NCBI RefSeq assembly: GCF_001542905.1
Contig: NZ_LOAJ01000001.1
Coordinates: forward strand, 2,418,001-2,482,000
DNA from: Halorubrum aethiopicum
GTDB lineage: Archaea > Halobacteriota > Halobacteria > Halobacteriales > Haloferacaceae
Length of the DNA stretch: 64,000 bases
Reading direction: 5' to 3'
Positions within the stretch are counted from its first letter, which is position 1. Every line of letters begins with the position of its first letter. The notes under the pieces are model-generated. The model saw nothing but the letters and a program-made list of their open reading frames with translations, did no database searches and was not told the DNA's origin. This document shows positions 1 through 64,000 of the stretch, in pieces. A program made the translations under genes and the position numbers.

Positions 1-357
1 ACGACCTTCTTCGTCACGTCCGCGGACTCCTCGACGCTCGCCGTCTCGATGATGACGACCGGCGGGAAGGCCAAGCCGTCGAACATCAACCGGATCTTCT
101 GGGGCGTCGTCCTCGGGATGACCGCGGCGATCCTGATGATCCTCGGCGGCACCGGCAGCGCGAACACGCTCCAGCAGGCGGCGATCATCACCGGAACGCC
201 GTTCGCCTTCGTCTGCTTCCTCGCGATGTTGGCGCTGATCAAGGACTTCGGCGAGAACTACGATCAGGTGCTCTTCCAGAACGACACCGTGTTGTACGGA
301 TCGAAGGACGACTCCGGATCGGGGTCCGGGTCCGTCGCCGGGTCCGACGACGACTGA
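1..357 (+). CDS. BCCT-family transporter, C-terminal end (5' truncated by window)
   Basis: The reading frame is open from base 1 and ends at a TGA at 355-357, so this is the last 118 residues of a longer protein. The start TTFFVTSADSSTLAVSMM matches the conserved TM segment of betaine/carnitine/choline (BCCT) transporters, where FFVTS.DS precedes a short loop. Two further hydrophobic segments follow, about residues 31-49 and 61-83, then an acidic Gly/Ser/Asp-rich cytoplasmic tail typical of haloarchaeal proteins. BCCT carriers use Na+ or H+ gradients to import glycine betaine, ectoine or related solutes. The next genes resemble solute and diamino-acid catabolism, so the substrate could be a solute used as food as well as for osmotic balance (inference). 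Confidence 0.85.
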   Translation, partial: TTFFVTSADSSTLAVSMMTTGGKAKPSNINRIFWGVVLGMTAAILMILGGTGSANTLQQAAIITGTPFAFVCFLAMLALIKDFGENYDQVLFQNDTVLYGSKDDSGSGSGSVAGSDDD

Positions 358-455
358 ATCGGCCGGCGACCGAATCGACCGACGAAGGAAGCGGCCGGCG
401 TTTCCCGCCCGTTCCGCTCGCGTCCCCGTTCGCCCGCTCGCGCGTCGGGAGAAGG

Positions 456-487
456 TTTTAATGGACACTGTACACACTTACTGTGTA
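456..487 (+). promoter_or_regulatory. TATA box and dyad over the start codon of the class III aminotransferase
   Basis: A TATA-like TTTTAA lies at 457-462, about 25-30 bases before the ATG at 487, implying a leaderless or nearly leaderless mRNA. Between it and the gene is a perfect inverted repeat, TACACA (471-476), five-base spacer, TGTGTA (482-487). Its right arm includes the A of the start codon. A dyad at the expected transcription start would suit repressor binding; the regulator is unknown. Confidence 0.55.
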
Positions 488-1848
488 TGGACAGGGACAC
501 TGCGGAGCCGGACGCCGGCGGTCTGCCGGGTCCGAACGCCGAGAAATGGGTGGAACGCTACGGCGAGCACGCCGCGCCCAGCGAGTACTCCCACGAGTTC
601 GTCTGGGACGTCACCCGCGAGGCCGACGGCCCCTTCGTCACCGACGTCGACGGCAACGTCCTCATGGACTTCACGTGCCACATCGGGGCCGCGCCGCTCG
701 GCTACAACAACGAGAAGGTGCTCGGCACGCTCCGGGAGTTCGACCTCGTCGAGCCGATGAAGATCGCGGGCCAGGACATGTACTTCGGCTCCGGACCGGA
801 CCCCGACGACGCGCCGTTCCCCGGATCGGCCCAGCTGATGGAGCGGCTCACGGAGGTCTCCGCGACGTTCGGGCTCGACACCGTCTTCCTCTCGAACTCC
901 GGGGCGGAGGCGATCGAGAACGCGATGAAGGTCGCTCACGACCACAAGCCGGCCGCGAAGTACGGCTTCGCGTTCGGCGGGAGCTTCCACGGCCGGACCC
1001 TCGGAACGCTCTCTCTCACCAACTCCAAGGACGTGTACACCCGCCACTACCCGGAGGTCGCCGGGATCGAGACGGTGCCGTTCTGCGCGGATCGCGAGTG
1101 TACCGCCGAGACGTGCGACTGCGGCTTCTTCGCCGGCGGCGGCTCCCAGTTGCGGAACGCGCTCTCTCCGGAGGGCGGCCACGTCGACCCCGCGGAGGTC
1201 GCGTTCGTCGTCCTCGAGCCCATCCAGGGCGTCGGCGGCTACCGCTTCCCGAGCGAGTCGTTCATGGCGGAGGTCGGCGCGGTGACCGACGAGTACGACA
1301 TCCCCCTGATCGTCGACGAGATCCAGTCCGGCGTCGGCCGCACCGGAACGTTCTGGGCGTCGGAGCACTACGACCTCGAACCCGACGTGATCGGGGCGGC
1401 GAAGGCGCTCCGGGTCGGCGCGACCGTCGGCCGCTCGGAGCTGTTCCCCGACGAGAAGAACCGGCTCGGCTCCACGTTCGGCGGCGGCGACCTCCTCGGG
1501 TCGATGATGGGCGCGCTCACGATCGAGGCGATAGAGGAGCACGACCTGCTCGCGAACGCGCGGACGCGCGGCCGGCAAGCGAAGGAACTGCTCGCGGACG
1601 ACGCGGGCGACCACGTGGTCGACGTGCGCGGGAAGGGGCTCATGCTCGCCGTCGAGTTCGACACGCCGGAACGCCGCGGCGAGGTCGTCAGGGAGGCGCT
1701 GGAGCGCGGCCTCCTCACGCTCGGCTGCGGCAAGAAGACGATCCGGCTTCTCCCCCCGCTCGACTCGACGGAACGCGAGATCGACCTGGGGATCTCGATC
1801 TTCCTCGACGCGGTCGCGGCCGCGGGACCGACGCCGACGACCGCCTGA
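487..1848 (+). CDS. Class III PLP-dependent aminotransferase (candidate 2,4-diaminobutyrate/omega-amino acid transaminase)
   Basis: A 453-residue protein with the class III (GABA/acetylornithine/diaminobutyrate) aminotransferase layout: an N-terminal segment with GNVLMDFTCHIGAAPLGY, the PLP phosphate site around SNSGAEAIENAMKVA, GSFHGRT, the Asp-containing VDEIQSGVGRTG, the Schiff-base lysine at K306 in AAKAL, and STFGGG. The ATG at 487 is placed by the TATA box and the conserved N-terminus. Such enzymes move an omega-amino group to 2-oxoglutarate or pyruvate. The exact substrate cannot be read from sequence. Beside a BCCT transporter, an M20 amidohydrolase and a DoeA/EutD-like protein, a DoeD-type role (2,4-diaminobutyrate to aspartate semialdehyde) is plausible; GABA or ornithine transamination are alternatives. 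Confidence 0.85.
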   Translation: MDRDTAEPDAGGLPGPNAEKWVERYGEHAAPSEYSHEFVWDVTREADGPFVTDVDGNVLMDFTCHIGAAPLGYNNEKVLGTLREFDLVEPMKIAGQDMYFGSGPDPDDAPFPGSAQLMERLTEVSATFGLDTVFLSNSGAEAIENAMKVAHDHKPAAKYGFAFGGSFHGRTLGTLSLTNSKDVYTRHYPEVAGIETVPFCADRECTAETCDCGFFAGGGSQLRNALSPEGGHVDPAEVAFVVLEPIQGVGGYRFPSESFMAEVGAVTDEYDIPLIVDEIQSGVGRTGTFWASEHYDLEPDVIGAAKALRVGATVGRSELFPDEKNRLGSTFGGGDLLGSMMGALTIEAIEEHDLLANARTRGRQAKELLADDAGDHVVDVRGKGLMLAVEFDTPERRGEVVREALERGLLTLGCGKKTIRLLPPLDSTEREIDLGISIFLDAVAAAGPTPTTA

Positions 1849-1902
1849 GACGCCGGGTTCGGTCGAACTGGTCGGGGACGTTCGGACCGTTCGGAAACGA
1901 GA

Positions 1903-3135
1903 CTACCCCTCGAGCGACCGCGACGCCACCGCGACGCCGTCGAGGTCGGCGAGCGCGTCGAGCGTCCCGCGGAGGTGATCGGGGCCGCTGCCCTCGATCC
2001 GTACGGTCACGGGGACTCGGTTCGGGTCGTCGCTCCGCCGGCGTTCCCCCCGCTCGAACCCGTCGAGCTCCGCCCCGCGGTCCGCGACCGCGTCGGTGAG
2101 ATCGCCGAGCGCGCGCGGCCAGCCGTCGACGAGGAGGCGGGCCTCGGCGTAGCGGCCGAGCTCGGCGAGGCCGGTCCGGGTCAGCTCCGCGTGGTCGGTG
2201 AGGTTCACGTTGCCGCCGGAGACGACCGCCGCGACGTGTTCACCCGTCACGTCGAGGTCGTCGGAGCAGAGCGCGGCGACCGGCGCGGCCCCCGCGGCCT
2301 CCGCGACCGTCTTCGCCCGCTCGGCGAGCAAGGTGACGGCGACGGACAGCTCCCGGTCGGTGACGGCGACGACCTCGTCGACTCGCTCGCGGACGACCCG
2401 CCACGTCGTCTCGAGCATCCGGGTGTCGGCGATACCCTCGGCGACCGTGTCCACGTCCGAGAGCTCGACGAGCTCGTCCCGCTCGATCGAGGGCTTGGCG
2501 TGAAGCGCGCCCTCCGGCTGGACGCCCACGACGCGGACGTCGTCGTCGGCCGCGAGCAGTGCGGTCGCGACCCCGGATATCAGCCCGCCGCCGCCGATGG
2601 CGACACAGACCGTGTCGATCTCGGGGTACTGCTCGCGGAGTTCGAGCCCGACGGTCCCCTGGCCGGCGATCACCGCCTCGTCGTCGAACGGGTGGACGAA
2701 GGTCCGGCCGGTCGCCTCCGCGCGATCGAGCGCGTGCTCGTAGGCCCGCTCGTAGATATCTCCCTCGACGACGACGGTCGCGCCGTACCCCCGCGTGGCC
2801 TCGATCTTCGAGGCGGGCGTCACCTCGGGGACGACGATCTCCGCGTCGATCCCGAGCAGCTCGCCCGCGAGCGCGACTCCCTGCGCGTGGTTGCCCGCGC
2901 TCGCCGCGATGACGCCGGCGTCGCGCTCGGCGGGCGAGAGCCGGGCCATCGCGTTGTACGCCCCGCGGATCTTGAACGAGCCGGTCCGCTGGTGATTCTC
3001 GAGTTTGAGCCCGACCGAGGCCGCGCCGCTCCGCTCGGTGAACGTTCGCGACCGGTCGAGCGGGGTCCGGTGGGCGACGCCGTCGAGGCGCTCGCGGGCC
3101 GCCTCCACGTCCCCGATCGAGACCGGAGCCGTCAT
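1903..3135 (-). CDS. ilvA: Threonine ammonia-lyase-like PLP enzyme (IlvA/EutB-type) with C-terminal ACT-like domain
   Basis: 410 residues of fold-type II PLP lyase. The catalytic lysine is K55 in TGSFKIRGAYNAM, SAGNHAQG binds PLP/substrate, and GGGGLISG is the phosphate loop. The last 80 or so residues (VPVTVRIEGSGPDHLRGTLDAL) look like an ACT-type regulatory domain, as in catabolic threonine deaminases. The ATG overlaps the stop of the upstream M20 gene (ATGA), so the two are translationally coupled. Normal IlvA deaminates threonine to 2-oxobutyrate. In hydroxyectoine-degrading bacteria a related enzyme, EutB, acts on the hydroxylated intermediate. Coupling to an amidohydrolase near a DoeA/EutD homologue makes a EutB-like job worth considering, but the ACT domain argues for ordinary threonine or serine deamination. 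Confidence 0.85.
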   Translation of the reverse strand: MTAPVSIGDVEAARERLDGVAHRTPLDRSRTFTERSGAASVGLKLENHQRTGSFKIRGAYNAMARLSPAERDAGVIAASAGNHAQGVALAGELLGIDAEIVVPEVTPASKIEATRGYGATVVVEGDIYERAYEHALDRAEATGRTFVHPFDDEAVIAGQGTVGLELREQYPEIDTVCVAIGGGGLISGVATALLAADDDVRVVGVQPEGALHAKPSIERDELVELSDVDTVAEGIADTRMLETTWRVVRERVDEVVAVTDRELSVAVTLLAERAKTVAEAAGAAPVAALCSDDLDVTGEHVAAVVSGGNVNLTDHAELTRTGLAELGRYAEARLLVDGWPRALGDLTDAVADRGAELDGFERGERRRSDDPNRVPVTVRIEGSGPDHLRGTLDALADLDGVAVASRSLEG

Positions 3136-4472
3136 CGATCGGCGTCGGTCCCCGTCGAACCGCCGTCCGTCGTCGGGACGTCGCCGTCGGCCGAAACGTC
3201 GCCGCCTTCGACGCCGAGGATCGCCTCCGTCAACACCCCGACGCCGATCGGCAGGCTCTCCTCGTCGACGTCGAACGTCGGGGAGTGGTGACCGGTGGGG
3301 TGGTCGGTGCCGACGATCATGTACGTCGCGAGCCCGCCGTTCGACTGGACGCGGTCCATCAGGTACGTGGCGTCCTCGCTCGCGCCGAAGTCCGCGACCG
3401 GCAGCACCTCGGTCACGCCCTCGATCCCCTCGGCGACGGAGGCGACGTGGTCGGCGAGTTCGGGGTCGCTGTCCGCCCGCGGGCACTCGGTCGTGACCTC
3501 GAACTCGAGTTCGCAGCCGTGCGACTCCGCAGCCCCGCGGAACGCCCGTTTCAGCCTGGACTTTCCGTACTCCTTGAGCGCCGTCGTCTCGCCGCGGGCC
3601 TCCGCCTCGACGCGCGCGCGGTCGGCGATCACGTTGCTCGCGCTCCCCGCCTCCGCGTAGCCCACGTTCACGCGGGTCATCCCCTCGCTGTGTCTGGGGA
3701 TCCCGTACGCGTTCGAGATGGCGGTGCCGAGCGCCTGCATCGCGTTGTCGCCCTCCTCGGGGGACTTGCCGGCGTGCGCCGAGGTGCCGCGAAAGACGGC
3801 CTCGACGTGGGCGATCGCGAGCGCCCGCTCGATGCCGGCGACGACCCGTCCGGTGGGGTGGCCGAGGCCGACGTGGACCGCGAACAGGTAGTCGATCCCC
3901 TCGATGAACCGGCTCTCCGCCATCGGGTGGCCGCCGCCGCCGAGCTCCTCGGCGGGCTGGAAGAAGACCACGAGCCGGCCGGAGAAGTCGCTCTCCTTCA
4001 CGGCCTCCAGCGTCGCGAGCCCCATGGTCATGTGGGCGTCGTGACCGCAGGCGTGCATCACGCCGTCGACGTCCGACCGGAACCCCTCGCGGGCGGGAAC
4101 GTGATCTTCGTCGTCCGACTCCTCGATGAACAGGCCGTCGATGTCGACCCTGAGCCCGACGGTCGGCCCCTCGCCGCGCTCGAGGACGGCCACGCAGCCG
4201 GTGACTCCCCCCGCGGTCCGTTCGAGCACGTCCTCGCGCGCGCCGAGGTCGCGGGCGCGGTCGACCCACATCTCGTAGGCGTCGTCATCGAGGACGCCCA
4301 TCCGGTCGTCGGGGTCGTACGCCTCCCTCCCGACCGCGAGCTCGTCGACGCCGATCCGCTCTATCTCCTCGACCAGCCGGCTCGTCGTGTAGAACTCGCG
4401 CCAGCCGGGCTCGGGGTGTTCGTGAAGCCCTCGGCGCGTCTCGACCAGCCGCTCCGCCACGGGTCGTGTCAT
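3132..4472 (-). CDS. M20-family amidohydrolase / amino-acid deacylase (AbgA-like)
   Basis: 446 residues. The M20D signature is present: GLRVDIDGL (metal Asp), HACGHDAHM with H140, C142 and H144 as metal-site residues, and PAEE with E175/E176 as general base and ligand. A dimerisation insert and the second half with the late metal His (HHSPTFDVDE) follow. The overall look is close to p-aminobenzoyl-glutamate hydrolase subunit A and indole-acetyl-amino-acid hydrolases, which remove an acyl group from an amino acid. ATG at 4472 is preceded by a TATA-like CTTAAG near 4498-4503, implying a leaderless transcript. It is first in a two-gene operon with the coupled lyase at 1903-3135. It could supply the deacetylase step of ectoine breakdown in place of the M14-type DoeB (inference). 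The acidic 25-residue tail is low complexity. Confidence 0.85.
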   Translation of the reverse strand: MTRPVAERLVETRRGLHEHPEPGWREFYTTSRLVEEIERIGVDELAVGREAYDPDDRMGVLDDDAYEMWVDRARDLGAREDVLERTAGGVTGCVAVLERGEGPTVGLRVDIDGLFIEESDDEDHVPAREGFRSDVDGVMHACGHDAHMTMGLATLEAVKESDFSGRLVVFFQPAEELGGGGHPMAESRFIEGIDYLFAVHVGLGHPTGRVVAGIERALAIAHVEAVFRGTSAHAGKSPEEGDNAMQALGTAISNAYGIPRHSEGMTRVNVGYAEAGSASNVIADRARVEAEARGETTALKEYGKSRLKRAFRGAAESHGCELEFEVTTECPRADSDPELADHVASVAEGIEGVTEVLPVADFGASEDATYLMDRVQSNGGLATYMIVGTDHPTGHHSPTFDVDEESLPIGVGVLTEAILGVEGGDVSADGDVPTTDGGSTGTDADR

Positions 4473-4596
4473 GTGAGTCCGTGGCGCTCGGACGCACTTA
4501 AGCGTACACGATGATCGTATATGAAGACTACAAAAAAGGTAAGTACCGGTCCGGCGAATCCCCGGACGTCACCGCCATCGAGCGGCGAATCCACCA

Positions 4597-5577
4597 ATGA
4601 GCGACCAGCCAGATGTCGTCGTCCTCCGCGAGGGGACCGAGGGACTGTCGATGGGATCGTACGCCGAGACGCTCCGCGAGCGCCTGCCCGACCGCGAGGT
4701 CGCGCTGGCGCGGACGCCCGCGGAGGAGCGCGAACTCGTCCCGCGGGCGCGGGTCGTCACCGGGATCACGGTCGAGGAGGCGCAGATCGCCGACGCCGAC
4801 CGCCTGGAGCTGTTCGCGTGTACCTTCGCCGGCACCGACCACGTCCCCGTCGAGGCGCTCACGGACCGCGGCGTGGCCGTCACCAACGCCGGCGGGATCC
4901 ACGCGCCGGGGATCGCGGAGCAGTCCATCGCCAACATGCTCGTGTTCGCCCGCCGGCTCCACGAGGGGTGGCGGCGCAAGTCGAACGCGGAGTGGCGGCA
5001 CTTCCAGTCGTACGAGTTCACGGGCAGCACCGTCACCGTGATCGGGCTCGGCTCCATCGGCCAGCACGTCGTCGAGCGCCTCGAGGGGTTCGACGTGGAG
5101 ACGATCGGAGTCCGCTACACCCCCTCGAAAGGCGGCCCGACCGACGAGGTCGTCGGCTTCGAGGAGGACGCCATCCACGACGCCCTCTCCCGCAGCGACT
5201 ACGTCGTCGTCGCGTGCCCGCTCAACGACCTCACGCGCGGGCTGATCGGCGAGGCGGAGCTGGCGACGCTGCCGCCGCACGCCGTCGTCGTCAACGCCGC
5301 CCGCGGCGGGATCGTCGACACCGACGCCCTGGTGTCCGCGCTCCGCTCCAGCGGGCTCCGCGGGGCCGCCCTCGACGTGACCGACCCCGAGCCGCTGCCC
5401 GCGGACCACCCGCTCTGGGACCTCGAGAACTGCCTGGTCACGCCCCACACCGGCGGTCACACGCCGAAACACTGGGACCGGCTCGCCGACATCGTCGCCG
5501 ACAACGTCGCCGCGCTCGACGCCGGCGGCGACCCCGCCGACCTCCGGAACCTCGTCGCCGCGCCCGACGGGGACTGA
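4597..5577 (+). CDS. D-isomer-specific 2-hydroxyacid dehydrogenase
   Basis: A 326-residue NAD(P)-dependent dehydrogenase of the D-lactate/phosphoglycerate/glyoxylate reductase family. The Rossmann motif GLGSIG is central. The catalytic Arg lies in NAARGGIVD, the Glu in DVTDPEPLP, and the His in TPHTGGHT. It oxidises a D-2-hydroxyacid to the 2-oxoacid or the reverse; the family does not fix the substrate. It is transcribed divergently from the M20-lyase operon with 124 bp between starts, so shared control is possible. Its place among amino-acid-degrading genes suggests handling of a 2-oxoacid product (inference). Confidence 0.85.
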   Translation: MSDQPDVVVLREGTEGLSMGSYAETLRERLPDREVALARTPAEERELVPRARVVTGITVEEAQIADADRLELFACTFAGTDHVPVEALTDRGVAVTNAGGIHAPGIAEQSIANMLVFARRLHEGWRRKSNAEWRHFQSYEFTGSTVTVIGLGSIGQHVVERLEGFDVETIGVRYTPSKGGPTDEVVGFEEDAIHDALSRSDYVVVACPLNDLTRGLIGEAELATLPPHAVVVNAARGGIVDTDALVSALRSSGLRGAALDVTDPEPLPADHPLWDLENCLVTPHTGGHTPKHWDRLADIVADNVAALDAGGDPADLRNLVAAPDGD

Positions 5578-5661
5578 GCGATCCGGTCCCGGAGGAGGAG
5601 CCGCCGACCGCCGTCCGTCTTTAATACCTCAGCGAGCGTATGCGTCCCCGGTGTACTATCA

Positions 5662-6198
5662 ATGGAAACCGACCGGTCAACCGCCGGAGACGCCGTCGAT
5701 GCCGTCGACGCCGTCGTCGAGGAGCCGACGAACGACCCGCTCGCGGGAGAGGAATCGACGGACGTGGAGGCGACGAGCGGGATCGACGAGACGGAGACGA
5801 CCGGATCGGGAACGACCGCCGATACGGCGACCGGTACCGGGCTCGAACCCGCCGTCGCGGGCGCGCTCAGCTACCTGCTCGGACCGATCACGGGCGTGTT
5901 GTTCTACGTCTTGGAGCCCGAGGACGCCTTCGTCCGGTTCCACGCCGTCCAGAGCACGCTGGTCTTCGGCGGGCTGTTCGTCGCCTCGATGGTCCTCTCG
6001 GTCGTCCTGACGCTGGTGTCGTTCGTCCCCGGCGTCGGCTGGATCGCGGCGGCGGTACTGGGGATCGGAAGCCTGCTCCTCACGCCGGTCGCGTTCCTCG
6101 CGTGGGCGTTCCTGATGTACGAGGCGTACCAGGGAGAGGAGTACGCGGTGCCGCTCGTGGGCTCGTACGCCCGACGGTACGCGGCCGTCGGCGAGTGA
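5662..6198 (+). CDS. DUF4870/Tic20-like small membrane protein
   Basis: 178 residues. The first 65 or so are acidic and disordered, rich in Asp, Glu, Thr. The rest holds three to four hydrophobic segments beginning ALSYLLGPITGVLFYVLEPEDAFVRFHAVQS, a pattern typical of DUF4870 proteins: a first TM helix, a conserved F-x-R-F-H-A-x-Q loop, then two more helices and YEAYQGEEYAVPLVG near the end. The role is unknown in the family. ATG 5662 is preceded by a TTTAATA TATA-like box at 5621-5627. The next gene is convergent, ending 28 bp away. Confidence 0.75.
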   Translation: METDRSTAGDAVDAVDAVVEEPTNDPLAGEESTDVEATSGIDETETTGSGTTADTATGTGLEPAVAGALSYLLGPITGVLFYVLEPEDAFVRFHAVQSTLVFGGLFVASMVLSVVLTLVSFVPGVGWIAAAVLGIGSLLLTPVAFLAWAFLMYEAYQGEEYAVPLVGSYARRYAAVGE

Positions 6199-6225
6199 GC
6201 CGGCCGACCCGAGCCCGGTCCCTCC

Positions 6226-7404
6226 TCACGCCGTGAACAGCCGGCGCGGGAAGTCCGCGAGCGTCTCCGCACCCGTCGAGGTGACCCGGAACGTCTCGCT
6301 GAGTTCGACGCCGAACTCGTCCTCCCACAGGCCGGGGATCATGTGGAAGGTCATCCCCTCCTCCATGACGGTCTCGTCGCCGGGGCGGATGCTGGCGGTG
6401 TGCTCGCCCCAGTCCGGCGGGTAGCCGAGCCCCATCGAGTAGCCGATGCGGTCCTCCTTCTCGACGCCGTACTGCGCTATCGTCTCGCGCCACTCCCGCT
6501 CGACGCGCTCGCAGGTGACGCCGGGCTCGACGACGTCGAGCGCGGCCTCGATCCCCTCGACGACGACGTCCGCGGTCTCCTCGATGGCGTCCGGCGGGTC
6601 GCCGACGAACGTCGTCCGCGCGAGCGGCGAGTGGTAGCGGTGGCGACACCCCGACAGCTCGATGAGGACGGGGTCGCCCTCCTCGAACTCGCGGTCGGTC
6701 CAGGTGAGGTGCGGCGTCCCCGTGTGGTCGCCGGAGGGCATGAGCGGGACGATCGCGGGGTAGTCGCCGCCGTACTCGTCGGTGCCGCGGACCAGACGGT
6801 CGTAGATCGCGGCGGCGGCCTCGTACTCCGGGACGCCGGCCTCGATGGCGTCGAGCCCCGCGAGCATCGCCTCCTCGGAGATGCGGGCGGCCTCCTCCAT
6901 GTACTCGATCTCGCGGTCGGACTTGTGTATCCGGAGCCAGTTCACGAGGAGGTCGGCGTCGACGAACTCCGCGTTCGGGAGCTGCGACTGGAGCCGGGTG
7001 TACGACTTCGCCGTGAAGTAGGCGGCGTCCATCTCGAGGCCGATCCGGCCGGCGTCGACCTCCAGGTCCTCGAGCACGTCCGCGAGGAAGTCCATCGGGT
7101 GGAGGTCGTACGGCGAGTGGACGTGGTCGTCGCTGTACGCCCGCATGTTCTCCTCGGCGAGCCACGTCGTGGCGCGCGCCCCGTTGCGGTCCATGTCGCG
7201 GCCGACCCACACCGGCTCGGGGTAGTCGCGCGTGACGACGACGGCCTGGTGGACGTAGAAGGACCAGCCGTCGTACCCCGCGAGGTAGTTCATGTTCGCC
7301 GGGTCCGCGACGACGACCGCGTCGAGGTCGCGCTCGTGGAGGCGTTCCTTGGTGCGTTCGACCCGCGATTCGTACTCCGACCGTGGGAAGACATCCTGTG
7401 GCAT
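6226..7404 (-). CDS. doeA: Ectoine hydrolase-like protein (DoeA/EutD) of the M24 fold lacking metal ligands
   Basis: 392 residues with an N-terminal creatinase-like domain and a C-terminal pita-bread (M24) domain. The N-terminal block YDGWSFYVHQ followed by a DxNGA stretch and HPMDFL is what I recall as diagnostic of ectoine hydrolases DoeA/EutD rather than prolidases. The five M24 metal ligands are mostly gone: the DFG-type Asp is E249 (VLIELSG), the second Asp is lost (YHSPLARTTFVG), the GHGIG His is Tyr (GYSMG), and the EPG Glu is Ile (MIPGLW). This matches the metal-free ectoine hydrolase, which uses a Glu near this position for a covalent intermediate. ATG 7404 fits the TATA-like AATATTTTAC at 7440-7450; the upstream GTG at 7434 would fall too close to it. 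A prolidase-like pseudoenzyme is the alternative. Confidence 0.72.
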   Translation of the reverse strand: MPQDVFPRSEYESRVERTKERLHERDLDAVVVADPANMNYLAGYDGWSFYVHQAVVVTRDYPEPVWVGRDMDRNGARATTWLAEENMRAYSDDHVHSPYDLHPMDFLADVLEDLEVDAGRIGLEMDAAYFTAKSYTRLQSQLPNAEFVDADLLVNWLRIHKSDREIEYMEEAARISEEAMLAGLDAIEAGVPEYEAAAAIYDRLVRGTDEYGGDYPAIVPLMPSGDHTGTPHLTWTDREFEEGDPVLIELSGCRHRYHSPLARTTFVGDPPDAIEETADVVVEGIEAALDVVEPGVTCERVEREWRETIAQYGVEKEDRIGYSMGLGYPPDWGEHTASIRPGDETVMEEGMTFHMIPGLWEDEFGVELSETFRVTSTGAETLADFPRRLFTA

Positions 7405-7485
7405 GGTCCGGGCTCTACCGGTCGTCTCTCGCACGGATGTAAAATATTTCGTGTATCAGAACTACGGAAACCGTTTATTCTCGCC

Positions 7486-7500
7486 GGGGGCGACGCCCCC
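7486..7500. repeat. Perfect 7-1-7 GC palindrome between doeA-like gene and asparaginase gene
   Basis: GGGGGCG-A-CGCCCCC at 7486-7500 lies between the divergent doeA-like (start 7404) and asparaginase (start 7546) genes, about 14 bases before the TATA-like ACTTATA at 7514-7520. With only one spacer base it is more likely a protein-binding dyad than an RNA hairpin. Confidence 0.5.
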
Positions 7501-7545
7501 GCGGCGGGAGGAATACTTATACGAGTCCGCTAGCCAGGGGGTGAC

Positions 7546-8511
7546 ATGACAGTCACTGTCGTCTCCACCGGCGGCACGATCGCCTCGACGCCGGACGCCG
7601 GCGGGGACGCGAGCCCGGAACTCACCGGCGAGGACCTCGTCTCCGCCGTTCCCGAACTGGCCGACGTGGCGGACGTCGACACGGCGGAGTTCTCCAACGT
7701 CCCGAGCGCGCACTTCACGGTCGAGCAGATGGGAGACCTCGCCCGGTTCCTCGCGGAGCTGGACGGGGACGCCGACGTCGAGGGGATCGTCGTCACGCAG
7801 GGGACGGACGTGCTCGAGGAGTCGGCGTACTTCGTCGACCTCTGTTATCGCGGCGAGACGCCGGTAGTCTTCACGGGCGCGATGCGGAACCCGTCGCTCC
7901 CGAGCCCGGACGGCCCCGCCAACCTCCTCGCGAGCGTGAGAACGGCGACGAGCGAGCGCGCCGCCGGGCGGGTCCTCGTCGCGTTCAACGACCGGATCCA
8001 CGCGGCCCGGGAGGTGACGAAGACGAACTCGATGAACCTCGACACGTTCCGGTCGCCGGAGTTCGGCCCGCTCGGCGTCGTCGACGAGTCGCGCGTCACG
8101 TGGCGGCGGACGCCCGAGTCGCCCGACCCGGATCTCGACGTGGAATACGACGACCTCACGAACGACGTACACGCCGTCTCCGTGACCGCGGACATGCCGC
8201 CGGAACAGCTCGCTCCCGCCCGCGAGGGCGACGCGCTCTGTCTCGCGGCGACGGGTGCCGGCCACGTCCCGCCGACGATCATTCCCGAGTTGGAGTCGGT
8301 CGCCGAAAACGGCGTCCCGATCGTCGCGACCACGCGGTGTCCGGAGGGCCGGCTCGCGCGGGACACCTACGGCTTCCGCGGCAGCGAGCAGACCCTCCAG
8401 GAGATCGGGTGTTACTACAGCGACCTGAACCTCCAGAAGACGCGGATCCGCGCGATAGCCGGGCTCGCGGCTGGGCGTCTCGACGACGTCTTCGAACGAC
8501 CGGGGGAGTGA
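7546..8511 (+). CDS. ansA: L-asparaginase (type I/II family)
   Basis: 321 residues. The N-terminal STGGTIAST carries the nucleophilic Thr (T11). The second catalytic block VTQGTDVLEE holds the Thr-Asp pair, and a Lys in REVTKTNSMNLDTF completes the site. It hydrolyses L-asparagine to aspartate and ammonia in the cytoplasm. There is no signal peptide. ATG 7546 lies 26 bases after a TATA-like ACTTATA, with GGGGGTGAC just before the start. It is divergent from the ectoine-hydrolase-like gene. Aspartate is also the end product of ectoine breakdown, so the grouping may be functional (inference). Confidence 0.88.
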   Translation: MTVTVVSTGGTIASTPDAGGDASPELTGEDLVSAVPELADVADVDTAEFSNVPSAHFTVEQMGDLARFLAELDGDADVEGIVVTQGTDVLEESAYFVDLCYRGETPVVFTGAMRNPSLPSPDGPANLLASVRTATSERAAGRVLVAFNDRIHAAREVTKTNSMNLDTFRSPEFGPLGVVDESRVTWRRTPESPDPDLDVEYDDLTNDVHAVSVTADMPPEQLAPAREGDALCLAATGAGHVPPTIIPELESVAENGVPIVATTRCPEGRLARDTYGFRGSEQTLQEIGCYYSDLNLQKTRIRAIAGLAAGRLDDVFERPGE

Positions 8512-8585
8512 TCGGGGCGGGTCGACCGTGTCGCTTCCCGTCCCTCTTTAGGCATGGGGTCGTCCGAAACGGCCGGTCTATACTA

Positions 8586-8941
8586 CCTGCTTATAGAACG
8601 GGTGTTACAGGTAGTCTTACTCTGATAGAAACGCGATCGTTGCTGTCGCGGTGACGATCTCCAAAGCCCCAGCCGCGAGGACTTCTGCGCCTCGCTGCGC
8701 GCTTCGGTCGCTCACTTCGTTCGCTCCCTCCAGTGCTTACGTCGGCGGAGTTCGTCCTCGCGGCTGCCCCTTTGAGCCCCACCCCGCCCCGCACAGCCCC
8801 GCACCTCACGCCTCCCCAACCTCGCTGCTCGCTCCGCTCGCGGCGTCCCTCGCGGGCGGTTCGCGGTCGCCTGTGGCGACCACTCACCGGCGCGCCACCG
8901 CTCCGGCGATCGTTCGTTGCTTCGACTGTACTGAACGATCG
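8586..8941 (-). repeat. Dispersed structured element, copy 1 (near complete)
   Basis: It fills most of the gene-free stretch 8512-8970 between convergent asparaginase and purC. Read on the minus strand it starts with a hairpin whose 9-bp arms are 8907-8915 and 8933-8941. It then has the conserved GAGCGGTGGCGCGCCGGTGAG block and a GA/GA hairpin at 8824-8844. A long helix follows: CAAAG 8662-8666 with CTTTG 8770-8774, and a perfect 12-bp helix 8671-8682 with 8754-8765, separated by a four-by-four G-rich internal loop. A conserved 3' tail follows, to about 8586. No protein-coding frame is convincing. Homologous copies are at 21623-21969 and 31860-32258. It could be a structured RNA gene or a non-autonomous transposable element. 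Confidence 0.7.
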
Positions 8942-8970
8942 AGGGGCAAACTCACCGCGACGAACCGACT

Positions 8971-10032
8971 CTACTCGCCCAGCGACCGGACGGCCGAGAC
9001 CGCCTCGTCGACGGGGGGCGCGTCGAACCAGTCGGTCCCGGTGTAGGCGTTCGCGCCGGCGGCGTACATCGCCGAGACGGCTTCGAGCACCTCCGGGGGA
9101 AGGTCGATCGGCTCCTCCTCGCAGAGTTCGCGCCAGTCGGCGAGGTCGCGGTCGGCGACCGCCGCCTTCGCCTCGCCGACCGCCTCGACCCACTCGGGGT
9201 CGGCGCGCTTGTACCACTGGCGGACGACCTCCTTCGAGACCTGCTGGCCGCCGTAGGAGAACCGGTTCTCGTCGAAGGTGCCGACCACGTCGGCGACGCG
9301 GAGCTCCCCGTCGACGTAGAGACACTCGATCTTGCCGTCCTCGTGGACGAACCCGGCCTCCTCGGCGCGGTCGGTGACGACGCGGTTCACGTCGCGGGCG
9401 AGGGCGGCGAGCGCGTCGACATCGGCGCGGCCCGCGATCCGGTCCGCCTCCTCGCGAGAGAGGTAGCGGTCCTGCTCCTCATACTTCGTCGAGAACTCCA
9501 CCACCGGCTCGGGCAGGCCGACCGACTCGTCCGGCCACTCCTCGAAGGGGAGGTCGAGGTCGGACGGGTCGCGCCGGCTCCGGAGGCTCGAGCCCACGGG
9601 GACCGTGTTCCGGAAGACGACCTCCAGGGGGACGAGGTAGTTCTCCCCGCCCGCGGCGTGGAACGCGTCGTAGTCGTACCCCGCGTCGGGACCCTCGTAC
9701 GGGAGGTCCGGCACCTGGGTCAACTCGATCGCCATCTCCGTCGGCGGCGCGCCGGCCTCGGCGAGGGGAACGACCGCGTCCTCGGGATCGGCACCGCCCT
9801 CGACCGCGACGGGGTCGACGACGCCGCGGTAGTGAGTCGGGACGCCGGCGTCGGCCAGCCGCTCGAAGTTGAACGCGCCCATGGTACAGAGGCTCGCGCC
9901 CTTCCGCGGGATCGCGTCGGGCATTTGCCCCCAGTCGAACACGGAATAGGCGTCGGTGAACGCGAACCGGCCGCGGCCGAGGCCGTCGGCGGTCGCGGGC
10001 TCGACGACGCGGAACTCCTTGACGCTCGTCAT
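8971..10032 (-). CDS. purC: Phosphoribosylaminoimidazole-succinocarboxamide synthase (SAICAR synthetase)
   Basis: 353 residues; catalyses the ATP-dependent joining of aspartate to CAIR in purine synthesis. PurC landmarks: [41 protein letters not shown] near the N-terminus, [18 protein letters not shown] with VGSSL (substrate site), and [27 protein letters not shown] near the end. It is longer than bacterial PurC (about 240), as I recall for haloarchaeal versions. ATG 10032 (MTSVKEF) begins the conserved domain; an in-frame extension to 10056 is Gly-rich and unlikely. purA is also in this window (40239) but not linked. Confidence 0.88.
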
Positions 10033-10089
10033 ACCGGATCCGCGACCGCCTCCCAAATGAATCTTTCAGTTACGTGGTCACCTCGACGG

Positions 10090-10133
10090 CTCGCCGAGCG
10101 TATCGATCCATTTCCGTGGATCGACTCGGCGAG
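10090..10133. repeat. 44-bp interrupted inverted repeat in the purC-trm56 divergent region
   Basis: CTCGCCGAG (10090-10098) pairs with CTCGGCGAG (10125-10133), and CGATCCA (10104-10110) pairs with TGGATCG (10117-10123). That gives a 9 + 7 bp stem with a 5/1 bulge and a six-base loop. It sits 57 bp from the purC start and 66 bp from the trm56 start. It could be a cruciform or operator for both genes, or a hairpin in a trm56 leader. Confidence 0.6.
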
Positions 10134-10199
10134 AGAGGCGTCGCCGGGCCGCTCGTCGGCATCGAAAGGCCCTCACGCCTCCCCGTCGCAGGTGGGCGT

Positions 10200-10808
10200 A
10201 TGAACGAGACGCGCGGGACGTGCGAGACGGGCGGGGTCGTCGTCCTCCGGTACGGCCACCGACCGGGGCGGGACGACCGCATGACGACGCACGTGGGGCT
10301 GACGGCGCGGGCGCTTGGCGCGGACCGGGTGATCCTCCCGGACAACGCCGGGCAGTCCGCGGAGACGGTGCGAGACATCACGGACCGGTTCGGCGGTCCC
10401 TTCGGCGTCGAGTTGCGCGACGACCAGAAGGCGCTCGTCCGGAACTGGGAGGGTGTCGTCGTCCACCTCACGATGTACGGCGAGCGGATCCAGGACGTCG
10501 AGGCGGAGATCCGCGAGGCGGTCCGTGGCGACGAGGTCGCCGACCGCGAGGGCGGCGGTGACGGCGAGGAGGGTCGGGACCTGCTCGTCGTCGTCGGCGG
10601 CGAGAAGGTGCCCTGGGCACTCTACGAGCGGGCCGATTTCAACGTGGGCGTGACGAACCAGCCGCACTCGGAGGTCGCCGGCCTCGCCGTCTTCCTCGAC
10701 CGGCTCTTCGAGGGGGAGGAACTCGACCGCGAGTGGACCGACGCCGACCGCCGCGTGGTGCCCGAGGCGACCGGCAAGACGGTGATCGGCGCGGACGACG
10801 ACGGGTAG
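10200..10808 (+). CDS. trm56: tRNA (cytidine(56)-2'-O)-methyltransferase
   Basis: 202 residues of the archaeal SPOUT-class aTrm56, which 2'-O-methylates C56 in the T-loop of tRNA using S-adenosylmethionine. The signature VVLRYGHRPGRDDRMTTHVGLTARALGAD is at the N-terminus. VVVGGEKVPWALYERADFNVGVTNQPHSEVAGLAVFLDR near the C-terminus is the knotted SAM site. The ATG at 10200 gives the usual short N-terminus; the frame extends upstream but through non-conserved sequence. An acidic insert near residue 120 is a halophilic feature. Confidence 0.9.
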   Translation: MNETRGTCETGGVVVLRYGHRPGRDDRMTTHVGLTARALGADRVILPDNAGQSAETVRDITDRFGGPFGVELRDDQKALVRNWEGVVVHLTMYGERIQDVEAEIREAVRGDEVADREGGGDGEEGRDLLVVVGGEKVPWALYERADFNVGVTNQPHSEVAGLAVFLDRLFEGEELDREWTDADRRVVPEATGKTVIGADDDG

Positions 10809-10877
10809 GACGGGTCCCCGTCCCGCCCTTTCGGGCGGCCCGTCGGGCCTCGGCGTCTCGGAAATCCGGGCGCGCGG

Positions 10878-12371
10878 CTACCGGTCCTCGGGGCACTCCT
10901 CGGCGTCTCCCCGTTCGCGCCGGCGGCCGACGACCTCCGGCGTCCCGCTCAAGATCCCGCGCATGTTCGACATCGGCTCGCCGACCTTGATCCCGTGTTC
11001 CGTGATCTCGAACTCGCGGATCGTCCGCTCGAAGTCGCTGGTTCGCTTCTTCAACACGCCGATCGCCTTGCGCATCTCCCCGTGTATCTCCAGGTGCCGT
11101 AGGAAGACGATGTTGTCGGCGAGGTAGCTGATGTTCTCCATCGTCGCCTGGAACTCGCCGGTGACGTTTCGCGTCTCGTCGATGAAGACGGCGGTCACGC
11201 CCATGTTCTTGAGGTAGCGTCCGAGCGCGTGCATCTGTTGGAGCATGGTGGTCTCCTCGCCGCGGAGGGTGAGCCGGTAGCCGGAGATGCCGTCGATCAT
11301 CACGATGTCGGCGTCGCGCTCTTCCACCTCCTCGCGAACCATTCGGGCGAACTCCTGGGGCGATCGTTCCAGCGCCTCCACCTCGTTCACCTGGAGGGTC
11401 CCCTTCTCGATCATCCGGTCGACCGGGATGTTGACCGCCCGCGACCGGGTGAGGAACGTCTCCGTCGTCTCCTCGAAGAGGTAGATCACCGACCGCTCCC
11501 CGCGGCCGGCGGCCTCCTTCATGAACTGCGTCGCCAGCGTCGTCTTGCCGACGCCGGTCGGGCCGCTGACGATGCTCACGGTCCCGCGCTCGAGCCCGCC
11601 GGCGAGCAGCTCGTCCACCTCGGGGATGCCCGAGGAGACCGTCTCGGACTCGTACTCCCCGACGTGCTCGCCCGGCTGGAGCGCCGGATAGACCTCGATC
11701 CCCCGGTCGGTGATCCGGTAGGCGTGGTCGCCGCCCTGCGTCGAGGAGCCGCGGAACTTCGGCACGCTGATCGACTTCCCGTGTGCCTCGCTTCCCAACA
11801 CGATCGTCCCGTCCGTGATGAACTCGAGGTCGTCGCTCGGCAGCGAGGGCGTGTCCTGGACCGTGAACAGCACGGTCGCGTTCCGACCTTTCAGAAACCG
11901 CATGAATCCGACGACCTGCTTGCGAAACTGGTAGCCGTCGTCGGTCAGGTATCGGAGCTGCGTCAGGGGATCGACGACGACGCGATCCGGGTCGACCGCG
12001 TCGACGCCCTCGACGATCCGCTCCGTGATCGACTCCCGTTCCACCTCCGAGGGGGCGAACACCTCGTAGGACTGGTCCTCGGTGAAGACGTCGGCGTTCG
12101 GGCTCAGATCGAGAAAGTCGATCGCCTCCGTGTCGAACCCCAGGGCCGCGGCGTTCGCCTTCAGGTCGCCGAGGTCCTCCTCGAGGTTGACGAAGAGCGC
12201 CGACTCGCCCCGGTCGACGCCCTCGTCGAGGAAGTGGAGGCCGAGGATCGTCTTCCCGCTTCCGGCCCGCCCGTCGATCATGTAACTCCGCTGCGGGATC
12301 AGGCCGCCGGACAGGATCTCGTCGAGCCCGACGACGCCGGTCGAGATCCGATCGGGAAGTGCTGGTGGCAT
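10878..12371 (-). CDS. KaiC-like double-domain RecA-superfamily ATPase
   Basis: 497 residues with two KaiC/RadA-like domains. Walker A motifs are GRAGSGKT (34-41) and GPTGVGKT (270-277). Catalytic Glu pairs are LEED (63-66) and FEE (299-301), and a Walker B-type VMIDGISG is at 357-364. The segment aligned with the cyanobacterial KaiC phosphosites keeps T410 and S415 (T426 and S431 in KaiC) but has Y416 for T432. The domain-2 end GEMRKAIGVLKKRTSDFERTIREFEIT is strongly KaiC-like. Haloarchaea have several KaiC homologues without KaiA or KaiB; roles in light- or time-dependent signalling are suspected, not settled. It is divergent from the LOV kinase gene with about 103 bp between starts. Confidence 0.88.
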   Translation of the reverse strand: MPPALPDRISTGVVGLDEILSGGLIPQRSYMIDGRAGSGKTILGLHFLDEGVDRGESALFVNLEEDLGDLKANAAALGFDTEAIDFLDLSPNADVFTEDQSYEVFAPSEVERESITERIVEGVDAVDPDRVVVDPLTQLRYLTDDGYQFRKQVVGFMRFLKGRNATVLFTVQDTPSLPSDDLEFITDGTIVLGSEAHGKSISVPKFRGSSTQGGDHAYRITDRGIEVYPALQPGEHVGEYESETVSSGIPEVDELLAGGLERGTVSIVSGPTGVGKTTLATQFMKEAAGRGERSVIYLFEETTETFLTRSRAVNIPVDRMIEKGTLQVNEVEALERSPQEFARMVREEVEERDADIVMIDGISGYRLTLRGEETTMLQQMHALGRYLKNMGVTAVFIDETRNVTGEFQATMENISYLADNIVFLRHLEIHGEMRKAIGVLKKRTSDFERTIREFEITEHGIKVGEPMSNMRGILSGTPEVVGRRRERGDAEECPEDR

Positions 12372-12474
12372 CCCGTTGGCCTTCGGGGAGCAGGGTTATA
12401 AAACGACGACGCCGCGGCGGGCGGGAGGGCGATGGGACAACGCTTAGTGGGTGTGTGCGCTTCTACTAGGGGAG

Positions 12475-13953
12475 ATGGGCTCGGGCTCCGAAGGGATCGG
12501 CGGGGACGCGATCCGCGGCTCCGACGACCGCGGGGAGTCACCCGGCCTGCTGTTGTTCATGCGACCGGGGCGCGACCGGGAGCTGCTGATCGAGGCACTG
12601 AGCGGGCGATACCGGGTCGAGACGGCGACCGACGCGGCCGCGCTCGAGTCGACGTTCGACTGCTGTCTCCTCGACACGGCCGGGTTCGAGCGGGCGGCCG
12701 AAGCCATCGAGTCGCGGCGGGAGCGGGCCGCCCCCGCGTTCCTCCCGTTCGTCCTCCTGGTGCCCGAGGACGCGAGCGGCCCGACCGCGGAGCGCGCGTG
12801 GGAGCGCGTCGACGACGTCGTCGACCTCCCGGTGAAACGCGCCGAGCTGGCCGCGCGTGTCGCGAACCTGGTCGAGCGCCGGGAGACCTCCCTGCGGCTC
12901 GCGGAGCGCGAGCGGCGGCTCGAGGAGACCGTCGAGGAGTTGCGGCTGAAAGAGCGGGTGATGGACGAAGCGCCGGTCGGCATCACCCTCGCGGACCCGG
13001 GAGACGACGACAACCCGATGACCTACGCGAACGCGGAGTTCGAGGAACTCACCGGGTACGGCTCGGAGATGCTCGGCGAGGACTGTCGGTTCCTCCAGGG
13101 CGAGGAGACCGACGAGGCGACGACGGCGCGGGTCCGGGAGGCGATACGCGCCGAGGAGCCGGTCTCCGTGGACGTCCTGAACTACCGGGCGAACGGCCGG
13201 AAGTTCTGGAACCGGCTCACGGTCGCGCCGATACGCGACGAGGAGGGGACCGTCACGGACTACGTCGGGTTCCAGACGGACATCACCGACCGGAAGATCC
13301 GCGAGCGCAGGCTGGAGGTGATGAACCGCGTGCTCAACCACAACCTCCGGAACAAGATGAACCTCATCGACGGCTACGCGGAACTCCTCCGCGAAGACCT
13401 CGACGACGAGCACCGGAAACCGCTCGAGGTGATAGAGGAGACGACGGACGACCTCCTGCGGATCGCGGAGGCGGTCCGGAAGATCGACCACACGCTGTCG
13501 TCGCCCGACGCCGCGGAGCCCTCGATGGTGTTGCGCGACCGGCTCTCGGAGCTGGTGAGCAGGTTCGAGGACCGGTACCCGAACGCGACCTTCGAGCTGT
13601 CCGTCCCCGAGGACGACCCCCTCGAGGTCGCCGTCCTCGGACTGTTGACCGCGATCGAGGAGGGCGTCGAGAACGCGGTGAAACACAACGACGCCCCGAA
13701 CCCGTCCGTCGAGGTCCGGGTCGACCGCCCGGAACCGGGGTGGATCGCGATAGAGATCGAAGACGACGGGCCCGGGATCCCGGACCACGAGACGAACGTG
13801 CTCAGACGCGGCGAGACGTCGCTGAAACACGCCGACCGGCTGGGGCTCTGGCTGATGTACTGGGTCGTGAGCAAGGCGGGCGGCGACTTCTCCGTGGCCA
13901 CCGGCGAGGGATGCGGAACGACCCTCCGACTGTCGGTCCCGACGGAGTCGTGA
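12475..13953 (+). CDS. LOV-domain histidine kinase with N-terminal receiver-like domain
   Basis: 492 residues. Residues about 24-133 resemble a degenerate receiver (LLLFMRPGRD..., DCCLLDTAGF, VVDLPVKRAEL). A short coiled coil leads into a PAS domain that fits the LOV class: NPMTYANAEFEELTGY, GEDCRFLQ with the flavin-adduct Cys at about C204, NYRANGRKFWN, and GFQTDIT. The HisKA-like H-box is MNRVLNHNLRNKMN (His about 289). The HATPase has ENAVKHN and DDGPGIP. It should be a soluble blue-light- or redox-sensing kinase. ATG 12475 is chosen because a TATA-like GCTTAG lies about 30 bases upstream; a GTG at 12451 is possible. The divergent KaiC-like gene suggests shared control. Confidence 0.85.
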   Translation: MGSGSEGIGGDAIRGSDDRGESPGLLLFMRPGRDRELLIEALSGRYRVETATDAAALESTFDCCLLDTAGFERAAEAIESRRERAAPAFLPFVLLVPEDASGPTAERAWERVDDVVDLPVKRAELAARVANLVERRETSLRLAERERRLEETVEELRLKERVMDEAPVGITLADPGDDDNPMTYANAEFEELTGYGSEMLGEDCRFLQGEETDEATTARVREAIRAEEPVSVDVLNYRANGRKFWNRLTVAPIRDEEGTVTDYVGFQTDITDRKIRERRLEVMNRVLNHNLRNKMNLIDGYAELLREDLDDEHRKPLEVIEETTDDLLRIAEAVRKIDHTLSSPDAAEPSMVLRDRLSELVSRFEDRYPNATFELSVPEDDPLEVAVLGLLTAIEEGVENAVKHNDAPNPSVEVRVDRPEPGWIAIEIEDDGPGIPDHETNVLRRGETSLKHADRLGLWLMYWVVSKAGGDFSVATGEGCGTTLRLSVPTES

Positions 13954-14006
13954 GGACCGACGGATCGTGAGAGCCGGCGGGAGCCGGCGGCGGGCGCGAC
14001 GAGCGC

Positions 14007-14966
14007 CTACAGCGCCCGCTTCGACCGGAGCCGCGCGAGTCGGACCCGCGCCTCCTGTCGGCTCGTCCCGCGCACCCGGCCGGTCTCGTCGTCCGCCATG
14101 GAGACGAGCGAGAGCCGGTCGAAGAGCGGCGGCCAGTCGGCCGCGCCGGCGGCCTCGCCCGCGAAGGCGACCGCGTTCGCGAGCCCGTCGCGTTCCGTCT
14201 CGCCGGCGCGGGCCACCGCGGCGTCGGCGGCGCGCCGGCGGTCGGCGACGAACAGCCGGTCGCCGACGACCGCCGGGACCCACGCCGGGAGCGCGACGAG
14301 CCAGAGGAGGAGGCCGGCGGCGGCGTACGCGGGTGCCGGAACCCGCTCGCGGTCGGGCTCGTACCCGTGGATCCGGTTGACGCGGCGGTCCGCCGGGCTG
14401 CGGTCGGAGCGACGGCCGACGAGCAGCGTCGCGAGCAGCGTCACCCACTCGACGACGACGAGTCCGGGCAGCAGGGCGGTCGTGAAGGCCGCCTCCCGCG
14501 TCCGTAGTCGGACCATCGCGTGGCGGAGCGCGGCGTCGCGGTCCGCCGCCGGCAACGAGAGGAGCCGCGTGGAGACGACGAGCCGCGACCCCCGGTAGCC
14601 GTCGGCGACGGCGACGTTGGCGGCCTCGGCCCTGACGGCCGTCACCGGCGGCGGGTCGACGCCGACCGCCTCCGCGACCGCGTCGACGCGCGACTCGATG
14701 AACGCCGCGGGGCGATCGTCGAGGTCGGCGTCGGGGAGCCGGGCGATCCGCCGGTCGACGAGGACCGGGCCGAGCGCGGCCGAGGTTCCGAGCCCGACGA
14801 GGACGGTCGCGAGCGCGACGATCCCGACGCCGAGATCCGGACCGCCGGCGACGCCGAGCAGCCACGCGAGGGGGACGATCGGGACCGCCGCGAGGACGAT
14901 CGGGACGGTCGCGAGCGCGAGCGCGCCGAGGCCCGTGGACGCCCGATCGATCGGACCGGAGTTCAT
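14007..14966 (-). CDS. M48 (HtpX-like) peptidase homologue, catalytically inactive
   Basis: 319 residues with two TM helices at the N-terminus (about 13-40 and 45-68), then the M48 fold region SRLVVSTRLLSLPAADRDAALRHAMVRLRTREAAF. In active HtpX-type proteases this stretch contains HExxH; here it reads H149-A-M-V-R153, so the catalytic Glu and the second zinc His are absent. Two more hydrophobic stretches follow (about 160-182 and 216-240), as in HtpX. It is probably a membrane pseudoprotease with a regulatory or structural role (inference). The neighbours do not point to a partner. The start MNSGPIDRAS directly precedes the first TM helix. Confidence 0.7.
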   Translation of the reverse strand: MNSGPIDRASTGLGALALATVPIVLAAVPIVPLAWLLGVAGGPDLGVGIVALATVLVGLGTSAALGPVLVDRRIARLPDADLDDRPAAFIESRVDAVAEAVGVDPPPVTAVRAEAANVAVADGYRGSRLVVSTRLLSLPAADRDAALRHAMVRLRTREAAFTTALLPGLVVVEWVTLLATLLVGRRSDRSPADRRVNRIHGYEPDRERVPAPAYAAAGLLLWLVALPAWVPAVVGDRLFVADRRRAADAAVARAGETERDGLANAVAFAGEAAGAADWPPLFDRLSLVSMADDETGRVRGTSRQEARVRLARLRSKRAL

Positions 14967-15085
14967 ACGCGGAAGGCGTGACGCGGGCGGCGTATAGCTC
15001 TGCCGGAGGCCGTCGCCCCCGACCGGGACCGTCGAGTTCCCCGGGGATCGGCCCGTCGGGGAGGCGTCGGCTCCGCCTTCCGGAG

Positions 15086-15093
15086 CTTTTAAC
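15086..15093 (+). promoter_or_regulatory. TATA box of tfe (leaderless)
   Basis: CTTTTAAC at 15086-15093 is 26-33 bases before the ATG at 15119, the spacing expected for a leaderless archaeal transcript. Confidence 0.6.
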
Positions 15094-15118
15094 CTCGCTC
15101 CGCCGCCAGATCACGGTA

Positions 15119-15643
15119 ATGGCTTTTGAGGACCTGTTGAACGACCCCGTCATCCAGAAGTACCTCCACGAGCTCGTGGGGCCGACGGGGATGCCGGTCG
15201 CTGCCGCACCCCCGGACGGCGAGGTGACCGACGAGGAGTTGGCCGAGGAGCTCGGGCTGGAGCTCAACGACGTCCGCCGCGCGCTCTTCATCCTCTACGA
15301 GAACGACCTCGCCACCTACCGGCGGGTCCGCGACGAGGACTCCGGCTGGCTCACGTACCTCTGGACGTTCCACTACGACAACATCCCGGAGAACCTCCAG
15401 GAGGAGATGTACCGGCTGCTCGACGCCTTGGAGGACCGCGAGGAGTACGAGCGCACCCACGAGTTCTACCTCTGTGAGGTGTGTTCGCTCCGCTTCGAGT
15501 TCGGCGAGGCGATGGACTTCGGCTTCGAGTGTCCCGAGTGCGGCTCGCCGCTCGACGCGATGGAGAATGACCGCCTCCAGGAGGCGCTTTCGGCGCGTCT
15601 CGACGAGCTTCGAGACGAACTCAACGCGGACGTGACCGGCTGA
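15119..15643 (+). CDS. tfe: Transcription initiation factor E, alpha subunit
   Basis: 174 residues, archaeal TFE. Residues 1-90 are the extended winged helix (MAFEDLLNDPVIQKYLHELVG, TDEELAEELGLELNDVRRALFILYENDLATYRR). Residues 90-125 are an alpha-helical linker. Residues about 125-150 are the zinc ribbon with CEVC...CPECG. It stabilises the open preinitiation complex by contacting RNA polymerase and promoter DNA. ATG 15119 is fixed by the conserved start and the TATA box. The stop overlaps the next start (TGATG), so tfe and the DUF2110 gene are coupled. Confidence 0.93.
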   Translation: MAFEDLLNDPVIQKYLHELVGPTGMPVAAAPPDGEVTDEELAEELGLELNDVRRALFILYENDLATYRRVRDEDSGWLTYLWTFHYDNIPENLQEEMYRLLDALEDREEYERTHEFYLCEVCSLRFEFGEAMDFGFECPECGSPLDAMENDRLQEALSARLDELRDELNADVTG

Positions 15644-16337
15644 TGGTCGTCCTCGCGACGAAGTGCTACGTCGACGGCGAGGCCCGCGAGCGCGCGCTCG
15701 ACGGGATGTACTCGCTCGTCGACAACGACGTCGGAGAACTCGCCGTCGAGTGGACCGTCGGCGTCCGCGATGACGGCTTCGTCCAGGTCGACGTGACCGG
15801 CGAGGACGCCACCGTCGCCCGCAACGTCCTCGCGGAGACGTGGGGCGAGATCGTCGCTCACGACGAGGGGCTCGTCCCCGGCGAGACGTACGTCGGCACC
15901 CTCGAGTCGTGGGACGCCGACGGGTTCGTCGTCGACGCGGGCGAGGAGGTCCGGATCCCCGCCGGGGAGCTGGGTCTCGGCGTCGGCTCGCCCGAGCAGG
16001 TCGTCGAGCGGTTCGGCCTCGTCCAACACCTCCCCATGGAGTTCGTCTACGGGGGAACCCCGGCGATCCGGACGCCGACCCGCACCGGCTCGCGGACGCC
16101 GAGCGCGACCGCCTCTACGACTGGCAGCGCGGGTCGGGTCGGCTGAACGTCAACTCCGCGACGCGCGGGGAGGTTCGAGCGACCGTGAACCGCGCGGGTC
16201 ACGCGCGGGACATCGTCACCGTCGAGCGGCTCGGCCTCCTCGAGCAGAGCATCGTCTGTACCGAGAACACGGACCCGCCGGGACTGCTCGCCGCGATCGG
16301 ATCGTACCTCCCGGCGGAGATGCGCTGTGTCGTCTGA
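15643..16337 (+). pseudogene. DUF2110-family protein, interrupted by a one-base frameshift
   Basis: The start MVVLATKCYVDGEARERALDGM and the body to FGLVQHLPMEFVYGG read in one frame to about 16053. Conserved sequence then continues in the -1 frame: NPGDPDADPHRLADAERDRLYDWQRGSGRLNVNSATRGEVRATVNRAGHARDIVTVERLGLLEQSIVCTE to the TGA at 16335-16337. The switch is at a run of five G (16051-16055); six would restore the frame. Downstream sequence shows no decay, so this is a recent mutation, an assembly error in a homopolymer, or recoding. DUF2110 proteins follow tfe in haloarchaea and look nucleic-acid related (a KH/OB-like feel, not certain). Without a shift the protein would end at 16146 after 167 residues. 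Confidence 0.8.
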
Positions 16338-16351
16338 GGTGAGCTGAACAC

Positions 16352-17128
16352 GTGAACCGACGCTTCGCGCTCGCGGTAGCGATGGTCGCGCTGCTCGCCG
16401 CCAGCGCCGGCTGTCTCGGCTACGTCACCGGCGGCGGCGAGGTCACGAACGAGACCCTCGACGCGGAACCGCCGCGCGAGTACGACTTCGACGCCGACCG
16501 CGACGCCGCCTTCGAGCTCTCGACGGACGCGCGCTACACGGTCGTCTACGACCTCTCCGGCCGCGACGAGCTCCGCCTGTACCGGCAGACCCCGTACGCC
16601 GGCGACCAGCCGCTGGAGTTCGAGGCGTTCCGGTACCGCTACCCCGACGGCGAGGTGGTGACCGGCAGCGAGTTCCGCGCCCGCGGCGGCGAGGTCGAAC
16701 GGACCCCGGACGAGACGTGGATCCGGCTCGCCGACGACATGGAGGGCGGAAAGGTCGCGTTCTCCGGCGCCGGGTCGCCGCGGCGGTTCACGTCGCTGGC
16801 GTACGTCGAGGGCTCCTACGCCGTGACGCTCCCGCCCGGGTTCAGCACGGACTTCCCGCTCGTCGGGCACGTCTCGCCGCGGAGCTACGAGGTGGAGACG
16901 GTCGGCGACCGCGACCGGATCGTCTGGGAGGAGGTGACGGGGTCGATCGTCGTCCAGGCGTACCGCGAGACGGACCTCGTCGTCTTCGGCGGGATCCTCG
17001 CCGTCGCGATCCTCGTCGCGGTCGTGGGGACGCTCCGGTTCAAACGCCAGCTCGAGGAGCTTCGCGAGCGCCGTCGCGAGATGGGCGTCGGCGTGTACGA
17101 CGACGAGGACGACGACGGCTTCCTCTGA
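16352..17128 (+). CDS. Haloarchaeal lipoprotein with C-terminal membrane helix (DUF5803-like)
   Basis: 258 residues from a GTG. The signal peptide ends in a lipobox (ALLAASAGC, Cys about residue 22), predicting lipid anchoring outside the membrane. A beta-rich extracellular domain with many YxxY and acidic stretches spans about 30-210. A strong TM helix (LVVFGGILAVAILVAVVGTL) lies at about 211-230, and a basic then acidic cytoplasmic tail ends EDDDGFL. It is thus anchored at both ends. It belongs to the tfe-DUF2110-lipoprotein-cinA block, starting 14 bases after the DUF2110 stop, so it is likely cotranscribed. No enzymatic motif is visible. Confidence 0.75.
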   Translation: MNRRFALAVAMVALLAASAGCLGYVTGGGEVTNETLDAEPPREYDFDADRDAAFELSTDARYTVVYDLSGRDELRLYRQTPYAGDQPLEFEAFRYRYPDGEVVTGSEFRARGGEVERTPDETWIRLADDMEGGKVAFSGAGSPRRFTSLAYVEGSYAVTLPPGFSTDFPLVGHVSPRSYEVETVGDRDRIVWEEVTGSIVVQAYRETDLVVFGGILAVAILVAVVGTLRFKRQLEELRERRREMGVGVYDDEDDDGFL

Positions 17129-17212
17129 GACGACCCCGGAGGCGGACCGTCACGCCGACGGCTCGATCCGACCGCCGGCGGCCTTTTTTACTCGCCGCGC
17201 GTGGGTTCGCGC

Positions 17213-17899
17213 ATGAACGCCGCGATCGTCACCGTCGGGGACGAACTCCTCGTCGGGGACACCGAGAACACGAACGCGACGTGGCTCTGCGGCCGGCTCG
17301 ACGACCGCGGCGTCGCGGTCCGGCGGGTGACCGTCGTCCCGGACGAGGTCGGCGAGATCGCCCGCGTCGTCAACGAGTACCACGCGGAGTACGACGCCGT
17401 GATCGTCACCGGCGGGCTCGGACCGACCCACGACGACGTGACGATGGAGGCGGTCGCCGCCGCGTTCGGCCGGGAGGTCGTCGAGAACGAGGAGGCGGCC
17501 GCGTGGCTCGAGGAGCGGGGATACAGCGCCGAAGACCTCGCCGCGGAGACGACGCACCTGCCCGCGGACTGTCGACCACTGCCCAACGACGAGGGGGTCG
17601 CGCCGGGCGCGGTCGTCGAGTCGGTCTACGTGCTGCCGGGCGTCCCGGCGGAGATGGAGGCGATGTTCGAGCGCGTCGAGTCGGCGTTCGACGGCGTTCC
17701 GGACCACACGGTCGTCGTCGCCGTCGACGAGCCCGAGAGCACGCTCATCGACCGGTTCGCGGGGCTCAGAGAGCGGTTCGACGTGCGCGTGGGGTCGTAT
17801 CCGGGCGAGAGCGTCAGGGTGAAGATAACGGCGGAGGACGCGGCGGAGGCCGAGCGGGCCGCCGCGTGGCTGCGGGATCGGGCGGAGTTGGTGGAGTGA
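17213..17899 (+). CDS. cinA: CinA-like molybdopterin-binding domain protein
   Basis: 228 residues containing the MoCF-biosynthesis (MoaB/CinA N-terminal) domain: AAIVTVGDELLVGDTENTNATWLCGRLDDRGV, then VIVTGGLGPTHDDVTMEAVAAAFGR. The YVLPGVPAEMEAMFE block is typical of CinA-type COG1058 proteins. Bacterial CinA also has a C-terminal NMN amidohydrolase domain, which is absent here. The molecular role in archaea is unclear; FAD/ADP-ribose pyrophosphatase activity is known in some relatives. ATG 17213 lies about 25 bases after a TTTTTTA box at 17184-17190, so leaderless; a GTG at 17201 is less likely. Confidence 0.85.
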   Translation: MNAAIVTVGDELLVGDTENTNATWLCGRLDDRGVAVRRVTVVPDEVGEIARVVNEYHAEYDAVIVTGGLGPTHDDVTMEAVAAAFGREVVENEEAAAWLEERGYSAEDLAAETTHLPADCRPLPNDEGVAPGAVVESVYVLPGVPAEMEAMFERVESAFDGVPDHTVVVAVDEPESTLIDRFAGLRERFDVRVGSYPGESVRVKITAEDAAEAERAAAWLRDRAELVE

Positions 17900-17933
17900 G
17901 AGACGGTCGTGAGACGGCGCGTCGACGCCGCGG

Positions 17934-18047
17934 TCAGCGCGCGAGGTAGGCGACCCACACGGCGGTGACGATCAGGCTGACGGCGAGCACGGCGAGCGCG
18001 GTGGCCTCGATCGGGAGCGGCTCGGGCTGGACGGCGGACAGGATCAT
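17934..18047 (-). CDS. 37-residue predicted single-pass membrane microprotein
   Basis: A short frame ATG 18047 to TGA 17934 encodes a protein whose second half (ATALAVLAVSLIVTAVWVAYLAR) is a clear TM helix ending in Arg. A TATA-like CTTTAAGC lies about 25-30 bases upstream on the minus strand (near 18071-18080), giving a leaderless gene model. It is convergent with cinA (35 bp apart). The function is unknown; the promoter, codon use and hydrophobicity support it being real. Confidence 0.55.
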   Translation of the reverse strand: MILSAVQPEPLPIEATALAVLAVSLIVTAVWVAYLAR

Positions 18048-18254
18048 GTCCGGAGGTTGTCCCGGTCCCGGCTTAAAGGTTGATCTTCGACCGTCGGACG
18101 CGGGCCGAAACCCCTCGCACTCGGTCGTCGGAGCGTCCCCTATTCGATCGCCGGAGTCCCGGGATCGGTCGCCGGAGCCCCGGTCATCGGACCGTTCCGC
18201 GATCGGGTGGTTTCACCGGAGATCCGTTAAGTGGTCGCCGCCGCAACGTCGGGT

Positions 18255-19352
18255 ATGTACGTCGGCGTCGTGATGAACCCGATCGCCGGGATGGGCGGTC
18301 GCGTGGGGCTGAAAGGGACCGACGGGAAGGTGGAGGAGGCGCGCGCGAGGGGCGCGGAGCCGCGCGCGCCCGACCGGGCGAGGCGAGCGATGGAGCGGCT
18401 CGCCGCGGTCGCGCCGGAGACGGACGTCTCGACGGTCGCGGACCCGATGGGCGAGCGGATCGTCCGCGAGGCCGGCTTCTCGCCGGTGCGGGTCGTCGAC
18501 CCGTTCGACGGCGACGAGGAGAGAAGCGAGCCCGAGGGGGAAACCACCGCCGAACACACCCGCCGCGCGGTGAGGGAGTTTCTGGAGGAGGGCGTCGACC
18601 TCGTGCTGTTCGTCGGCGGCGACGGCACCGCGACGGACGTGGCGGCGGCCCTGGAGGGGAGCGAGGTGCCGATGCTCGGCGTGCCCGCGGGCGTGAAGGT
18701 GTACTCGTCGGTGTTCGCCGTCTCGCCGGAGGACGCCGCGGAGGTCGCGGCGACGTTCTCGCGGACCGAGCGCCGCGAGGTGATGGACATCGACGAGGAC
18801 GCCTACCGCGAGGGCGAGGTCCACCCCGAACTGCGCGGGGTCGCACACGTCCCGGTCGCCGAGGACCTCCAGTCGTCGAAACAGACCGCGAGCGGGACCG
18901 TCGAGTCGCTCGCGGAGGGAGTCGCCGAGGACGTCCGGGCGCGCGAGGGCGAGGGCGTCACCTACGTCCTCGGCCCCGGGTCGACGGTGGGCGCGATCAA
19001 GGCCGAACTCGGCTTCTCGCCCTCCCCGATCGGCGTCGACGTCTGGCGTGACGGCGAGGTGGTCGCGCTCGACGCGACCGAGTCGGAGATCCTCGCGGAA
19101 CTCGGCGAGGAGAACGTGGTCGTCGTCTCGCCGATCGGCGGACAGGGGTTCGTCTTCGGCCGGGGGAACCCCCAGCTCTCCCCCGCCGTGATCCGCGAGT
19201 GCGACGTGACGATCGTCGCGTCGCGAGCGAAGCTCGACGACGTCCGGGCTCTCCGGGTGGACACGGACGATCCCGACCTCGACGACGAGCTCGCGGGGTG
19301 GGTTCGCGTCCGCGTGGGGAAGTTCGAGACGCGGATGATGAAGATCGTGTGA
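18255..19352 (+). CDS. ATP-NAD kinase family protein (NADK-like)
   Basis: 365 residues of the NAD kinase/diacylglycerol kinase superfamily. The nucleotide-binding signature is FVGGDGTATDVAAAL, and GSTVGAIKAELGF and SPIGGQGFVFGRGNPQLSP follow. The N-terminal MYVGVVMNPIAGMGGRVGLKGTDG is characteristic of the archaeal COG3199 group, distinct from canonical NAD kinase. That group is only partly characterised; acetoin or inositol-type kinase activities have been proposed. ATG 18255 follows a GTTAAG TATA-like box by about 25 bases; an upstream in-frame start at 18231 is inside the promoter. Two near-identical 21-bp direct repeats lie in the leader (about 18144-18185). Confidence 0.8.
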   Translation: MYVGVVMNPIAGMGGRVGLKGTDGKVEEARARGAEPRAPDRARRAMERLAAVAPETDVSTVADPMGERIVREAGFSPVRVVDPFDGDEERSEPEGETTAEHTRRAVREFLEEGVDLVLFVGGDGTATDVAAALEGSEVPMLGVPAGVKVYSSVFAVSPEDAAEVAATFSRTERREVMDIDEDAYREGEVHPELRGVAHVPVAEDLQSSKQTASGTVESLAEGVAEDVRAREGEGVTYVLGPGSTVGAIKAELGFSPSPIGVDVWRDGEVVALDATESEILAELGEENVVVVSPIGGQGFVFGRGNPQLSPAVIRECDVTIVASRAKLDDVRALRVDTDDPDLDDELAGWVRVRVGKFETRMMKIV

Positions 19353-19479
19353 GGCGTCCCGTCGCCCCCTCGCACACGGCCGCGGACAGGGCGGGAAGCG
19401 CTCGCTCGGGCGAGGAGGATCCGGCCCGTTGGGGGCCTCCGTTCGATTTTTACCGTCAACACGCATCCCTCCGGTATCG

Positions 19480-21555
19480 ATGCTCTGGCAGACGACGCCG
19501 TACACGGTGCCCCTGCTCGCCGCGGGGCTGGCGTCGTTCGTCATCGCGGCGTACGTCTTCTCCCATCGGTTCCGGGGGCCGAAGCGGCTCGTGTGGACCT
19601 TCCTCGGCGTCACCCTCGGGGCCGGTGTGTGGTCCGCGGCGTACGCGGCACAGCTGTCGGCGACCACGCTCGAGGCGACGCTGTTCTGGAACCGGTTCGT
19701 CTGGCTCGGCGTCGGCACGCTGGCGGTCGCGTGGCCGACCTTCGTGCTGGCGTACACCGAGCGCGCGGTCTGGTTCCGTCCCGAACGGCTGGCGGCGATC
19801 TGTCTGGTTCCGGCGGCCGCCGTCGTCGCTGTGTGGACGCTCGGCGTCGATCCCCTGTTCTATCGATCTCCCTCGCTCGAGGCCGTCGACGGCGGGTATC
19901 TCGTGGTTCGGTTCGTGCCGACGGCCGCCCTCCTGGCGTTCGTCGCGTACAGCTACGTCGTGAACCTGATCACGTTTCTCGCGCTCGGGTACGCCGCGGC
20001 CGACCGGCCCGGCGTCTACCGGCGGCAGGCGGCGCTGTTGCTCGCGGCCGGCGTGATCCCGATGGCCGTCGGCGTTCTCAGCACGTGGTCGTCGCTGGGG
20101 CCCGCGTTCGTGGACCTCACGCCGCTCGCCTTCGCCGTGACCGCGGGGATCGTCGCCTGGGTGCTGTTCCGGTACCGCCTGCTCGACCTCTCGCCCGTGG
20201 CCCGGCGGGCCGTGTTCGAGAACCTCGACGACGGCGTGGTCGTCCTCGACGGCGACGACCGGGTCGTCGACGCGAACGACCGGGCCCTCGAGCTGTTCGA
20301 CCCCCTCGAGTTCGGCCGGCCGATCGAGGCGGCGTTCGCGGGCGGAGAGTCGGTCGTCGACGCCGTTCGACGCGCCGAGTCCGGCGAGGACGGGCGGGCG
20401 ACCGTCGACACCGAGGAGGGCCCTCGCTTCCTCACCGTCACCGAACACGCGCTCTCCTCGGCCGATCCCGGCGGTCCCGACGCCGGGAGCGTCCTCCTGT
20501 TCCGCGACGTCACCGAACACGAGACGCTCCAGCGCCGGTACCGGGCGCTCATCGAGAAGTCGCCGAACGTCATCGCCGTCTGCGGAACCGACGGCCTGTT
20601 CCGGTACGTGAGCCCCTCGATCGACCGGCTTCTCGGCCGCGAGGCGGCGACGATCGAGGGGCGGCCGGTCCTCGATCTCGTCCACCCGGAGGACCGGCGC
20701 GAGAGCCAGCGGCGGTTCGAGGCCGCACTGGAGACGGGCGAGACGCAGGTCTTCGAACACCGGATCGCCCACGAGAACGGCGACTGGCGCACCTTCGAGA
20801 CGACGGTCGAGCCGCTCTTCGAGAACGCCGCCGACGAGGTGGTGATAACCGCGATGGACGTGACCGAGGGGCGGCGACACGAACAGCGGCTCCAGGTCCT
20901 CAACCGCGTGCTCAGACACGACCTGAAGAACGACGCGAACGTGATCGGCGGGTACGCCGACCTCCTCCGCGACCACGTCGACGCGGAGGGGCGAGAACAC
21001 CTCGACGTGATCGACCGGAAGGTGGAGGCGCTGACGCACCTCAGCGACCAGGCCCGCGAGATCGACGTGGCGCTCCACGACGAGTTCGACCGCGCGGAGA
21101 TCGACCTGGCGTCGCTCGTCCCGCGGCTCTGTGACTCGCTCGAGGCCGCGTTCCCCGACGCGTCGGTGACGCTCTCGACGCCCGAGCGGGCGGTGGTGTC
21201 GGCCGACGAGCTGCTCGAGTCCGCGGTGCGGAACGTCCTGGAGAACGCGGTGGTCCACCACGACGGGGCCGTCGCGAACATCGACGTGTGCGTCCGGCCG
21301 GACGACGACGGGTACCGCGTCGAGATCGGCGACGACGGCCCGGGGATCCCGCCGGTCGAGCGGACGGTGTTCTCGGAGGGGCGCGAGACCCCCCTCGAGC
21401 ACGCGAGCGGGCTCGGTCTCTGGCTCGTCCACTGGATCGTGACGGGCTCCGGCGGCGAACTGGCGATCGAGACCCGCGAGCCGGGCGGAACGCTCGTCTC
21501 GATGTGGTTCCCGGCGGACGACGGAGAGGCCGGGAAGACGGACGGCGATGCGTGA
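19480..21555 (+). CDS. Membrane histidine kinase: 7TM sensor, two PAS domains, HisKA, HATPase
   Basis: 691 residues. Residues 1-225 contain about seven hydrophobic helices matching the histidine kinase N-terminal 7TM sensor. PAS-1 spans about 235-335 (ENLDDGVVVLDGDDRVVDANDRALELF). PAS-2 spans about 345-465 (IEKSPNVIAVCGTDGLFRYVSP... DLVHPEDR... VITAMDVTEG). The H-box is VLNRVLRHDLKNDANVIGGYADLL. The HATPase motifs are ENAVVHHD and GDDGPGIP, with GLGLWLVHWIV. The ligand is unknown. ATG 19480 follows a TTTTTA box by about 30 bases. No response regulator gene is adjacent, so the partner must be elsewhere. Confidence 0.88.
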   Translation: MLWQTTPYTVPLLAAGLASFVIAAYVFSHRFRGPKRLVWTFLGVTLGAGVWSAAYAAQLSATTLEATLFWNRFVWLGVGTLAVAWPTFVLAYTERAVWFRPERLAAICLVPAAAVVAVWTLGVDPLFYRSPSLEAVDGGYLVVRFVPTAALLAFVAYSYVVNLITFLALGYAAADRPGVYRRQAALLLAAGVIPMAVGVLSTWSSLGPAFVDLTPLAFAVTAGIVAWVLFRYRLLDLSPVARRAVFENLDDGVVVLDGDDRVVDANDRALELFDPLEFGRPIEAAFAGGESVVDAVRRAESGEDGRATVDTEEGPRFLTVTEHALSSADPGGPDAGSVLLFRDVTEHETLQRRYRALIEKSPNVIAVCGTDGLFRYVSPSIDRLLGREAATIEGRPVLDLVHPEDRRESQRRFEAALETGETQVFEHRIAHENGDWRTFETTVEPLFENAADEVVITAMDVTEGRRHEQRLQVLNRVLRHDLKNDANVIGGYADLLRDHVDAEGREHLDVIDRKVEALTHLSDQAREIDVALHDEFDRAEIDLASLVPRLCDSLEAAFPDASVTLSTPERAVVSADELLESAVRNVLENAVVHHDGAVANIDVCVRPDDDGYRVEIGDDGPGIPPVERTVFSEGRETPLEHASGLGLWLVHWIVTGSGGELAIETREPGGTLVSMWFPADDGEAGKTDGDA

Positions 21556-21622
21556 CCCGGATTCGGTGAACCCCGCAGTGTGTGGGACTCGGTGTTCAGT
21601 TTCCATCGCGCGGAAGACGTGG

Positions 21623-21969
21623 GATCGCTCAATACAGGTGAAGGAGTGAGCGATCGCCGGAGCGGTGGCGCGCCGGTGAGTGCCCGGAGGGCACGAACCC
21701 GACCGCGAGGGACGCCGCGAGCGCTCGGAGAGCGCGAGCCGCGAGGCTGGGGAGGTGTGAGGTGCGGTTTCGGGGCGGTTGGGCGGGACTCAAAGGGGCA
21801 GCCGGCTCCGGGAAGACGGCCGACGAAAGCACCGCAGCGAACGAAGTGAGCGAGGAGCGCAGCGAGGCCCTCGACCGGAGCCGGCTGGGGCTTTGAAAGA
21901 GTTCACCGCCCCAGCAACGATCTCTTTCTTATCACCCCGATCTCTACTGAAACACACGTTCCACTAGTA
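21623..21969 (+). repeat. Dispersed structured element, copy 2 (near complete)
   Basis: It occupies most of the gene-free stretch 21556-22124 between the histidine kinase and map genes. The 5' hairpin has arms GATCGCTC (21623-21630) and GAGCGATC (21648-21655). The GA/GA module spans 21714-21742. The long helix has CAAAG 21791-21795 with CTTTG 21891-21895, and a 12-bp perfect helix 21800-21811 with 21875-21886, with GGGC (21796-21799) opposite GGGG (21887-21890). The 3' tail ends near CACTAGTAC. The helix bases differ from copies 1 and 3 but stay paired. The remaining bases 21970-22124 show only the map leader. Confidence 0.7.
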
Positions 21970-22124
21970 CCGTCGAGTAACCAACCGTTTCGGACCGAAA
22001 CGCGTCCGGAGAACGGGGTTCGACTGGTCGGGCGGGAGACGAACGCCGACACCTCAACCGATGGACTCTCGCCGATCGGATCGCTCCCGCAACCTCTTTG
22101 CGGCCCCTCGACGAACTCGAACCC

Positions 22125-23033
22125 ATGAGTCACGGACCCCTCGACGACGACGCGGTCGAGAGCTACCGGGAGGCCGGCGCGGTGCTGGTCGAGGCGATGA
22201 ACGAGGCCAGATCGATGGTCGAGCCGGGGCGAACGCAGCTCGAGGTCGCCGAGTGGGTGGAGGACTTCATCCGCGAGGAGGGCGCGGGGCTGGCGTTCCC
22301 CGTCAACCTCAGCGTCGATCCCGAGGCCTCGCACGCGACCCCGTCCCGCGACGACGAGACGGAGTTCGGCGAGGAGATGGTGTGTCTCGACGTCGGCGTC
22401 CACGTCGACGGCTACATCGCCGACGCCGCGGTCACCGTCGACCACACCGGCAACGTCGAGCTCGTCGAGGCCGCGGAGATGGCGCTGGAGGCCGCGGTCG
22501 ACGAGGCGGGCCCCGGCGTCGAGGTCGGCGTGGTCGGGAAGGCGATCGAGGACGTGATCCGCGGGTACGGCTACACGCCGGTTCTCAACCTCTCCGGGCA
22601 CGGCGTCGAGCGGTACGACGCCCACACCGGCCCGAGCGTCCCGAACCGCGGCGTCGACCGCTCCGTCGAGTTGGAGCCGGGGCAGGCGGTCGCCATCGAG
22701 CCGTTCGCGACCGACGGCCGCGGCAAGGTCGGCGAGGGAACCAAAGAGGAGATCTTCGAGCTCGAACGCGAGAAGAGCGTCCGGGACCGCAGGGCGCGGC
22801 AGGCGCTCGAGGAGATAGAGGAGTTCGATGGGCTCCCCTTCGCCGCCCGCTGGCTCTCCGACGACCGCGCCGGGGTGGCGCTGCGCCGGCTCAAACAGGC
22901 GAACGTGATCAAGGGCTACCCCGTGTTGAAGGAGGCCGACGACGCGCTCGTGAGCCAGGCCGAACACACGCTCCTGATCACGGAGGACGGCGTCGAGGTG
23001 ACCACCGCGGGCATCCACGACTTCGACGGGTAG
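22125..23033 (+). CDS. map: Methionine aminopeptidase, type II archaeal
   Basis: 302 residues. M24 metal ligands are retained: Asp in CLDVGVHVDG, Asp in YIADAAVTVD, His in LSGHGVERYDAH, Glu in AIEPFATDG, and the last Glu near the C-terminus (LLITEDGVEVTTAG). A helical insert (about residues 215-260) marks type II MetAP. It removes N-terminal Met from nascent proteins. ATG 22125 begins MSHGPLDDD at the start of the conserved domain; an upstream TTG frame is not conserved. It serves as an internal contrast to the metal-less M24 protein at 6226-7404. Confidence 0.92.
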   Translation: MSHGPLDDDAVESYREAGAVLVEAMNEARSMVEPGRTQLEVAEWVEDFIREEGAGLAFPVNLSVDPEASHATPSRDDETEFGEEMVCLDVGVHVDGYIADAAVTVDHTGNVELVEAAEMALEAAVDEAGPGVEVGVVGKAIEDVIRGYGYTPVLNLSGHGVERYDAHTGPSVPNRGVDRSVELEPGQAVAIEPFATDGRGKVGEGTKEEIFELEREKSVRDRRARQALEEIEEFDGLPFAARWLSDDRAGVALRRLKQANVIKGYPVLKEADDALVSQAEHTLLITEDGVEVTTAGIHDFDG

Positions 23034-23125
23034 ATCGCGTCTTTGACGGATGGATCGGGGGGGTCGACGGGTGGCCGGCGTCCGGGTCCTGTCCCGGTCA
23101 TCCGACCACCCCATCCACCGGACCA

Positions 23126-23300
23126 TCACACTCACCGGGCCGTCACACTCACCGGGCCGCCCCGCACCTCACGCCTCCCCAGCCTCGTTGCTCGCGCTCC
23201 CGCGCTCGCAACTCCCTCGCGATCCGTCTCGCGCCCTGACGGGCGCTCGCGGGATCGCGCCCCCGCCAGGGAGGTTCTCACTGGAGGAAGCCCCGTCGGA
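23126..23300 (-). repeat. Dispersed structured element, partial copy 4
   Basis: It fills the middle of the gene-free 23034-23389 between map and the MFS gene. On the minus strand it contains the conserved GAGGCTGGGGAGGCGTGAGG block (rc of about 23165-23186). The block is preceded by a GA/GA hairpin at 23187-23212 whose outer stem is GTTGC/GCAAC instead of GCGGC/GCCGC. The long CAAAG/CTTTG helix is missing. A 17-bp unit, TCACACTCACCGGGCCG, is tandemly duplicated at 23126-23159. The rest of the gap (23301-23389) is the MFS leader with no clear TATA box. Confidence 0.55.
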
Positions 23301-23389
23301 ACACCGTGGCAGGCCCCCTGGAGGAGGCCGGTCCCGGCGACCGCCGCCGAGATCGGAACCCGCTTTGACGCGGGTCCGGTAGGGCGGCC

Positions 23390-24574
23390 GTGAACTGGCG
23401 GTACGCACACACGGCGCTCGGGCTCTGTACCCTCGCGTTCACCGCGACGATGGTCGCTCGGCTGGCCATCAGCCCGCTCGTTCCCGAGATCACGGCCGCG
23501 TTCGAGGTCACGAACGCGACCGTCGGGCTCGCGCTCTCAGGGATGTGGCTCGCGTACGCGCTCTCGCAGTTCCCCTCCGGGATCCTCGGCGACCGCTACG
23601 GCGAGCGGACCGTGATCCTCGTCGCCGTCGGCTCGACCGCGGTCGCCTCGCTGCTCATCGCCGCCTCGCCGTCGATCCTCGCGTTCATGCTGTTCACGGT
23701 CCTCCTCGGCGCGGGCGCGGGGCTCCACTACTCGGTCGCGACCACCTTCCTCACCCGGCAGTTCGACGACATCGGGCGCGCGATCGGCGTCCACGTCGCC
23801 GGCGGCCCGATCGCCGGGCTCGCCGCCCCGCCCGCGGCCGCGCTCGTCGGGGCGCGTTACGGCTGGCGCGCGGGCGTCCTGCTCGGCGTCGCCGTCGCGG
23901 TTCCCGTGTTCGCGCTGTTCGCGTGGCGGATCCGACCGACCGAGCCGCGCCGACCCGACCAGCCCATGCGCGAGCGGTTCGCGGTCGGCCCGCTCGCCGA
24001 GCTGCTCTCGCGGCCGTCGATCCTCTACACGACCGGGCTGGCGACGCTCGGCGCGTTCACCTGGCAGGCCACGGCCTCCTTCCTGCCGACGTTCCTCGAG
24101 GTCGGCGGCGGGCTCTCGGGCGCGCTGTCGGCGCTTTTATTCTCGCTGTACTTCCTCGTTCACGGCGGGACCCAGCCCGTGACCGGATCGCTCTCCGACC
24201 GGATCGGTCGGGACGAGACCGTGATCCTCACGATGGCGTCCGGCGTGGCCGGGTACGCGCTCCTCGTCGTCGCGACCCGCGACGGGTCGGGGCTCGCACC
24301 GATCGTGTTCGGCGTCCTCCTCGTCGGGCTGGCGATGTCGTGGGGAGCCCCGCTCCAGTCGCGGTTCATGGACCTGCTCTCGGACGCCGAGCGCGGGGCG
24401 GGGTTCGGGCTCGTGCGCACCGTCTACATGGTGTTCGGCGCGTCCGGCAGCGTCGTCGTCGGGGCGGTCTCCGATCTCGCCGGGTGGGCGGTCGCGTTCG
24501 GCCTGCTCGCGGCGGTGATGGCGCTCGGGCTCGTCACGCTGCTGGCGAACCGGCTGCTCGGGTTGGGGTACTGA
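23390..24574 (+). CDS. MFS transporter
   Basis: 394 residues starting at GTG, with twelve predicted TM helices. The family loop-2/3 signature GILGDRYGERTVIL follows helix 2, and its pseudo-repeat GSLSDRIGRDETVIL follows helix 8. The N-terminal helix sequence (TATMVARLAISPLVPEITAAFEVTNATVG) resembles nitrate/oxalate-type and sugar-phosphate-type MFS proteins, but the substrate cannot be deduced. No amphipathic regulatory domain is present. It is monocistronic between map and the small RHH-like gene, which is convergent and ends 29 bp downstream. Confidence 0.85.
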   Translation: MNWRYAHTALGLCTLAFTATMVARLAISPLVPEITAAFEVTNATVGLALSGMWLAYALSQFPSGILGDRYGERTVILVAVGSTAVASLLIAASPSILAFMLFTVLLGAGAGLHYSVATTFLTRQFDDIGRAIGVHVAGGPIAGLAAPPAAALVGARYGWRAGVLLGVAVAVPVFALFAWRIRPTEPRRPDQPMRERFAVGPLAELLSRPSILYTTGLATLGAFTWQATASFLPTFLEVGGGLSGALSALLFSLYFLVHGGTQPVTGSLSDRIGRDETVILTMASGVAGYALLVVATRDGSGLAPIVFGVLLVGLAMSWGAPLQSRFMDLLSDAERGAGFGLVRTVYMVFGASGSVVVGAVSDLAGWAVAFGLLAAVMALGLVTLLANRLLGLGY

Positions 24575-24603
24575 GAGAAGGGAGCGGGCTCCGGGAGTCG
24601 GGC

Positions 24604-24840
24604 CTACAGCCGGTCGTCCTCGAGGCTGCCCGGGTCCTCCGCGGTGTCGAACATGTTGTTCTCCGCGCCGTCGAGCATCTCGTCGCGAGGGTCGTCGTCG
24701 ACGACGCTGACGTTGTACGCCTCGATTCCGGAGGCGATCAGTTCCTCTGCGGCCTGTTCCTCGGTGACGAACTCGGAGTCCGCGAGCTGCTGGAACTCGG
24801 CGTACACGTCGTCCGAGAGGTTCAGTTCGAAGGTCGGCAT
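24604..24840 (-). CDS. Small ribbon-helix-helix-like protein
   Basis: 78 residues. MPTFELNLSDDVYAEFQQLAD followed by FVTEEQAAEELIASGIEAYNV gives the strand-helix-helix pattern of CopG/RHH proteins, and an acidic tail follows (DDDPRDEMLDGAENNMFDTAEDPGS). This matches haloarchaeal one-domain proteins of unknown role. The RHH part could bind DNA, but the negative charge and the long acidic C-terminus make that uncertain. A TTTAAA box near 24866-24871 lies about 27 bases before the ATG on the minus strand. Confidence 0.7.
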   Translation of the reverse strand: MPTFELNLSDDVYAEFQQLADSEFVTEEQAAEELIASGIEAYNVSVVDDDPRDEMLDGAENNMFDTAEDPGSLEDDRL

Positions 24841-24930
24841 GACTCACCGTTTCGGGCGGACGCTTTTAAACTCGATGGCCGGGCTCGGATCCGCACAAGT
24901 GGTAAGCCGGTGAGGGCCGATCCCCCGCTC

Positions 24931-25413
24931 ATGACCGACGCCAAAAAGGTCGCCGTCGAAGATCTTCCGGACGCGCCGAACCCCACCCGTCACAAGAAGG
25001 AGGTCGACGAGGCCCTCGGGACGACCGCGTTCGGGTTCAACTACTACGTCGCCGACCCCGGCCAGCGGCTCCCGTGGGGACCCCACCGACACCCGGACCA
25101 CGAGGAGCTGTTCTACGTCCTCGAGGGAGCACTCGAGGTCGAACTGGACGACGGCGTCCTGCCCGTGACGGCCGGCGAGGCGGTCTTCGTTCCGCCGGAG
25201 ACGACGAACCTGGCGCGCGCCGTCGGGGAGACGCCCGCTCGCGTGATCGCCGTCGGCGCGCCGAAGGACAGCGACGGCGCGGTCATCGAGGAGGAGTGTC
25301 CCGCCTGCGGCGCGGAGAGCGACCGGAGCTACGCGGTCGACGGCGACGACTACGTGCTCTCGTGTGCGGCCTGCGGGGCGACGGTCGACCGGCTCACGCC
25401 CGGCCCGGAGTAG
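24931..25413 (+). CDS. Cupin-domain protein with C-terminal zinc ribbon
   Basis: 160 residues. Residues about 30-115 are a cupin: the first motif G(X)HRHPDHEE with metal His/Glu ligands, YVLEGALEVELDDG, and the second motif VTAGEAVFVPPETTN, which lacks the usual second-motif His. Residues about 120-150 add CPAC and CAAC pairs about 20 residues apart, a zinc ribbon. Cupins of this kind bind small molecules or stabilise metals; no reaction can be assigned. ATG 24931 is the first start in the conserved frame. Confidence 0.78.
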   Translation: MTDAKKVAVEDLPDAPNPTRHKKEVDEALGTTAFGFNYYVADPGQRLPWGPHRHPDHEELFYVLEGALEVELDDGVLPVTAGEAVFVPPETTNLARAVGETPARVIAVGAPKDSDGAVIEEECPACGAESDRSYAVDGDDYVLSCAACGATVDRLTPGPE

Positions 25414-25493
25414 GTTCGCGAGTTCATGCGGGGGAGGCGGAAGCGGCGCCGGTCACGGGAAGCGGCCGCCGGTCACGAAAAATCGGACGTCGG

Positions 25494-26096
25494 TCACAGG
25501 TCCCGCCACGCGCCGAGGAACCGCTGGAGGGCGGTGAGGTGACCGACCGCGGCGAAGAGGAGGAGCAGCAGGGCGACCGCGTTGAGCCCGGCGACGACGG
25601 GGTCGGGGTAGACGGCGACGACGACGCCGACGATCCCCATCAGCGCGAGCCGGTCGGCGCGCCCGAGGAGGCCGCCGTACTCGCGGCCGATCCCGACCGC
25701 CTGGATCTGGGTGCCGAGGTACGACGTCATCAACACGCCGGTCACCGCGAGGAACCCGAGCGCGTACGCGTCGATCCCGGCGGTGAAGCCCGCGATGACG
25801 GCGATGTCGGCGTAGCGGTCGAGGACGTGATCCAGCAGGTCGCCGCCGTCCGAGGCGACCGCCTGCTCGCGGGCGAGCGCGCCGTCGACGAGGTCGAGCC
25901 AGCCGTTGAGCAACACGAGGAGCGACCCGAGGACGTAGAACGCGGGGTCGGCGACCGCGAACGCGCCGGCCGCGAGGAGGGCCGCGCCGAACGCGAGCAC
26001 GCTCACCTGGTCGGGCGAGAGCCCCAGCCGGTCGGCGGCTCGCACCCACGGGCCGAGCAGGCGGTCCGCGACCGACCGAAACCGGTCCAGCGTCAC
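25494..26096 (-). CDS. CDP-alcohol phosphatidyltransferase (archaetidylinositol phosphate synthase type)
   Basis: 200 residues, about six TM helices. The CDP-alcohol signature D-x2-DG-x2-AR-x(8-9)-G-x3-D-x3-D reads DLVDGALAREQAVASDGGDLLDHVLDRYAD, with all acidic ligands present. These enzymes transfer CDP-archaeol to inositol phosphate or another alcohol to build polar lipids. The GTG at 26096 (MTLDRFRSVADRLLGP) matches the start of haloarchaeal homologues; a GTG at 26123 would add a non-conserved stretch. It follows the adenylate kinase and hisC genes on the same strand with a 58-base gap. Confidence 0.85.
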   Translation of the reverse strand: MTLDRFRSVADRLLGPWVRAADRLGLSPDQVSVLAFGAALLAAGAFAVADPAFYVLGSLLVLLNGWLDLVDGALAREQAVASDGGDLLDHVLDRYADIAVIAGFTAGIDAYALGFLAVTGVLMTSYLGTQIQAVGIGREYGGLLGRADRLALMGIVGVVVAVYPDPVVAGLNAVALLLLLFAAVGHLTALQRFLGAWRDL

Positions 26097-26154
26097 GCGG
26101 GTCTCCCCTCCGAGGACGGGCACATGGTTCGACCGTCCGCAACGCCCGCCCGGC

Positions 26155-26772
26155 TCATAAGTAGTCGGTGAAGTCGACGGTTCCGGCGCTCGGCTCGACC
26201 GCGCCCTCTATCGCCGCGCGGATCGCGTCGGCGACGGCCTCGGGCTCCAGATCCGTCGTGTCCACCTCGTAGACGTTCTCCACGCCGTGTGCCGCGACGG
26301 CCTCCGAGAGGACCACGTCGAGCGCCTCCGACTCGGCGTTCTCCGCCGCGGTCGCGGCCGACTCGCCGCGCTCGCGGAGCCGACTCTCGACGGTCTCCGG
26401 ATGACACCGCAGGACGACGACCCGGTCGACGTCGAAGTGATGCGCCAAGTGCGAGTCGAGCACGCCGCTCCAGTCGCCGAGGTGGTCGGCCACCGCGTCG
26501 AGGTCGGCGACGAGGGTGTCGCGCTCGTCGTCGCGCTCGGTCCAGAGGTCGTCGTTCCCCTTGATCCGGTCGTTGAGGTGGATCACGTCGTACTCGTCGG
26601 CGAGGAGGTCCGTCACGGTGGACTTCCCGGTCCCCGGCGTGCCGGTGACGGCGACGCGGTCGGGGCGGTCGCCGGCCCCCGCACTCGCGGGTCGATCGGG
26701 GCGGTCGTCGACCCCCGCGCTCGCGACGCGATCCGGGCGGTCGTCCGTCGCGTCTCCGTCCGTTCCCGTCAC
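26155..26772 (-). CDS. AK6/Fap7-type adenylate kinase with repeated N-terminal extension
   Basis: 205 residues. P-loop GTPGTGKST, then VIHLNDRIKGNDDLWTERDDERDTLVADLDAV (lid/AMP region), VLDSHLAHHFDVDRVVVLRC, and ENVYEVDTTDLEPEAVADAI near the end. These are the archaeal AK6 hallmarks, linked to nucleotide balance and ribosome maturation. The GTG at 26772 overlaps the hisC stop (GTGA), so it is coupled. Unusually, residues about 12-45 are three imperfect repeats of DRPDRxASAG, encoded by a 36-bp tandem repeat (26651-26750). The repeat leads into the real domain start DRVAVTG, so the extension looks like expansion of the original start region. Confidence 0.85.
   Translation of the reverse strand: MTGTDGDATDDRPDRVASAGVDDRPDRPASAGAGDRPDRVAVTGTPGTGKSTVTDLLADEYDVIHLNDRIKGNDDLWTERDDERDTLVADLDAVADHLGDWSGVLDSHLAHHFDVDRVVVLRCHPETVESRLRERGESAATAAENAESEALDVVLSEAVAAHGVENVYEVDTTDLEPEAVADAIRAAIEGAVEPSAGTVDFTDYL
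26651..26750. repeat. Three 36-bp tandem units inside the adenylate kinase gene
   Basis: Units begin at 26651, 26687 and 26723 and share the core TCGGGGCGGTCG or close variants. They are in frame and encode an Asp/Arg/Pro/Ala-rich stretch before the P-loop. Confidence 0.65.
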
Positions 26773-27863
26773 GCTTCCGCCTCGAGTTCGAGATCCGCCA
26801 GTACGTCGTTGAGGCGGTCGACCGCCTCCCGCGTCTCCTCGCGGGTCCCGGTGGAGATCCGGACACAGTCGGGGAGGCCGAAGGAGGTACAGTCCCGGAT
26901 GATGACGCCGCGCTCCCTGGCGGCCTCGGCGACCGCGCTCCCGTCGCCGACCCGCGCGAGCACGAAGTTCCCGGCCGACTCGAACGTCCCGGCGTCGAGC
27001 TCCTCGCCGATGTACTCGCGGGCCCACCGCGCGGTCTCGACCGACTCCGCGACGTGGTCCGGGTCGTCGAGCGCGGCCAGCGCGGCCCGACACGCCAGCT
27101 CGCTCGCCGCGAACGGGGTGTTGACGCGGGCGTACGCCTCCCCCCACGCCTCGGGCACGACGCTGTAGCCGATCCGGAGGCCGGCGAGCCCGTACGCCTT
27201 CGAGAACGTCCGGAGGACGGCGACGTCGTCGCGGTCGCTCACGAGCGGGATCGCGCTGTCGACGTCCGCGAACTCGCCGTAGGCCTCGTCGACGACGACG
27301 AGGGTCTCCTCGGCGGTCGCGTCCGCGATCGTCTCGATCTCCTCGAGGGGGATCACGGATCCCGACGGGTTGTGCGGCGAGGTGAGGTAGACGATCCGCT
27401 CGCCGCCGTAGGCGCTCAGGACGTTCTCGGCGGTCTGCGTGAACCCGTCGTCGATCGAGAGCGGGTACGTCTCGACGCCCGCGTGGTGGTACCGGGCGGA
27501 CATCGCGTAGTAGGCGAAGCCGGGATCGGGCACCAACACCCGGTCGTCCGGCTCCAGGGCGGCTCGCGAGAGGTAGTCGATCGAGCCGTCGGCCCCGGGC
27601 GACACCCACACCTGTTCGGGCGTCACGCCCCACTCCTCGGCGATCCGGTCGGTGAGGTCCGCGTGCGAGGACTTCGGGTAGGCGTTCACGCGGTTCGCGT
27701 GCTCGCGGATCGCCTCGACGGCCGCCGGGCTCGGGCCGTGGGGGTTCTCGTTCGAGGAGAGCGTGATCAGCTCCGACCGGTCGATCCCGAGCTCGCGGGC
27801 GACCTCCTCGACGCCCCGGCCGGGGACGTACGGGGAGTGATCCGAGAGATCCCGTGGTTGCAT
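26769..27863 (-). CDS. hisC: Histidinol-phosphate aminotransferase
   Basis: 364 residues, class I/II PLP aminotransferase. LITLSSNENPHGPSPAA is the HisC N-terminal signature. TSPHNPSGSVIP and VVDEAYGEF carry PLP contacts. The Schiff-base Lys is in RTFSKAYGLAGLRIGY, and the C-terminal Arg is in DCVRISTGTREE. It makes histidinol phosphate from imidazole acetol phosphate. ATG 27863 (MQPRDLSDHSPYVPG) is fixed by the conserved start and a CTTAAG TATA box about 28 bases upstream. It is first in the hisC-AK6-lipid synthase run. Confidence 0.9.
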   Translation of the reverse strand: MQPRDLSDHSPYVPGRGVEEVARELGIDRSELITLSSNENPHGPSPAAVEAIREHANRVNAYPKSSHADLTDRIAEEWGVTPEQVWVSPGADGSIDYLSRAALEPDDRVLVPDPGFAYYAMSARYHHAGVETYPLSIDDGFTQTAENVLSAYGGERIVYLTSPHNPSGSVIPLEEIETIADATAEETLVVVDEAYGEFADVDSAIPLVSDRDDVAVLRTFSKAYGLAGLRIGYSVVPEAWGEAYARVNTPFAASELACRAALAALDDPDHVAESVETARWAREYIGEELDAGTFESAGNFVLARVGDGSAVAEAARERGVIIRDCTSFGLPDCVRISTGTREETREAVDRLNDVLADLELEAEA

Positions 27864-28091
27864 GCCCGTGGGTCGGCGGCGGCCGACCTTAAGCGTGATC
27901 GAACGCGGCCGAAACGTGATCGAACGCGACCGGTCGGAGGTCGGCGTGGTGCCCGATCGACCGACCCCTCGATTCACCGGAAACGTGGTGTGCGACCGGT
28001 CCGCATCGAGGTGGCGACCGGTCCCAACCGGGTGTGACCGGGAGAACCGTCGGGGAGAAAATCGACGACTGAAGGCGTTTCGGCCCCGATA

Positions 28092-28835
28092 TCAGGGGAT
28101 CTTGACGTCGTGTTCGAGCGTGCCGACGCCCTCGACGGTGACCTCGACCGTGTCGCCGTCCGAGAGCGGACCGACGCCGTCGGGGGTGCCCGTGGCGATC
28201 ACGTCGCCCTCCTCCAAGGTCAGGTACGTCGTGATCTCCTCGATCAGCGTCGGCACGTCGAAGATCAGCTGGCCGAGGTGGCCGTCCTGTTTCTGCTCGC
28301 CGTTCACGTGGAGCTCGACGCTCGCCTCGTCGGGCACCTCGTCGGGCGTCGCGACGACGGGACCGAGCGGGGCGGAGTTGTCGAACGCCTTCCCGCGGAC
28401 CCAGTTCTGCTCGCGGTTCTGGTCGTCCCGGTTCGAGACGTCGTTCATACAGGTGAACCCCTCGACGACGTCCATCGCGTCCTCGGCCGCGACATCCTTA
28501 CACGACTCGCCGATCACGACGACGAACTCCGCTTCCCAGTCGATCCGGTCTTTCCCCTCGGGGGCGGTGACGGTGTCGCCGTGGCCTGCGAGCGCGTTGG
28601 GTCCCTTCAAGAAGAGCAGCGGTCGGTCGGGCACGTCGTTGCCGAGTTCGGCGGCGTGTTCCGCGTAGTTGCGGCCGATACAGACGATCTTCGAGGGGTC
28701 GACGGGCGGCAGTACGTCGATGTCGGGGTCGTCGAAGTCGTACACGTCGTCGCCGAACGCGACCGTCTCGGTCTCGGGGTCGTAGCGTCCTTTCCGAACC
28801 GATCCGGCCGGGTCGCGGAACCGTGCGTAGTGCAT
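28092..28835 (-). CDS. Fumarylacetoacetate hydrolase family protein
   Basis: 247 residues. The FAH core starts VDPSKIVCIGRNYAEHAAELGND, with the Mg-binding Glu pair in IDWEAEFVVVIG, the Asp in CMNDVSNRDDQ, and GTPDGVGPLSDGDTVEV near the end. Members hydrolyse C-C bonds of acylpyruvates or decarboxylate oxaloacetate, or isomerise catechol-derived acids; the substrate is not evident here. ATG 28835 has TTTAACTATC about 20-30 bases upstream on the minus strand. It stands alone between hisC and the zinc-ribbon gene. Confidence 0.85.
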   Translation of the reverse strand: MHYARFRDPAGSVRKGRYDPETETVAFGDDVYDFDDPDIDVLPPVDPSKIVCIGRNYAEHAAELGNDVPDRPLLFLKGPNALAGHGDTVTAPEGKDRIDWEAEFVVVIGESCKDVAAEDAMDVVEGFTCMNDVSNRDDQNREQNWVRGKAFDNSAPLGPVVATPDEVPDEASVELHVNGEQKQDGHLGQLIFDVPTLIEEITTYLTLEEGDVIATGTPDGVGPLSDGDTVEVTVEGVGTLEHDVKIP

Positions 28836-28924
28836 ACCACCGAATTGACCGTGATAGTTAAAGACCTCCTGAATGGGTCGGTTGTTGCCGGCGGGACGGA
28901 CCGCGCTCGCGAGACCGGGGCACG

Positions 28925-30052
28925 TCAGCGCTCCCGCGCCGGATCCGTGTTCGTCTCCCCCGGGACCCCCGACTGCGTTGCTTCCGTCGTCTCCGATTCG
29001 TCCGCTTCCGACGCCGCCGTCTCCCGGTCGATGTCCGACGCAGCCGTTTCCCGATCGATGTCCGTCGCGTCGTCGATCGGGACCTCGCCGGGCCCGAACA
29101 GTTCCTCGCGGGCGCACCCGGCGCAGTAGTGGTTGTACCGCTCGTCGTGGGTCAAAAGGGGAACTCCCGCCACCACCGTCTCGTCGCGACGGCGGCGGAC
29201 GAGCCCGCGGTCGAACGCCTCCCCGCAGACGACGCAGGGCTCCTCGACCCGCTCCGTCGGCCGTAGCACCCGGTGGTCGACGGTGCGGAGCCGGCCGAAC
29301 GCCGCGAGGCCGTGTCGCCGTTTCAGCCGCCGACGGACCGGCGGGGCCGTCCCGGCACCGAGCAGGGCGAACCCGATCCCGATCAGCGCGAATCCCGACG
29401 ATCCGCCGATGGCCGCGACCGCCGCGATCCAGCCGCCGATCAGCAACAGCAGCCCGCTCAACAGATACGCGGAGACGGTCTCGACCGTTCCCTCGCCGGC
29501 GTTCGACGGAGGGCGGGGAGTCGTCGAATCGCCCCGGACGAGCCGGAGCCGCTCGGCCAGTTCGGAGTAGTGCCACCAGGCGTACAGGACGTTCCCGATC
29601 CCGCCGGTGGTCAAGAACAGGAGGACGTGGACGCCGGCGGAGCCGATCCCCCTGTCGACGAGGACGACGCGGTCGCCGTCGTCCCGTTCGATCTCCCAGC
29701 CGGCGTCGAGGTGCTCTTGGACCCGCCAGCGGAAGGCGCGCTGACTCTCGTCCGAAGGCGAGCCCCGAGACGCGGATCGGTCCGAACGGGAGGCGGACGG
29801 CTCCGAACCGGGGGCTCGGCGGGACTCTGACGCGGTCGAGGTCGCCGTCCGCGATCCCGACCGCGCCGCGCCGCAGTTCGAACAGAACCGGTCGTCGTCG
29901 GCGAATCGTTCCTCGCAGTCGGGACAGCGGGCGGGGAGGGAGGCGTCGATGTCGACGCCGCAGTCGGGACAGAAGCTCGCTCCGGCGGGCACCGACTCGC
30001 CGCACGCCGGACACGCGGAGGACACGCCGCTGACGCTGGGCTCGGAGGGCAT
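28925..30052 (-). CDS. Membrane protein with N-terminal double zinc ribbon
   Basis: 375 residues. Two ribbons at the N-terminus, CPACGESVPAGASFCPDCG and CPDCEERFADDDRFCSNCG, are followed by a Ser/Arg-rich linker. Then FRWRVQEHLDAGWEIERDDGDRVVLVDRG leads to hydrophobic helices at about 175-200 and 230-275 (STAYLLSGLLLLIGGWIAAVA type), and a further Cys/His cluster CVVCGEAF...HYCAGC. The C-terminus repeats DIDRETAAS twice and is Glu/Thr-rich. This combination suggests a membrane-tethered zinc protein; the role is unknown. ATG 30052 starts just before the first ribbon. Confidence 0.75.
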   Translation of the reverse strand: MPSEPSVSGVSSACPACGESVPAGASFCPDCGVDIDASLPARCPDCEERFADDDRFCSNCGAARSGSRTATSTASESRRAPGSEPSASRSDRSASRGSPSDESQRAFRWRVQEHLDAGWEIERDDGDRVVLVDRGIGSAGVHVLLFLTTGGIGNVLYAWWHYSELAERLRLVRGDSTTPRPPSNAGEGTVETVSAYLLSGLLLLIGGWIAAVAAIGGSSGFALIGIGFALLGAGTAPPVRRRLKRRHGLAAFGRLRTVDHRVLRPTERVEEPCVVCGEAFDRGLVRRRRDETVVAGVPLLTHDERYNHYCAGCAREELFGPGEVPIDDATDIDRETAASDIDRETAASEADESETTEATQSGVPGETNTDPARER

Positions 30053-30268
30053 CCACTCGACGTTCGCGCTCCCGTCCGTTATCGCTTTCGTCGGGCGAAC
30101 GCGGAGTCGGCGGATCGGAGACGGAGTCGGCGGATCCGAGGCGAAGGCGGCGGATCGCGTTGGATCCTCCGGGTTCGCGAGGGGCTCGTGACCCGCCGTC
30201 CGGGCCGCGGATCCGTCTTCCGCGGCGTCGAGGTTTATTAGTCTCCGCCGAGACGTACCGACCGGACC

Positions 30269-30988
30269 ATGGAGCTCACTTGGCACGGCCACTCGACGTG
30301 GCACGTCGTCGTCGACGAGACCGAACTACTGATCGACCCGCACTTCGACAACCCGAAGACCGACGTCGACCCCGAGGAGCTCGACCCGGACTATCTCCTC
30401 TTGACGCACGGGCACACGGACCACATCTCCGACGCCGACCGGTACGAGGACGCGACGGTGGTCGCGACCCCCGAGCTGGTCGGGTACGTTCAGGACACCT
30501 TCGGCCACGAGCACGCCGTGGGCGGCATGGGGATGAACATCGGCGGCACCGTCGAGTGCGGCGACGCGTGGGTGACGATGGTGCGCGCGGACCACTCGAA
30601 CGGGATCGACACGGGGTACGGCACCTCCGCGGGGATGCCCACGGGCTTCGTGATCGGCGACAAGAAGCCGACCCAGGAGTCGGACCCCGACTGTACGACG
30701 TTCTACCACGCCGGCGACACCGGCCTCATGTCCGAGATGGTCGACGTGATCGCCCCGTACCTCGAGCCGGACGCCGCCGCGCTGCCCGCCGGCGACCACT
30801 TCACGATGGGGCCGGCCGGGGCCGGCATCGCCGCCGACTGGGTTGGTGCCGACGTGGTGTTCCCGATGCACTACGACACGTTCCCGCCGATCGAGATCGA
30901 GACGCGGGAGTTCGTCAACGAGGTGAAGGCGGCCGGCGCGGCCGCCGAGCCCGTGATCCTGGAGGGAGACGAGACCTACACGCTCTGA
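30269..30988 (+). CDS. UPF0173-type metal-dependent hydrolase (metallo-beta-lactamase fold)
   Basis: 239 residues. The MBL signature HGHTDHISD provides the dinuclear metal site, with further ligands expected in [18 protein letters not shown] and FPMHYDTFP. The N-terminal [11 protein letters not shown] is typical of the UPF0173 group related to UlaG. The substrate is unknown. ATG 30269 follows a TTTATTA box (30232-30238) by about 30 bases, implying a leaderless mRNA. The gene faces away from the zinc-ribbon gene and is followed, 79 bp on, by the osmC gene on the same strand. Confidence 0.87.
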
Positions 30989-31067
30989 GTCCCGAACGCG
31001 AGGGAATCGGCCGCTATCGGAACCGATAGGAAGTTTTAGGCCCGCCCGAGCCCACCTCGGAGACGAC

Positions 31068-31466
31068 ATGTCCGACATCGAGACCACCACCGTCTGCGAG
31101 GAGGGATACGCGTGTACGAGCCAGGTCGGCGAGTTCGACCTTCAGATCGACGCGACCGACGAGACCGGCCCGAACCCGAACGCCGTCCTCGTCGCGACGT
31201 ACGCCTCCTGTTTCATCCCCGCGTTCCGCGTCGGCGGCGGCCAGCGCGGCGAGGACGACCTCGGGAAGGTACAGATCGACGCGAGCGCGGAGCTCGACGA
31301 CGACGACGACCTCGAATCGATCGCCTTCGACCTCCACGTCGAGGCCGACCTCGACAACGACACCGCCGCGGAGATCGTCGAGCGCGGCGAGGACATCTGT
31401 CACGTCCACTCGGCGGTTCGCGAGGAGCTTCAGGCCGACATCGCCGTCCACTCGGGCGCGTTCTGA
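31068..31466 (+). CDS. osmC: OsmC/Ohr-family protein
   Basis: 132 residues. The two redox cysteines of the OsmC/Ohr family are in ATYASCFIPAFR and EDICHVHSAVREE. The N-terminal strand region is CTSQVGEFDLQIDATDETGPNPNAVL. OsmC-like proteins reduce organic hydroperoxides with a reactive Cys pair. A GTTTTAGG box lies about 34 bases upstream of ATG 31068. The predicted protein is soluble, cytoplasmic and very acidic. Confidence 0.85.
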   Translation: MSDIETTTVCEEGYACTSQVGEFDLQIDATDETGPNPNAVLVATYASCFIPAFRVGGGQRGEDDLGKVQIDASAELDDDDDLESIAFDLHVEADLDNDTAAEIVERGEDICHVHSAVREELQADIAVHSGAF

Positions 31467-31571
31467 GACGGACCGAGGCACGCTCTTCGACGACCACCCT
31501 TCGAGAACCGCCATTCGACGATCGGCCGTCGACGACCGGTCGTCGCCACCCGTTTTTCGAGCCCGACCCGA

Positions 31572-31769
31572 TCAGGCGTTCGCCCCGCCGGCCGCGTAGT
31601 CGACGACGACGCTCGAGGCGACGTAGCCGATGGCGGCGATCACGGCGGCGGCCGCGACCGCCACGCGGGGATCGCGGGCGACGACGTACGCCGCGAGGAA
31701 CGCGACCATGCCGGCCAAGTTCGCACACAGGAGCCGCAGAACCCGATAGCTCGGCCGCGGTTTCGACAT
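31572..31769 (-). CDS. 65-residue two-helix membrane protein
   Basis: MSKPRPSYRVLRLLCANLAG leads into a TM helix at about 14-31 and a second at about 35-57 (VAVAAAAVIAAIGYVASSVVV). The positive-rich start predicts the N-terminus inside. It is of a size and shape seen in many haloarchaeal uncharacterised membrane proteins; no function can be given. It is convergent with osmC and followed by the repeat element. Confidence 0.65.
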   Translation of the reverse strand: MSKPRPSYRVLRLLCANLAGMVAFLAAYVVARDPRVAVAAAAVIAAIGYVASSVVVDYAAGGANA

Positions 31770-31859
31770 ACCGGGACGACGAACAGCGACGGGATAAATC
31801 GCGAGGTCGAGACCCGCGCTCGTCTCGACCCGACGCCAGCGAGTCGGCGCTGGGAGGAG

Positions 31860-32258
31860 CGTTCGTTGGACACAGGTGAAGGAGTGAACGATCGCCCGAG
31901 CGGTGGCGCGCCGGTGAGCGCCCGGCGGGCACGAACCGCCCGCGAGGGACGCGGCGAGCGTGGCGAGGTACGAACGAAGTGAGTACCTCGATAAACGAGC
32001 GGCGAAGCCGCGAGCAGGGAGCCGCGAGGCTGGGGAGGCGTGAGGTGCGGTTGCGTGGCGGTCGGGTGGGACTCAAAGGGGCAGTCGCGAGGACGAAGCA
32101 CGGCGCAGCAAGGACCGCAAGGAGTGAGCGGAGCGAACGACTGAGGACCGCAGCAAGCCGCGCGAGTCCTCACGACTGGGGCTTTGGAAGTGTCTACTGC
32201 GCCAACAACTATCGGTTTCTCATCACCTCGATCACTCACGAAACACCCGTACTAGTAG
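31860..32258 (+). repeat. Dispersed structured element, copy 3 (near complete, with extra hairpin)
   Basis: It fills most of the gene-free stretch 31770-32386. The 5' hairpin arms are CGTTC (31860-31864) and GAACG (31886-31890). The GA/GA region is expanded by extra hairpins, one with arms GAGGTAC and GTACCTC (about 31964-31989). The long helix has CAAAG 32074-32078 with CTTTG 32182-32186, and 32083-32094 with 32166-32177 (11 of 12 paired). GGGC (32079-32082) lies opposite GGGG (32178-32181). The 3' tail ends near GTACTAGTAGCAC. Bases 32259-32386 hold only the end region of the next gene. Confidence 0.7.
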
Positions 32259-32386
32259 CACGCTGACTCTACCGGAGATGTTAGCTATTTAATCGTAACA
32301 TCAATTCCCCTGACGGGAGTTATAACGTCCTTCGAGGTGCTCGCGTTGGCCAGCTTGCCCGGAATCCCCGAAAGTCACCGCTCGCT

Positions 32387-32758
32387 TCACAGCTCCTCTT
32401 TCAGGTACACGCCGAGGAGCCCGCCGAGCGCGCTCAGTGCCACGGTGTAGGCGATCCCGCCGACCACGACGATCACTCCGAATACGACGACGCCCCCGAC
32501 GGCGATGCCGGCCTCGATCGGGAACCCGAAGACTCCCAGAAACGGGAGCACGAGCAGCACGAGTAGCAGGAATCCGACGACCGGGATGGACGCTATCGCG
32601 CCGGAGACCGCGCCGATCCGGAGCCCGTCGCCGGTGTCGCCGCCGTCGAGATAGCCGGCGAGCGCGCCGCCGAGGACCGGCGAGATCCCGGTAAACGAGA
32701 GGGCGATCGTCGCGACCGCGCCGATGATCGCGTTGAGGAGGGTATCGTCGGCGTTCAC
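32387..32758 (-). CDS. DUF5518-like membrane protein
   Basis: 123 residues from a GTG (VNADDTLLNAIIGAVATIALSF). Four hydrophobic stretches: about 8-25, 40-58, 62-83 and 90-115, rich in Gly, Val, Ile. The pattern (N-terminal NADDTLLNAIIGA, SPVLGGALAGYLDGGDTGDGLRIGAVSGAI) is what I associate with the haloarchaeal DUF5518 family of unknown role. An in-frame upstream start would add an Arg-rich stretch with no membrane character. Confidence 0.75.
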   Translation of the reverse strand: MNADDTLLNAIIGAVATIALSFTGISPVLGGALAGYLDGGDTGDGLRIGAVSGAIASIPVVGFLLLVLLVLPFLGVFGFPIEAGIAVGGVVVFGVIVVVGGIAYTVALSALGGLLGVYLKEEL

Positions 32759-32887
32759 GCCCGAACCCTCTCGCGGGAGGCGACATACGTCTTGTGGGTT
32801 CCGCGGTCGGTTCCGTCGGTTCCGTCGCCCCCGCGGTCGGGTCGTGAGTTCCACAGCGAGTTCCGTGATCGGGATCGGACGAGCCGC

Positions 32888-34123
32888 TCAGACGACGAAC
32901 TCGAGCGGGTAGTCGGTGAGGTTCTCGTGGCCGTCCTCGGTGACGACGACGAGGTCCTCGAGCCGGACGCCGCCCACCGCGGGGTCGTAGAGGCCGGGCT
33001 CGACGGTGACGACGTGGCCCGGCTCCAGCTCGCCGGCACCGCTCGCGAGCCGGGGCGACTCGTGGACGTCGAGGCCGATTCCGTGGCCCGTCGAGTGGAT
33101 GAACCCGGTCTCGGTCTCGGGGTCGGTCCGGAAGGTCGGCTCGCCAGCGGCCTCGTACACCTCGCAGGCGGCGGCGTGGACCTCCTCGCCGGTCGCGCCC
33201 GGCTCCACGGCGTCGAGGGCGGCCTCGAGCGCACGCTCGGTGAGGTCGTACCACTCGCGGGCCTCGGGGTCGGGCTCGCCGACGCAGAACGTCCGCGTCA
33301 TGTCGGCGTGGTACTTCGTCGCCTTCGACCGCGGGAAGACGTCGACGATGATCGGCTCGTTCGCCCGGAGCGGCCCCGACCCCCGGTCGTGGGGGTCCGC
33401 GGCCTGCGCGCCCCCGGCGACGATGGTCTCGTCGAGCGCGCAGCCGCGGCGCAACAGCGCGACCTCGATCTCCTCCGCGACCCGCTCGCTGGTGAGCGGC
33501 TCCCCGTCGTGGAGGAGCGTGCCCGGCTCGACGGTCTCGCCGGCGGCGTCGCTCTCGTCGACGGCGACGTCTGCCGCCTCGTCCCCGCTCCCGTCACCGC
33601 TCCCGCGGCCGGCCACGTCGGCCGCGGCGAGCAGCGACTCCGCGGCGCGCATCGCCGCCTCGTTCGCGCGCTGGGCCTCCCGGATCGCGTCTATCTCCTC
33701 GTCGGTCTTGACCGCCCGTGCCTCGCCGAGAAGGTCGTCGCCGTCGACGACGACGTCGATCCCCCGCTCCCTGAGCGCGTCCGCGGTCCCGACGGGGCTC
33801 CGCGGCGGCACGGAGACCGATCCCACGTCCTTGTCCCTCACGAACCGGGCGTACATGTCGTAGCGCTCCTCGCGCCCGCCGTACTCGTAGTCGTAGTCGG
33901 CGTGGCGCTGGACCGTGTCGGCGGCCGCCTCCGTGCGCGCGCGGCCGTACTCGAGCCCGGAGACGAGCAGGTGGACCTCGCCGTCGGCGTGGAGGGTGAG
34001 GAAGGGGTCGGGACCCGTAAAGCCCGAGAGGTACAGCTGGTTCGCGTCGTCCTGTGAGGCGTCGAGCAGGTAGCCGTCGGTGTCGAGGCCGCCGAGGAGG
34101 CGGTCGAGTTGCGTCCGGTTCAT
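32888..34123 (-). CDS. pepQ: Xaa-Pro aminopeptidase/dipeptidase (M24, metal-binding)
   Basis: 411 residues with a creatinase-like N-domain and a pita-bread C-domain. All five metal ligands are in place: VDVFPRS, ADMTRTFCVG, STGHGIGLDVHES, TVEPGLY and VRLEDLVVV. A Gly/Asp-rich insert (RGSGDGSGDEAADVAVDESDAAGETVEPG) at about 195-225 is unusual for the family and probably a surface loop. It cleaves N-terminal residues before proline or X-Pro dipeptides. ATG 34123 precedes the conserved MNRTQLDRLLGGLDTDGYLL. Confidence 0.87.
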   Translation of the reverse strand: MNRTQLDRLLGGLDTDGYLLDASQDDANQLYLSGFTGPDPFLTLHADGEVHLLVSGLEYGRARTEAAADTVQRHADYDYEYGGREERYDMYARFVRDKDVGSVSVPPRSPVGTADALRERGIDVVVDGDDLLGEARAVKTDEEIDAIREAQRANEAAMRAAESLLAAADVAGRGSGDGSGDEAADVAVDESDAAGETVEPGTLLHDGEPLTSERVAEEIEVALLRRGCALDETIVAGGAQAADPHDRGSGPLRANEPIIVDVFPRSKATKYHADMTRTFCVGEPDPEAREWYDLTERALEAALDAVEPGATGEEVHAAACEVYEAAGEPTFRTDPETETGFIHSTGHGIGLDVHESPRLASGAGELEPGHVVTVEPGLYDPAVGGVRLEDLVVVTEDGHENLTDYPLEFVV

Positions 34124-34532
34124 GACGGTTCTGACGGGGCGAACGGTAAATCGATTGGCTTCACGGAAACGGCGGAGAGGAGCGTGGACGAGAGAGGACG
34201 TGGACGAGAAAGAAACGTAGACGAGAGAGGGCCATGGGTGGGAGAGGAAGCGGAGACGGGAGAGAGCACGGACGGGCCGGAAGACCGGGGGTGGACGAAA
34301 CCGATATATATCCGATCCGGGAGCCGGATCCCACCGATCGATCACGGAGAACCGTGACGGAGCCCGAGGCGAAAAAATCGGAGTTCGAGCGCCTCAAACG
34401 CGCGTCTCGACCGTCTTTTCACGTTCGAGATCGAGGAGAAGATTTAAATATGTCGCGTCCTTACCGAGAGGTGAGGAAAAACCGAACATAGACCCATCTT
34501 TCGGTCCCGCGGTCCCCTCCGATCCAAACACA
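34124..34532 (+). promoter_or_regulatory. Long tfb upstream region with purine-rich tandem repeats and two TATA-like boxes
   Basis: No convincing gene in this 409-base gap. Three 16-17 bp units of CGTGGACGAGAGAGGA type lie in tandem at 34183-34231, on a purine-rich strand. TATA-like boxes are GATATATATC at 34303-34312 and TTTAAATA at 34443-34450; the second would start transcription near 34472, giving a leader of about 60 bases, unlike the leaderless genes nearby. A frame 34234-34491 is weak and probably not coding. Confidence 0.45.
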
Positions 34533-35507
34533 ATGAGCGACAACGTTCGAACCTACACGGCGGAGCACGTCGACGAGGAACAGGAACCCGAGTCAGCCGC
34601 GGACGAGGAGCTGCGCTGCCCCGAGTGCGGCGGCCAGCTCGCGACGGACACCGAACACGGCGAGACGGTGTGTGCGGACTGCGGGCTCGTCGTCGAGGAG
34701 GACGAGATAGACCGCGGGCCGGAGTGGCGCGCGTTCGACTCCCGCGAGAAGGACGAGAAGTCCCGCGTGGGCGCGCCCACGACGAACATGATGCACGACA
34801 AGGGGCTCTCGACCAACATCGGCTGGCAGGACAAGGACGCCTACGGGAAGTCGCTCTCGAGCCGCCAGCGCGAGAAGATGCAGCGGCTCCGCACCTGGAA
34901 CGAGCGGTTCCGGACGCGCGACTCGAAGGAGCGGAACCTGAAACAGGCGCTCGGCGAGATCGACCGGATGGCCTCGGCGCTCGGACTGCCGGACAACGTC
35001 CGCGAGACCGCGAGCGTCATCTACCGCCGCGCGCTCGACGAGGACCTCCTTCCCGGCCGATCCATCGAGGGCGTCTCGACGGCGTCGCTGTACGCCGCGG
35101 CCCGACAGGCCGGCACGCCCCGAAGCCTCGACGAGATCGCCGGCGTCTCGCGGGTGGAGAAGGACGAGATCGCCCGGACGTACCGCTACGTCGTCCGCGA
35201 GCTCAAACTGGAGATCCAGCCGGCAGACCCCGAGAGCTACGTCCCGCGGTTCGCCTCCGACCTCGGGCTCTCCGACGAGTCGGAGCGTCGGGCCCGGGGG
35301 CTCCTCGACACCGCGAAGTCGCAGGGGCTCCACTCCGGGAAGTCGCCGGTCGGCCTCGCGGCCGCCGCCGTCTACGCCGCCGCCCTCCTCACCAACGAGA
35401 AGGTGACCCAGAGCGAGGTGAGCGAGGTCGCGAACATCTCCGAGGTCACCATCCGCAACCGCTACCACGAGCTGCTCGAGGCCGAGGACGGCATCACCGT
35501 CAACTGA
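34533..35507 (+). CDS. tfb: Transcription initiation factor IIB
   Basis: 324 residues. The N-terminal zinc ribbon is LRCPECGGQL...CADCGLVVEEDEID. The B-finger/reader is GPEWRAFDSREKDEKSRVGAPTTNMMHDKGLSTNIGWQDKDAYG. Two cyclin-like repeats span about 115-215 and 220-320; the second carries the BRE-reading helix-turn-helix near KVTQSEVSEVANISEVTIRNRYHELL. It recruits RNA polymerase to TATA/BRE promoters. Haloarchaea carry several TFBs; this one has a complete ribbon and both repeats. It follows a long leader region and is convergent with the IMPase gene 8 bp away. Confidence 0.95.
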   Translation: MSDNVRTYTAEHVDEEQEPESAADEELRCPECGGQLATDTEHGETVCADCGLVVEEDEIDRGPEWRAFDSREKDEKSRVGAPTTNMMHDKGLSTNIGWQDKDAYGKSLSSRQREKMQRLRTWNERFRTRDSKERNLKQALGEIDRMASALGLPDNVRETASVIYRRALDEDLLPGRSIEGVSTASLYAAARQAGTPRSLDEIAGVSRVEKDEIARTYRYVVRELKLEIQPADPESYVPRFASDLGLSDESERRARGLLDTAKSQGLHSGKSPVGLAAAAVYAAALLTNEKVTQSEVSEVANISEVTIRNRYHELLEAEDGITVN

Positions 35508-35515
35508 TCGCCTTT

Positions 35516-36304
35516 TCACCGAACGCCGTCGACCGCGGTCCACAGCGCGTCCAACCGGTCCTCGTCGGACGCCGCGACGTACAGCGGTCCGTCCCGACGG
35601 ACCGCCGCGCCGGCCGCCGACGCGAACAGCTCCGTCACCGCCCGCTCCTCCTCGTCGGGATGGAACTGAACGAGTCCCTGGAGCCGCCCGCGAGCGAAGA
35701 GCCCGGAGTGGACCGTCGGGGCCCAGCTGTCGATGACCCGTTTCACCTCGCCGGATAGCGCCTCACGGATCGCGTCGGCCCGTCCGGAGAGGGCCGGATC
35801 CCGCGGAACGTCGCGTCCGACGATCGTCGCGACCGTGCCGGCCTCGAGGGGGACGTCGCCGTCGGCGGTCACCGGCTCGCCCTCGTAGACGACGCCGGCG
35901 TCCCGACGCGCGAGGTACGTCTCCTCGGTCGCCGGCAGCCTGACGGCCGCGAGCGCCGGTTCCTCGTTCTCGAGGACCGCGACCGACGCGGCGAAGGTCG
36001 GCAGCCCCGCCGTGAAATCGTTCGTGCCGTCGAGCGGGTCGATCACCCAGCGGTAGGGGCCGGTCCCGTCGAAGCGCCCGGCCTCCTCGGCGAAGACGGG
36101 GTGGTCGGGGAACGCACGGCGGACCACCGGGAGCATCCGCGCCTCCGCCGCCTCGTCGGCCGCCGCCTTCACGTCGGTCGCGCCGTACTCGCCGGCGGCG
36201 TCGCCGTTCCGGTACCGCTCCCGGAGCTCCGCGCCGCCGGCCAGGACCGCCGCGCGAGCGACGGCTTCGATCGCGTCGAGATCGATCGCATCGCGGTCAG
36301 TCAT
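35516..36304 (-). CDS. Inositol monophosphatase-family protein
   Basis: 262 residues of the IMPase/FBPase superfamily. The motifs are FAEEAG (metal Glu), DPLDGTNDF (metal Asp pair) and ASVAVLENEEPALAAV. The usual C-terminal WDxAAG, whose Asp is the third metal ligand, is not recognisable; the corresponding area reads DEEERAVTELFASAAGAAV. The enzyme could still be active, because an Asp or Glu nearby may substitute, or it may act on a phosphorylated sugar or nucleotide such as 3'-phosphoadenosine 5'-phosphate. ATG 36304 gives MTDRDAIDLDAIEAVARAAV. Confidence 0.8.
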   Translation of the reverse strand: MTDRDAIDLDAIEAVARAAVLAGGAELRERYRNGDAAGEYGATDVKAAADEAAEARMLPVVRRAFPDHPVFAEEAGRFDGTGPYRWVIDPLDGTNDFTAGLPTFAASVAVLENEEPALAAVRLPATEETYLARRDAGVVYEGEPVTADGDVPLEAGTVATIVGRDVPRDPALSGRADAIREALSGEVKRVIDSWAPTVHSGLFARGRLQGLVQFHPDEEERAVTELFASAAGAAVRRDGPLYVAASDEDRLDALWTAVDGVR

Positions 36305-36374
36305 GGTCGAGCGTTCGACGACCGCCCTCAAAGAACCCGACGAGACGCGTCGGCGCGAGGGGACCCCCGTCGGT

Positions 36375-36407
36375 GCGACGATGTGTCGACAGCGCGACGA
36401 TGTGTCG
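36375..36407. repeat. Duplicated 14-bp unit upstream of the NUDIX gene
   Basis: GCGACGATGTGTCG occurs at 36375-36388 and 36394-36407, 19 bp apart (about two helical turns). Each copy contains the inverted repeat CGAC/GTCG with a five-base spacer. It lies between the IMPase start (36304) and the NUDIX start (36475). Confidence 0.5.
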
Positions 36408-36474
36408 CCGCCTCGAGGTCGAACGCGCCGTCGGCGTCCCGAACGCACAAACCGCGTCGGGGCGAGGGGGTCGT

Positions 36475-36951
36475 ATGGAGACGACCCGCCACTTCACGGC
36501 GACCACCTACGTCGTCAACGACGGCGCGACGGCGCTTCACGAGCACGACCGGCTGGGGATCCACCTCCCGCCGGGCGGCCACATCGACCGCGACGAACTG
36601 CCGCACGAGGCGGCGCTGCGGGAGGTCCGCGAGGAGACCGGACTGGAGGCGGAGCTCGTCGCCGACCGCGCGGACGTGGAGTCGCCGAACGGGCGGCCGC
36701 TCCCGGAGCCGGCCCACCAGATGCTCCACGACATCGACGTCCACCCCGACGGGGCGGTGAGCCACCAGCACATCGATCACCTCTACTACGCGCGGGTCCC
36801 GAGCCGCCGGATCGATCCCGCCGGCGACGACGAGGCGGGCGCCGACGAGTGGTCGTGGTACACCCCGGAGGAGCTTCGGGCGGGCGGGTTCGACGCCGAC
36901 GTGATCAGCCTCGGATGCGAGGCGATAGCGGCCGTGGCCGACGCGGAGTGA
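36475..36951 (+). CDS. NUDIX hydrolase
   Basis: 158 residues. The NUDIX box GGHIDRDELPHEAALREVREETGLEA has the full Gx5Ex7REUxEExGU pattern and sits unusually near the N-terminus (residues about 35-60). The start METTRHFTATTYVVNDGATALHEHDRLGIHLPPGG is typical of small sanitising pyrophosphohydrolases. The substrate could be a modified nucleotide or a diphosphate metabolite. ATG 36475 is the first Met in this frame; two 14-bp repeats lie upstream. Confidence 0.88.
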   Translation: METTRHFTATTYVVNDGATALHEHDRLGIHLPPGGHIDRDELPHEAALREVREETGLEAELVADRADVESPNGRPLPEPAHQMLHDIDVHPDGAVSHQHIDHLYYARVPSRRIDPAGDDEAGADEWSWYTPEELRAGGFDADVISLGCEAIAAVADAE

Positions 36952-37104
36952 TCGCGCGACGACGGGGAGCGATCGGCGGACGACGCGGGGCGATCCCGTA
37001 GGGACGCGCCACGACCGAGTCCGCCGAATCCGGGCGATCCGGTGTCTGACGACCGTCTCACGGTCCGGAAAGTATTTGGGTCGGTGCCGGGGAATACCGG
37101 TAAG

Positions 37105-39585
37105 ATGGACGCACAGCGAAGGGAGGACATCACCGGGTGGAACGCTCGAGAGTTCGACGACGGATTCGACGGGCTCCGCCGGTTCGCCGACCGCGGCTTC
37201 TCGGGGGCGGCGACCGACGGCACCGGGTGGTTGTTCATGCTCGACGGCCGCGTCGTCGGGACCGTCGACGCGGATCTCGACGCGTTCGCCGACGCCTCCG
37301 GAACGGCCTACGAGGCGCCCCACGAGGCGCTTCCGGTGCTTTTCGCGATGCAGGAACGGGGCGGCGAGCAGCGCGCGCGGTACTACACGAAGGACACGCC
37401 GCTCTCGGAGGCGGACCGGAAGCTCTCACAGGGGGGCTTCACCGGCTACGTCGAGCTCTCCGAGAACGTGCTCTCCGGCGACTACTACGTCACCTACACC
37501 GCCGGCGAGTCGATGGCGGCCGCGTTCGTCGGGAACGCGCGCCGGCTCGAGACCGGCGAGGACGCCTTCGACCTCGCGAACGACGAGGTCGGCATCTACA
37601 CCGTCTACGAGGTCGACCTCGACGTCCGGGAGATCCCGGAGCCCGATCGGGGGTCCGACGAGGACGCGGACGCCGCCGGGGACGATCGGTCCGACGAACC
37701 CGAACCCGGAGCCGGGGCCGTCGCCGGCGTCGGCGCGGACGCGGGTGCGGACGGGGATGCGGATATCGACGCGGGCGACGACCGGGAGGAGAACGCGGAC
37801 GAGGCGGACGACCCCGCGGACCGGGGGGTCGCCGCCGGCGGGACGGACGCGGACGGAACGGACGCCGGTGAGACGGACGCCGGCCCCCATCAGGACAGTC
37901 GCCGGCGGGACGATACCCCGGACCACGGTCCTCGAGACGAGGGCGTCGCCGACGCCGACCGGCAGGGGGCGTCGGAAACCGAGTCGGCCGCGGCGGGAAC
38001 GGAGGATCCGGAACGGCCGGGCTCGAACGGCTCGACCGCGGCGGAACCGGACGACCCGTCGACGGAGACGGACGGAAGCCGGGAGACGGAACGGAACCGG
38101 GAGCCGGACCGGGATCGGAGCGACGTGGGAGACGACGGCGAGGACCCGTCCGCGCCGCCGTCGAACGCGACCGAGTCGGACGATCGCGACGATCGATCCC
38201 GTTCGACGGCGAGACCGGAGAACGCGGCGGCGGACCGAAACGCCACGGCGGCGGACCGAAACGCGACGAGAGCGGGAACCGGGCGACGGTCCGAGGCATC
38301 GACCGACCGACGCGCCGAGGCGTCGGCCGCGTCGGCGGACCCCTCGGACGACGACGTCTTCTCCGAGGAGGCGCAATGGCGCGAGACGAAGTCCATCCCC
38401 GCGCTCGACCCGTCCGAGACCAGCGAGCGCGGCGAGAACCCGTCCGCCGGGTCGGCGTCGGGCACGAATCGGCGGACCGGCGGCCCCTCGAGCCGACCCG
38501 ACGGCTCGGCCGGAGCGTCGGGCCAGTCGCGGGATGACGGGACCGCCTCGGAGGGGTCGACGGCCGGGCGCGGTTCGGCGGAGGGGTCGTCGCCGAGCCC
38601 GCGCTCCACGGAGCGGTCCGGATCGGGGCGGACCGCCGTCTCGGGGCGGGCCCCGAGCGAGGTTCGCGAACGGATCGAGGAGCTCGAATCGGCGCTCTCG
38701 ACCGCCGAGTCCGCCCGCGAGGAGGTGGCGGCCGAGCGCGACGAACTCGAGGCCGAACGCGACCGCCTCGAGGAGGAACTCGAGCGGCTCCGCTCGGAGG
38801 CGGAGCGCCTCCGCGAGCAGCTCGATCGGGCGGAGTCGCGGCTGCCCGAGGGCGAACGGAGCCTGTCGGCCGCCGAGGCGCGCGAGGGGACCAACCTGTT
38901 CGTCAGGTACGACTCGAAGGGCGGCACGACGCTCGAGGACGCCCACGACGGGGCCGTGAACCGCGAGGAACTCCGGGAGAACCTCCGGATCGAACACCAC
39001 ACGAGCTTCGAGACGGAGGGCCTGCTCGTCGACGGCGAGCCGTTCGAGTCGTTCCTGCGGGGAACGATGGAGTACGGCTTCACGCAGTGGCTCGTCGAGG
39101 AGCTTCCCTTCGAGGTCGGCGAGACGGGCAACGGGAGCGCGCTGCGTGACCTCTACGACGCCCTCCCCGAGATCGACCGCGCCGAGATCGGCGGCTCCGT
39201 CTCCGTCGTCATCCGGGAGAACGGCGAGGAGGTCCGCGAGCAGCGCTCGTTCGACCTGGTGTTACGCGACCGCATGGGCAACCCGCTCTTCGTCGCCGAA
39301 CTCAACGACTCGCGCGCGCCGACCGCGGGCGCGACACTCGAGTCGCTCGTCGCGAACGGCGGCGTGATAGCGGAGTCGAACGAGGCGTTCGCCGGGGCGT
39401 TCGCGGTGACGGCGAGCTTCTTCGAGCCCGACGCGCTGGAGGCCGCGAGCGACGCGGTCGGCGGCGGCCTGTTCAACCGATCGAAACGGAAGAGCTTCGT
39501 GAAGCTCTCGCGCAAGCGCGGCTACCACCTGTGTCTCGTGGAGTCGCGCGACGGCGGGTTCCACCTGACGGTCCCGGACCTGTAG
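37105..39585 (+). CDS. Large haloarchaeal protein: conserved N- and C-domains joined by a disordered linker and coiled coil
   Basis: 826 residues. Domain 1 (about 1-180; WNAREFDDGFDGLRRFADRGFSGAATDGTGWLFMLDGRVVGTVDADLD) is followed by a very long Asp/Glu/Gly/Ser/Thr/Arg-rich disordered stretch (about 185-500). A coiled coil follows (about 515-585, IEELESALSTAESAREEVAAERDELEAERDRLEEELERLRSEAERL type). Domain 2 (about 600-826; TNLFVRYDSKGGTTLEDAH, SFDLVLRDRMGNPLFVAELNDSR) may have an endonuclease/PD-D/ExK-like or CARF-like fold, but I cannot verify this. I associate the protein with the haloarchaeal DUF7527 group. TATA-like AAGTATTT lies about 30 bases before ATG 37105. The function is unknown. 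Confidence 0.7.
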   Translation: MDAQRREDITGWNAREFDDGFDGLRRFADRGFSGAATDGTGWLFMLDGRVVGTVDADLDAFADASGTAYEAPHEALPVLFAMQERGGEQRARYYTKDTPLSEADRKLSQGGFTGYVELSENVLSGDYYVTYTAGESMAAAFVGNARRLETGEDAFDLANDEVGIYTVYEVDLDVREIPEPDRGSDEDADAAGDDRSDEPEPGAGAVAGVGADAGADGDADIDAGDDREENADEADDPADRGVAAGGTDADGTDAGETDAGPHQDSRRRDDTPDHGPRDEGVADADRQGASETESAAAGTEDPERPGSNGSTAAEPDDPSTETDGSRETERNREPDRDRSDVGDDGEDPSAPPSNATESDDRDDRSRSTARPENAAADRNATAADRNATRAGTGRRSEASTDRRAEASAASADPSDDDVFSEEAQWRETKSIPALDPSETSERGENPSAGSASGTNRRTGGPSSRPDGSAGASGQSRDDGTASEGSTAGRGSAEGSSPSPRSTERSGSGRTAVSGRAPSEVRERIEELESALSTAESAREEVAAERDELEAERDRLEEELERLRSEAERLREQLDRAESRLPEGERSLSAAEAREGTNLFVRYDSKGGTTLEDAHDGAVNREELRENLRIEHHTSFETEGLLVDGEPFESFLRGTMEYGFTQWLVEELPFEVGETGNGSALRDLYDALPEIDRAEIGGSVSVVIRENGEEVREQRSFDLVLRDRMGNPLFVAELNDSRAPTAGATLESLVANGGVIAESNEAFAGAFAVTASFFEPDALEAASDAVGGGLFNRSKRKSFVKLSRKRGYHLCLVESRDGGFHLTVPDL

Positions 39586-39672
39586 CGGGCGCGGGCCGTA
39601 CGGAGACGCGACTCGTCGTCGCAAAACTCGGTCGTCGGTCGTTCGGGCGGCGCGTCGAAACGGGCCAGTCGA

Positions 39673-39978
39673 TCAGTTCTCGACTTCGGCGGCGTCGTCG
39701 ATCCGCATCGAGCCGAGCTTCTCGACCGTGTCGTCGAGCTTCTCGTCGAGTTCGTCGACGAACTCGTGCGTGCGTTCGGTCGTGATCGCGCCCTGACTGG
39801 AGGGTTCGATGAGGTTCTCCTCCTCGAGGACCCGAAGCGAGTAGCGGACCTTGTGGTGGGGGTAGCCCGTCTCGTTGGACATCTTCACGATCCCGATCGG
39901 TTCGTTCTCGATGACCATCCGCAGCACCTGAAGGTGCCGCTCCAGCATATCTACCTCTTTCTCGAGTCGATCTATCAT
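39673..39978 (-). CDS. Winged-helix transcriptional regulator
   Basis: 101 residues. An N-terminal helix (MIDRLEKEVDMLERHLQVLRMV) is followed by a winged helix: IGIVKMSNETGYPHHKVRYSLRVLEEENLIEPSSQGA, then a C-terminal coiled coil. The ATG at 39978 is preferred because CTTTTAAAAA (40004-40013 on the minus strand) is about 26-35 bases upstream, so leaderless. An in-frame extension to 40059 would cross that promoter. The target genes are unknown. It is divergent from purA (start 40239) with 260 bp between starts and convergent with the large gene at 37105. Confidence 0.8.
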   Translation of the reverse strand: MIDRLEKEVDMLERHLQVLRMVIENEPIGIVKMSNETGYPHHKVRYSLRVLEEENLIEPSSQGAITTERTHEFVDELDEKLDDTVEKLGSMRIDDAAEVEN

Positions 39979-40238
39979 GCCATATGTTAACTCGTCATGC
40001 CCCTTTTTAAAAGTTGCTGTCGAGGGGCGGAGGACGAATTCCGGCTCACGGTTTGACATGCGAGTAGTTAACGGTTCGGATCGGGATCCGACCGACGCGG
40101 GCCGGGGACGGGGCGTCGGAGAAGCACACGAACGGGGATATCTTCCCGAACGGGCTCGGAGATCGATCCACGTCCGTGCGGTGATCGCGACGACGGACCG
40201 TAATCTGTTTTACCCCCCGGTCGGAAGGGGGGAGCGGT

Positions 40239-41591
40239 ATGACAGTCACCATCGTCGGCTCCCAACTCGGGGACGAGGGCAAGGGCGCGCTCGTCGACCG
40301 GTGGGGAGGGGACGCGGACGTCGTAGTCCGTTATCAGGGCGGCGACAACGCCGGCCACACCGTCGTCGAAGGCGGCGAGGAGTACAAGCTATCGCTGGTG
40401 CCGAGCGGCGCGGTTCGGGGCACGATCGGCGTGTTGGGCAACGGCTGCGTGGTCAACCCGCGGACGCTCTTCTCGGAGATCGACGCGCTCCGCGACCGCG
40501 GGCTCGACCCCGACGTCCGGGTCGCGCGCCGGGCGCACGTCATCCTCCCGTACCACCGGGTCCTCGACGGGATCGAGGAGGCGGTCAAGGCCGACGACGA
40601 CGCCGGCGACGAGGTGGGCACCACGGGCCGCGGGATCGGCCCCACCTACGAGGACAAGGCGGGCCGTCGCGGGATCCGGATCGGCGACCTGCTCGACCGG
40701 GACGTGCTCCGCGAGCGCCTCGAGTACGCCGTCTCGCACAACCGCGCCGTCGCCGAGGGCGTCTACGGGCTCGACGTGGCGGACTCCGAGCACGCCGAGG
40801 CCTTCGACGTCGACGCGCTCTTCGAGGAGTTCGCCGAGTTCGGCGACCGCCTCGACGACGACGGGATGACCGTCAACTGTAGCGACTTCCTCCACCGCCG
40901 CCGGGAGGCGGGCGACCGGATCCTCTTCGAGGGCGCACAGGGGACCTCCATCGACGTCGACCACGGCAACTACCCCTTCGTCACCTCCTCGAACCCGACC
41001 GCCGGCGGGGCGGCCGTCGGCTCCGGGCTCGGCGTCACGACCGTCGGGTCGGGCGAGGTCGTCGGCATCGTGAAGGCGTACCTCTCGCGGGTCGGCTCGG
41101 GGCCGATGCCCACGGAGCTCGACGGCGACGACCGCGAGGAGTCGCTCGCCGACGACATCCGCGAGAAGGGCGGGGAGTTCGGGACGGTCACCGGCCGGCC
41201 GCGGCGGATCGGTTGGCTCGACCTCCCGATGTTGCGCCACGCCTCGCGCGTCTCTGGGTTCACGGGCGTCGCGATCAACCACGTCGACGTGCTCGCGGAC
41301 CTCGAGGAGCTTCAGGTCTGCGTAGGCTACGACCTCGACGGCGAGCGGCTCGACACCGTCCCCACGACGACCCGGCAGTGGGAGCGGTGTGAGCCGGTCT
41401 ACCGCGAGTTCGACACCTGGTCGGCGGTCGACTGGACCGCGGTCGCGGCGGAGGGGTACGAGGCGCTCCCCGAGGCGACGCGGGCCTACGTCGAGTTCGT
41501 CGCCGACGAGACCGACGCGGCGGTGTACGCGGTGGGCGTCGGCCCGGACCGCGAGGAGACCATCGAGCTGGCGAACCCGTTTGACGCGTAG
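40239..41591 (+). CDS. purA: Adenylosuccinate synthetase
   Basis: 450 residues. GSQLGDEGKGALVDRWGG is the P-loop-like GTP/IMP site, RYQGGDNAGHTVV carries the catalytic His, and GRGIGPTYEDKAGRRGIRIGDLLD, FEGAQGTSIDVDHGNYPFVTSSNPTAGGAAVGSGLG and TTTRQWERCEPVY follow. It makes adenylosuccinate from IMP and aspartate using GTP. ATG 40239 follows a TGTTTTACC box by about 30 bases. Confidence 0.94.
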   Translation: MTVTIVGSQLGDEGKGALVDRWGGDADVVVRYQGGDNAGHTVVEGGEEYKLSLVPSGAVRGTIGVLGNGCVVNPRTLFSEIDALRDRGLDPDVRVARRAHVILPYHRVLDGIEEAVKADDDAGDEVGTTGRGIGPTYEDKAGRRGIRIGDLLDRDVLRERLEYAVSHNRAVAEGVYGLDVADSEHAEAFDVDALFEEFAEFGDRLDDDGMTVNCSDFLHRRREAGDRILFEGAQGTSIDVDHGNYPFVTSSNPTAGGAAVGSGLGVTTVGSGEVVGIVKAYLSRVGSGPMPTELDGDDREESLADDIREKGGEFGTVTGRPRRIGWLDLPMLRHASRVSGFTGVAINHVDVLADLEELQVCVGYDLDGERLDTVPTTTRQWERCEPVYREFDTWSAVDWTAVAAEGYEALPEATRAYVEFVADETDAAVYAVGVGPDREETIELANPFDA

Positions 41592-41674
41592 GCGGAGTCG
41601 AGGAAACGAATAAACGAACCCCGAGTTCTTCGTTGTTCCACGAAGGTTTTGTCGCGGTGGGGCGGAGTGCGGGC

Positions 41675-42823
41675 ATGGACCTACTCGACGAGAGCGTCGT
41701 GCCGGAGCGCGCACGGGAGATCAAACGCGAGGCCCGCGAGTTCGCCGACGAGCACATCGCGCCGAACGCCGAGGCGTACTACGAGTCCGGCGAGTATCCC
41801 TGGGAGGTGCTCGAGGCCGGGATGGACGCCGGGCTCGTCGCCCAGGACATCGGCGAGGAGTACGGCGGGAAGGGGTTCGACCTCGCGCAGGTGCTCGCGA
41901 TCGCGGAGGAGTTCTACCGCGCCGACGCCGGCATCGCCCTCACGCTCCAGCTCGCCAGCTTCGGCTGTGAGATGCTCGAGCGGTACGGCACCGACGCACA
42001 GAAAGAAAAGTACCTCCGGCCGGTCGCGGAGAACGACCAGATCTCGGGGCTCGCGGTGTCGGAGCCGGAGACGGGCTCCGACCTCGCGGGGATGACGACG
42101 GAGGCGGAGAAGGTCGAGGGGGGCTACGAGATCACCGGCGAGAAGTACTGGGTCGGCAACGCGGTGGAGGCCGACTGGCTCACCGTCTACGCGAAAACGG
42201 GCGAGAGCGACGACCGCTACTCCAACTACACGCTCTTCGTCGTCGAGACCGATTCGGAGGGGTACGAGGCCGAACACATCCCCGAGAAGATGGGGATGCG
42301 CGCGTCGAAGCAGGGCCACATCGTCCTCGACGACTGTTTCGTCCCCGAGGAGAACGTGATCGGCAGCGAGGGCGGCGGCTTCTACGTCCTCGCGGACTTC
42401 TTCAACCACGGTCGGGTTATCGTCGGCGGCCACGGGCTGGGGCTCGCCGCCGCCGCCATCGAGGAGGCGGAGGCGTTCGTCCACGACCGCAACGCGTTCG
42501 GCCGCACCGTCAACGAGTTCCAGGCGGTCCAACACACCCTCTCGGACATGCGGATCGGCTTCGAGTCCGCCCGGGCGCTCAACTGGCGCGCCTGCGAGAA
42601 GGTCGCGAACGGCGAGGACGCCGGCTACTGGGCCGCCCTGACGAAGACGAAGTCCACGGAGGTCGCGGTCGACTGCGCCGAGAAGGGGATGAAGCTCCAC
42701 GGCGGGCGCTCCGTCCTCGCCGACCGCCGGATCGCCCGCGTCTACCGCGACGCGCGGATCCCGGTGATCTACGAGGGCGCGAACGACATCCAGCGCAACC
42801 TCATCTACCGGCAGTCGCGCTGA
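41675..42823 (+). CDS. acd: Acyl-CoA dehydrogenase
   Basis: 382 residues. ISGLAVSEPETGSDLAGM (FAD/substrate site), ITGEKYWVGNAVEADW, then QAVQHTLSDMRIGFESAR and VDCAEKGMKLHGG. The near-C-terminal IPVIYEGANDIQRNLIYRQ holds the catalytic Glu (YEGANDIQ). It oxidises acyl-CoA to the trans-2-enoyl-CoA, passing electrons to ETF. ATG 41675 matches the conserved MDLLDESVVPERAREIKREAREFA start. The function is fatty/branched-chain or short-chain acyl oxidation; the chain length is not readable. Confidence 0.9.
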   Translation: MDLLDESVVPERAREIKREAREFADEHIAPNAEAYYESGEYPWEVLEAGMDAGLVAQDIGEEYGGKGFDLAQVLAIAEEFYRADAGIALTLQLASFGCEMLERYGTDAQKEKYLRPVAENDQISGLAVSEPETGSDLAGMTTEAEKVEGGYEITGEKYWVGNAVEADWLTVYAKTGESDDRYSNYTLFVVETDSEGYEAEHIPEKMGMRASKQGHIVLDDCFVPEENVIGSEGGGFYVLADFFNHGRVIVGGHGLGLAAAAIEEAEAFVHDRNAFGRTVNEFQAVQHTLSDMRIGFESARALNWRACEKVANGEDAGYWAALTKTKSTEVAVDCAEKGMKLHGGRSVLADRRIARVYRDARIPVIYEGANDIQRNLIYRQSR

Positions 42824-42892
42824 AACGGTCGGCGAAAACGGCCCGCGGCGGCACTCTCCTTCCGTCCTCCTTCTCGATCCGCTTCCCCGTCC

Positions 42893-43630
42893 TCAGTCCG
42901 CCGACTCCGCGCCCGCCGGGGACGGCCCGGTATCGGTCTCGCTCCCGCGAGCGGCGTCGTCCTCGAGGTACGCGATCGCGTCCGCGCCCCCGACGGCGAC
43001 GATCGCGAACCCGACCTTCGAGACGAAATCGAGGTAGACGAACACGAGCATCTCCGTCGCGGGCGTGAGCAGGCCGAACCCGGTCGGCGCGAGCAGCCAG
43101 ACGACGGGGTACAGCGTCCAGAGGACGACCGTGATGTTCCGGAGCGTGTAGAAGACGGCGCGCACGCGGTCCGCCCGCGCCGCGGCCGACCGCGGGAGCT
43201 TCACGAGCAGCCCGTAGACGAGCCCGAGGTACGCGAACGAGGCGACGGCGAACGCCGCCCACGAGACGGTTCCGATCGTCGCGACGGCGACGACGCCGCC
43301 CGCGATCACAACTACGTCGACGGCGATCAGCGTCGCGATCGTCGCTCGATCGGCCCGGACGAGCAGCGCGAGGTAGGCGATCAGAAGCGGCGTCGTGAGC
43401 AGCCAGTCGACGTATCGGGCGGCCGGCAGCGTCCCGCCCGACGTGACGACGTTGCCGACGCCGAGGCCCATCGCGGCGTACGCGACCGCCGCGATCCCCG
43501 TGACGCCGGCGAGCGTCGCGTAGTACCTCGCCTCCGAGGGCCGCCGGTACCACAGCCACAGCGAGGGAACCGTTCCGGCGAGCATCCCGACCGCGCCGAT
43601 CCACGCCCAGACGGTCACGTTCGCGAGCAT
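42893..43630 (-). CDS. sop2: Sensory rhodopsin II
   Basis: 245 residues, seven TM helices, very close in layout to the Natronomonas SRII. The Schiff-base lysine K205 is in LDFVSK, the counterion D75 is in RYVDWLLTTP, R72 is present, and Y174 (needed for signal relay) is in LWTLYPVVW. It has Y86 at the proton-donor position (Asp in bacteriorhodopsin, Phe in Natronomonas SRII), which argues against pumping. S204 replaces Thr204, and E193 replaces Asp193. The cognate transducer gene is immediately upstream, one base between stop and start (TGAGATG), as in known htr-sop operons. It senses blue-green light for repellent phototaxis. Confidence 0.92.
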   Translation of the reverse strand: MLANVTVWAWIGAVGMLAGTVPSLWLWYRRPSEARYYATLAGVTGIAAVAYAAMGLGVGNVVTSGGTLPAARYVDWLLTTPLLIAYLALLVRADRATIATLIAVDVVVIAGGVVAVATIGTVSWAAFAVASFAYLGLVYGLLVKLPRSAAARADRVRAVFYTLRNITVVLWTLYPVVWLLAPTGFGLLTPATEMLVFVYLDFVSKVGFAIVAVGGADAIAYLEDDAARGSETDTGPSPAGAESAD

Positions 43631-43631
43631 C

Positions 43632-45332
43632 TCAGTTCACCCCCTCCGGGCCGTCGCCGGCGAAGTCGAAGGCGGTGCGTCCCCCGTCGGCACCGGGGTC
43701 GTCGCCCGAAACGAGGTCCCGCCCGCCGTCGGAGGTCGCCACCCCCTCGGAGGGAACGCTCTCGGAGACGACCCCCTCCAGGTCGAGGCCACCGCCGGTT
43801 TCGTCCGCCTCGTCGGCGTCGTACTCGAAGCTCTCGACGGTGCGTCGGAGGCGGCCGGCGCGGCTCGAGAGGGCCTCGGCCGCGTTCTCGACGGCGGCGA
43901 GGGTCCGCTCCTGTTCGTCGACCGCGCCGGTGACGTCGCCGGCGGCGCTCGCGGTCTGTGCGCTGATGGCGGCGACGTCCTCGACGTGGCCGACGACGGT
44001 GTCCACCGTCTCCGCCTGCGACTCCGTCGCACGGGTGATCTCCGTCATGCTCTCGTCGGTCCGTTCCGAGGCCTCCGCGAGCCGCTCGAGCGCGTCGATC
44101 GAGGTCTCGACGGTGTCGACGCCGGTCTCGATCCGGTCTTCGGTCTCAGCTATCGAGTCGACGCCCGCCTCGGCGCGCGCCTGGACCGCGCCGATCCGAT
44201 CTTCGATCTCGGCGGCGGACTCCTGGGTCCGCTCGGCGAGGCTCTTGACCTCCTCGGCGACGACGGCGAAGCCCGCGCCGTCGGCGTCGGAGCGCGCCGC
44301 CTCGATCGAGGCGTTGAGCGCGAGCATGTTGGTCTGTTCCGCGATCTCGGCGATCGTGTCGACGACCTCGCCGATCTCCTCGATCTCCTCGGCGAGCGCC
44401 TCGATCTCGTCGGTCGTCTCGGAGGTGACCGCCTCGACGGCGTCCATCTGCGCGAGCGCGGCCTCGGCCGCCTCCTGTCCCTCCTCGCCGACCGCCGCGG
44501 CGTGTTCGGCGGTCTCGGCGACTTCGCCCACCGTCGCCGCGACCTCCTCCGCGGAGGAGGCGAGCGACTCGGCCTCGTCGGTCGTCGCGCGCAGGTCGTC
44601 GCGCTGGGTCCGCGCGCCGTCGGCGATCTCCGAGACGGCCCCGGAGACCGTCCCCGTCGTCGACCGCAGGTTCTCGGTCCGGTCGTCGACCGTCCCGGCG
44701 ACGGTCGCGGTGTCCTCGGCGACGGACGCGACCGACGCGACCGTCCCCTCGAGCTCGGCCGCCATCTCGTTGAACGCGGTCCCGACCCGACGGATCGGGT
44801 CGCTCTCGCAGTCGGGGTCGACCCGCCGGGTGAGGTCGCCGTCGGCGAGCGCCCGCATCGCCTCCTCGTAGGCGGTCGCCTTGCGCTCGATCGTCGCGGC
44901 CCGCTCGTCGGCCTCGCGGCGCGCCGCCTCGGCGTCCGCCCGCGCCTCCTCGGCCTCGCGGATCTCGCGTCTGAGCGAGCCGCGCATCCCGTCGAACGCC
45001 GAGAAGAGCCGGCCGATCTCGTCGCTGCGTCCGGTCTCGAGGGCGACGTCGAGGTCGCCGTCGGCCATCCGCTCGGCCTTCCGGGTGAGCTGTCGCAGCG
45101 AGACGACCGTGTTCGAGCCCACGGTCACCCCGATCAGCGCGATCCCTATCACGGCGAGTAACGTCATGCCGACCAACCCGGACCGGACCTCCTCCCCCGC
45201 GGGACCGAGATCTCCCGTACGGCCGTAGACGACGACCCCGTACGCGACCGAGACACCCATCACTCCGACCAGCGACGACGCGAGCTTCACGCCGTAACTG
45301 GCTCGGAGTCGAGATAGCGGTTCGAATCCCAT
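43632..45332 (-). CDS. htr2: Transducer for sensory rhodopsin II (methyl-accepting)
   Basis: 566 residues. Two TM helices (about 15-37 and 52-74) have a short external loop, as in the Natronomonas HtrII that pairs directly with SRII. A HAMP domain follows ([38 protein letters not shown]), then a second HAMP-like/linker region (about 150-210). The methyl-accepting hairpin tip is [45 protein letters not shown]. The Asp-rich C-terminus is unusually long. A TATA box GATTTTATCC (45361-45370, minus strand) is about 30 bases from ATG 45332. It carries the phototaxis signal to CheA. Confidence 0.92.
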
Positions 45333-45381
45333 CGATAGAGAACACGGAGGGCCGTTCCACGGATAAAATCGAGCGTCGGAG

Positions 45382-45395
45382 TATCAGCCGTGATA
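45382..45395 (-). promoter_or_regulatory. Palindrome upstream of htr2-sop2
   Basis: TATCA-GCCG-TGATA at 45382-45395 lies about 12 bases upstream of the htr2 TATA box on the minus strand. A perfect 5-4-5 dyad at this spot could be an activator site controlling the phototaxis operon. Confidence 0.4.
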
Positions 45396-45422
45396 TCCGG
45401 AGTGGGCATCGCTCGCGACGCC

Positions 45423-46703
45423 TCACGACTCGGTCGCGGGCTCGGAGCGCGAGGCGGTGCGCCCGTTCTCCGCCGCCGAGATCGACCGCTCGAACCGGAG
45501 GAGTCCGACGGCGAGGATCCCGCAGACGGCCGCGAGCGACGGCCACAGCAGCCACTCGAGGCCGTAGTCGAAGAACGCCCCGCCGACCGCCGATCCGACG
45601 CCGAACCCGAGCCGCTTCGCGACCTCGAGGAGCGAGAGCTGTGACCCCCGCTCGCTCGCCTCGCCGAGGTCCGACGCGAGCGACGTGACGAGCGGCGCGT
45701 GGAGGATCTCGCCGAGGGTCCGCAACACCAGGAACGCGCCGACGAGTCCGACGCCGACCCGCGCGGGGACGCCGGCCGCCGCCCAGACGGCGAGCATCGA
45801 GACGCCCCACAGCCCCGCCGAGACGACGAGCCCGCGGGTTCGTCGCCAGTCGGTGACCGCGGCCACGATCGGCAGCTGGAGGACGACGATCACGAGCGGG
45901 TTGAGCGTGTAGAGGGTACCGAGCTGTCCCGAACTCAGCCCGAGCGTCTCGATCGCGACGACCGGGACGGTCGCCTGCATCTGTGCGTACATCACGGCGA
46001 ACCCGACGTTGAGTCCCGCGAGCGCGAGGATCCGCCGGTCGGCGACCGCCCGCCCCCAGTCGCCGACGGAGTCGCGGAGGGCGACGTCGCGGGTGGCGGT
46101 GCGGACGCGGGGGACGAACGCGAACAGCACGACCGCGACGACTCCGGAGGTGAGCCCGTTGCCGAGGAACACCGAGAGCTCCGCGAACTCGTAGAGGATC
46201 CCTCCGACCACGAAGCCGAGGCCGAAGCCCGCGTTGTTCCCGACCTTGAGGAGGGCGTAGCCGCGGTCCCGCGTCTCCCCGTCGGTGAGGTCGGCGATCA
46301 TCGCCTGGGCGGCGGGCGCGTACAGGCCGAGGGTGACGCCCGCGGCGGCCGCGACGGCGACGAACGAGATCGCCGGGGAGAGCGGCGTCGCCGCCGCGAG
46401 CGGCTCGACGCCCGCGTACGCCGCGAGCGTGACCGACGACAGCGCCATGCTCGTCACCATGACGGGTTTCCGTCCGTACCGGTCGGCGGCGTAGCCCCCG
46501 AGGGTCGTGCCGGCGGCGGTGCCGAGGTTGTTCGCGAGCAGCCCGATCCCGACGAGCGAGAGCGCGATGCCGACGGAGAGATGGAAGTGGACCGTGGCGA
46601 ACGGGTACACCAGTCCCGACCCGAACAGGTTGACGAACTGGCCCGCCCCCACCACGTACACCGGACGGGAGAACCCTCGGAGCGCGGAGAGCGGGTCGTA
46701 CAC
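45423..46703 (-). CDS. MFS transporter (drug/small-molecule efflux type)
   Basis: 426 residues from GTG 46703 (VYDPLSALRGFSRPVYVVG). Twelve TM helices with LGGYAADRYGRKPVMV (loop 2-3) and a central APAAQAMIADLTDGETRDRGYALLKVGNNAGFGLGF motif (helix 5 region) give a multidrug-resistance (MdtH/YajR-like) look. The C-terminus is short and charged. The divergent neighbour is the MutS-like ATPase (start 46894); a 23-bp imperfect direct repeat (46756-46778, 46805-46827) lies in the gap between them. Confidence 0.82.
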   Translation of the reverse strand: MYDPLSALRGFSRPVYVVGAGQFVNLFGSGLVYPFATVHFHLSVGIALSLVGIGLLANNLGTAAGTTLGGYAADRYGRKPVMVTSMALSSVTLAAYAGVEPLAAATPLSPAISFVAVAAAAGVTLGLYAPAAQAMIADLTDGETRDRGYALLKVGNNAGFGLGFVVGGILYEFAELSVFLGNGLTSGVVAVVLFAFVPRVRTATRDVALRDSVGDWGRAVADRRILALAGLNVGFAVMYAQMQATVPVVAIETLGLSSGQLGTLYTLNPLVIVVLQLPIVAAVTDWRRTRGLVVSAGLWGVSMLAVWAAAGVPARVGVGLVGAFLVLRTLGEILHAPLVTSLASDLGEASERGSQLSLLEVAKRLGFGVGSAVGGAFFDYGLEWLLWPSLAAVCGILAVGLLRFERSISAAENGRTASRSEPATES

Positions 46704-46755
46704 GCCGATCGGGTCCGCGGGGGATCCACCTGAACGGTTCGGTCGCGGCCACGCC

Positions 46756-46827
46756 GGCCGGAAGGAGGCGGAAGCGCCAGTCGGAGGGGGACGCGGGGCG
46801 AGTTGGCCGGAAGGGGGCAGAAGCGCC
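46756..46827. repeat. Imperfect direct repeat between divergent MFS and MutS-like genes
   Basis: GGCCGGAAGGAGGCGGAAGC (46756-46775) is repeated with two changes at 46805-46824, 49 bp apart, in the 190-bp divergent region. It may be regulatory or a slippage duplication. Confidence 0.4.
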
Positions 46828-46893
46828 GATCGGCGGGGGCGATCCGGATCGGACGGACGAAAACACCAAGCGGCCGCGCCGAGACGTCCACCC

Positions 46894-48690
46894 ATGCGAC
46901 TCGAGGACTACTGGGGGATCGGCCCGAAGACGAGCGAGCTTCTGACCGCCGAGCTCGGCGTCGAGCGGGCCGTCGAGGCGATCGAGTCGGCCGACGTCCG
47001 CGCGCTCGTCGACGCCGGGCTCCACCGCGGGCGCGCCACGCGGATCCTCCGCCGGGCGAACGGGGAGGCCGGCATGGGCGTCCTCGCGACCGGCGACACG
47101 CGAGAGGTGTACGACGACCTCCTGACGCTCGCGGCGGGGTACGCCCTCACCGAACACGCGGCCGACCGGATCCGCGTCCTCACGCCCTCGCTCGACCGGG
47201 ACGCGATCGAGACGAGGCTCGCGGAGGTGGTCGCCGCCCGCGACGCCTGGCGCGCCCTCGACGACGGGGAGCGCGACCGCGTGGTCGACGCGTTCGCGGC
47301 CTACGACGAGGCGGGCGGGACCGACCGCGCGGCCGTCGAGACCGCGCTCGCCCTCCGCGAGGTCGGGCTGACGGGCGAGACCTTCGACGCCCTCGCCGAC
47401 CTCGACGACGACGCGCTCCGGGAGGCCGCGGACGCGCTCGGGAACGTGCGCGGCTCGCTCGGCGACGACGACGTCGAGGTGGCCCCCGGCGCGGACGACG
47501 AGCTCGACCGGCTCCGCGAGCGGCTCGCGGCGGCCGAGGACCTCGCCGACTCGGCGTTCGACGTGCTGGAGACGGTTCGCGACGGGTCGCTCCGCGATTT
47601 CGAGGCCCTGGAGGCCGCGACCGTCGACCACGTCGCGACGGAGACGGGCGTCGACCCCGCGACGGTCCGGGCGGCCGCGCCGGACGACGCGCTCGACGCC
47701 GCCGACTTCGTCTCGGCTACCCTCCGCGGGCTCGTCGAGGAGCTGTCCGCGGCGGTCGACGAGCGCGAGGCGGACGTCGCGGCCGACCTCAGCGACCGGA
47801 TCGGCGACGCCGGCGGCGACGTCTCGCGGGCCGTGGAGGTCGTCTCCGACGTCGCCGTCGACCTCTCGCTCGGCCGGTTCGCGGCCGAGTACGACCTGGT
47901 CCGTCCCCGGCTCGTCGAGGACGGCCTCGCGGTCCGAAACGCTCGGAGCCCCTTCGTCGACGGCGACGTCCAGCCGGTGTCGTACGCGGTCGGGGACCAC
48001 TCGCTTCCCGCCGGGGCGGGCGTCTCGGCCGCCGAGTCGCCGCCGGCGGGCGACCGGGTGAGCGTCCTCACGGGCGCGAACTCCGGCGGGAAGACGACGC
48101 TCTTGGAGACGCTGTGTGCGGTCGCGCTGCTCGCGTCGATGGGGCTCCCGGTGCCCGCCGAGGAGGCCGAGGTCGGGACGTTCGACCGGGTCGTCTTCCA
48201 CCGCCGACACGCCTCCTTCAACGCCGGCGTGCTGGAGTCGACGCTGCGCTCCGTCGTCCCCCCGCTCGTCGAGGAGGGGCGGACCCTGATGCTCGTCGAC
48301 GAGTTCGAGGCGATCACGGAGCCGGGGCGGGCCGCCGACCTCCTCAACGGCCTCGTCGACCTCACGGTCGAGCGCGGCGCGCTCGGGGTGTACGTCACCC
48401 ACCTCGCCGACGACCTCAGCCCGCTGCCCGATCCGGCGCGGATCGACGGGATCTTCGCGGAGGGGCTCACGAACGACCTCGAGTTGCGCGTCGACTACCA
48501 GCCGCGGTTCGGCACGGTCGGGAAGTCGACCCCGGAGTTCATCGTCTCGCGGCTCGTCGCGAACGCGAGCGACCGGGCGGTCCGCGGCGGGTTCGAGCAC
48601 CTGGCGGCCGCGGTCGGCGAGGAGGCCGTCCAGCGGACCCTGTCGGACGCGCGCTGGACGCCGGAGGGCGACCGATCGGCGGATGAGTGA
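46894..48690 (+). CDS. MutS-family ATPase with N-terminal HhH, no clear nuclease or mismatch domain
   Basis: 598 residues. The N-terminus MRLEDYWGIGPKTSELLTAELGVERAVEAIESADVRALVDAGLHRGRATRILRRA is a helix-hairpin-helix type DNA-binding segment. A long alpha-helical core follows (about 90-350), then the MutS ATPase: GANSGGKTTLLETLCAVALLASMGLPVPA (Walker A), GTFDRVVFHRRHASFNAGVLEST, and LMLVDEFEAITEPG (Walker B). The mismatch-recognition FxE domain and a Smr nuclease tail are absent, matching archaeal COG1193-type MutS relatives (MutS2-like without Smr). It may act on branched or recombination DNA. ATG 46894 and an overlapping downstream gene mark an operon. Confidence 0.85.
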   Translation: MRLEDYWGIGPKTSELLTAELGVERAVEAIESADVRALVDAGLHRGRATRILRRANGEAGMGVLATGDTREVYDDLLTLAAGYALTEHAADRIRVLTPSLDRDAIETRLAEVVAARDAWRALDDGERDRVVDAFAAYDEAGGTDRAAVETALALREVGLTGETFDALADLDDDALREAADALGNVRGSLGDDDVEVAPGADDELDRLRERLAAAEDLADSAFDVLETVRDGSLRDFEALEAATVDHVATETGVDPATVRAAAPDDALDAADFVSATLRGLVEELSAAVDEREADVAADLSDRIGDAGGDVSRAVEVVSDVAVDLSLGRFAAEYDLVRPRLVEDGLAVRNARSPFVDGDVQPVSYAVGDHSLPAGAGVSAAESPPAGDRVSVLTGANSGGKTTLLETLCAVALLASMGLPVPAEEAEVGTFDRVVFHRRHASFNAGVLESTLRSVVPPLVEEGRTLMLVDEFEAITEPGRAADLLNGLVDLTVERGALGVYVTHLADDLSPLPDPARIDGIFAEGLTNDLELRVDYQPRFGTVGKSTPEFIVSRLVANASDRAVRGGFEHLAAAVGEEAVQRTLSDARWTPEGDRSADE

Positions 48691-49159
48691 TCCCGAACGC
48701 GGCGACGAGGGATCGGACCCGACGCGGATCCGGTCGATCGCGGTCCACCGCGAGGACGTGGCGAACGCCCTTGAGGCGACGCTGCGGACCGACAGGCGGG
48801 TCGTCCTGCGGGTGACGCCGCCGTACGCCGGCCGGATGCGCGCGCGGATCCACGCCGTGGAGGGAGTCCCCGAGGTCGACGCCGACGGGAGCGGCGGCCC
48901 GATCCACGTCGACCCGGCCGACCTGGTCGCGGACCCGCCGCCGTACCCCGAGGTCGACGAGACCGCGGCCGCGTTTCCCGACGCCGACGTGGAGACCCGC
49001 CGCGAGCGACACGCCGAGGCGGTCGAGGACTGGCGGGCGGCCGTGCGCGAGGCGGTCGGCGGAAGCGTCGAGATCCCGATCGGCGGGGCGGCGAAGGAGC
49101 CGGAGGAAGGGACGGAAGAGAGCGGAGTTCACGAGGTCGACGTGGTCGCGCTCGGGTGA
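48683..49159 (+). CDS. Conserved acidic protein coupled to the MutS-like ATPase
   Basis: 158 residues, starting inside the last codons of the MutS-like gene (ATGAGTGA overlap of 8 bases), so translationally coupled. The core RIRSIAVHREDVANALEATLRTDRRVVLRVTPPYAGRMRARIHAV with IHVDPADLVADPPPYPEVDETAAAFP has no motif I recognise; I associate it with an uncharacterised haloarchaeal family. It may be an accessory factor of the ATPase (inference from coupling). Confidence 0.7.
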   Translation: MSDPERGDEGSDPTRIRSIAVHREDVANALEATLRTDRRVVLRVTPPYAGRMRARIHAVEGVPEVDADGSGGPIHVDPADLVADPPPYPEVDETAAAFPDADVETRRERHAEAVEDWRAAVREAVGGSVEIPIGGAAKEPEEGTEESGVHEVDVVALG

Positions 49160-49225
49160 CCGCGGCTGACCCGACATCGACGATCACCATCGTCGTTCGC
49201 GCGCTACGACGTCACCGGAGCGACC

Positions 49226-50296
49226 TCAGCGCTCGGCCTCGATGTGGCGGCCGATCCGGTCGAGCCCCTCCTCGAGTTCCTCCGTGTGGAGGCCGAAGCC
49301 GATCCGGAAGCGGTCGGGGTGGCCGAAGACCTCGCCGGGCGCGAGGACGACGCTCTCGGCGTCGAACACCGACCGACAGAACTCCTTGCCGCTCTCGAAC
49401 CCGTCGGGGACGGTCGGGAACCCGTTCACGCCCGTCGGCTCGAACCACTCGAGTCCGTGGCGGTCGAGGAACTCCGCGACGCGCTCCCGGTTCGCCTTCG
49501 CGTGCGCGCGGTTCGCCTCGAGGATGTCGTCCTCCTGCTCGCCGAGCGCCTGTCTCGCGACGTGGCTCCCGACGAGCGGCGGCGAGATCGTCGTGTAGTC
49601 CTTCCACCTTCGCACCCCGTCCGCGATCGCCGCGTCCGCGACGACCCAGCCCACGCGCGCGCCCGCCAGCCCGTACGACTTCGAGACGCCGGCGGCCGAG
49701 ATCGCCCGCGGCCCGAGCGCGGCGGCCGGCGGGTGGGGATCGTCGGCCAGCATCCGGTACACCTCGTCGACGAGGAGGTACGCGTCGTTTTCGGCGACGA
49801 GGTCGTACAGCGCCTCCATCGTCTCGGGGCCGAGGTACTTCCCCGTCGGGTTGCTCGGGTTCGTGAGGACGACGAGCCGGGTTTCGGGTCGCATCGCCTC
49901 CGCGACGGCGTCGACGGAGAGGTCCCACGCCGGCGGCTCCGTCCGGACCTCGGTCACCTCGCCGATCGATTCGGGCACGCTCGCCAGCGACTGGTAGGTC
50001 GGCGAGACGACGACGCTGTGGTCGCCCTCGTCCAAGAGCGACATGAACGTGAGGTAGTCCGCCTCCTGCGTCCCGCAGGTGAGGACGACCTCCTCCGCGT
50101 CCCGGCCGTAGCGTTCGGCGATCTCCGCGCGGAACGCCGGCTCCCCGTCGGTCGGGATGACGTATCCGAGCTCGCCCACGTCGAGGTCGAACCTGTCGAC
50201 TGGGAGGCTCCGCACGCCGCTCTCTGCGAGCATCAGGTCGGCGTCCGGTTCGTACTCGTCGAGCCAGCGTTCGAGTTCGAAGGGGGGGATCTCCAT
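49226..50296 (-). CDS. Class I/II PLP aminotransferase
   Basis: 356 residues. TCGTQEADYLTFMSLL (PLP phosphate cup), TNPSNPTGKYLG, LVDEVYRML, the Schiff-base Lys in AAGVSKSYGLAGARVGW, and RFRIGFGLHTEELEEGLDRI at the end (Arg for the substrate carboxylate). The group resembles aspartate/alanine/aromatic transaminases of archaea; the substrate is unclear. It starts MEIPPFELERWLDEYEPDADLM, short of the usual N-terminal arm. It is convergent with the MutS-like operon. Confidence 0.85.
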   Translation of the reverse strand: MEIPPFELERWLDEYEPDADLMLAESGVRSLPVDRFDLDVGELGYVIPTDGEPAFRAEIAERYGRDAEEVVLTCGTQEADYLTFMSLLDEGDHSVVVSPTYQSLASVPESIGEVTEVRTEPPAWDLSVDAVAEAMRPETRLVVLTNPSNPTGKYLGPETMEALYDLVAENDAYLLVDEVYRMLADDPHPPAAALGPRAISAAGVSKSYGLAGARVGWVVADAAIADGVRRWKDYTTISPPLVGSHVARQALGEQEDDILEANRAHAKANRERVAEFLDRHGLEWFEPTGVNGFPTVPDGFESGKEFCRSVFDAESVVLAPGEVFGHPDRFRIGFGLHTEELEEGLDRIGRHIEAER

Positions 50297-50393
50297 GGTT
50301 GGCCGGTATACACGGGCAGTCGGTGATAACCGTTCGGTGTGGGCGAACGCGGCCGGGATCGGGGTGCCTCCGCCGGATCGGTGGCCGGAGCGC

Positions 50394-53300
50394 CTACAGC
50401 CGGATCCGCTCGACCGCGGTGCCCGCGCTCTCGAACTCCTCGTCCGTGGCGGCCGCGACCACGACGGTCCGTGCGTCGTCGTCCGCGATCCGGACCTCGA
50501 ACGCGCCGTCCGTCGGCGTCGCGAGCGCCGACCCGCCGGCAGTGAAGACCGCGACCCGCTCGCCGGTCGTCTCGCCCGCGACGACGACCGCGCCGTCTTC
50601 GAGTTCGGCGTCGGCGGTCAGCTCCGGGGCCGCGGGGCGGTCACGCTCGACGAAGCGGTCGCGGACGACCGCCGGCGTCTCGACGGGCTCGCCGGCGTCG
50701 ACGCCGTGTGCGAGGCGGATGAACCCCGCCATCGACCAGGCGAGCGGGGTCGCCCCCCCGGTCCCCTCGCCGAACTCCCAGCCGTACTCGGTCGGATGCT
50801 CGCGGTCCCACACCTGTTCGGGGAGCATCCGGCCGTCGTTGCCGAAGCCCGCCATCGTCTCGAGCAGCGAGCCCGGCTCGAGCGCGGCGTCGTCGGTGCC
50901 GCCGAATGCGTCCGGGCCGTCGGCGCGAGCGCGGAGCTCGTACTCGCCGCGCTCGCCGGTGAAGATGGGCCAGAGCCGTCCCTTCCCGTCGCCGGTGCCG
51001 GCCCACGGGCCGCCGGGGTCGCCGTAGCCGAGCTCGCCGTAGGCGTCGCCGACGTAGCGGTACCAGGCGGGGCCGTGCGGGGTGTCGACCCGGATGGAGT
51101 CGTCGACGACCTCGACGGAGTTGCGGACGACCGGGTCGTCGGCGGGCTTCACGCCGAGCCGGACGAGCTCGAGGAAGCCGCCGTCGACGATCTCGCGCTC
51201 GTCGTAGGTCGGCCCGTCGTTGGCGATCGTCCGCGGCCGACCGGCGTTCGGGTCGCCGTCGGCGGTGATCCGGAGGTAGTAGGGCGTCTCGTCGTGGCGG
51301 TCCGTCCCCGTGTCCGTCGCACACCACTCCTCGACGCGGTCGGCCCAGTCGTCGGCGAGCGCGAGCCACGCGAGCGCGTCCGCGCGGAGGGATCCGGGTG
51401 ACGGCGCGTCGCTCGTGCCGGAATCGTCGTCACCCTCCGCGGCGGAGCCGCCGGCCTCGATCCGGTCCGCCTCCGCGAGCGCGAGCGCGGCCGCACACGT
51501 CAGCCCCGCGATCTCGGCGGCGATGCTCGACGGCGAGTAGCCCGCCTCCTCCTCCCAGCGCTCCTGGGCGGTCTGCGGGCCGTTCCGGGCCACGTATCCG
51601 ACCGACCGGCGAACCTGCTCGTAGTCGTAATCGGCATCCGAGAGCGTCACCCCGCGTTCGTACAGCTGCCACGCCATCACGGAGGGGAACGCGATGTTGT
51701 CCATCTGCTCGCCGCCCCAGCGGGTCCGCCCGTCGATGTAGGTGTTCTGCGGGAGGAACCCGGAGCCGTCCTGTTGGGTGTTGTAGAGGTACGCGAGCGC
51801 GTCCGCGCCGCGCTCCACCTCGCCGACCTCGACCAGCGCGGTGAACACCTGGTAGAGGTCGCGCGACCAGACGAAGTTGTAGCCGTACCCGCGGTCCTCC
51901 TCGGCGTACTCCGTCTCGCCCCACGGGACCGACGGGCTGGCGATCCCGGCCCCGTCGTGACGCTTGTCCTCGACGGCCGCGAGCGTCATGAGCGCGAACC
52001 GGTACTGTGCCTCGAGGTCGGGGTCGCCGGTCACGGCGTCCGGGTACTCCCGCCCGGCGAGCCACTCGCGCCAGGTGTCGACGTACGCCGACTCGACGGC
52101 CTCGAAGCCGCGCGAGAGCGCCCCCTCCGCCTCGCCGAGCGCCGCCGCGGTGTCGCCCCGCTCGGCGAACCCGATCGCGACCGTCTCGGAGACGGTCGTC
52201 CCGCTCCCGAGGAGGCCGGCAAGCACGACGTTGCCGCTCGCGGTCGCGTCGACCTCGCCGGCCGCCGCCCGCTCGCCGCCGCCGAACAGCGACTCGAGCC
52301 CGTCGTCGCCGGCCGCGAACGCGCCCGCCCAGTCGAAGCCGTCGGCGCTCGTGACCGCGGCGGCGACCTCGAACGGCTCGCCCTCGTCGTCGACCAGCTT
52401 CCCCGGCGGGCGGTTCCCGCTCTCGCTGTGGGCGAGCAGGTGGTACGGGCCGTCGCCGACGCGGCTCCCGCGGTCGTCGGTGCCGACGTTCGCGAGCGCG
52501 GTGTCCGCGACCGCGTACACGTCGTACGCGCGGGCCCCCTCGAACTCGACGTCCGCGAGGATCGCGTCGCCCGCAGTGTCGACCGCGTACTCAACGGTGA
52601 GCGTCCAACTGTGGCCGTGGCCGTCGCCGGACTCGCGGATCGTCTGTCTGTACGCGAGCGCGTCCTCGGCGCTCGGCTCGGTGGTTCGCGTGATCGTCTC
52701 CGTCGTCGTCACGTGGCCCGTCTCGTCGAACGTCCGGACGGTGTGTCCCGTCTCGGGGTCGGCGATCAGGAAGTCGAACGTCCGGAGGTTCATCACGTCG
52801 ATCCGGGGGAACCGCGCCTCCGTCAGCGCCCCCTCGGTCAGCGTGAACCAGACGGGGACCGGGTCCTCTGCGGCGTGATCGGCGGGCGTGCCGACGCCGA
52901 ACTTTCGGCCGGTCGTCCACCGCGGGGCCTCCGGGCCGCTGGGGCGATCGTGCGGCACCGGGAGCGTCCCGTGTCGCGCGAGCGTCGCGGTCGCGTCCAG
53001 ACGGAGCGCGTGCGCCCACGCGATGGGCGTCGCGCTATCGAGGTCGCCGTCGTCGAAGACCTGCTCCGCGAGCAGGCCCGACTCGTTCGCGAAGGGGCCG
53101 TCGGACTCACACAGCGCGTACAGCCGGCGGGCGGCGGAGAAGAGCGGATCCGCGTTCTCGTCGCGCGACCGGAGGATCCCGCCGACGGTGCCGGCGGCGA
53201 CCGCGCCCCACAGCGTCGCGATCGACCACACCTTCGCGCCGCCCTGTTCCGCCGTCCGCCAGTCGTCGCCGACGAACCGGACCAGCCCCTCGACGTGCTC

Positions 53301-55115
53301 CGTCTCGCGTCCCAGCGCGTCGATCGACGTCCGGACGTGCGTCGACACCTGCGAGACGAGCGCGTCGAGGTCGACCGCGTCGGGGACGGGACCGAGCGGA
53401 GAGTCCGCCTCGGCACCGCCACCGGCGACGGTCGGTCGTTCCCCAGCGAGCGCGACGTACTCGGCGAGCGCGTCCGCGAGCGCGAAGGTGCTGGCGTCGG
53501 CGCGCTCGTCGCCGTCGCCGTTGCTGGCGCGCTGCGGGAACCGCTCGAGTTCGGGTATCCACCGGTCCTGGAGCCCGGCGGCCGCGTCGTCGGCGGCGGT
53601 CGCGGCCGCGGCCCGCAGGTCCGCCCCGAGCGGGGCACGCGCGACCGATGCGAAGGCGCGGAGGTACGTCGCGCCCGTGTGCGTGAAGCGTCCAATGGCG
53701 TTCTCCCAGCAGTTCTGACAGCGGCGGGGGAGCCCGTCGTCGAGCGTCGTCTCCCGGAGGAACGCGACCGCGTCGGCGATCGCCTCGTCGACCCGGGCGC
53801 GGAGGGGCTCGGGTACCTCCGTGGTACGCCGGAGCTCCGCGAGGAACGCGACGACCGACGCCGGCTGGTCGAGCTGGTCGTTGGGGCTCGCGCCGTCGCC
53901 CGCCTCGATCCGGGCGTTCGCCCAGCCCGGCGCGACCTTTCCGGAGTCGGCCCAGACGCGGTGGGGCCAGCTCCCGTCGGCGTCCTGGGTGCGACAGAGG
54001 AACGCCGCCGACGCGAGGAGGTCCTCGCGCGCGTCCAACTCGAGCTCCTCGCTCGCGGCGAGCAGCGCGCTCGACGCCTCCGCCTCGTCGCGGAACCACG
54101 TGTAGCCGTAGCCGCCGGAGGTCGCGTAGAAGTGGTCGAACTCGGGGCCGGCGATCCGACCGCCGGAGGCCGACTCGAGGAAGTCGAGCGCCCGGAGGTC
54201 GCTCGCGACCGTCGCTCCCCGGGGAACCGAGTCGGGGACCGCCGGCGCGCGCGCCTCGGCCGCCTCGCGGACGCTTTCGGTGTCGGCGTGGGCGGTCGCG
54301 ATCCGCGAGACCGTCTCGAGCCGCTGGGCGCGGTCGGCGTCCTCCGCGAGCCGCGTTCCGTCGCGAGGCGCACTCGGGGACCCTCCGTTCTCGTCGAGGA
54401 CGGGGCGGCTGACGAGGGTGACGCGCTCGGTCCGCCCGTCGCGCTCGAAGGGAGCCCGGACGACCACGTCGGGCGTGAGACTGGTGTCCTCGCGCTCGTC
54501 GATCTCGCCGCGGTGCGGGGTCCGGCCGTCGTCCTCGCCGAGCAACTGGGGGATCGTCTCCTGGCGCTGGCCGTGCGCCGCCGAGAGGCCGGTGGAGGCG
54601 GTGAGGAAGTCGTGTTCCCGGCGGTGGAACACCTCGATCACGTCGCCGTCGGCGGGGCCGGCCCCCTCGTGGACGAGGTTGCCGACGCGGCCCTCGACCA
54701 TGTCGGGCGCGAACGCGCAGCTGGCGACGAGGTCGGCGTTCGCCGGCGGCGACCCACGGAGGACGACGTGCGTGAGGTGGGCGTCCCCGACGACGAGGTC
54801 GAACTGGTGGACGGTGTACCGGCCGGCGTCGTACTCGGTCTCGACGAGCGGGGTGTCGCCGTCGTAGTGCTGTCGGGTGGTCTCGAGGTCGGCGAGCCAC
54901 CGCACGCCGCCGCTTCCGGCGATCCCGATCCGGACTCGGTCGGTCCCGCCCACGCCGGAGAGCGCGTACGAACAGTCGTGAGCGTCGCCGTCCGGCCCGA
55001 CGTGGACCAGCCGACCGCCGTCGCCGGTGAACGCCCCGACGGTGGTGGGCCGCTCCGTCGAGTAACGTTCGCCGCGGCGACGTTTGTGTTCCGTGATCGC
55101 GGTTCGCAGTCGCAT
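50394..55115 (-). CDS. Tandem GH15 protein: two glucoamylase/glucodextranase-type modules in one chain
   Basis: 1573 residues. The N-terminal half (1-740) is a GH15-type module with a beta-sandwich front and (alpha/alpha)6 barrel: YGYTWFRDEAEASSALL, QLDQP, and WAHALRL near the end, with LLAEQVFD providing the usual catalytic-base Glu (E684). The C-terminal half (about 790-1573) begins with a glucodextranase-N beta domain (WFTLTEGALTEARFPRIDVMNLRTFDFLIAD). It continues with YNFVWSRDLYQVFTALVEVG, QMDN, KGRLWPIFTGERGEYEL and LPEQVWD (E1433), and ends in a small beta tail. At the general-acid position (Glu in bacterial QMDE) the two halves have Gln417 and Asn1140. It breaks down alpha-glucans from the non-reducing end if active. 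ATG 55115. Confidence 0.85.
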   Translation of the reverse strand: MRLRTAITEHKRRRGERYSTERPTTVGAFTGDGGRLVHVGPDGDAHDCSYALSGVGGTDRVRIGIAGSGGVRWLADLETTRQHYDGDTPLVETEYDAGRYTVHQFDLVVGDAHLTHVVLRGSPPANADLVASCAFAPDMVEGRVGNLVHEGAGPADGDVIEVFHRREHDFLTASTGLSAAHGQRQETIPQLLGEDDGRTPHRGEIDEREDTSLTPDVVVRAPFERDGRTERVTLVSRPVLDENGGSPSAPRDGTRLAEDADRAQRLETVSRIATAHADTESVREAAEARAPAVPDSVPRGATVASDLRALDFLESASGGRIAGPEFDHFYATSGGYGYTWFRDEAEASSALLAASEELELDAREDLLASAAFLCRTQDADGSWPHRVWADSGKVAPGWANARIEAGDGASPNDQLDQPASVVAFLAELRRTTEVPEPLRARVDEAIADAVAFLRETTLDDGLPRRCQNCWENAIGRFTHTGATYLRAFASVARAPLGADLRAAAATAADDAAAGLQDRWIPELERFPQRASNGDGDERADASTFALADALAEYVALAGERPTVAGGGAEADSPLGPVPDAVDLDALVSQVSTHVRTSIDALGRETEHVEGLVRFVGDDWRTAEQGGAKVWSIATLWGAVAAGTVGGILRSRDENADPLFSAARRLYALCESDGPFANESGLLAEQVFDDGDLDSATPIAWAHALRLDATATLARHGTLPVPHDRPSGPEAPRWTTGRKFGVGTPADHAAEDPVPVWFTLTEGALTEARFPRIDVMNLRTFDFLIADPETGHTVRTFDETGHVTTTETITRTTEPSAEDALAYRQTIRESGDGHGHSWTLTVEYAVDTAGDAILADVEFEGARAYDVYAVADTALANVGTDDRGSRVGDGPYHLLAHSESGNRPPGKLVDDEGEPFEVAAAVTSADGFDWAGAFAAGDDGLESLFGGGERAAAGEVDATASGNVVLAGLLGSGTTVSETVAIGFAERGDTAAALGEAEGALSRGFEAVESAYVDTWREWLAGREYPDAVTGDPDLEAQYRFALMTLAAVEDKRHDGAGIASPSVPWGETEYAEEDRGYGYNFVWSRDLYQVFTALVEVGEVERGADALAYLYNTQQDGSGFLPQNTYIDGRTRWGGEQMDNIAFPSVMAWQLYERGVTLSDADYDYEQVRRSVGYVARNGPQTAQERWEEEAGYSPSSIAAEIAGLTCAAALALAEADRIEAGGSAAEGDDDSGTSDAPSPGSLRADALAWLALADDWADRVEEWCATDTGTDRHDETPYYLRITADGDPNAGRPRTIANDGPTYDEREIVDGGFLELVRLGVKPADDPVVRNSVEVVDDSIRVDTPHGPAWYRYVGDAYGELGYGDPGGPWAGTGDGKGRLWPIFTGERGEYELRARADGPDAFGGTDDAALEPGSLLETMAGFGNDGRMLPEQVWDREHPTEYGWEFGEGTGGATPLAWSMAGFIRLAHGVDAGEPVETPAVVRDRFVERDRPAAPELTADAELEDGAVVVAGETTGERVAVFTAGGSALATPTDGAFEVRIADDDARTVVVAAATDEEFESAGTAVERIRL

Positions 55116-55296
55116 GCGAGTCCTGCCGGCCGCGGGAGCAAAAGCCTTGACGGACCGGGCGAAGCTGCTCGGCCGATCGAGACGGTCGTCTCGGAGCCGA
55201 CCGGGCAGTCCCGCGCGGCGAGTACGGGCCTCGACGGCGACGCGCCAGTTTGGCGTCGAGAGCAACACCGAAGACCCCGGGCGTCGATGGGCCGGC

Positions 55297-57372
55297 ATGC
55301 ACCACCCCGGACCCCCACGGTTCGTCTCCACCGGCGAGACGGTACAGCTCGCGCCGCGGGACCCGGACCCGGACGGCCGCTACGCGTGGCGGGTCGCGGA
55401 CGCGCCGCCGACGAGCGACTCGACCGTCGGGTCCGACCCCGTGACCGAGTTCACCCCGGACGTTCCGGGCCAGTACCGGCTCGGGCTCGACGCCCCGGAC
55501 GGCGACCACCTGTTGACCGTGCTGGCGTTCTCCGCGGCCTACGCGGGCGTCGACGTCGCCGGCGGCAGCGGCGAGGCGATCCGCGACCGCGACGCCGACC
55601 GCGCGGGGATCGACTACGCGGCCGGCAGGCTCGCCGACGACGGGGGCCCGCCCCGGATCGGACTCGACGCCGAGATCGAGGACGCGGAGGTCGTCGTCCG
55701 CGCGGCCGCGACGCCGAACCCGGCCTCGTCGCTCGCGGCCGACGACCTCGCCGTGCGATTCGTGATCGACGACCGCGACGTGGCCGCGGCGACCGCGGCC
55801 GGCCGGACGAACCCGCGGGACGCGGTGACCGAGACGGAGACGGAAGGCGGGGCGATCCTCCGGCTGCCGACCGGGTCGATTCCCGACCGACTGCGCGTTC
55901 ACGCGGTCGCCGTCGCCCGCGAGCGCGGCGAGGACGCCCGCGTCAGCGTCGCCGACGCCGTCTCGATCGACCGCGTCGACGGCGGCGGCTCCGACCCGTT
56001 CGCCGGGGGCGACGCTCTCGGCGACCCGACGGCGGGCGAGTCCTTCGCGGTGACGCGGCCGAACCGACCGCCCGCGTGGACCGCGGACGCTAGCGTCTAC
56101 GAGGTGTACGTCCGGACCTTCGCCGACGCCGACCACGGGGAGACGCTCGCCGCGATCGAAGAGCGGCTCCCCGAGATCGCCGAACTGGGCGTCGACACGC
56201 TGTGGCTCACGCCCGTGCTCGAGAACGACGGGAAGCCGCACGGCTACAACATCACGGACTTCCGCTCCGTCGCCGACGACCTCGGCGACCGCGAGGACTA
56301 CGAGCGACTGGTCGAGACGGCCCACGACAACGGGATGCGCGTGCTCTTCGACCTCGTGTTGAACCACACCGCCCGCGACCATCCCTGGTTCCGGGACGCC
56401 TACCGGAACCCCGACTCGCCGTACCGCGACCGCTACGAGTGGCAGTCGTCGGGCGAGCCGGAGACCTACTTCGACTGGGAGCTGATCGCGAACCTGAACC
56501 ACGCGAACCTGACGGTCAGGCGGTACCTCCTCGACGTGGTCGACGAGTGGGCACCGCTCGTCGACGGCTTCCGCTGTGACATGGCGTGGGCGGTCCCCGA
56601 CTCGCTCTGGCGGGAGATCCGCGACCGCGTGAAGGCGGCCGACCCGGAGTTCCTGTTGATGGACGAGACGATCCCGTACGTCCCCCGGTTCCACGAGGGG
56701 ATGTTCGACGTCCACTTCGACGCGACGCTGTATTTCACCCTCCGGCAGGTCGGGCGCGGCCACGAGCCGGCCGACGCCGTGATCGACGCGGTCGAGAAGC
56801 GCGCCGCGATCGGCTTCCCCGACCACGCCGGCTTCCTCCAGTACGTCGAGAACCACGACGAGACCCGCTATCGGGTGGAGTGCGGCGACGACGCGGCGGC
56901 CGCGGCGGCCGCGGCGACGTTCACCCTTCCCGGCGTGCCGATGGTGTACGCGGGCCAGGAGATCGGCCAGCGCGGCCGGCGCGACGCGATCGCCTGGGAG
57001 CACGCCCGCGAGGAGGTCCGCGAGCGCTACGCGCGGCTGTCGGCCGCCCACGACGCGCACCCGGCGCTCGGCCCGGAGGGCGACCTCGAGCGAGTCGACT
57101 ACCGCGTCGCCGGCGACGGGACGGGAGAACGGCAGATCGCCGCCGAGAGCGACGCGGTCCACCCCGACGACGTGGTGGCGTTCCGTCGCGAACGCGGCTC
57201 GGAGGCGCTCGTAGTCGTCCTCAACTTCGCGCCGGGCGAGGCGCTCGTCGCCGTCGACGCCGACCACGGGCGGTTGGACGTCGTCACGGGCGATCCCTGC
57301 GTGGAGGCCGACGCCGAGGGGGAAGACCGGATCCGCGTCGACGACGTGGCGGTGGTGCCGGCGGGGAGGTAG
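55297..57372 (+). CDS. Alpha-amylase family protein (GH13) with N-terminal beta domains
   Basis: 691 residues. Residues about 1-255 are beta-rich accessory domains without a signal peptide, so the enzyme is probably cytoplasmic. The catalytic barrel starts WTADASVYEVYVRTFADA. Region I is DLVLNHTARDHP, region II GFRCDMAWA (nucleophile D428), region III FLLMDETIPYV (acid/base E457), and region IV YVENHDETR (D521). A C-terminal beta domain ends DDVAVVPAGR. It resembles cyclomaltodextrinase/neopullulanase-like GH13 that hydrolyses internal alpha-1,4 bonds. It is divergent from the GH15 gene by 181 bp and followed by malQ. Confidence 0.88.
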   Translation: MHHPGPPRFVSTGETVQLAPRDPDPDGRYAWRVADAPPTSDSTVGSDPVTEFTPDVPGQYRLGLDAPDGDHLLTVLAFSAAYAGVDVAGGSGEAIRDRDADRAGIDYAAGRLADDGGPPRIGLDAEIEDAEVVVRAAATPNPASSLAADDLAVRFVIDDRDVAAATAAGRTNPRDAVTETETEGGAILRLPTGSIPDRLRVHAVAVARERGEDARVSVADAVSIDRVDGGGSDPFAGGDALGDPTAGESFAVTRPNRPPAWTADASVYEVYVRTFADADHGETLAAIEERLPEIAELGVDTLWLTPVLENDGKPHGYNITDFRSVADDLGDREDYERLVETAHDNGMRVLFDLVLNHTARDHPWFRDAYRNPDSPYRDRYEWQSSGEPETYFDWELIANLNHANLTVRRYLLDVVDEWAPLVDGFRCDMAWAVPDSLWREIRDRVKAADPEFLLMDETIPYVPRFHEGMFDVHFDATLYFTLRQVGRGHEPADAVIDAVEKRAAIGFPDHAGFLQYVENHDETRYRVECGDDAAAAAAAATFTLPGVPMVYAGQEIGQRGRRDAIAWEHAREEVRERYARLSAAHDAHPALGPEGDLERVDYRVAGDGTGERQIAAESDAVHPDDVVAFRRERGSEALVVVLNFAPGEALVAVDADHGRLDVVTGDPCVEADAEGEDRIRVDDVAVVPAGR

Positions 57373-57489
57373 GACGAGGTAGGGCGCGGTGGCGTGACGA
57401 CCGACGCGACGGCGGGAGGGAGCGCGGAGCCGTGACGCGGGCCCCGCGCGGACGCAACGCTTGAGTCGGTGGCCGTCGCAGGCGTAGCC

Positions 57490-58998
57490 ATGCGATTCGA
57501 TCGCTCCGACGGAGTGTTCTGTCACGTCACGTCGCTTCCGGGGCCACACGGGATCGGCGACCTCGGCGACGGCGCGGCGGCGTTCCTCTCGTTTCTCGGG
57601 GACTGCGGCGTCGACTACTGGCAGGTGTGTCCGCTCGGTCCGACCATCGGGGCCGCCGGGGAGTCGCCGTACCAGTCGCCCTCGGCGTTCGCCGGCAACC
57701 CGCTGTTGATCGACCTGGAGGGGCTCGTCGACGACGGCTGGCTCGAGGCGGACGAGCTGGAGCCGGTCCCCGACTTCCCGACCGACCGGGTCGACTACGA
57801 GGCGGTCCGGGAGTACAAGCTCCCGCTGTTGCGAACCGCGTTCGACCGGTTCGAGTCGGAGCGGGCGGAAGACGCGGCGGCGACGGGAGACGCGGCGGCG
57901 GCGTTCGACGCCTTCCGCGAGCGGGAGCCGTGGGCGGGCGAGTACGCGCTGTTCCGCGCGCTCTCGGCCGCCAGACCGGAGGACACCTGGATCGAGTGGC
58001 CGGAGCCGCTCCGCACGCGCGAGCCGGACGCGCTCGCGGCGGCGCGGGAGGAGCACGCCGAAACGATCCGGTACCACGAGTTCTGCCAGTGGACGTTCGA
58101 CCGGCAGTGGGCGGCCCTGCGCGACCGCGCCGCGGAGGCGGGCGTCGAGATCGTCGGCGACGTGCCGATCTACGTCGCGCTCGACTCCGCGGACGTGTGG
58201 GCGAACCCGGAGGCGTTCCGGCTCGACGAGGGGAACCGCCCGGCCGCGGTGGCGGGGGTGCCGCCGAACGCCGGCGACGACGGGCAGCGCTGGGGGAACC
58301 CCGTCTACGACTGGGAGCGGCTCGCCGAGAACGACTACGGTTGGTGGATGGAGCGGTTCCGCCGGCTGTTCGATCTCGCCGACGTCGCCCGGCTCGACCA
58401 CTTCCTCGGGTTCGTGCGGTACTGGGCGATCCCCGCCGACGCCGACGACCCGGCCGCGGGCGAGTGGCGCGACGGACCGGGGCGGGCGCTCTTCGAGGCG
58501 GTCGAGCGCGAGTTCGGCGAGGCCCCCTTCATCGCGGAGGACCTCGGATTCGAGGACGCGCGGATGGACGACCTGATGGCCGACTTCGGCTTCCCCGGGA
58601 TGCGGGTGCCCCAGTACGCGAACTGGACGGAGGCGGGCAACCCGTACCAGCCGATGCACTACCCCGAACGGGTGGTCGGCTACACCTCCACGCACGACAC
58701 CGACACCTGGGTCGGCTACTACGAGGACCTCGATCCCGAGCAGCGCGACGCGCTCCACTACAACCTCGGGTACGGCGGCGACCGGCCGATAGAGTGGGCG
58801 ATCATCGACGAGGTGTGGAGCTCGGAGGCGATCCTCGCGATGACGACCGTCCAGGACCTGCTCGGGCTCGGCAGCGAGGCCCGGTTCAACGAGCCCGGGA
58901 CCGTCGACGGCAACTGGGAGTGGCGCGTCGAGCGCGACGCGCTGAGCGACGACCTCGCCGGGCGGCTCCGCGAGCTCGGCGAGTTCCACGTGCGGTGA
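57490..58998 (+). CDS. malQ: 4-alpha-glucanotransferase (GH77)
   Basis: 502 residues. GIGDLGDGAAAFLSFLGDCGVDYWQVCPLGPT and GESPYQSPSAFAGNPLLIDL are the GH77 front; GDVPIYVALDSADVWANPEAF, RLDHFLGFVRYW (nucleophile D303) and APFIAEDLGFE (acid/base E350) follow, with STHDTDTWVGYY at the third acid. It moves maltodextrin units between chains. Together with the GH15 and GH13 genes it forms an alpha-glucan/maltodextrin degradation and remodelling cluster. ATG 57490. Confidence 0.93.
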   Translation: MRFDRSDGVFCHVTSLPGPHGIGDLGDGAAAFLSFLGDCGVDYWQVCPLGPTIGAAGESPYQSPSAFAGNPLLIDLEGLVDDGWLEADELEPVPDFPTDRVDYEAVREYKLPLLRTAFDRFESERAEDAAATGDAAAAFDAFREREPWAGEYALFRALSAARPEDTWIEWPEPLRTREPDALAAAREEHAETIRYHEFCQWTFDRQWAALRDRAAEAGVEIVGDVPIYVALDSADVWANPEAFRLDEGNRPAAVAGVPPNAGDDGQRWGNPVYDWERLAENDYGWWMERFRRLFDLADVARLDHFLGFVRYWAIPADADDPAAGEWRDGPGRALFEAVEREFGEAPFIAEDLGFEDARMDDLMADFGFPGMRVPQYANWTEAGNPYQPMHYPERVVGYTSTHDTDTWVGYYEDLDPEQRDALHYNLGYGGDRPIEWAIIDEVWSSEAILAMTTVQDLLGLGSEARFNEPGTVDGNWEWRVERDALSDDLAGRLRELGEFHVR

Positions 58999-59029
58999 CG
59001 GCGAACCGAACCCTCCCGCCGTCGGCGCG

Positions 59030-59124
59030 CGCGAAACGAGCGTAGCGAGTCGCGCGCGAGGGACGCGGCGAGCGGTGAAACCGCGAGCCGCGAGGCTGGG
59101 GAGGGTGAGGTGCGGGACGGTGAG
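59030..59124 (+). repeat. Dispersed structured element, partial copy 5
   Basis: It lies in the gap 58999-59211 between malQ and the carbamoylase-type gene. It has the conserved GAGCCGCGAGGCTGGGGAGG block with a GTGAGGTGCGG tail, preceded by the GA/GA hairpin at 59065-59091: GCGGC-GA-GCGGT, loop GAA, ACCGC-GA-GCCGC, every base paired. A flanking hairpin with GCGCGC arms lies just before it. The long CAAAG/CTTTG helix is missing. Confidence 0.55.
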
Positions 59125-59211
59125 GCGTGAGAGGAAACCGACCGCGTCGTTCGCGATCCACCGATCCGACGACGACGAACCGTTTTTATCCCGGCGGAGA
59201 GCCGTAGGCGT

Positions 59212-60486
59212 ATGGAACTCCCAGTCGACGCGGACCGACTCAGAGCGGACATCGAGGGGAACGCGGCGTTCGGCCGGATCGACCTCGAGGACCCCGACTC
59301 GCACGGCCGGACGAACCGCACCGGCAGCGAGGCGAACCGCGAGGCGCGCGACCGGTTCGTCGCGCGGCTCGAGGACGCCGGCATGGACGTGACCGTCGAC
59401 GCGATCGGCAACGTCGCCGGCGAGTGGGTCCCCGACTCCGCGGACCCCGACGCCGCGCCCGTCGCCTGCGGGAGCCACCTCGACAGCGTCCCCGAGGGCG
59501 GAATCTTCGACGGCCCGCTCGGCGTGTACGCCGCCCTCGAGTCCGTGCGCGCCATGCGCGACGCCGGCGTCGAGCCCCAGCGTCCGGTGGTCGTCGTCAG
59601 CTTCACCGAGGAGGAGGGCGCGACCTACGGTAACGGGCTGTTGGGCTCGAGCGTCGCGACCGGCGTGACCGACCTCGAGGAGGCGCTCGCGTTCGAGAAC
59701 GACGACGGCGAGACGGTCGGCGAGGCGCTCGAGTCGATCGGCTACCGCGGCGAGGGGACGGAGACCCTCGACCCGGCGGGATGGGACGCCTTCTACGAGC
59801 TTCACATCGAACAGGACACCACGCTCGAGGAGGCGGGCGTCGACGCCGGGATCGTCACGACGATCACGGGGATCAGCCACTGCGAGGCGACGATCCTCGG
59901 GGAGGCGAACCACGCGGGCGCGACCGCGATGGACGAGCGGACCGACGCGCTCGCGGCGGCGAGCGAGTTCGTGCTCGACGTCGAGGCCGCCGCCAACGAC
60001 GTGGTCGCCGAGTCGTCGGAGACCGCCGTCGGCACCGTGGGCGCGCTGTCGGTCTCGCCGAACGCGACGAACGTGGTTCCCGGCCGCGTCGAGGCCGGCG
60101 TGGACGTCCGGGACGTGAAGGCGGAGTCGATGGACGCGATCGCCGAGGCGGCCCGCGAGTCGCTCGCCAGACTGGAGCGCGAGCGGGGCGTGGAGACCGA
60201 CTTCGAGCGGCCGTCCACCGTTCTGCCGGAGCCGATGAGCGACCGGCTCCGGGAGATCGCCCGCGAGTCCGCGGACGCGGCGGGCCGGTCCGCGATCGAC
60301 CTCCACTCGGGTGCCGCACACGACGCGATGCGCGTCGCGCGAGTCACCGACGCGTCGCTGCTGTTCGCGCCCTCGCGCGACGGGGTCTCGCACAACCCGC
60401 GCGAGTGGACCGACTGGGCGGAGTGTGCGGCCGCGACGGAGGTCCTCGCGGGGGCGGTCGCGCTGACCGCCGGCGCGGACGAGTGA
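59212..60486 (+). CDS. Zinc-dependent N-carbamoylase/allantoate amidohydrolase-type hydrolase (M20C)
   Basis: 424 residues. HGRTNRTGSEANREARDRFVARL and GSHLDSVPEGGIFDGPLGV (metal site His-Asp) are followed by SFTEEEGATYGNGLLGS (Glu pair). YELHIEQDTTLEEAGVDAGIVTTITGI and LHSGAAHDAM (His) are diagnostic of the beta-ureidopropionase/allantoate amidohydrolase/L-carbamoylase branch. It hydrolyses N-carbamoyl amino acids or ureido compounds. ATG 59212 follows a GTTTTTATCC box by about 25 bases. The substrate is unknown; the neighbours are malQ and MscS. Confidence 0.87.
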   Translation: MELPVDADRLRADIEGNAAFGRIDLEDPDSHGRTNRTGSEANREARDRFVARLEDAGMDVTVDAIGNVAGEWVPDSADPDAAPVACGSHLDSVPEGGIFDGPLGVYAALESVRAMRDAGVEPQRPVVVVSFTEEEGATYGNGLLGSSVATGVTDLEEALAFENDDGETVGEALESIGYRGEGTETLDPAGWDAFYELHIEQDTTLEEAGVDAGIVTTITGISHCEATILGEANHAGATAMDERTDALAAASEFVLDVEAAANDVVAESSETAVGTVGALSVSPNATNVVPGRVEAGVDVRDVKAESMDAIAEAARESLARLERERGVETDFERPSTVLPEPMSDRLREIARESADAAGRSAIDLHSGAAHDAMRVARVTDASLLFAPSRDGVSHNPREWTDWAECAAATEVLAGAVALTAGADE

Positions 60487-60559
60487 GGTCGGCGGCCCCG
60501 GAGAGCGCGGAGGAGCCCGCGGCCACAACGGTTTTGCCGCCGCCAGTCGACCACCCGTC

Positions 60560-61516
60560 GTGAGACGATCGATCCCGCTCGGCTCCGTGCTCGTCGGGCT
60601 CGTCGCGGCCGCCGTCGGCGTGTTCGTGGCCACCGCCGAGCCGCTCGCCGGGTGGCCCGCGGTCGGCGACTACCCGGCGAACCTCGTCGCCGAGCGGCTG
60701 GCGTTCGTGCTCGCGCTGTTCGCGCTGCTCTTCGGCACCTATCGGCTGCTCGCGGACGTGCTGATGCGCTCCGCGAACAAGCGGCGCGCGTACAACACGC
60801 GGAACCTGCTTCGGCTCGCGTTCGGGTTCGTCGGGACCGTCGGGACGCTCGCGGTGTTGACCGACAACTGGCTCGGGCTCCTCTTCTCGCTCGGCGTCAT
60901 CGGGTTCGCGATCACCTTCGCGCTCCAGCAGCCGCTGCTCTCGCTCATCGCGTGGGTGTACATCACGGTCAAGCAGCCGTACGGGGTCGGGGACCGGGTC
61001 CGCATCGGCGACGCCAAGGGCGACGTGATCGAGGTGGAGTTCCTCGTGACGACGCTGTGGGAGATCAACGGCGAGCTCGTCAGCACGAACCAGCCGTCCG
61101 GCCGGGTCGTGACCGTCCCCAACAGCGTCGTGCTCTCCTCGAACGTGGTCAACTTCGGCGGGGGCGGGTCGCCGTACGTGTGGAACGAGGTCGCGATCCA
61201 GGTCGCCTACGAGACGGACCTCGAGTTCGCCCGCGGGCTCATGCGCGAGGAGGCGACCGAGCTGCTCGGCGCGGAGATGGCCGAGGGGATCGCCGCCTAC
61301 CGGGACGCACTCTCGGAGACGCCCGTCGAATTGGAGGTCCACGACGGGCCGACGGTCAACGTGACGCAGGCTGAGTCGTGGGTCGAGCTCCGCCTCCGAT
61401 ACCTCACGCATCCGCGACGCGGTCAGCGCGTCAAAAACCGGCTGTACGAGCGGATCCTCGGCCGGTTCAACGAGCATCCCGATCGGGTGTCGTTCCCGGT
61501 GAGCCGGAACCGCTAG
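60560..61516 (+). CDS. mscS: Mechanosensitive channel of the MscS family
   Basis: 318 residues from GTG. Three to four TM helices (about 5-26, 43-62, 85-105, 107-127). The pore helix GVIGFAITFALQQPLLSLIAWVYITVKQPYGVGDRVRI leads to the beta domain with VVTVPNSVVLSSNVVNF and a C-terminal cytoplasmic cage domain. It opens under membrane tension and releases solutes in hypo-osmotic shock, of obvious use to a halophile. It starts 74 bases after the carbamoylase-type gene on the same strand. Confidence 0.88.
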   Translation: MRRSIPLGSVLVGLVAAAVGVFVATAEPLAGWPAVGDYPANLVAERLAFVLALFALLFGTYRLLADVLMRSANKRRAYNTRNLLRLAFGFVGTVGTLAVLTDNWLGLLFSLGVIGFAITFALQQPLLSLIAWVYITVKQPYGVGDRVRIGDAKGDVIEVEFLVTTLWEINGELVSTNQPSGRVVTVPNSVVLSSNVVNFGGGGSPYVWNEVAIQVAYETDLEFARGLMREEATELLGAEMAEGIAAYRDALSETPVELEVHDGPTVNVTQAESWVELRLRYLTHPRRGQRVKNRLYERILGRFNEHPDRVSFPVSRNR

Positions 61517-61587
61517 CCGGATCGGGACCGTTCGGGGGATCGACACGGAGCGGTGGAGTTAGGTGCCGCCCTCACGATTTGGATACG

Positions 61588-61869
61588 ATGGAAGCGGCAC
61601 TCTGGTACGTGTTGACCGGAACGCGGGGCGGCTCGAACCGCGTCCGGCTATTGCGGGCGCTCGACGAGCGCCCGCGGAACGCGAACCAGCTGGCCGAGGA
61701 TCTCGATCTGGACTACAAGACGGTGCGACACCACCTCGACGTCCTGATGGAAAACGGCGTCGTCGAGAGCAGCGGTGACGACTACGGCGCGGTCTACCTG
61801 CCGACGCCGCGGGCACGCCAGCACTGGGAGACGATAGAAACGATCATGGAGCAAACGGATGACACGTGA
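61588..61869 (+). CDS. ArsR-like winged-helix regulator
   Basis: 93 residues. A compact wHTH: GSNRVRLLRALDERPRNANQLAEDLDLDYKTVRHHLDVLMENGVVESSGDDYGAVYLPTPRARQHWE. The recognition helix DYKTVRHHLDVL is typical of the haloarchaeal ArsR/HTH_20 group, with no metal-binding cysteines. It is probably cotranscribed or coregulated with the membrane protein 88 bases downstream. Its candidate sites are the palindromes at 61899-61915 and 62452-62468. Confidence 0.85.
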   Translation: MEAALWYVLTGTRGGSNRVRLLRALDERPRNANQLAEDLDLDYKTVRHHLDVLMENGVVESSGDDYGAVYLPTPRARQHWETIETIMEQTDDT

Positions 61870-61898
61870 ACGGCGGCTCCGATCGCCGGATCGGCGCG

Positions 61899-61915
61899 AA
61901 ATTCGGAACGAATTT
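61899..61915. promoter_or_regulatory. Perfect palindrome before the small membrane protein gene
   Basis: AAATTCG-GAA-CGAATTT is a perfect 7-3-7 dyad. The shared block TTCGGAACGAATTTGGG (61902-61918) is repeated exactly at 62452-62468. It ends about 6 bases before a TATA-like GGTTATAC (61923-61930) of the gene at 61957, so it would overlap the BRE. A repressor, plausibly the regulator at 61588, may bind here. Confidence 0.6.
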
Positions 61916-61956
61916 GGGAAAGCGGTTATACCCCCACACCCGATAGCAGGTGTACG

Positions 61957-62265
61957 ATGAGTTTCTGGTTCGACGTGGCACGGTTCTCCGCGGGGCTGAA
62001 CGTAGCCCTGCTCCTCGCGCTCGTCTGGGTGTGGGGACGGAACTACCTCCAGTTCCGGTCGAAACACACCCTCGGACTGGTGATGTTCGGCGGGTTTCTG
62101 CTCGGCGAGAACGCGCTCGCGCTCTACATCTATCTGGTCGATCCGATGCTGTCGGCGTGGTTCGCGAGCGAGGCGGTCCCTCCGGTCGCCTGGCGGGCCA
62201 TGATGGGGCTCCACGTGCTCCAGACGGTCGGACTGCTGTTTCTCGTGTGGGTCACGTGGGACTGA
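61957..62265 (+). CDS. Small three-helix membrane protein (DUF7521-like)
   Basis: 102 residues with three TM helices (about 10-27, 37-57 and 80-100) around a conserved WGRNYLQFRSKHTLGLVMFGGFLLGENALALYIYLVDP loop. I associate this with the haloarchaeal DUF7521 group found beside wHTH regulators. ATG 61957 is about 27-34 bases after the TATA box, so leaderless. The palindrome upstream suggests repression by the neighbouring regulator. Confidence 0.75.
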   Translation: MSFWFDVARFSAGLNVALLLALVWVWGRNYLQFRSKHTLGLVMFGGFLLGENALALYIYLVDPMLSAWFASEAVPPVAWRAMMGLHVLQTVGLLFLVWVTWD

Positions 62266-62451
62266 GGGCGACGACCGACACCGGTCTCCAGTCCCGTTCC
62301 GCGCATGGCTCGTCCCGATCACGGATCGAGAACCCCCGCAGCCTGAGCGACGCCGCCGCACCCCGATCGTTTCCACCTCGTCACGGCCCGGATAACCGCC
62401 TCCTCCTCGTCGGGGGCCGGATAGCCGTCTCAACGGCCGATCCGGTTCGGT

Positions 62452-62509
62452 TTCGGAACGAATTTGGGTGGGAAGACGGCCGTAGTTCGGCAAATCGCTT
62501 TTTATATCC
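62452..62509 (+). promoter_or_regulatory. Second copy of the palindromic block and TATA box before the DUF7282-type gene
   Basis: TTCGGAACGAATTTGGG at 62452-62468 matches 61902-61918 base for base; its left flank is less symmetric. The TATA box CTTTTTATATCC (62498-62509) is about 18-29 bases before ATG 62527. The rest of the 261-base gap 62266-62526 holds no gene I can support. Confidence 0.55.
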
Positions 62510-62526
62510 TCTCGGTCGACTCTTCC

Positions 62527-64000
62527 ATGCGCAACAGCGCATTCACATCGGCGATGGTGATCGTGCTCGTCGTGTCGGCAGTCGCCGGCGCGGCGGGCGC
62601 GGTCACGGCACAGAGTACGGACCAAGCGACGAGCGTGAGCTTCTCCGGCGGAACGTCCGGCGGGTCCACGGTCGTCGTCGACGAAGTCCGCGTTCCCGAC
62701 GGCGGGTTCGTGACGATCCACGACGGCACGCTGGCCGACGGCGACGTGCTCGGCAGCGTCGTCGGCACGAGCGCGTACCTCGAGGCCGGGACACACGAGA
62801 ACGTGACCGTCGAGCTCACCGACGAGATCGACACGGGCACGTTCCACGCGATGGCCCACCGGGACACCGACGACGACCGCGCGTACACGTTCGTCTCCTC
62901 GAACGGCGGGGCCGACGGCCCCTACACGGTCGACGGCGAGATCGTGATGGAGAACGCGGAGGTGACCGCGTCGGCGACCGTCGAGGCGGTCGACCAGCCC
63001 ACCGAGGGTAGCTCGGTCGTCGTCGACCGCGTCGAACTGAGCGAGGGCGGGTTCGTGACGGTCCACGACTCCTCGCTCGGCGACGGCGCGGTCTTCGAGA
63101 GCATCCGCGGCACGAGCGAGTACTTGGAGGCCGGCGTCCACGAGGACGTTCGCGTCCGGCTCGACGACCCCCTGACCGAGAACGACTCGCTGTTCGCGAT
63201 GGCTCACCGGGACACGAACGACGACGAGACGTACGACTTCCCCGCCACCGAGGGCGAGGCGGACGGCCCCTACCTCGACGGCGGCGACGAGATCGTGATG
63301 GCCGGCTTCGACGCCGACCTCGACGACGAGGCTCGCGCGACGTTCGCCGCACAGGCGAGCGGCGGCAACGCGGTCGTCGTCGACGAGGTGTACCTGCCTG
63401 ACGGCGGGTTCGTGACGATGCACGACTCCTCGCTCGGCGACGGCGCGGTCTTCGAGAGCATCCGCGGCACGAGCGACTACCTCGAACCCGGCATCCACCG
63501 GGAGGTCGTCGTCTCGCTCGACGACCCCCTGACCGAGGACGACTCGCTGTTCGCGATGGCCCACCGTGACACGAACGACAACGAGACGTACGACTTCCCC
63601 GCCACCGAGGGCGAGGCGGACGGGCCGTACACCACCGACTCCGGCGACGTCGTGATGGACGACGGTGCGGTGACCGTCTCCGCGAGCGTCGCCTTCGACG
63701 GGCAGACCGCCGGCGGAACGACGGTCACCGTCGACCGCGTCGACGTGAGCGAGGGCGGGTTCGTGACGATCCACGACGCGTCGCTCGCCGGCGGTGCGGT
63801 CTTCGATTCGGTTCGCGGAACGAGCGAGTACCTCGAACCCGGCGTTCACGAGGACGTCGTGGTCGAACTCGACGAGCCGATCCGCGACACCCACCGGCTG
63901 GTCGCGATGCCGCACACGGACTCGGACGACGACCGGGCCTACGACTTCGTCGAGACCGAGGGGGAGAACGACGGCCCCTACCTCGACGGCGACGACGAGA
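62527..64000 (+). CDS. Secreted repeat protein with DUF7282-type domains (3' truncated by window)
   Basis: Open from ATG 62527 to the window end (491 codons), so the C-terminus is missing. A signal peptide (about 1-28, MRNSAFTSAMVIVLVVSAVAG...TAQ) is followed by four repeats of about 110-120 residues, each with VxVDxVxxxxGGFVTxHD, SxLGDGAVFxSxRGTSxYLExGxHxxVxVxLD, xxxLxAMxHRDTxDDxxYDF, then DGPY. The second and third repeats are almost identical in DNA over about 200 bases (63049-63262 and 63409-63622), indicating recent duplication or conversion. I associate the domain with haloarchaeal DUF7282 surface proteins of unknown role. Confidence 0.85.
   Translation, partial: MRNSAFTSAMVIVLVVSAVAGAAGAVTAQSTDQATSVSFSGGTSGGSTVVVDEVRVPDGGFVTIHDGTLADGDVLGSVVGTSAYLEAGTHENVTVELTDEIDTGTFHAMAHRDTDDDRAYTFVSSNGGADGPYTVDGEIVMENAEVTASATVEAVDQPTEGSSVVVDRVELSEGGFVTVHDSSLGDGAVFESIRGTSEYLEAGVHEDVRVRLDDPLTENDSLFAMAHRDTNDDETYDFPATEGEADGPYLDGGDEIVMAGFDADLDDEARATFAAQASGGNAVVVDEVYLPDGGFVTMHDSSLGDGAVFESIRGTSDYLEPGIHREVVVSLDDPLTEDDSLFAMAHRDTNDNETYDFPATEGEADGPYTTDSGDVVMDDGAVTVSASVAFDGQTAGGTTVTVDRVDVSEGGFVTIHDASLAGGAVFDSVRGTSEYLEPGVHEDVVVELDEPIRDTHRLVAMPHTDSDDDRAYDFVETEGENDGPYLDGDDE

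Follow-up and report, generated by a model that had tools for sequence, protein, structure and literature searches.

Repeat element copies in the window

The window, that is, the whole stretch of 64,000 nucleotides of Halorubrum aethiopicum DNA that was analysed, contains five copies of a repeat of ~300 bases. In each copy a hairpin, P3, directly precedes a conserved core, GAGGCTGGGGAGG, and the strand bearing this core is referred to as the core strand. The features of the five copies, with the P3 of copy 4 parsed together with all copies, are as follows.

8662..8933, minus strand: copy 1, whole element from CAGTACAG to CTTTG, with P4 at 8662-8774
8804-8823, minus strand: core of copy 1, GAGGTTGGGGAGG
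8824..8844, minus strand: P3 of copy 1, GCCGC GA GC GGA GC GA GCAGC, with one C-A mismatch in the outer stem
21630..21921, plus strand: copy 2, whole element in the longer form, with left end CAATACAGG, P2, P3, core, P4 and right end CACCGCCCCAGCAACGAT
21675..21699, plus strand: P2 of copy 2, GGT GA GTGCCC GGA GGGCAC GA ACC
21714..21742, plus strand: P3 of copy 2, GCCGC GA GCGCTC GGA GAGCGC GA GCCGC, with one C-C mismatch in the outer stem
21743..21762, plus strand: core of copy 2, GAGGCTGGGGAGGTGTGAGG
21791..21895, plus strand: long hairpin P4 of copy 2, CAAAG GGG CAGCCG.../...CGGCTG GGG CTTTG
23167..23186, minus strand: conserved core of copy 4, GAGGCTGGGGAGGCGTGAGG, whose 13-mer is counted below
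23187..23212, minus strand: P3 of copy 4, GTTGC GA GCGC GGGA GCGC GA GCAAC
23213..23221, minus strand: conserved CGCGAGGGA of copy 4, the spacer between P2 and P3
23229..23248, minus strand: P2 of copy 4, GCGCCC GTCA GGGCGC, with GA/GA on its flanks
31900..32186, plus strand: copy 3, whole element, with the core at 32026-32045 and P4 at 32074-32186
31951..32025, plus strand: P3 of copy 3, GCGGC GA ... GA GCCGC, with a long nested hairpin insertion inside
59024..59110, plus strand: copy 5, short form without P4, consisting of P2, CGCGAGGGA, P3 and core
59065..59091, plus strand: P3 of copy 5, GCGGC GA GCGGT GAA ACCGC GA GCCGC

The positions and stems that the first-pass annotation had given for the hairpins of copies 1, 2, 4 and 5 agreed with the sequence. 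The five window copies all had the tandem GA/GA loop before GAGGCTGGGGAGG, among them copy 3, which that annotation had omitted.

Anatomy of the element

In ca. 98 copies of the same genome, the element (median length about 280 bp) began with GCGGTGGCGCG and continued through P2 (for example, CTCC GA GTGCCCC ... GGGGCAC GA GGAG), CGCGAGGGA, P3, GAGGCTGGGGAGGYGTGAGGTGCGG and a GC-rich stretch to P4 (CAAAG GGG CAG ... CTG GGG CTTTG), ending near CACCGCGCCAGCAACGA. A longer form had an additional CAGTACAGGCGAAGGAG on the left and about 60 more bases on the right; some copies were without P4 or P3, and many carried nested hairpin insertions. The ends of the long form, CAGTACAGG on the left and GCACTCGAAATATAACGGC on the right, did not form an inverted repeat, and those of the short form shared a match of 6-7 bases (GCGGTG/CACCGC).

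P4, as seen in copies 1, 2 and 3, is a long hairpin in which GGG faces GGG between two paired arms. A lone P4-like module was also present in Natrialbaceae plasmids, in one instance adjoining cdc6. In some Halorubrum species (loci L110, L111, L115 and L118), the ~30 bases just upstream of the element contained sequences resembling TTTATAAA, and part of this set had them downstream as well.

Copy number, spread and genomic setting

The core 13-mer occurred in 114 exact copies in the 3.33 Mb genome, as compared to 2 for the reversed control. The copies analysed from this genome were the stretches around the matches listed, among which reverse-strand copies beyond about 1.51 Mb are under-sampled. 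The element was found in 32/32 Halorubrum genomes sampled (the present one included) with 8-160 copies each, while the reversed control gave 0 everywhere, and it was sporadic in other haloarchaeal genera; the named hosts were Halorubrum, Halorussus, Halosimplex, Haloparvum and Halobellus. Literature searches with the core string and on repeats of Halorubrum yielded no description of it. A viral origin was rejected, since the core was absent from viral contigs and had no match in phages.

When genes were predicted from codon usage, 94 of the 95 copies among the matches listed were intergenic. Neighbouring genes of the copies listed were convergent at 42 sites, tandem at 39 and divergent at 14, and both orientations of the element were common at tandem sites (16 and 23). 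At two loci in two haloarchaeal families (L059 and L097), the element lay beside the 3' end of apparently the same conserved gene. A single-strand transposase would predict that element orientation is linked to replication direction. Among the copies listed on the chromosome (G000:C1), there were 8 forward and 15 reverse copies in 1.0-1.51 Mb and 56 and 35 elsewhere (Fisher p 0.03, uncorrected), so that a dependence of orientation on chromosome position is only possible.

GA/GA loops persist between covarying stems

When P3 was scored by position, all five outer bases were paired in 68/76 copies of the own genome, 55 of which had GA/GA; in other genomes, the outer bases were paired in 97/123 copies, with GA/GA in 37/97. 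Copies without GA/GA had mostly a continuous Watson-Crick stem, GGA/GGA or nested insertions. Because a continuous stem or GGA/GGA mostly takes its place, the hairpin is required and GA/GA is preferred rather than obligatory. Among distinct arm pairs, 18/26 were fully paired (3.4 after shuffling), and 80% of the cells in the outer stem were paired as compared to 56% in shuffles. The covariation score of 65 distinct arm sequences was 0.555, whereas shuffles gave 0.176 and 0/500 of them reached the observed value.

Hairpins with a 2x2 GA/GA loop were ~18 times as dense in elements (5.28 per kb) as in intergenic DNA outside them (0.29 per kb). When both strands were counted, GA/GA accounted for 222 of the 682 2x2-loop hairpins in elements and the complementary TC/TC for another 222; on the core strand alone there were 131 GA/GA and 11 TC/TC. 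The core-strand GA/GA hairpins were closed by a pyrimidine-purine pair in 130/131 cases, and their loops were GNA triloops in 85/131 and GNRA tetraloops in 12/131. The GA/GA internal loop between varying stems is thus real and under constraint, and the earlier observation that the GA positions persist while the flanking stems change holds across the genome. The pattern across copies was not one of broken stems or of GA lost at random, although paired bases often stood in place of GA/GA.

Hairpins resemble stable DNA folds

GNA loops made up 49% of the triloops of perfect hairpins in elements of the own genome and 33% in elements of other genomes, as compared to 3-5% in controls (coding DNA and the remaining intergenic DNA). 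Elements rarely had GNRA or TTCG loops, and about 1% of the pairs in the stems of own copies were G-T. Upstream of the element, no promoter recurred at a constant spacing, and TATA-like sites occurred in a few species only. When folded as DNA, copies 2 and 4 gave z values of -2.68 and -2.55, respectively; when folded as RNA, copy 2 gave a z value of -1.46, which is not outstanding, and P2 and P3 were also predicted. C(GNA)G loops and sheared tandem G.A pairs are known in very stable DNA mini-hairpins. The general class of such mini-hairpins has been described (PMC10527192). No Rfam family was matched at gathering or relaxed thresholds, and a kink-turn RNA was rejected, as the GA/GA loops are symmetric 2x2 loops with no three-base bulge. 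The GNA triloops, the few G-T pairs and the lack of a promoter at constant spacing speak for folded single-stranded DNA rather than RNA.

Mobility and hairpin exchange at orthologous sites

The element is mobile, as seen from species-specific insertions. The site of L059 was filled in the own genome and in G060 and contiguous, with no element, in about nine other species. The site of L017 was filled in the own genome and in G290 and empty in G060 and G021, that of L042 was empty in G060, and that of window copy 2 was empty in G021. With regard to target duplication and the exact ends, empty sites were found, but their intergenic flanks were too diverged to place the junction. At the L059 site, G021 (L162) had an apparent remnant of the right-hand end alone, GGCTGGGGCTTTGGCGGCGTTCGCCGCG.

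At five orthologous sites (L012, L017, L048, L054 and L057), the elements of related species had quite different P2 and P3, and P4 also differed between orthologous copies. The P3 of L017, for example, was GCGGC GA GC GGA GC GA GCCGC in the own genome and GCCAC GA GCGCTT GAA AAGCGC GA GTGGC in G290. The exchanged sequence was nearly always still a hairpin, mostly with GA/GA, and the flanks at these sites were about 82-96% identical where matched. Since different hairpins lie beside conserved flanks, the hairpins are replaced as units, via conversion between copies or re-insertion. The stems had initially been described as compensatory; they do vary and covary, but mostly by whole-hairpin replacement at orthologous sites and not by stepwise compensatory mutation. 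Covariation in repeats may therefore stem from whole-hairpin exchange, and selection on RNA need not follow from it.

The hairpin design is shared with IS605-type transposon ends

The right ends of haloarchaeal IS605-type elements had the form GC GA stem loop stem GA GC with varying stems, followed by GAGTAGGGTGGGGTAGTTCAC; one example was GC GA ACCGC GTCA GCGGT GA GC, which had covarying relatives. The left ends, by inspection, had GGAGC GA CC GAA GG GA GC GG. Among 2x2-loop hairpins beside IS605 terminal helices, GA/GA was found in 15/20. The element and the haloarchaeal IS200/IS605-type ends thus have in common this one-strand design with varying inner stems and a subsequent G-rich stretch. 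In contrast, IS605 ends have an outer helix, CCCCACCCT/AGGGTGGGG, which is absent from the element, and their loops are mostly GTCA and not GNA; the element is marked instead by its GCGCG/CGCGAGGGA region, by GNA loops and by the GAGGCTGGGGAGG core. This core was not found in 30 TnpB loci, and L307 alone showed a likeness between the left end of the element, CAATACAGGCG, and an IS605 left end, GAATACAGGCG.

The TnpB guide RNA (omega RNA) is known to include the right-end region of IS605-type elements, and the left end lies outside it. Since the left end nevertheless has the same hairpin, the factor common to both ends would be TnpA, binding single-stranded DNA. The own genome (G000) had no PF01797 match, that is, no Y1 transposase, and there was no TnpA in the 1.37 Mb surrounding about 220 element copies; no autonomous copy was therefore found. 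Across genomes, the Spearman correlation of copy number was -0.31 with TnpA (p 0.22) and 0.04 with TnpB.

Comparison with known systems

The element resembles the PATEs of Haloquadratum (PMC3119063) in its non-coding length, its many diverged copies, its internal or near-terminal palindromes and a design related to IS605-type ends, and small nested insertions target both. It is too short to encode a transposase, its palindromes near the termini are related to those of IS605 in design and not in sequence, and it is mobile. Unlike a PATE, its core and scaffold were not in the IS605 ends sampled, its parent transposon was not found, and its three hairpin modules are exchanged among copies; it is PATE-like and not a proven PATE. 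Coding for TnpA or TnpB, which marks members of IS200/IS605, was not found in the element. Like bacterial REP/BIME sequences with their RAYT (PMC3733652, PMC6006769), it forms ~100 intergenic palindromes per genome that favour sites downstream of genes, but it is a longer, composite sequence in which neither a GTAG nor a CGTC tag was seen, and the own genome has no gene for a RAYT-type Y1 transposase. The only TnpA-Y1 subclass found in archaea in PMC6006769 was IS200.

Candidate mechanism and alternative explanations

Based on these results, the element is probably, though far from certainly, a gene-less, non-autonomous, palindrome-associated (PATE-like) element that is recognised by an IS200/IS605-type transposase. 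P2, P3, P4 and the nested hairpins would fold on the GAGGCTGGGGAGG-bearing DNA strand when it is single, such as at the replication fork. Tandem G.A pairs and GNA loops would make the hairpin both stable and irregular, like those at haloarchaeal IS605-type ends, and the single-strand Y1 (HUH) transposase TnpA would be expected to bind a hairpin of this type. The conserved GAGGGA and GAGGCTGGGGAGGYGTGAGG may serve as the recognised scaffold, with a hairpin needed between them and the stem sequence free. Cross-mobilisation in the past by a transposase that is now missing from the own genome may account for the copies seen today. Several results count against this reading: the own genome has no Y1 transposase, copy number did not increase with TnpA or TnpB, no autonomous copy was found, the core was absent from the TnpB loci, and IS605 hairpins differ from the element in their mostly GTCA loops and in their terminal helix.

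It is also conceivable, if unlikely, that the element is a REP-like sequence acting in host RNA, in 3' untranslated transcripts, in termination or mRNA protection, with G.A as an RNA internal-loop motif. Convergent and tandem sites are strongly favoured, as in bacterial REPs (PMC3733652), P2 and P3 are also predicted by RNA folding, and a strongly transcribed PATE end is known from Halorubrum lacusprofundi and its virus (PMC10544981). However, both orientations relative to neighbouring genes are common, G-T pairs are few, GNRA and TTCG loops are nearly absent, there is no fixed promoter, and copy 2 folds unremarkably as RNA. The first-pass annotation had taken the tandem G.A pairs as a classic RNA motif; the constrained loop stands, but the RNA reading is less likely because of the hairpins at IS605 DNA ends, the GNA loops, the scarcity of G-T pairs, the lack of a fixed promoter and the hairpin exchange. 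A relationship to the TnpB guide RNA, as a structured non-coding RNA serving as a decoy or guide scaffold, is suggested by the same GA/GA design in the IS605-type right end, which is part of that RNA, but this design also occurs in the left-end hairpin, which lies outside the guide RNA, Rfam gave no match, no core sequence lies near tnpB, and copy number is unrelated to TnpB; we consider this very improbable.

The copies might instead be relics without a current protein partner, kept alike by gene conversion, with hairpins swapped by recombination or fold-back replication slippage. The lack of a transposase in the genome, the very different P2, P3 and P4 of orthologous copies beside well-conserved flanks and the recurrence of identical P3 variants in many copies would fit. 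Presence and absence between species, however, show that insertion occurred, and pure conversion leaves unexplained both the one-strand GA/GA in different stems and the same design at IS605 ends, so that relics are somewhat less likely even than the REP-like role in RNA. Slightly ahead of relics, but still doubtful, is a family defined by a hairpin grammar (core strand, GA/GA, GNA loop, free stem) that would still move or exchange hairpin cassettes in genomes without any Y1 transposase, via a host enzyme reading shape and not stem sequence.

The same-strand GA/GA hairpin, found in the repeat in all Halorubrum genomes of the sample as well as at haloarchaeal IS605-type ends, amounts to a shared shape code. 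Whether single-strand transposases recognise a hairpin by its shape, with no constraint on the sequence of the stem, can now be tested.

The nested insertions consisted of one or two small hairpins, frequently with GNA loops, within the stems and loops of the element (L030 and L049, L025, L042 and window positions 31951-32025). PATEs and IS605 elements are known targets of nested small hairpin insertions (PMC3119063). Small mobile repeats (SMR; PMC3119063), which are short, non-coding and without a transposase like the element, resemble the insertions found here; the element differs from them in being a target of such insertions and in having no clear terminal inverted repeat. Similar nested small-hairpin insertions were also present in IS605 left ends.
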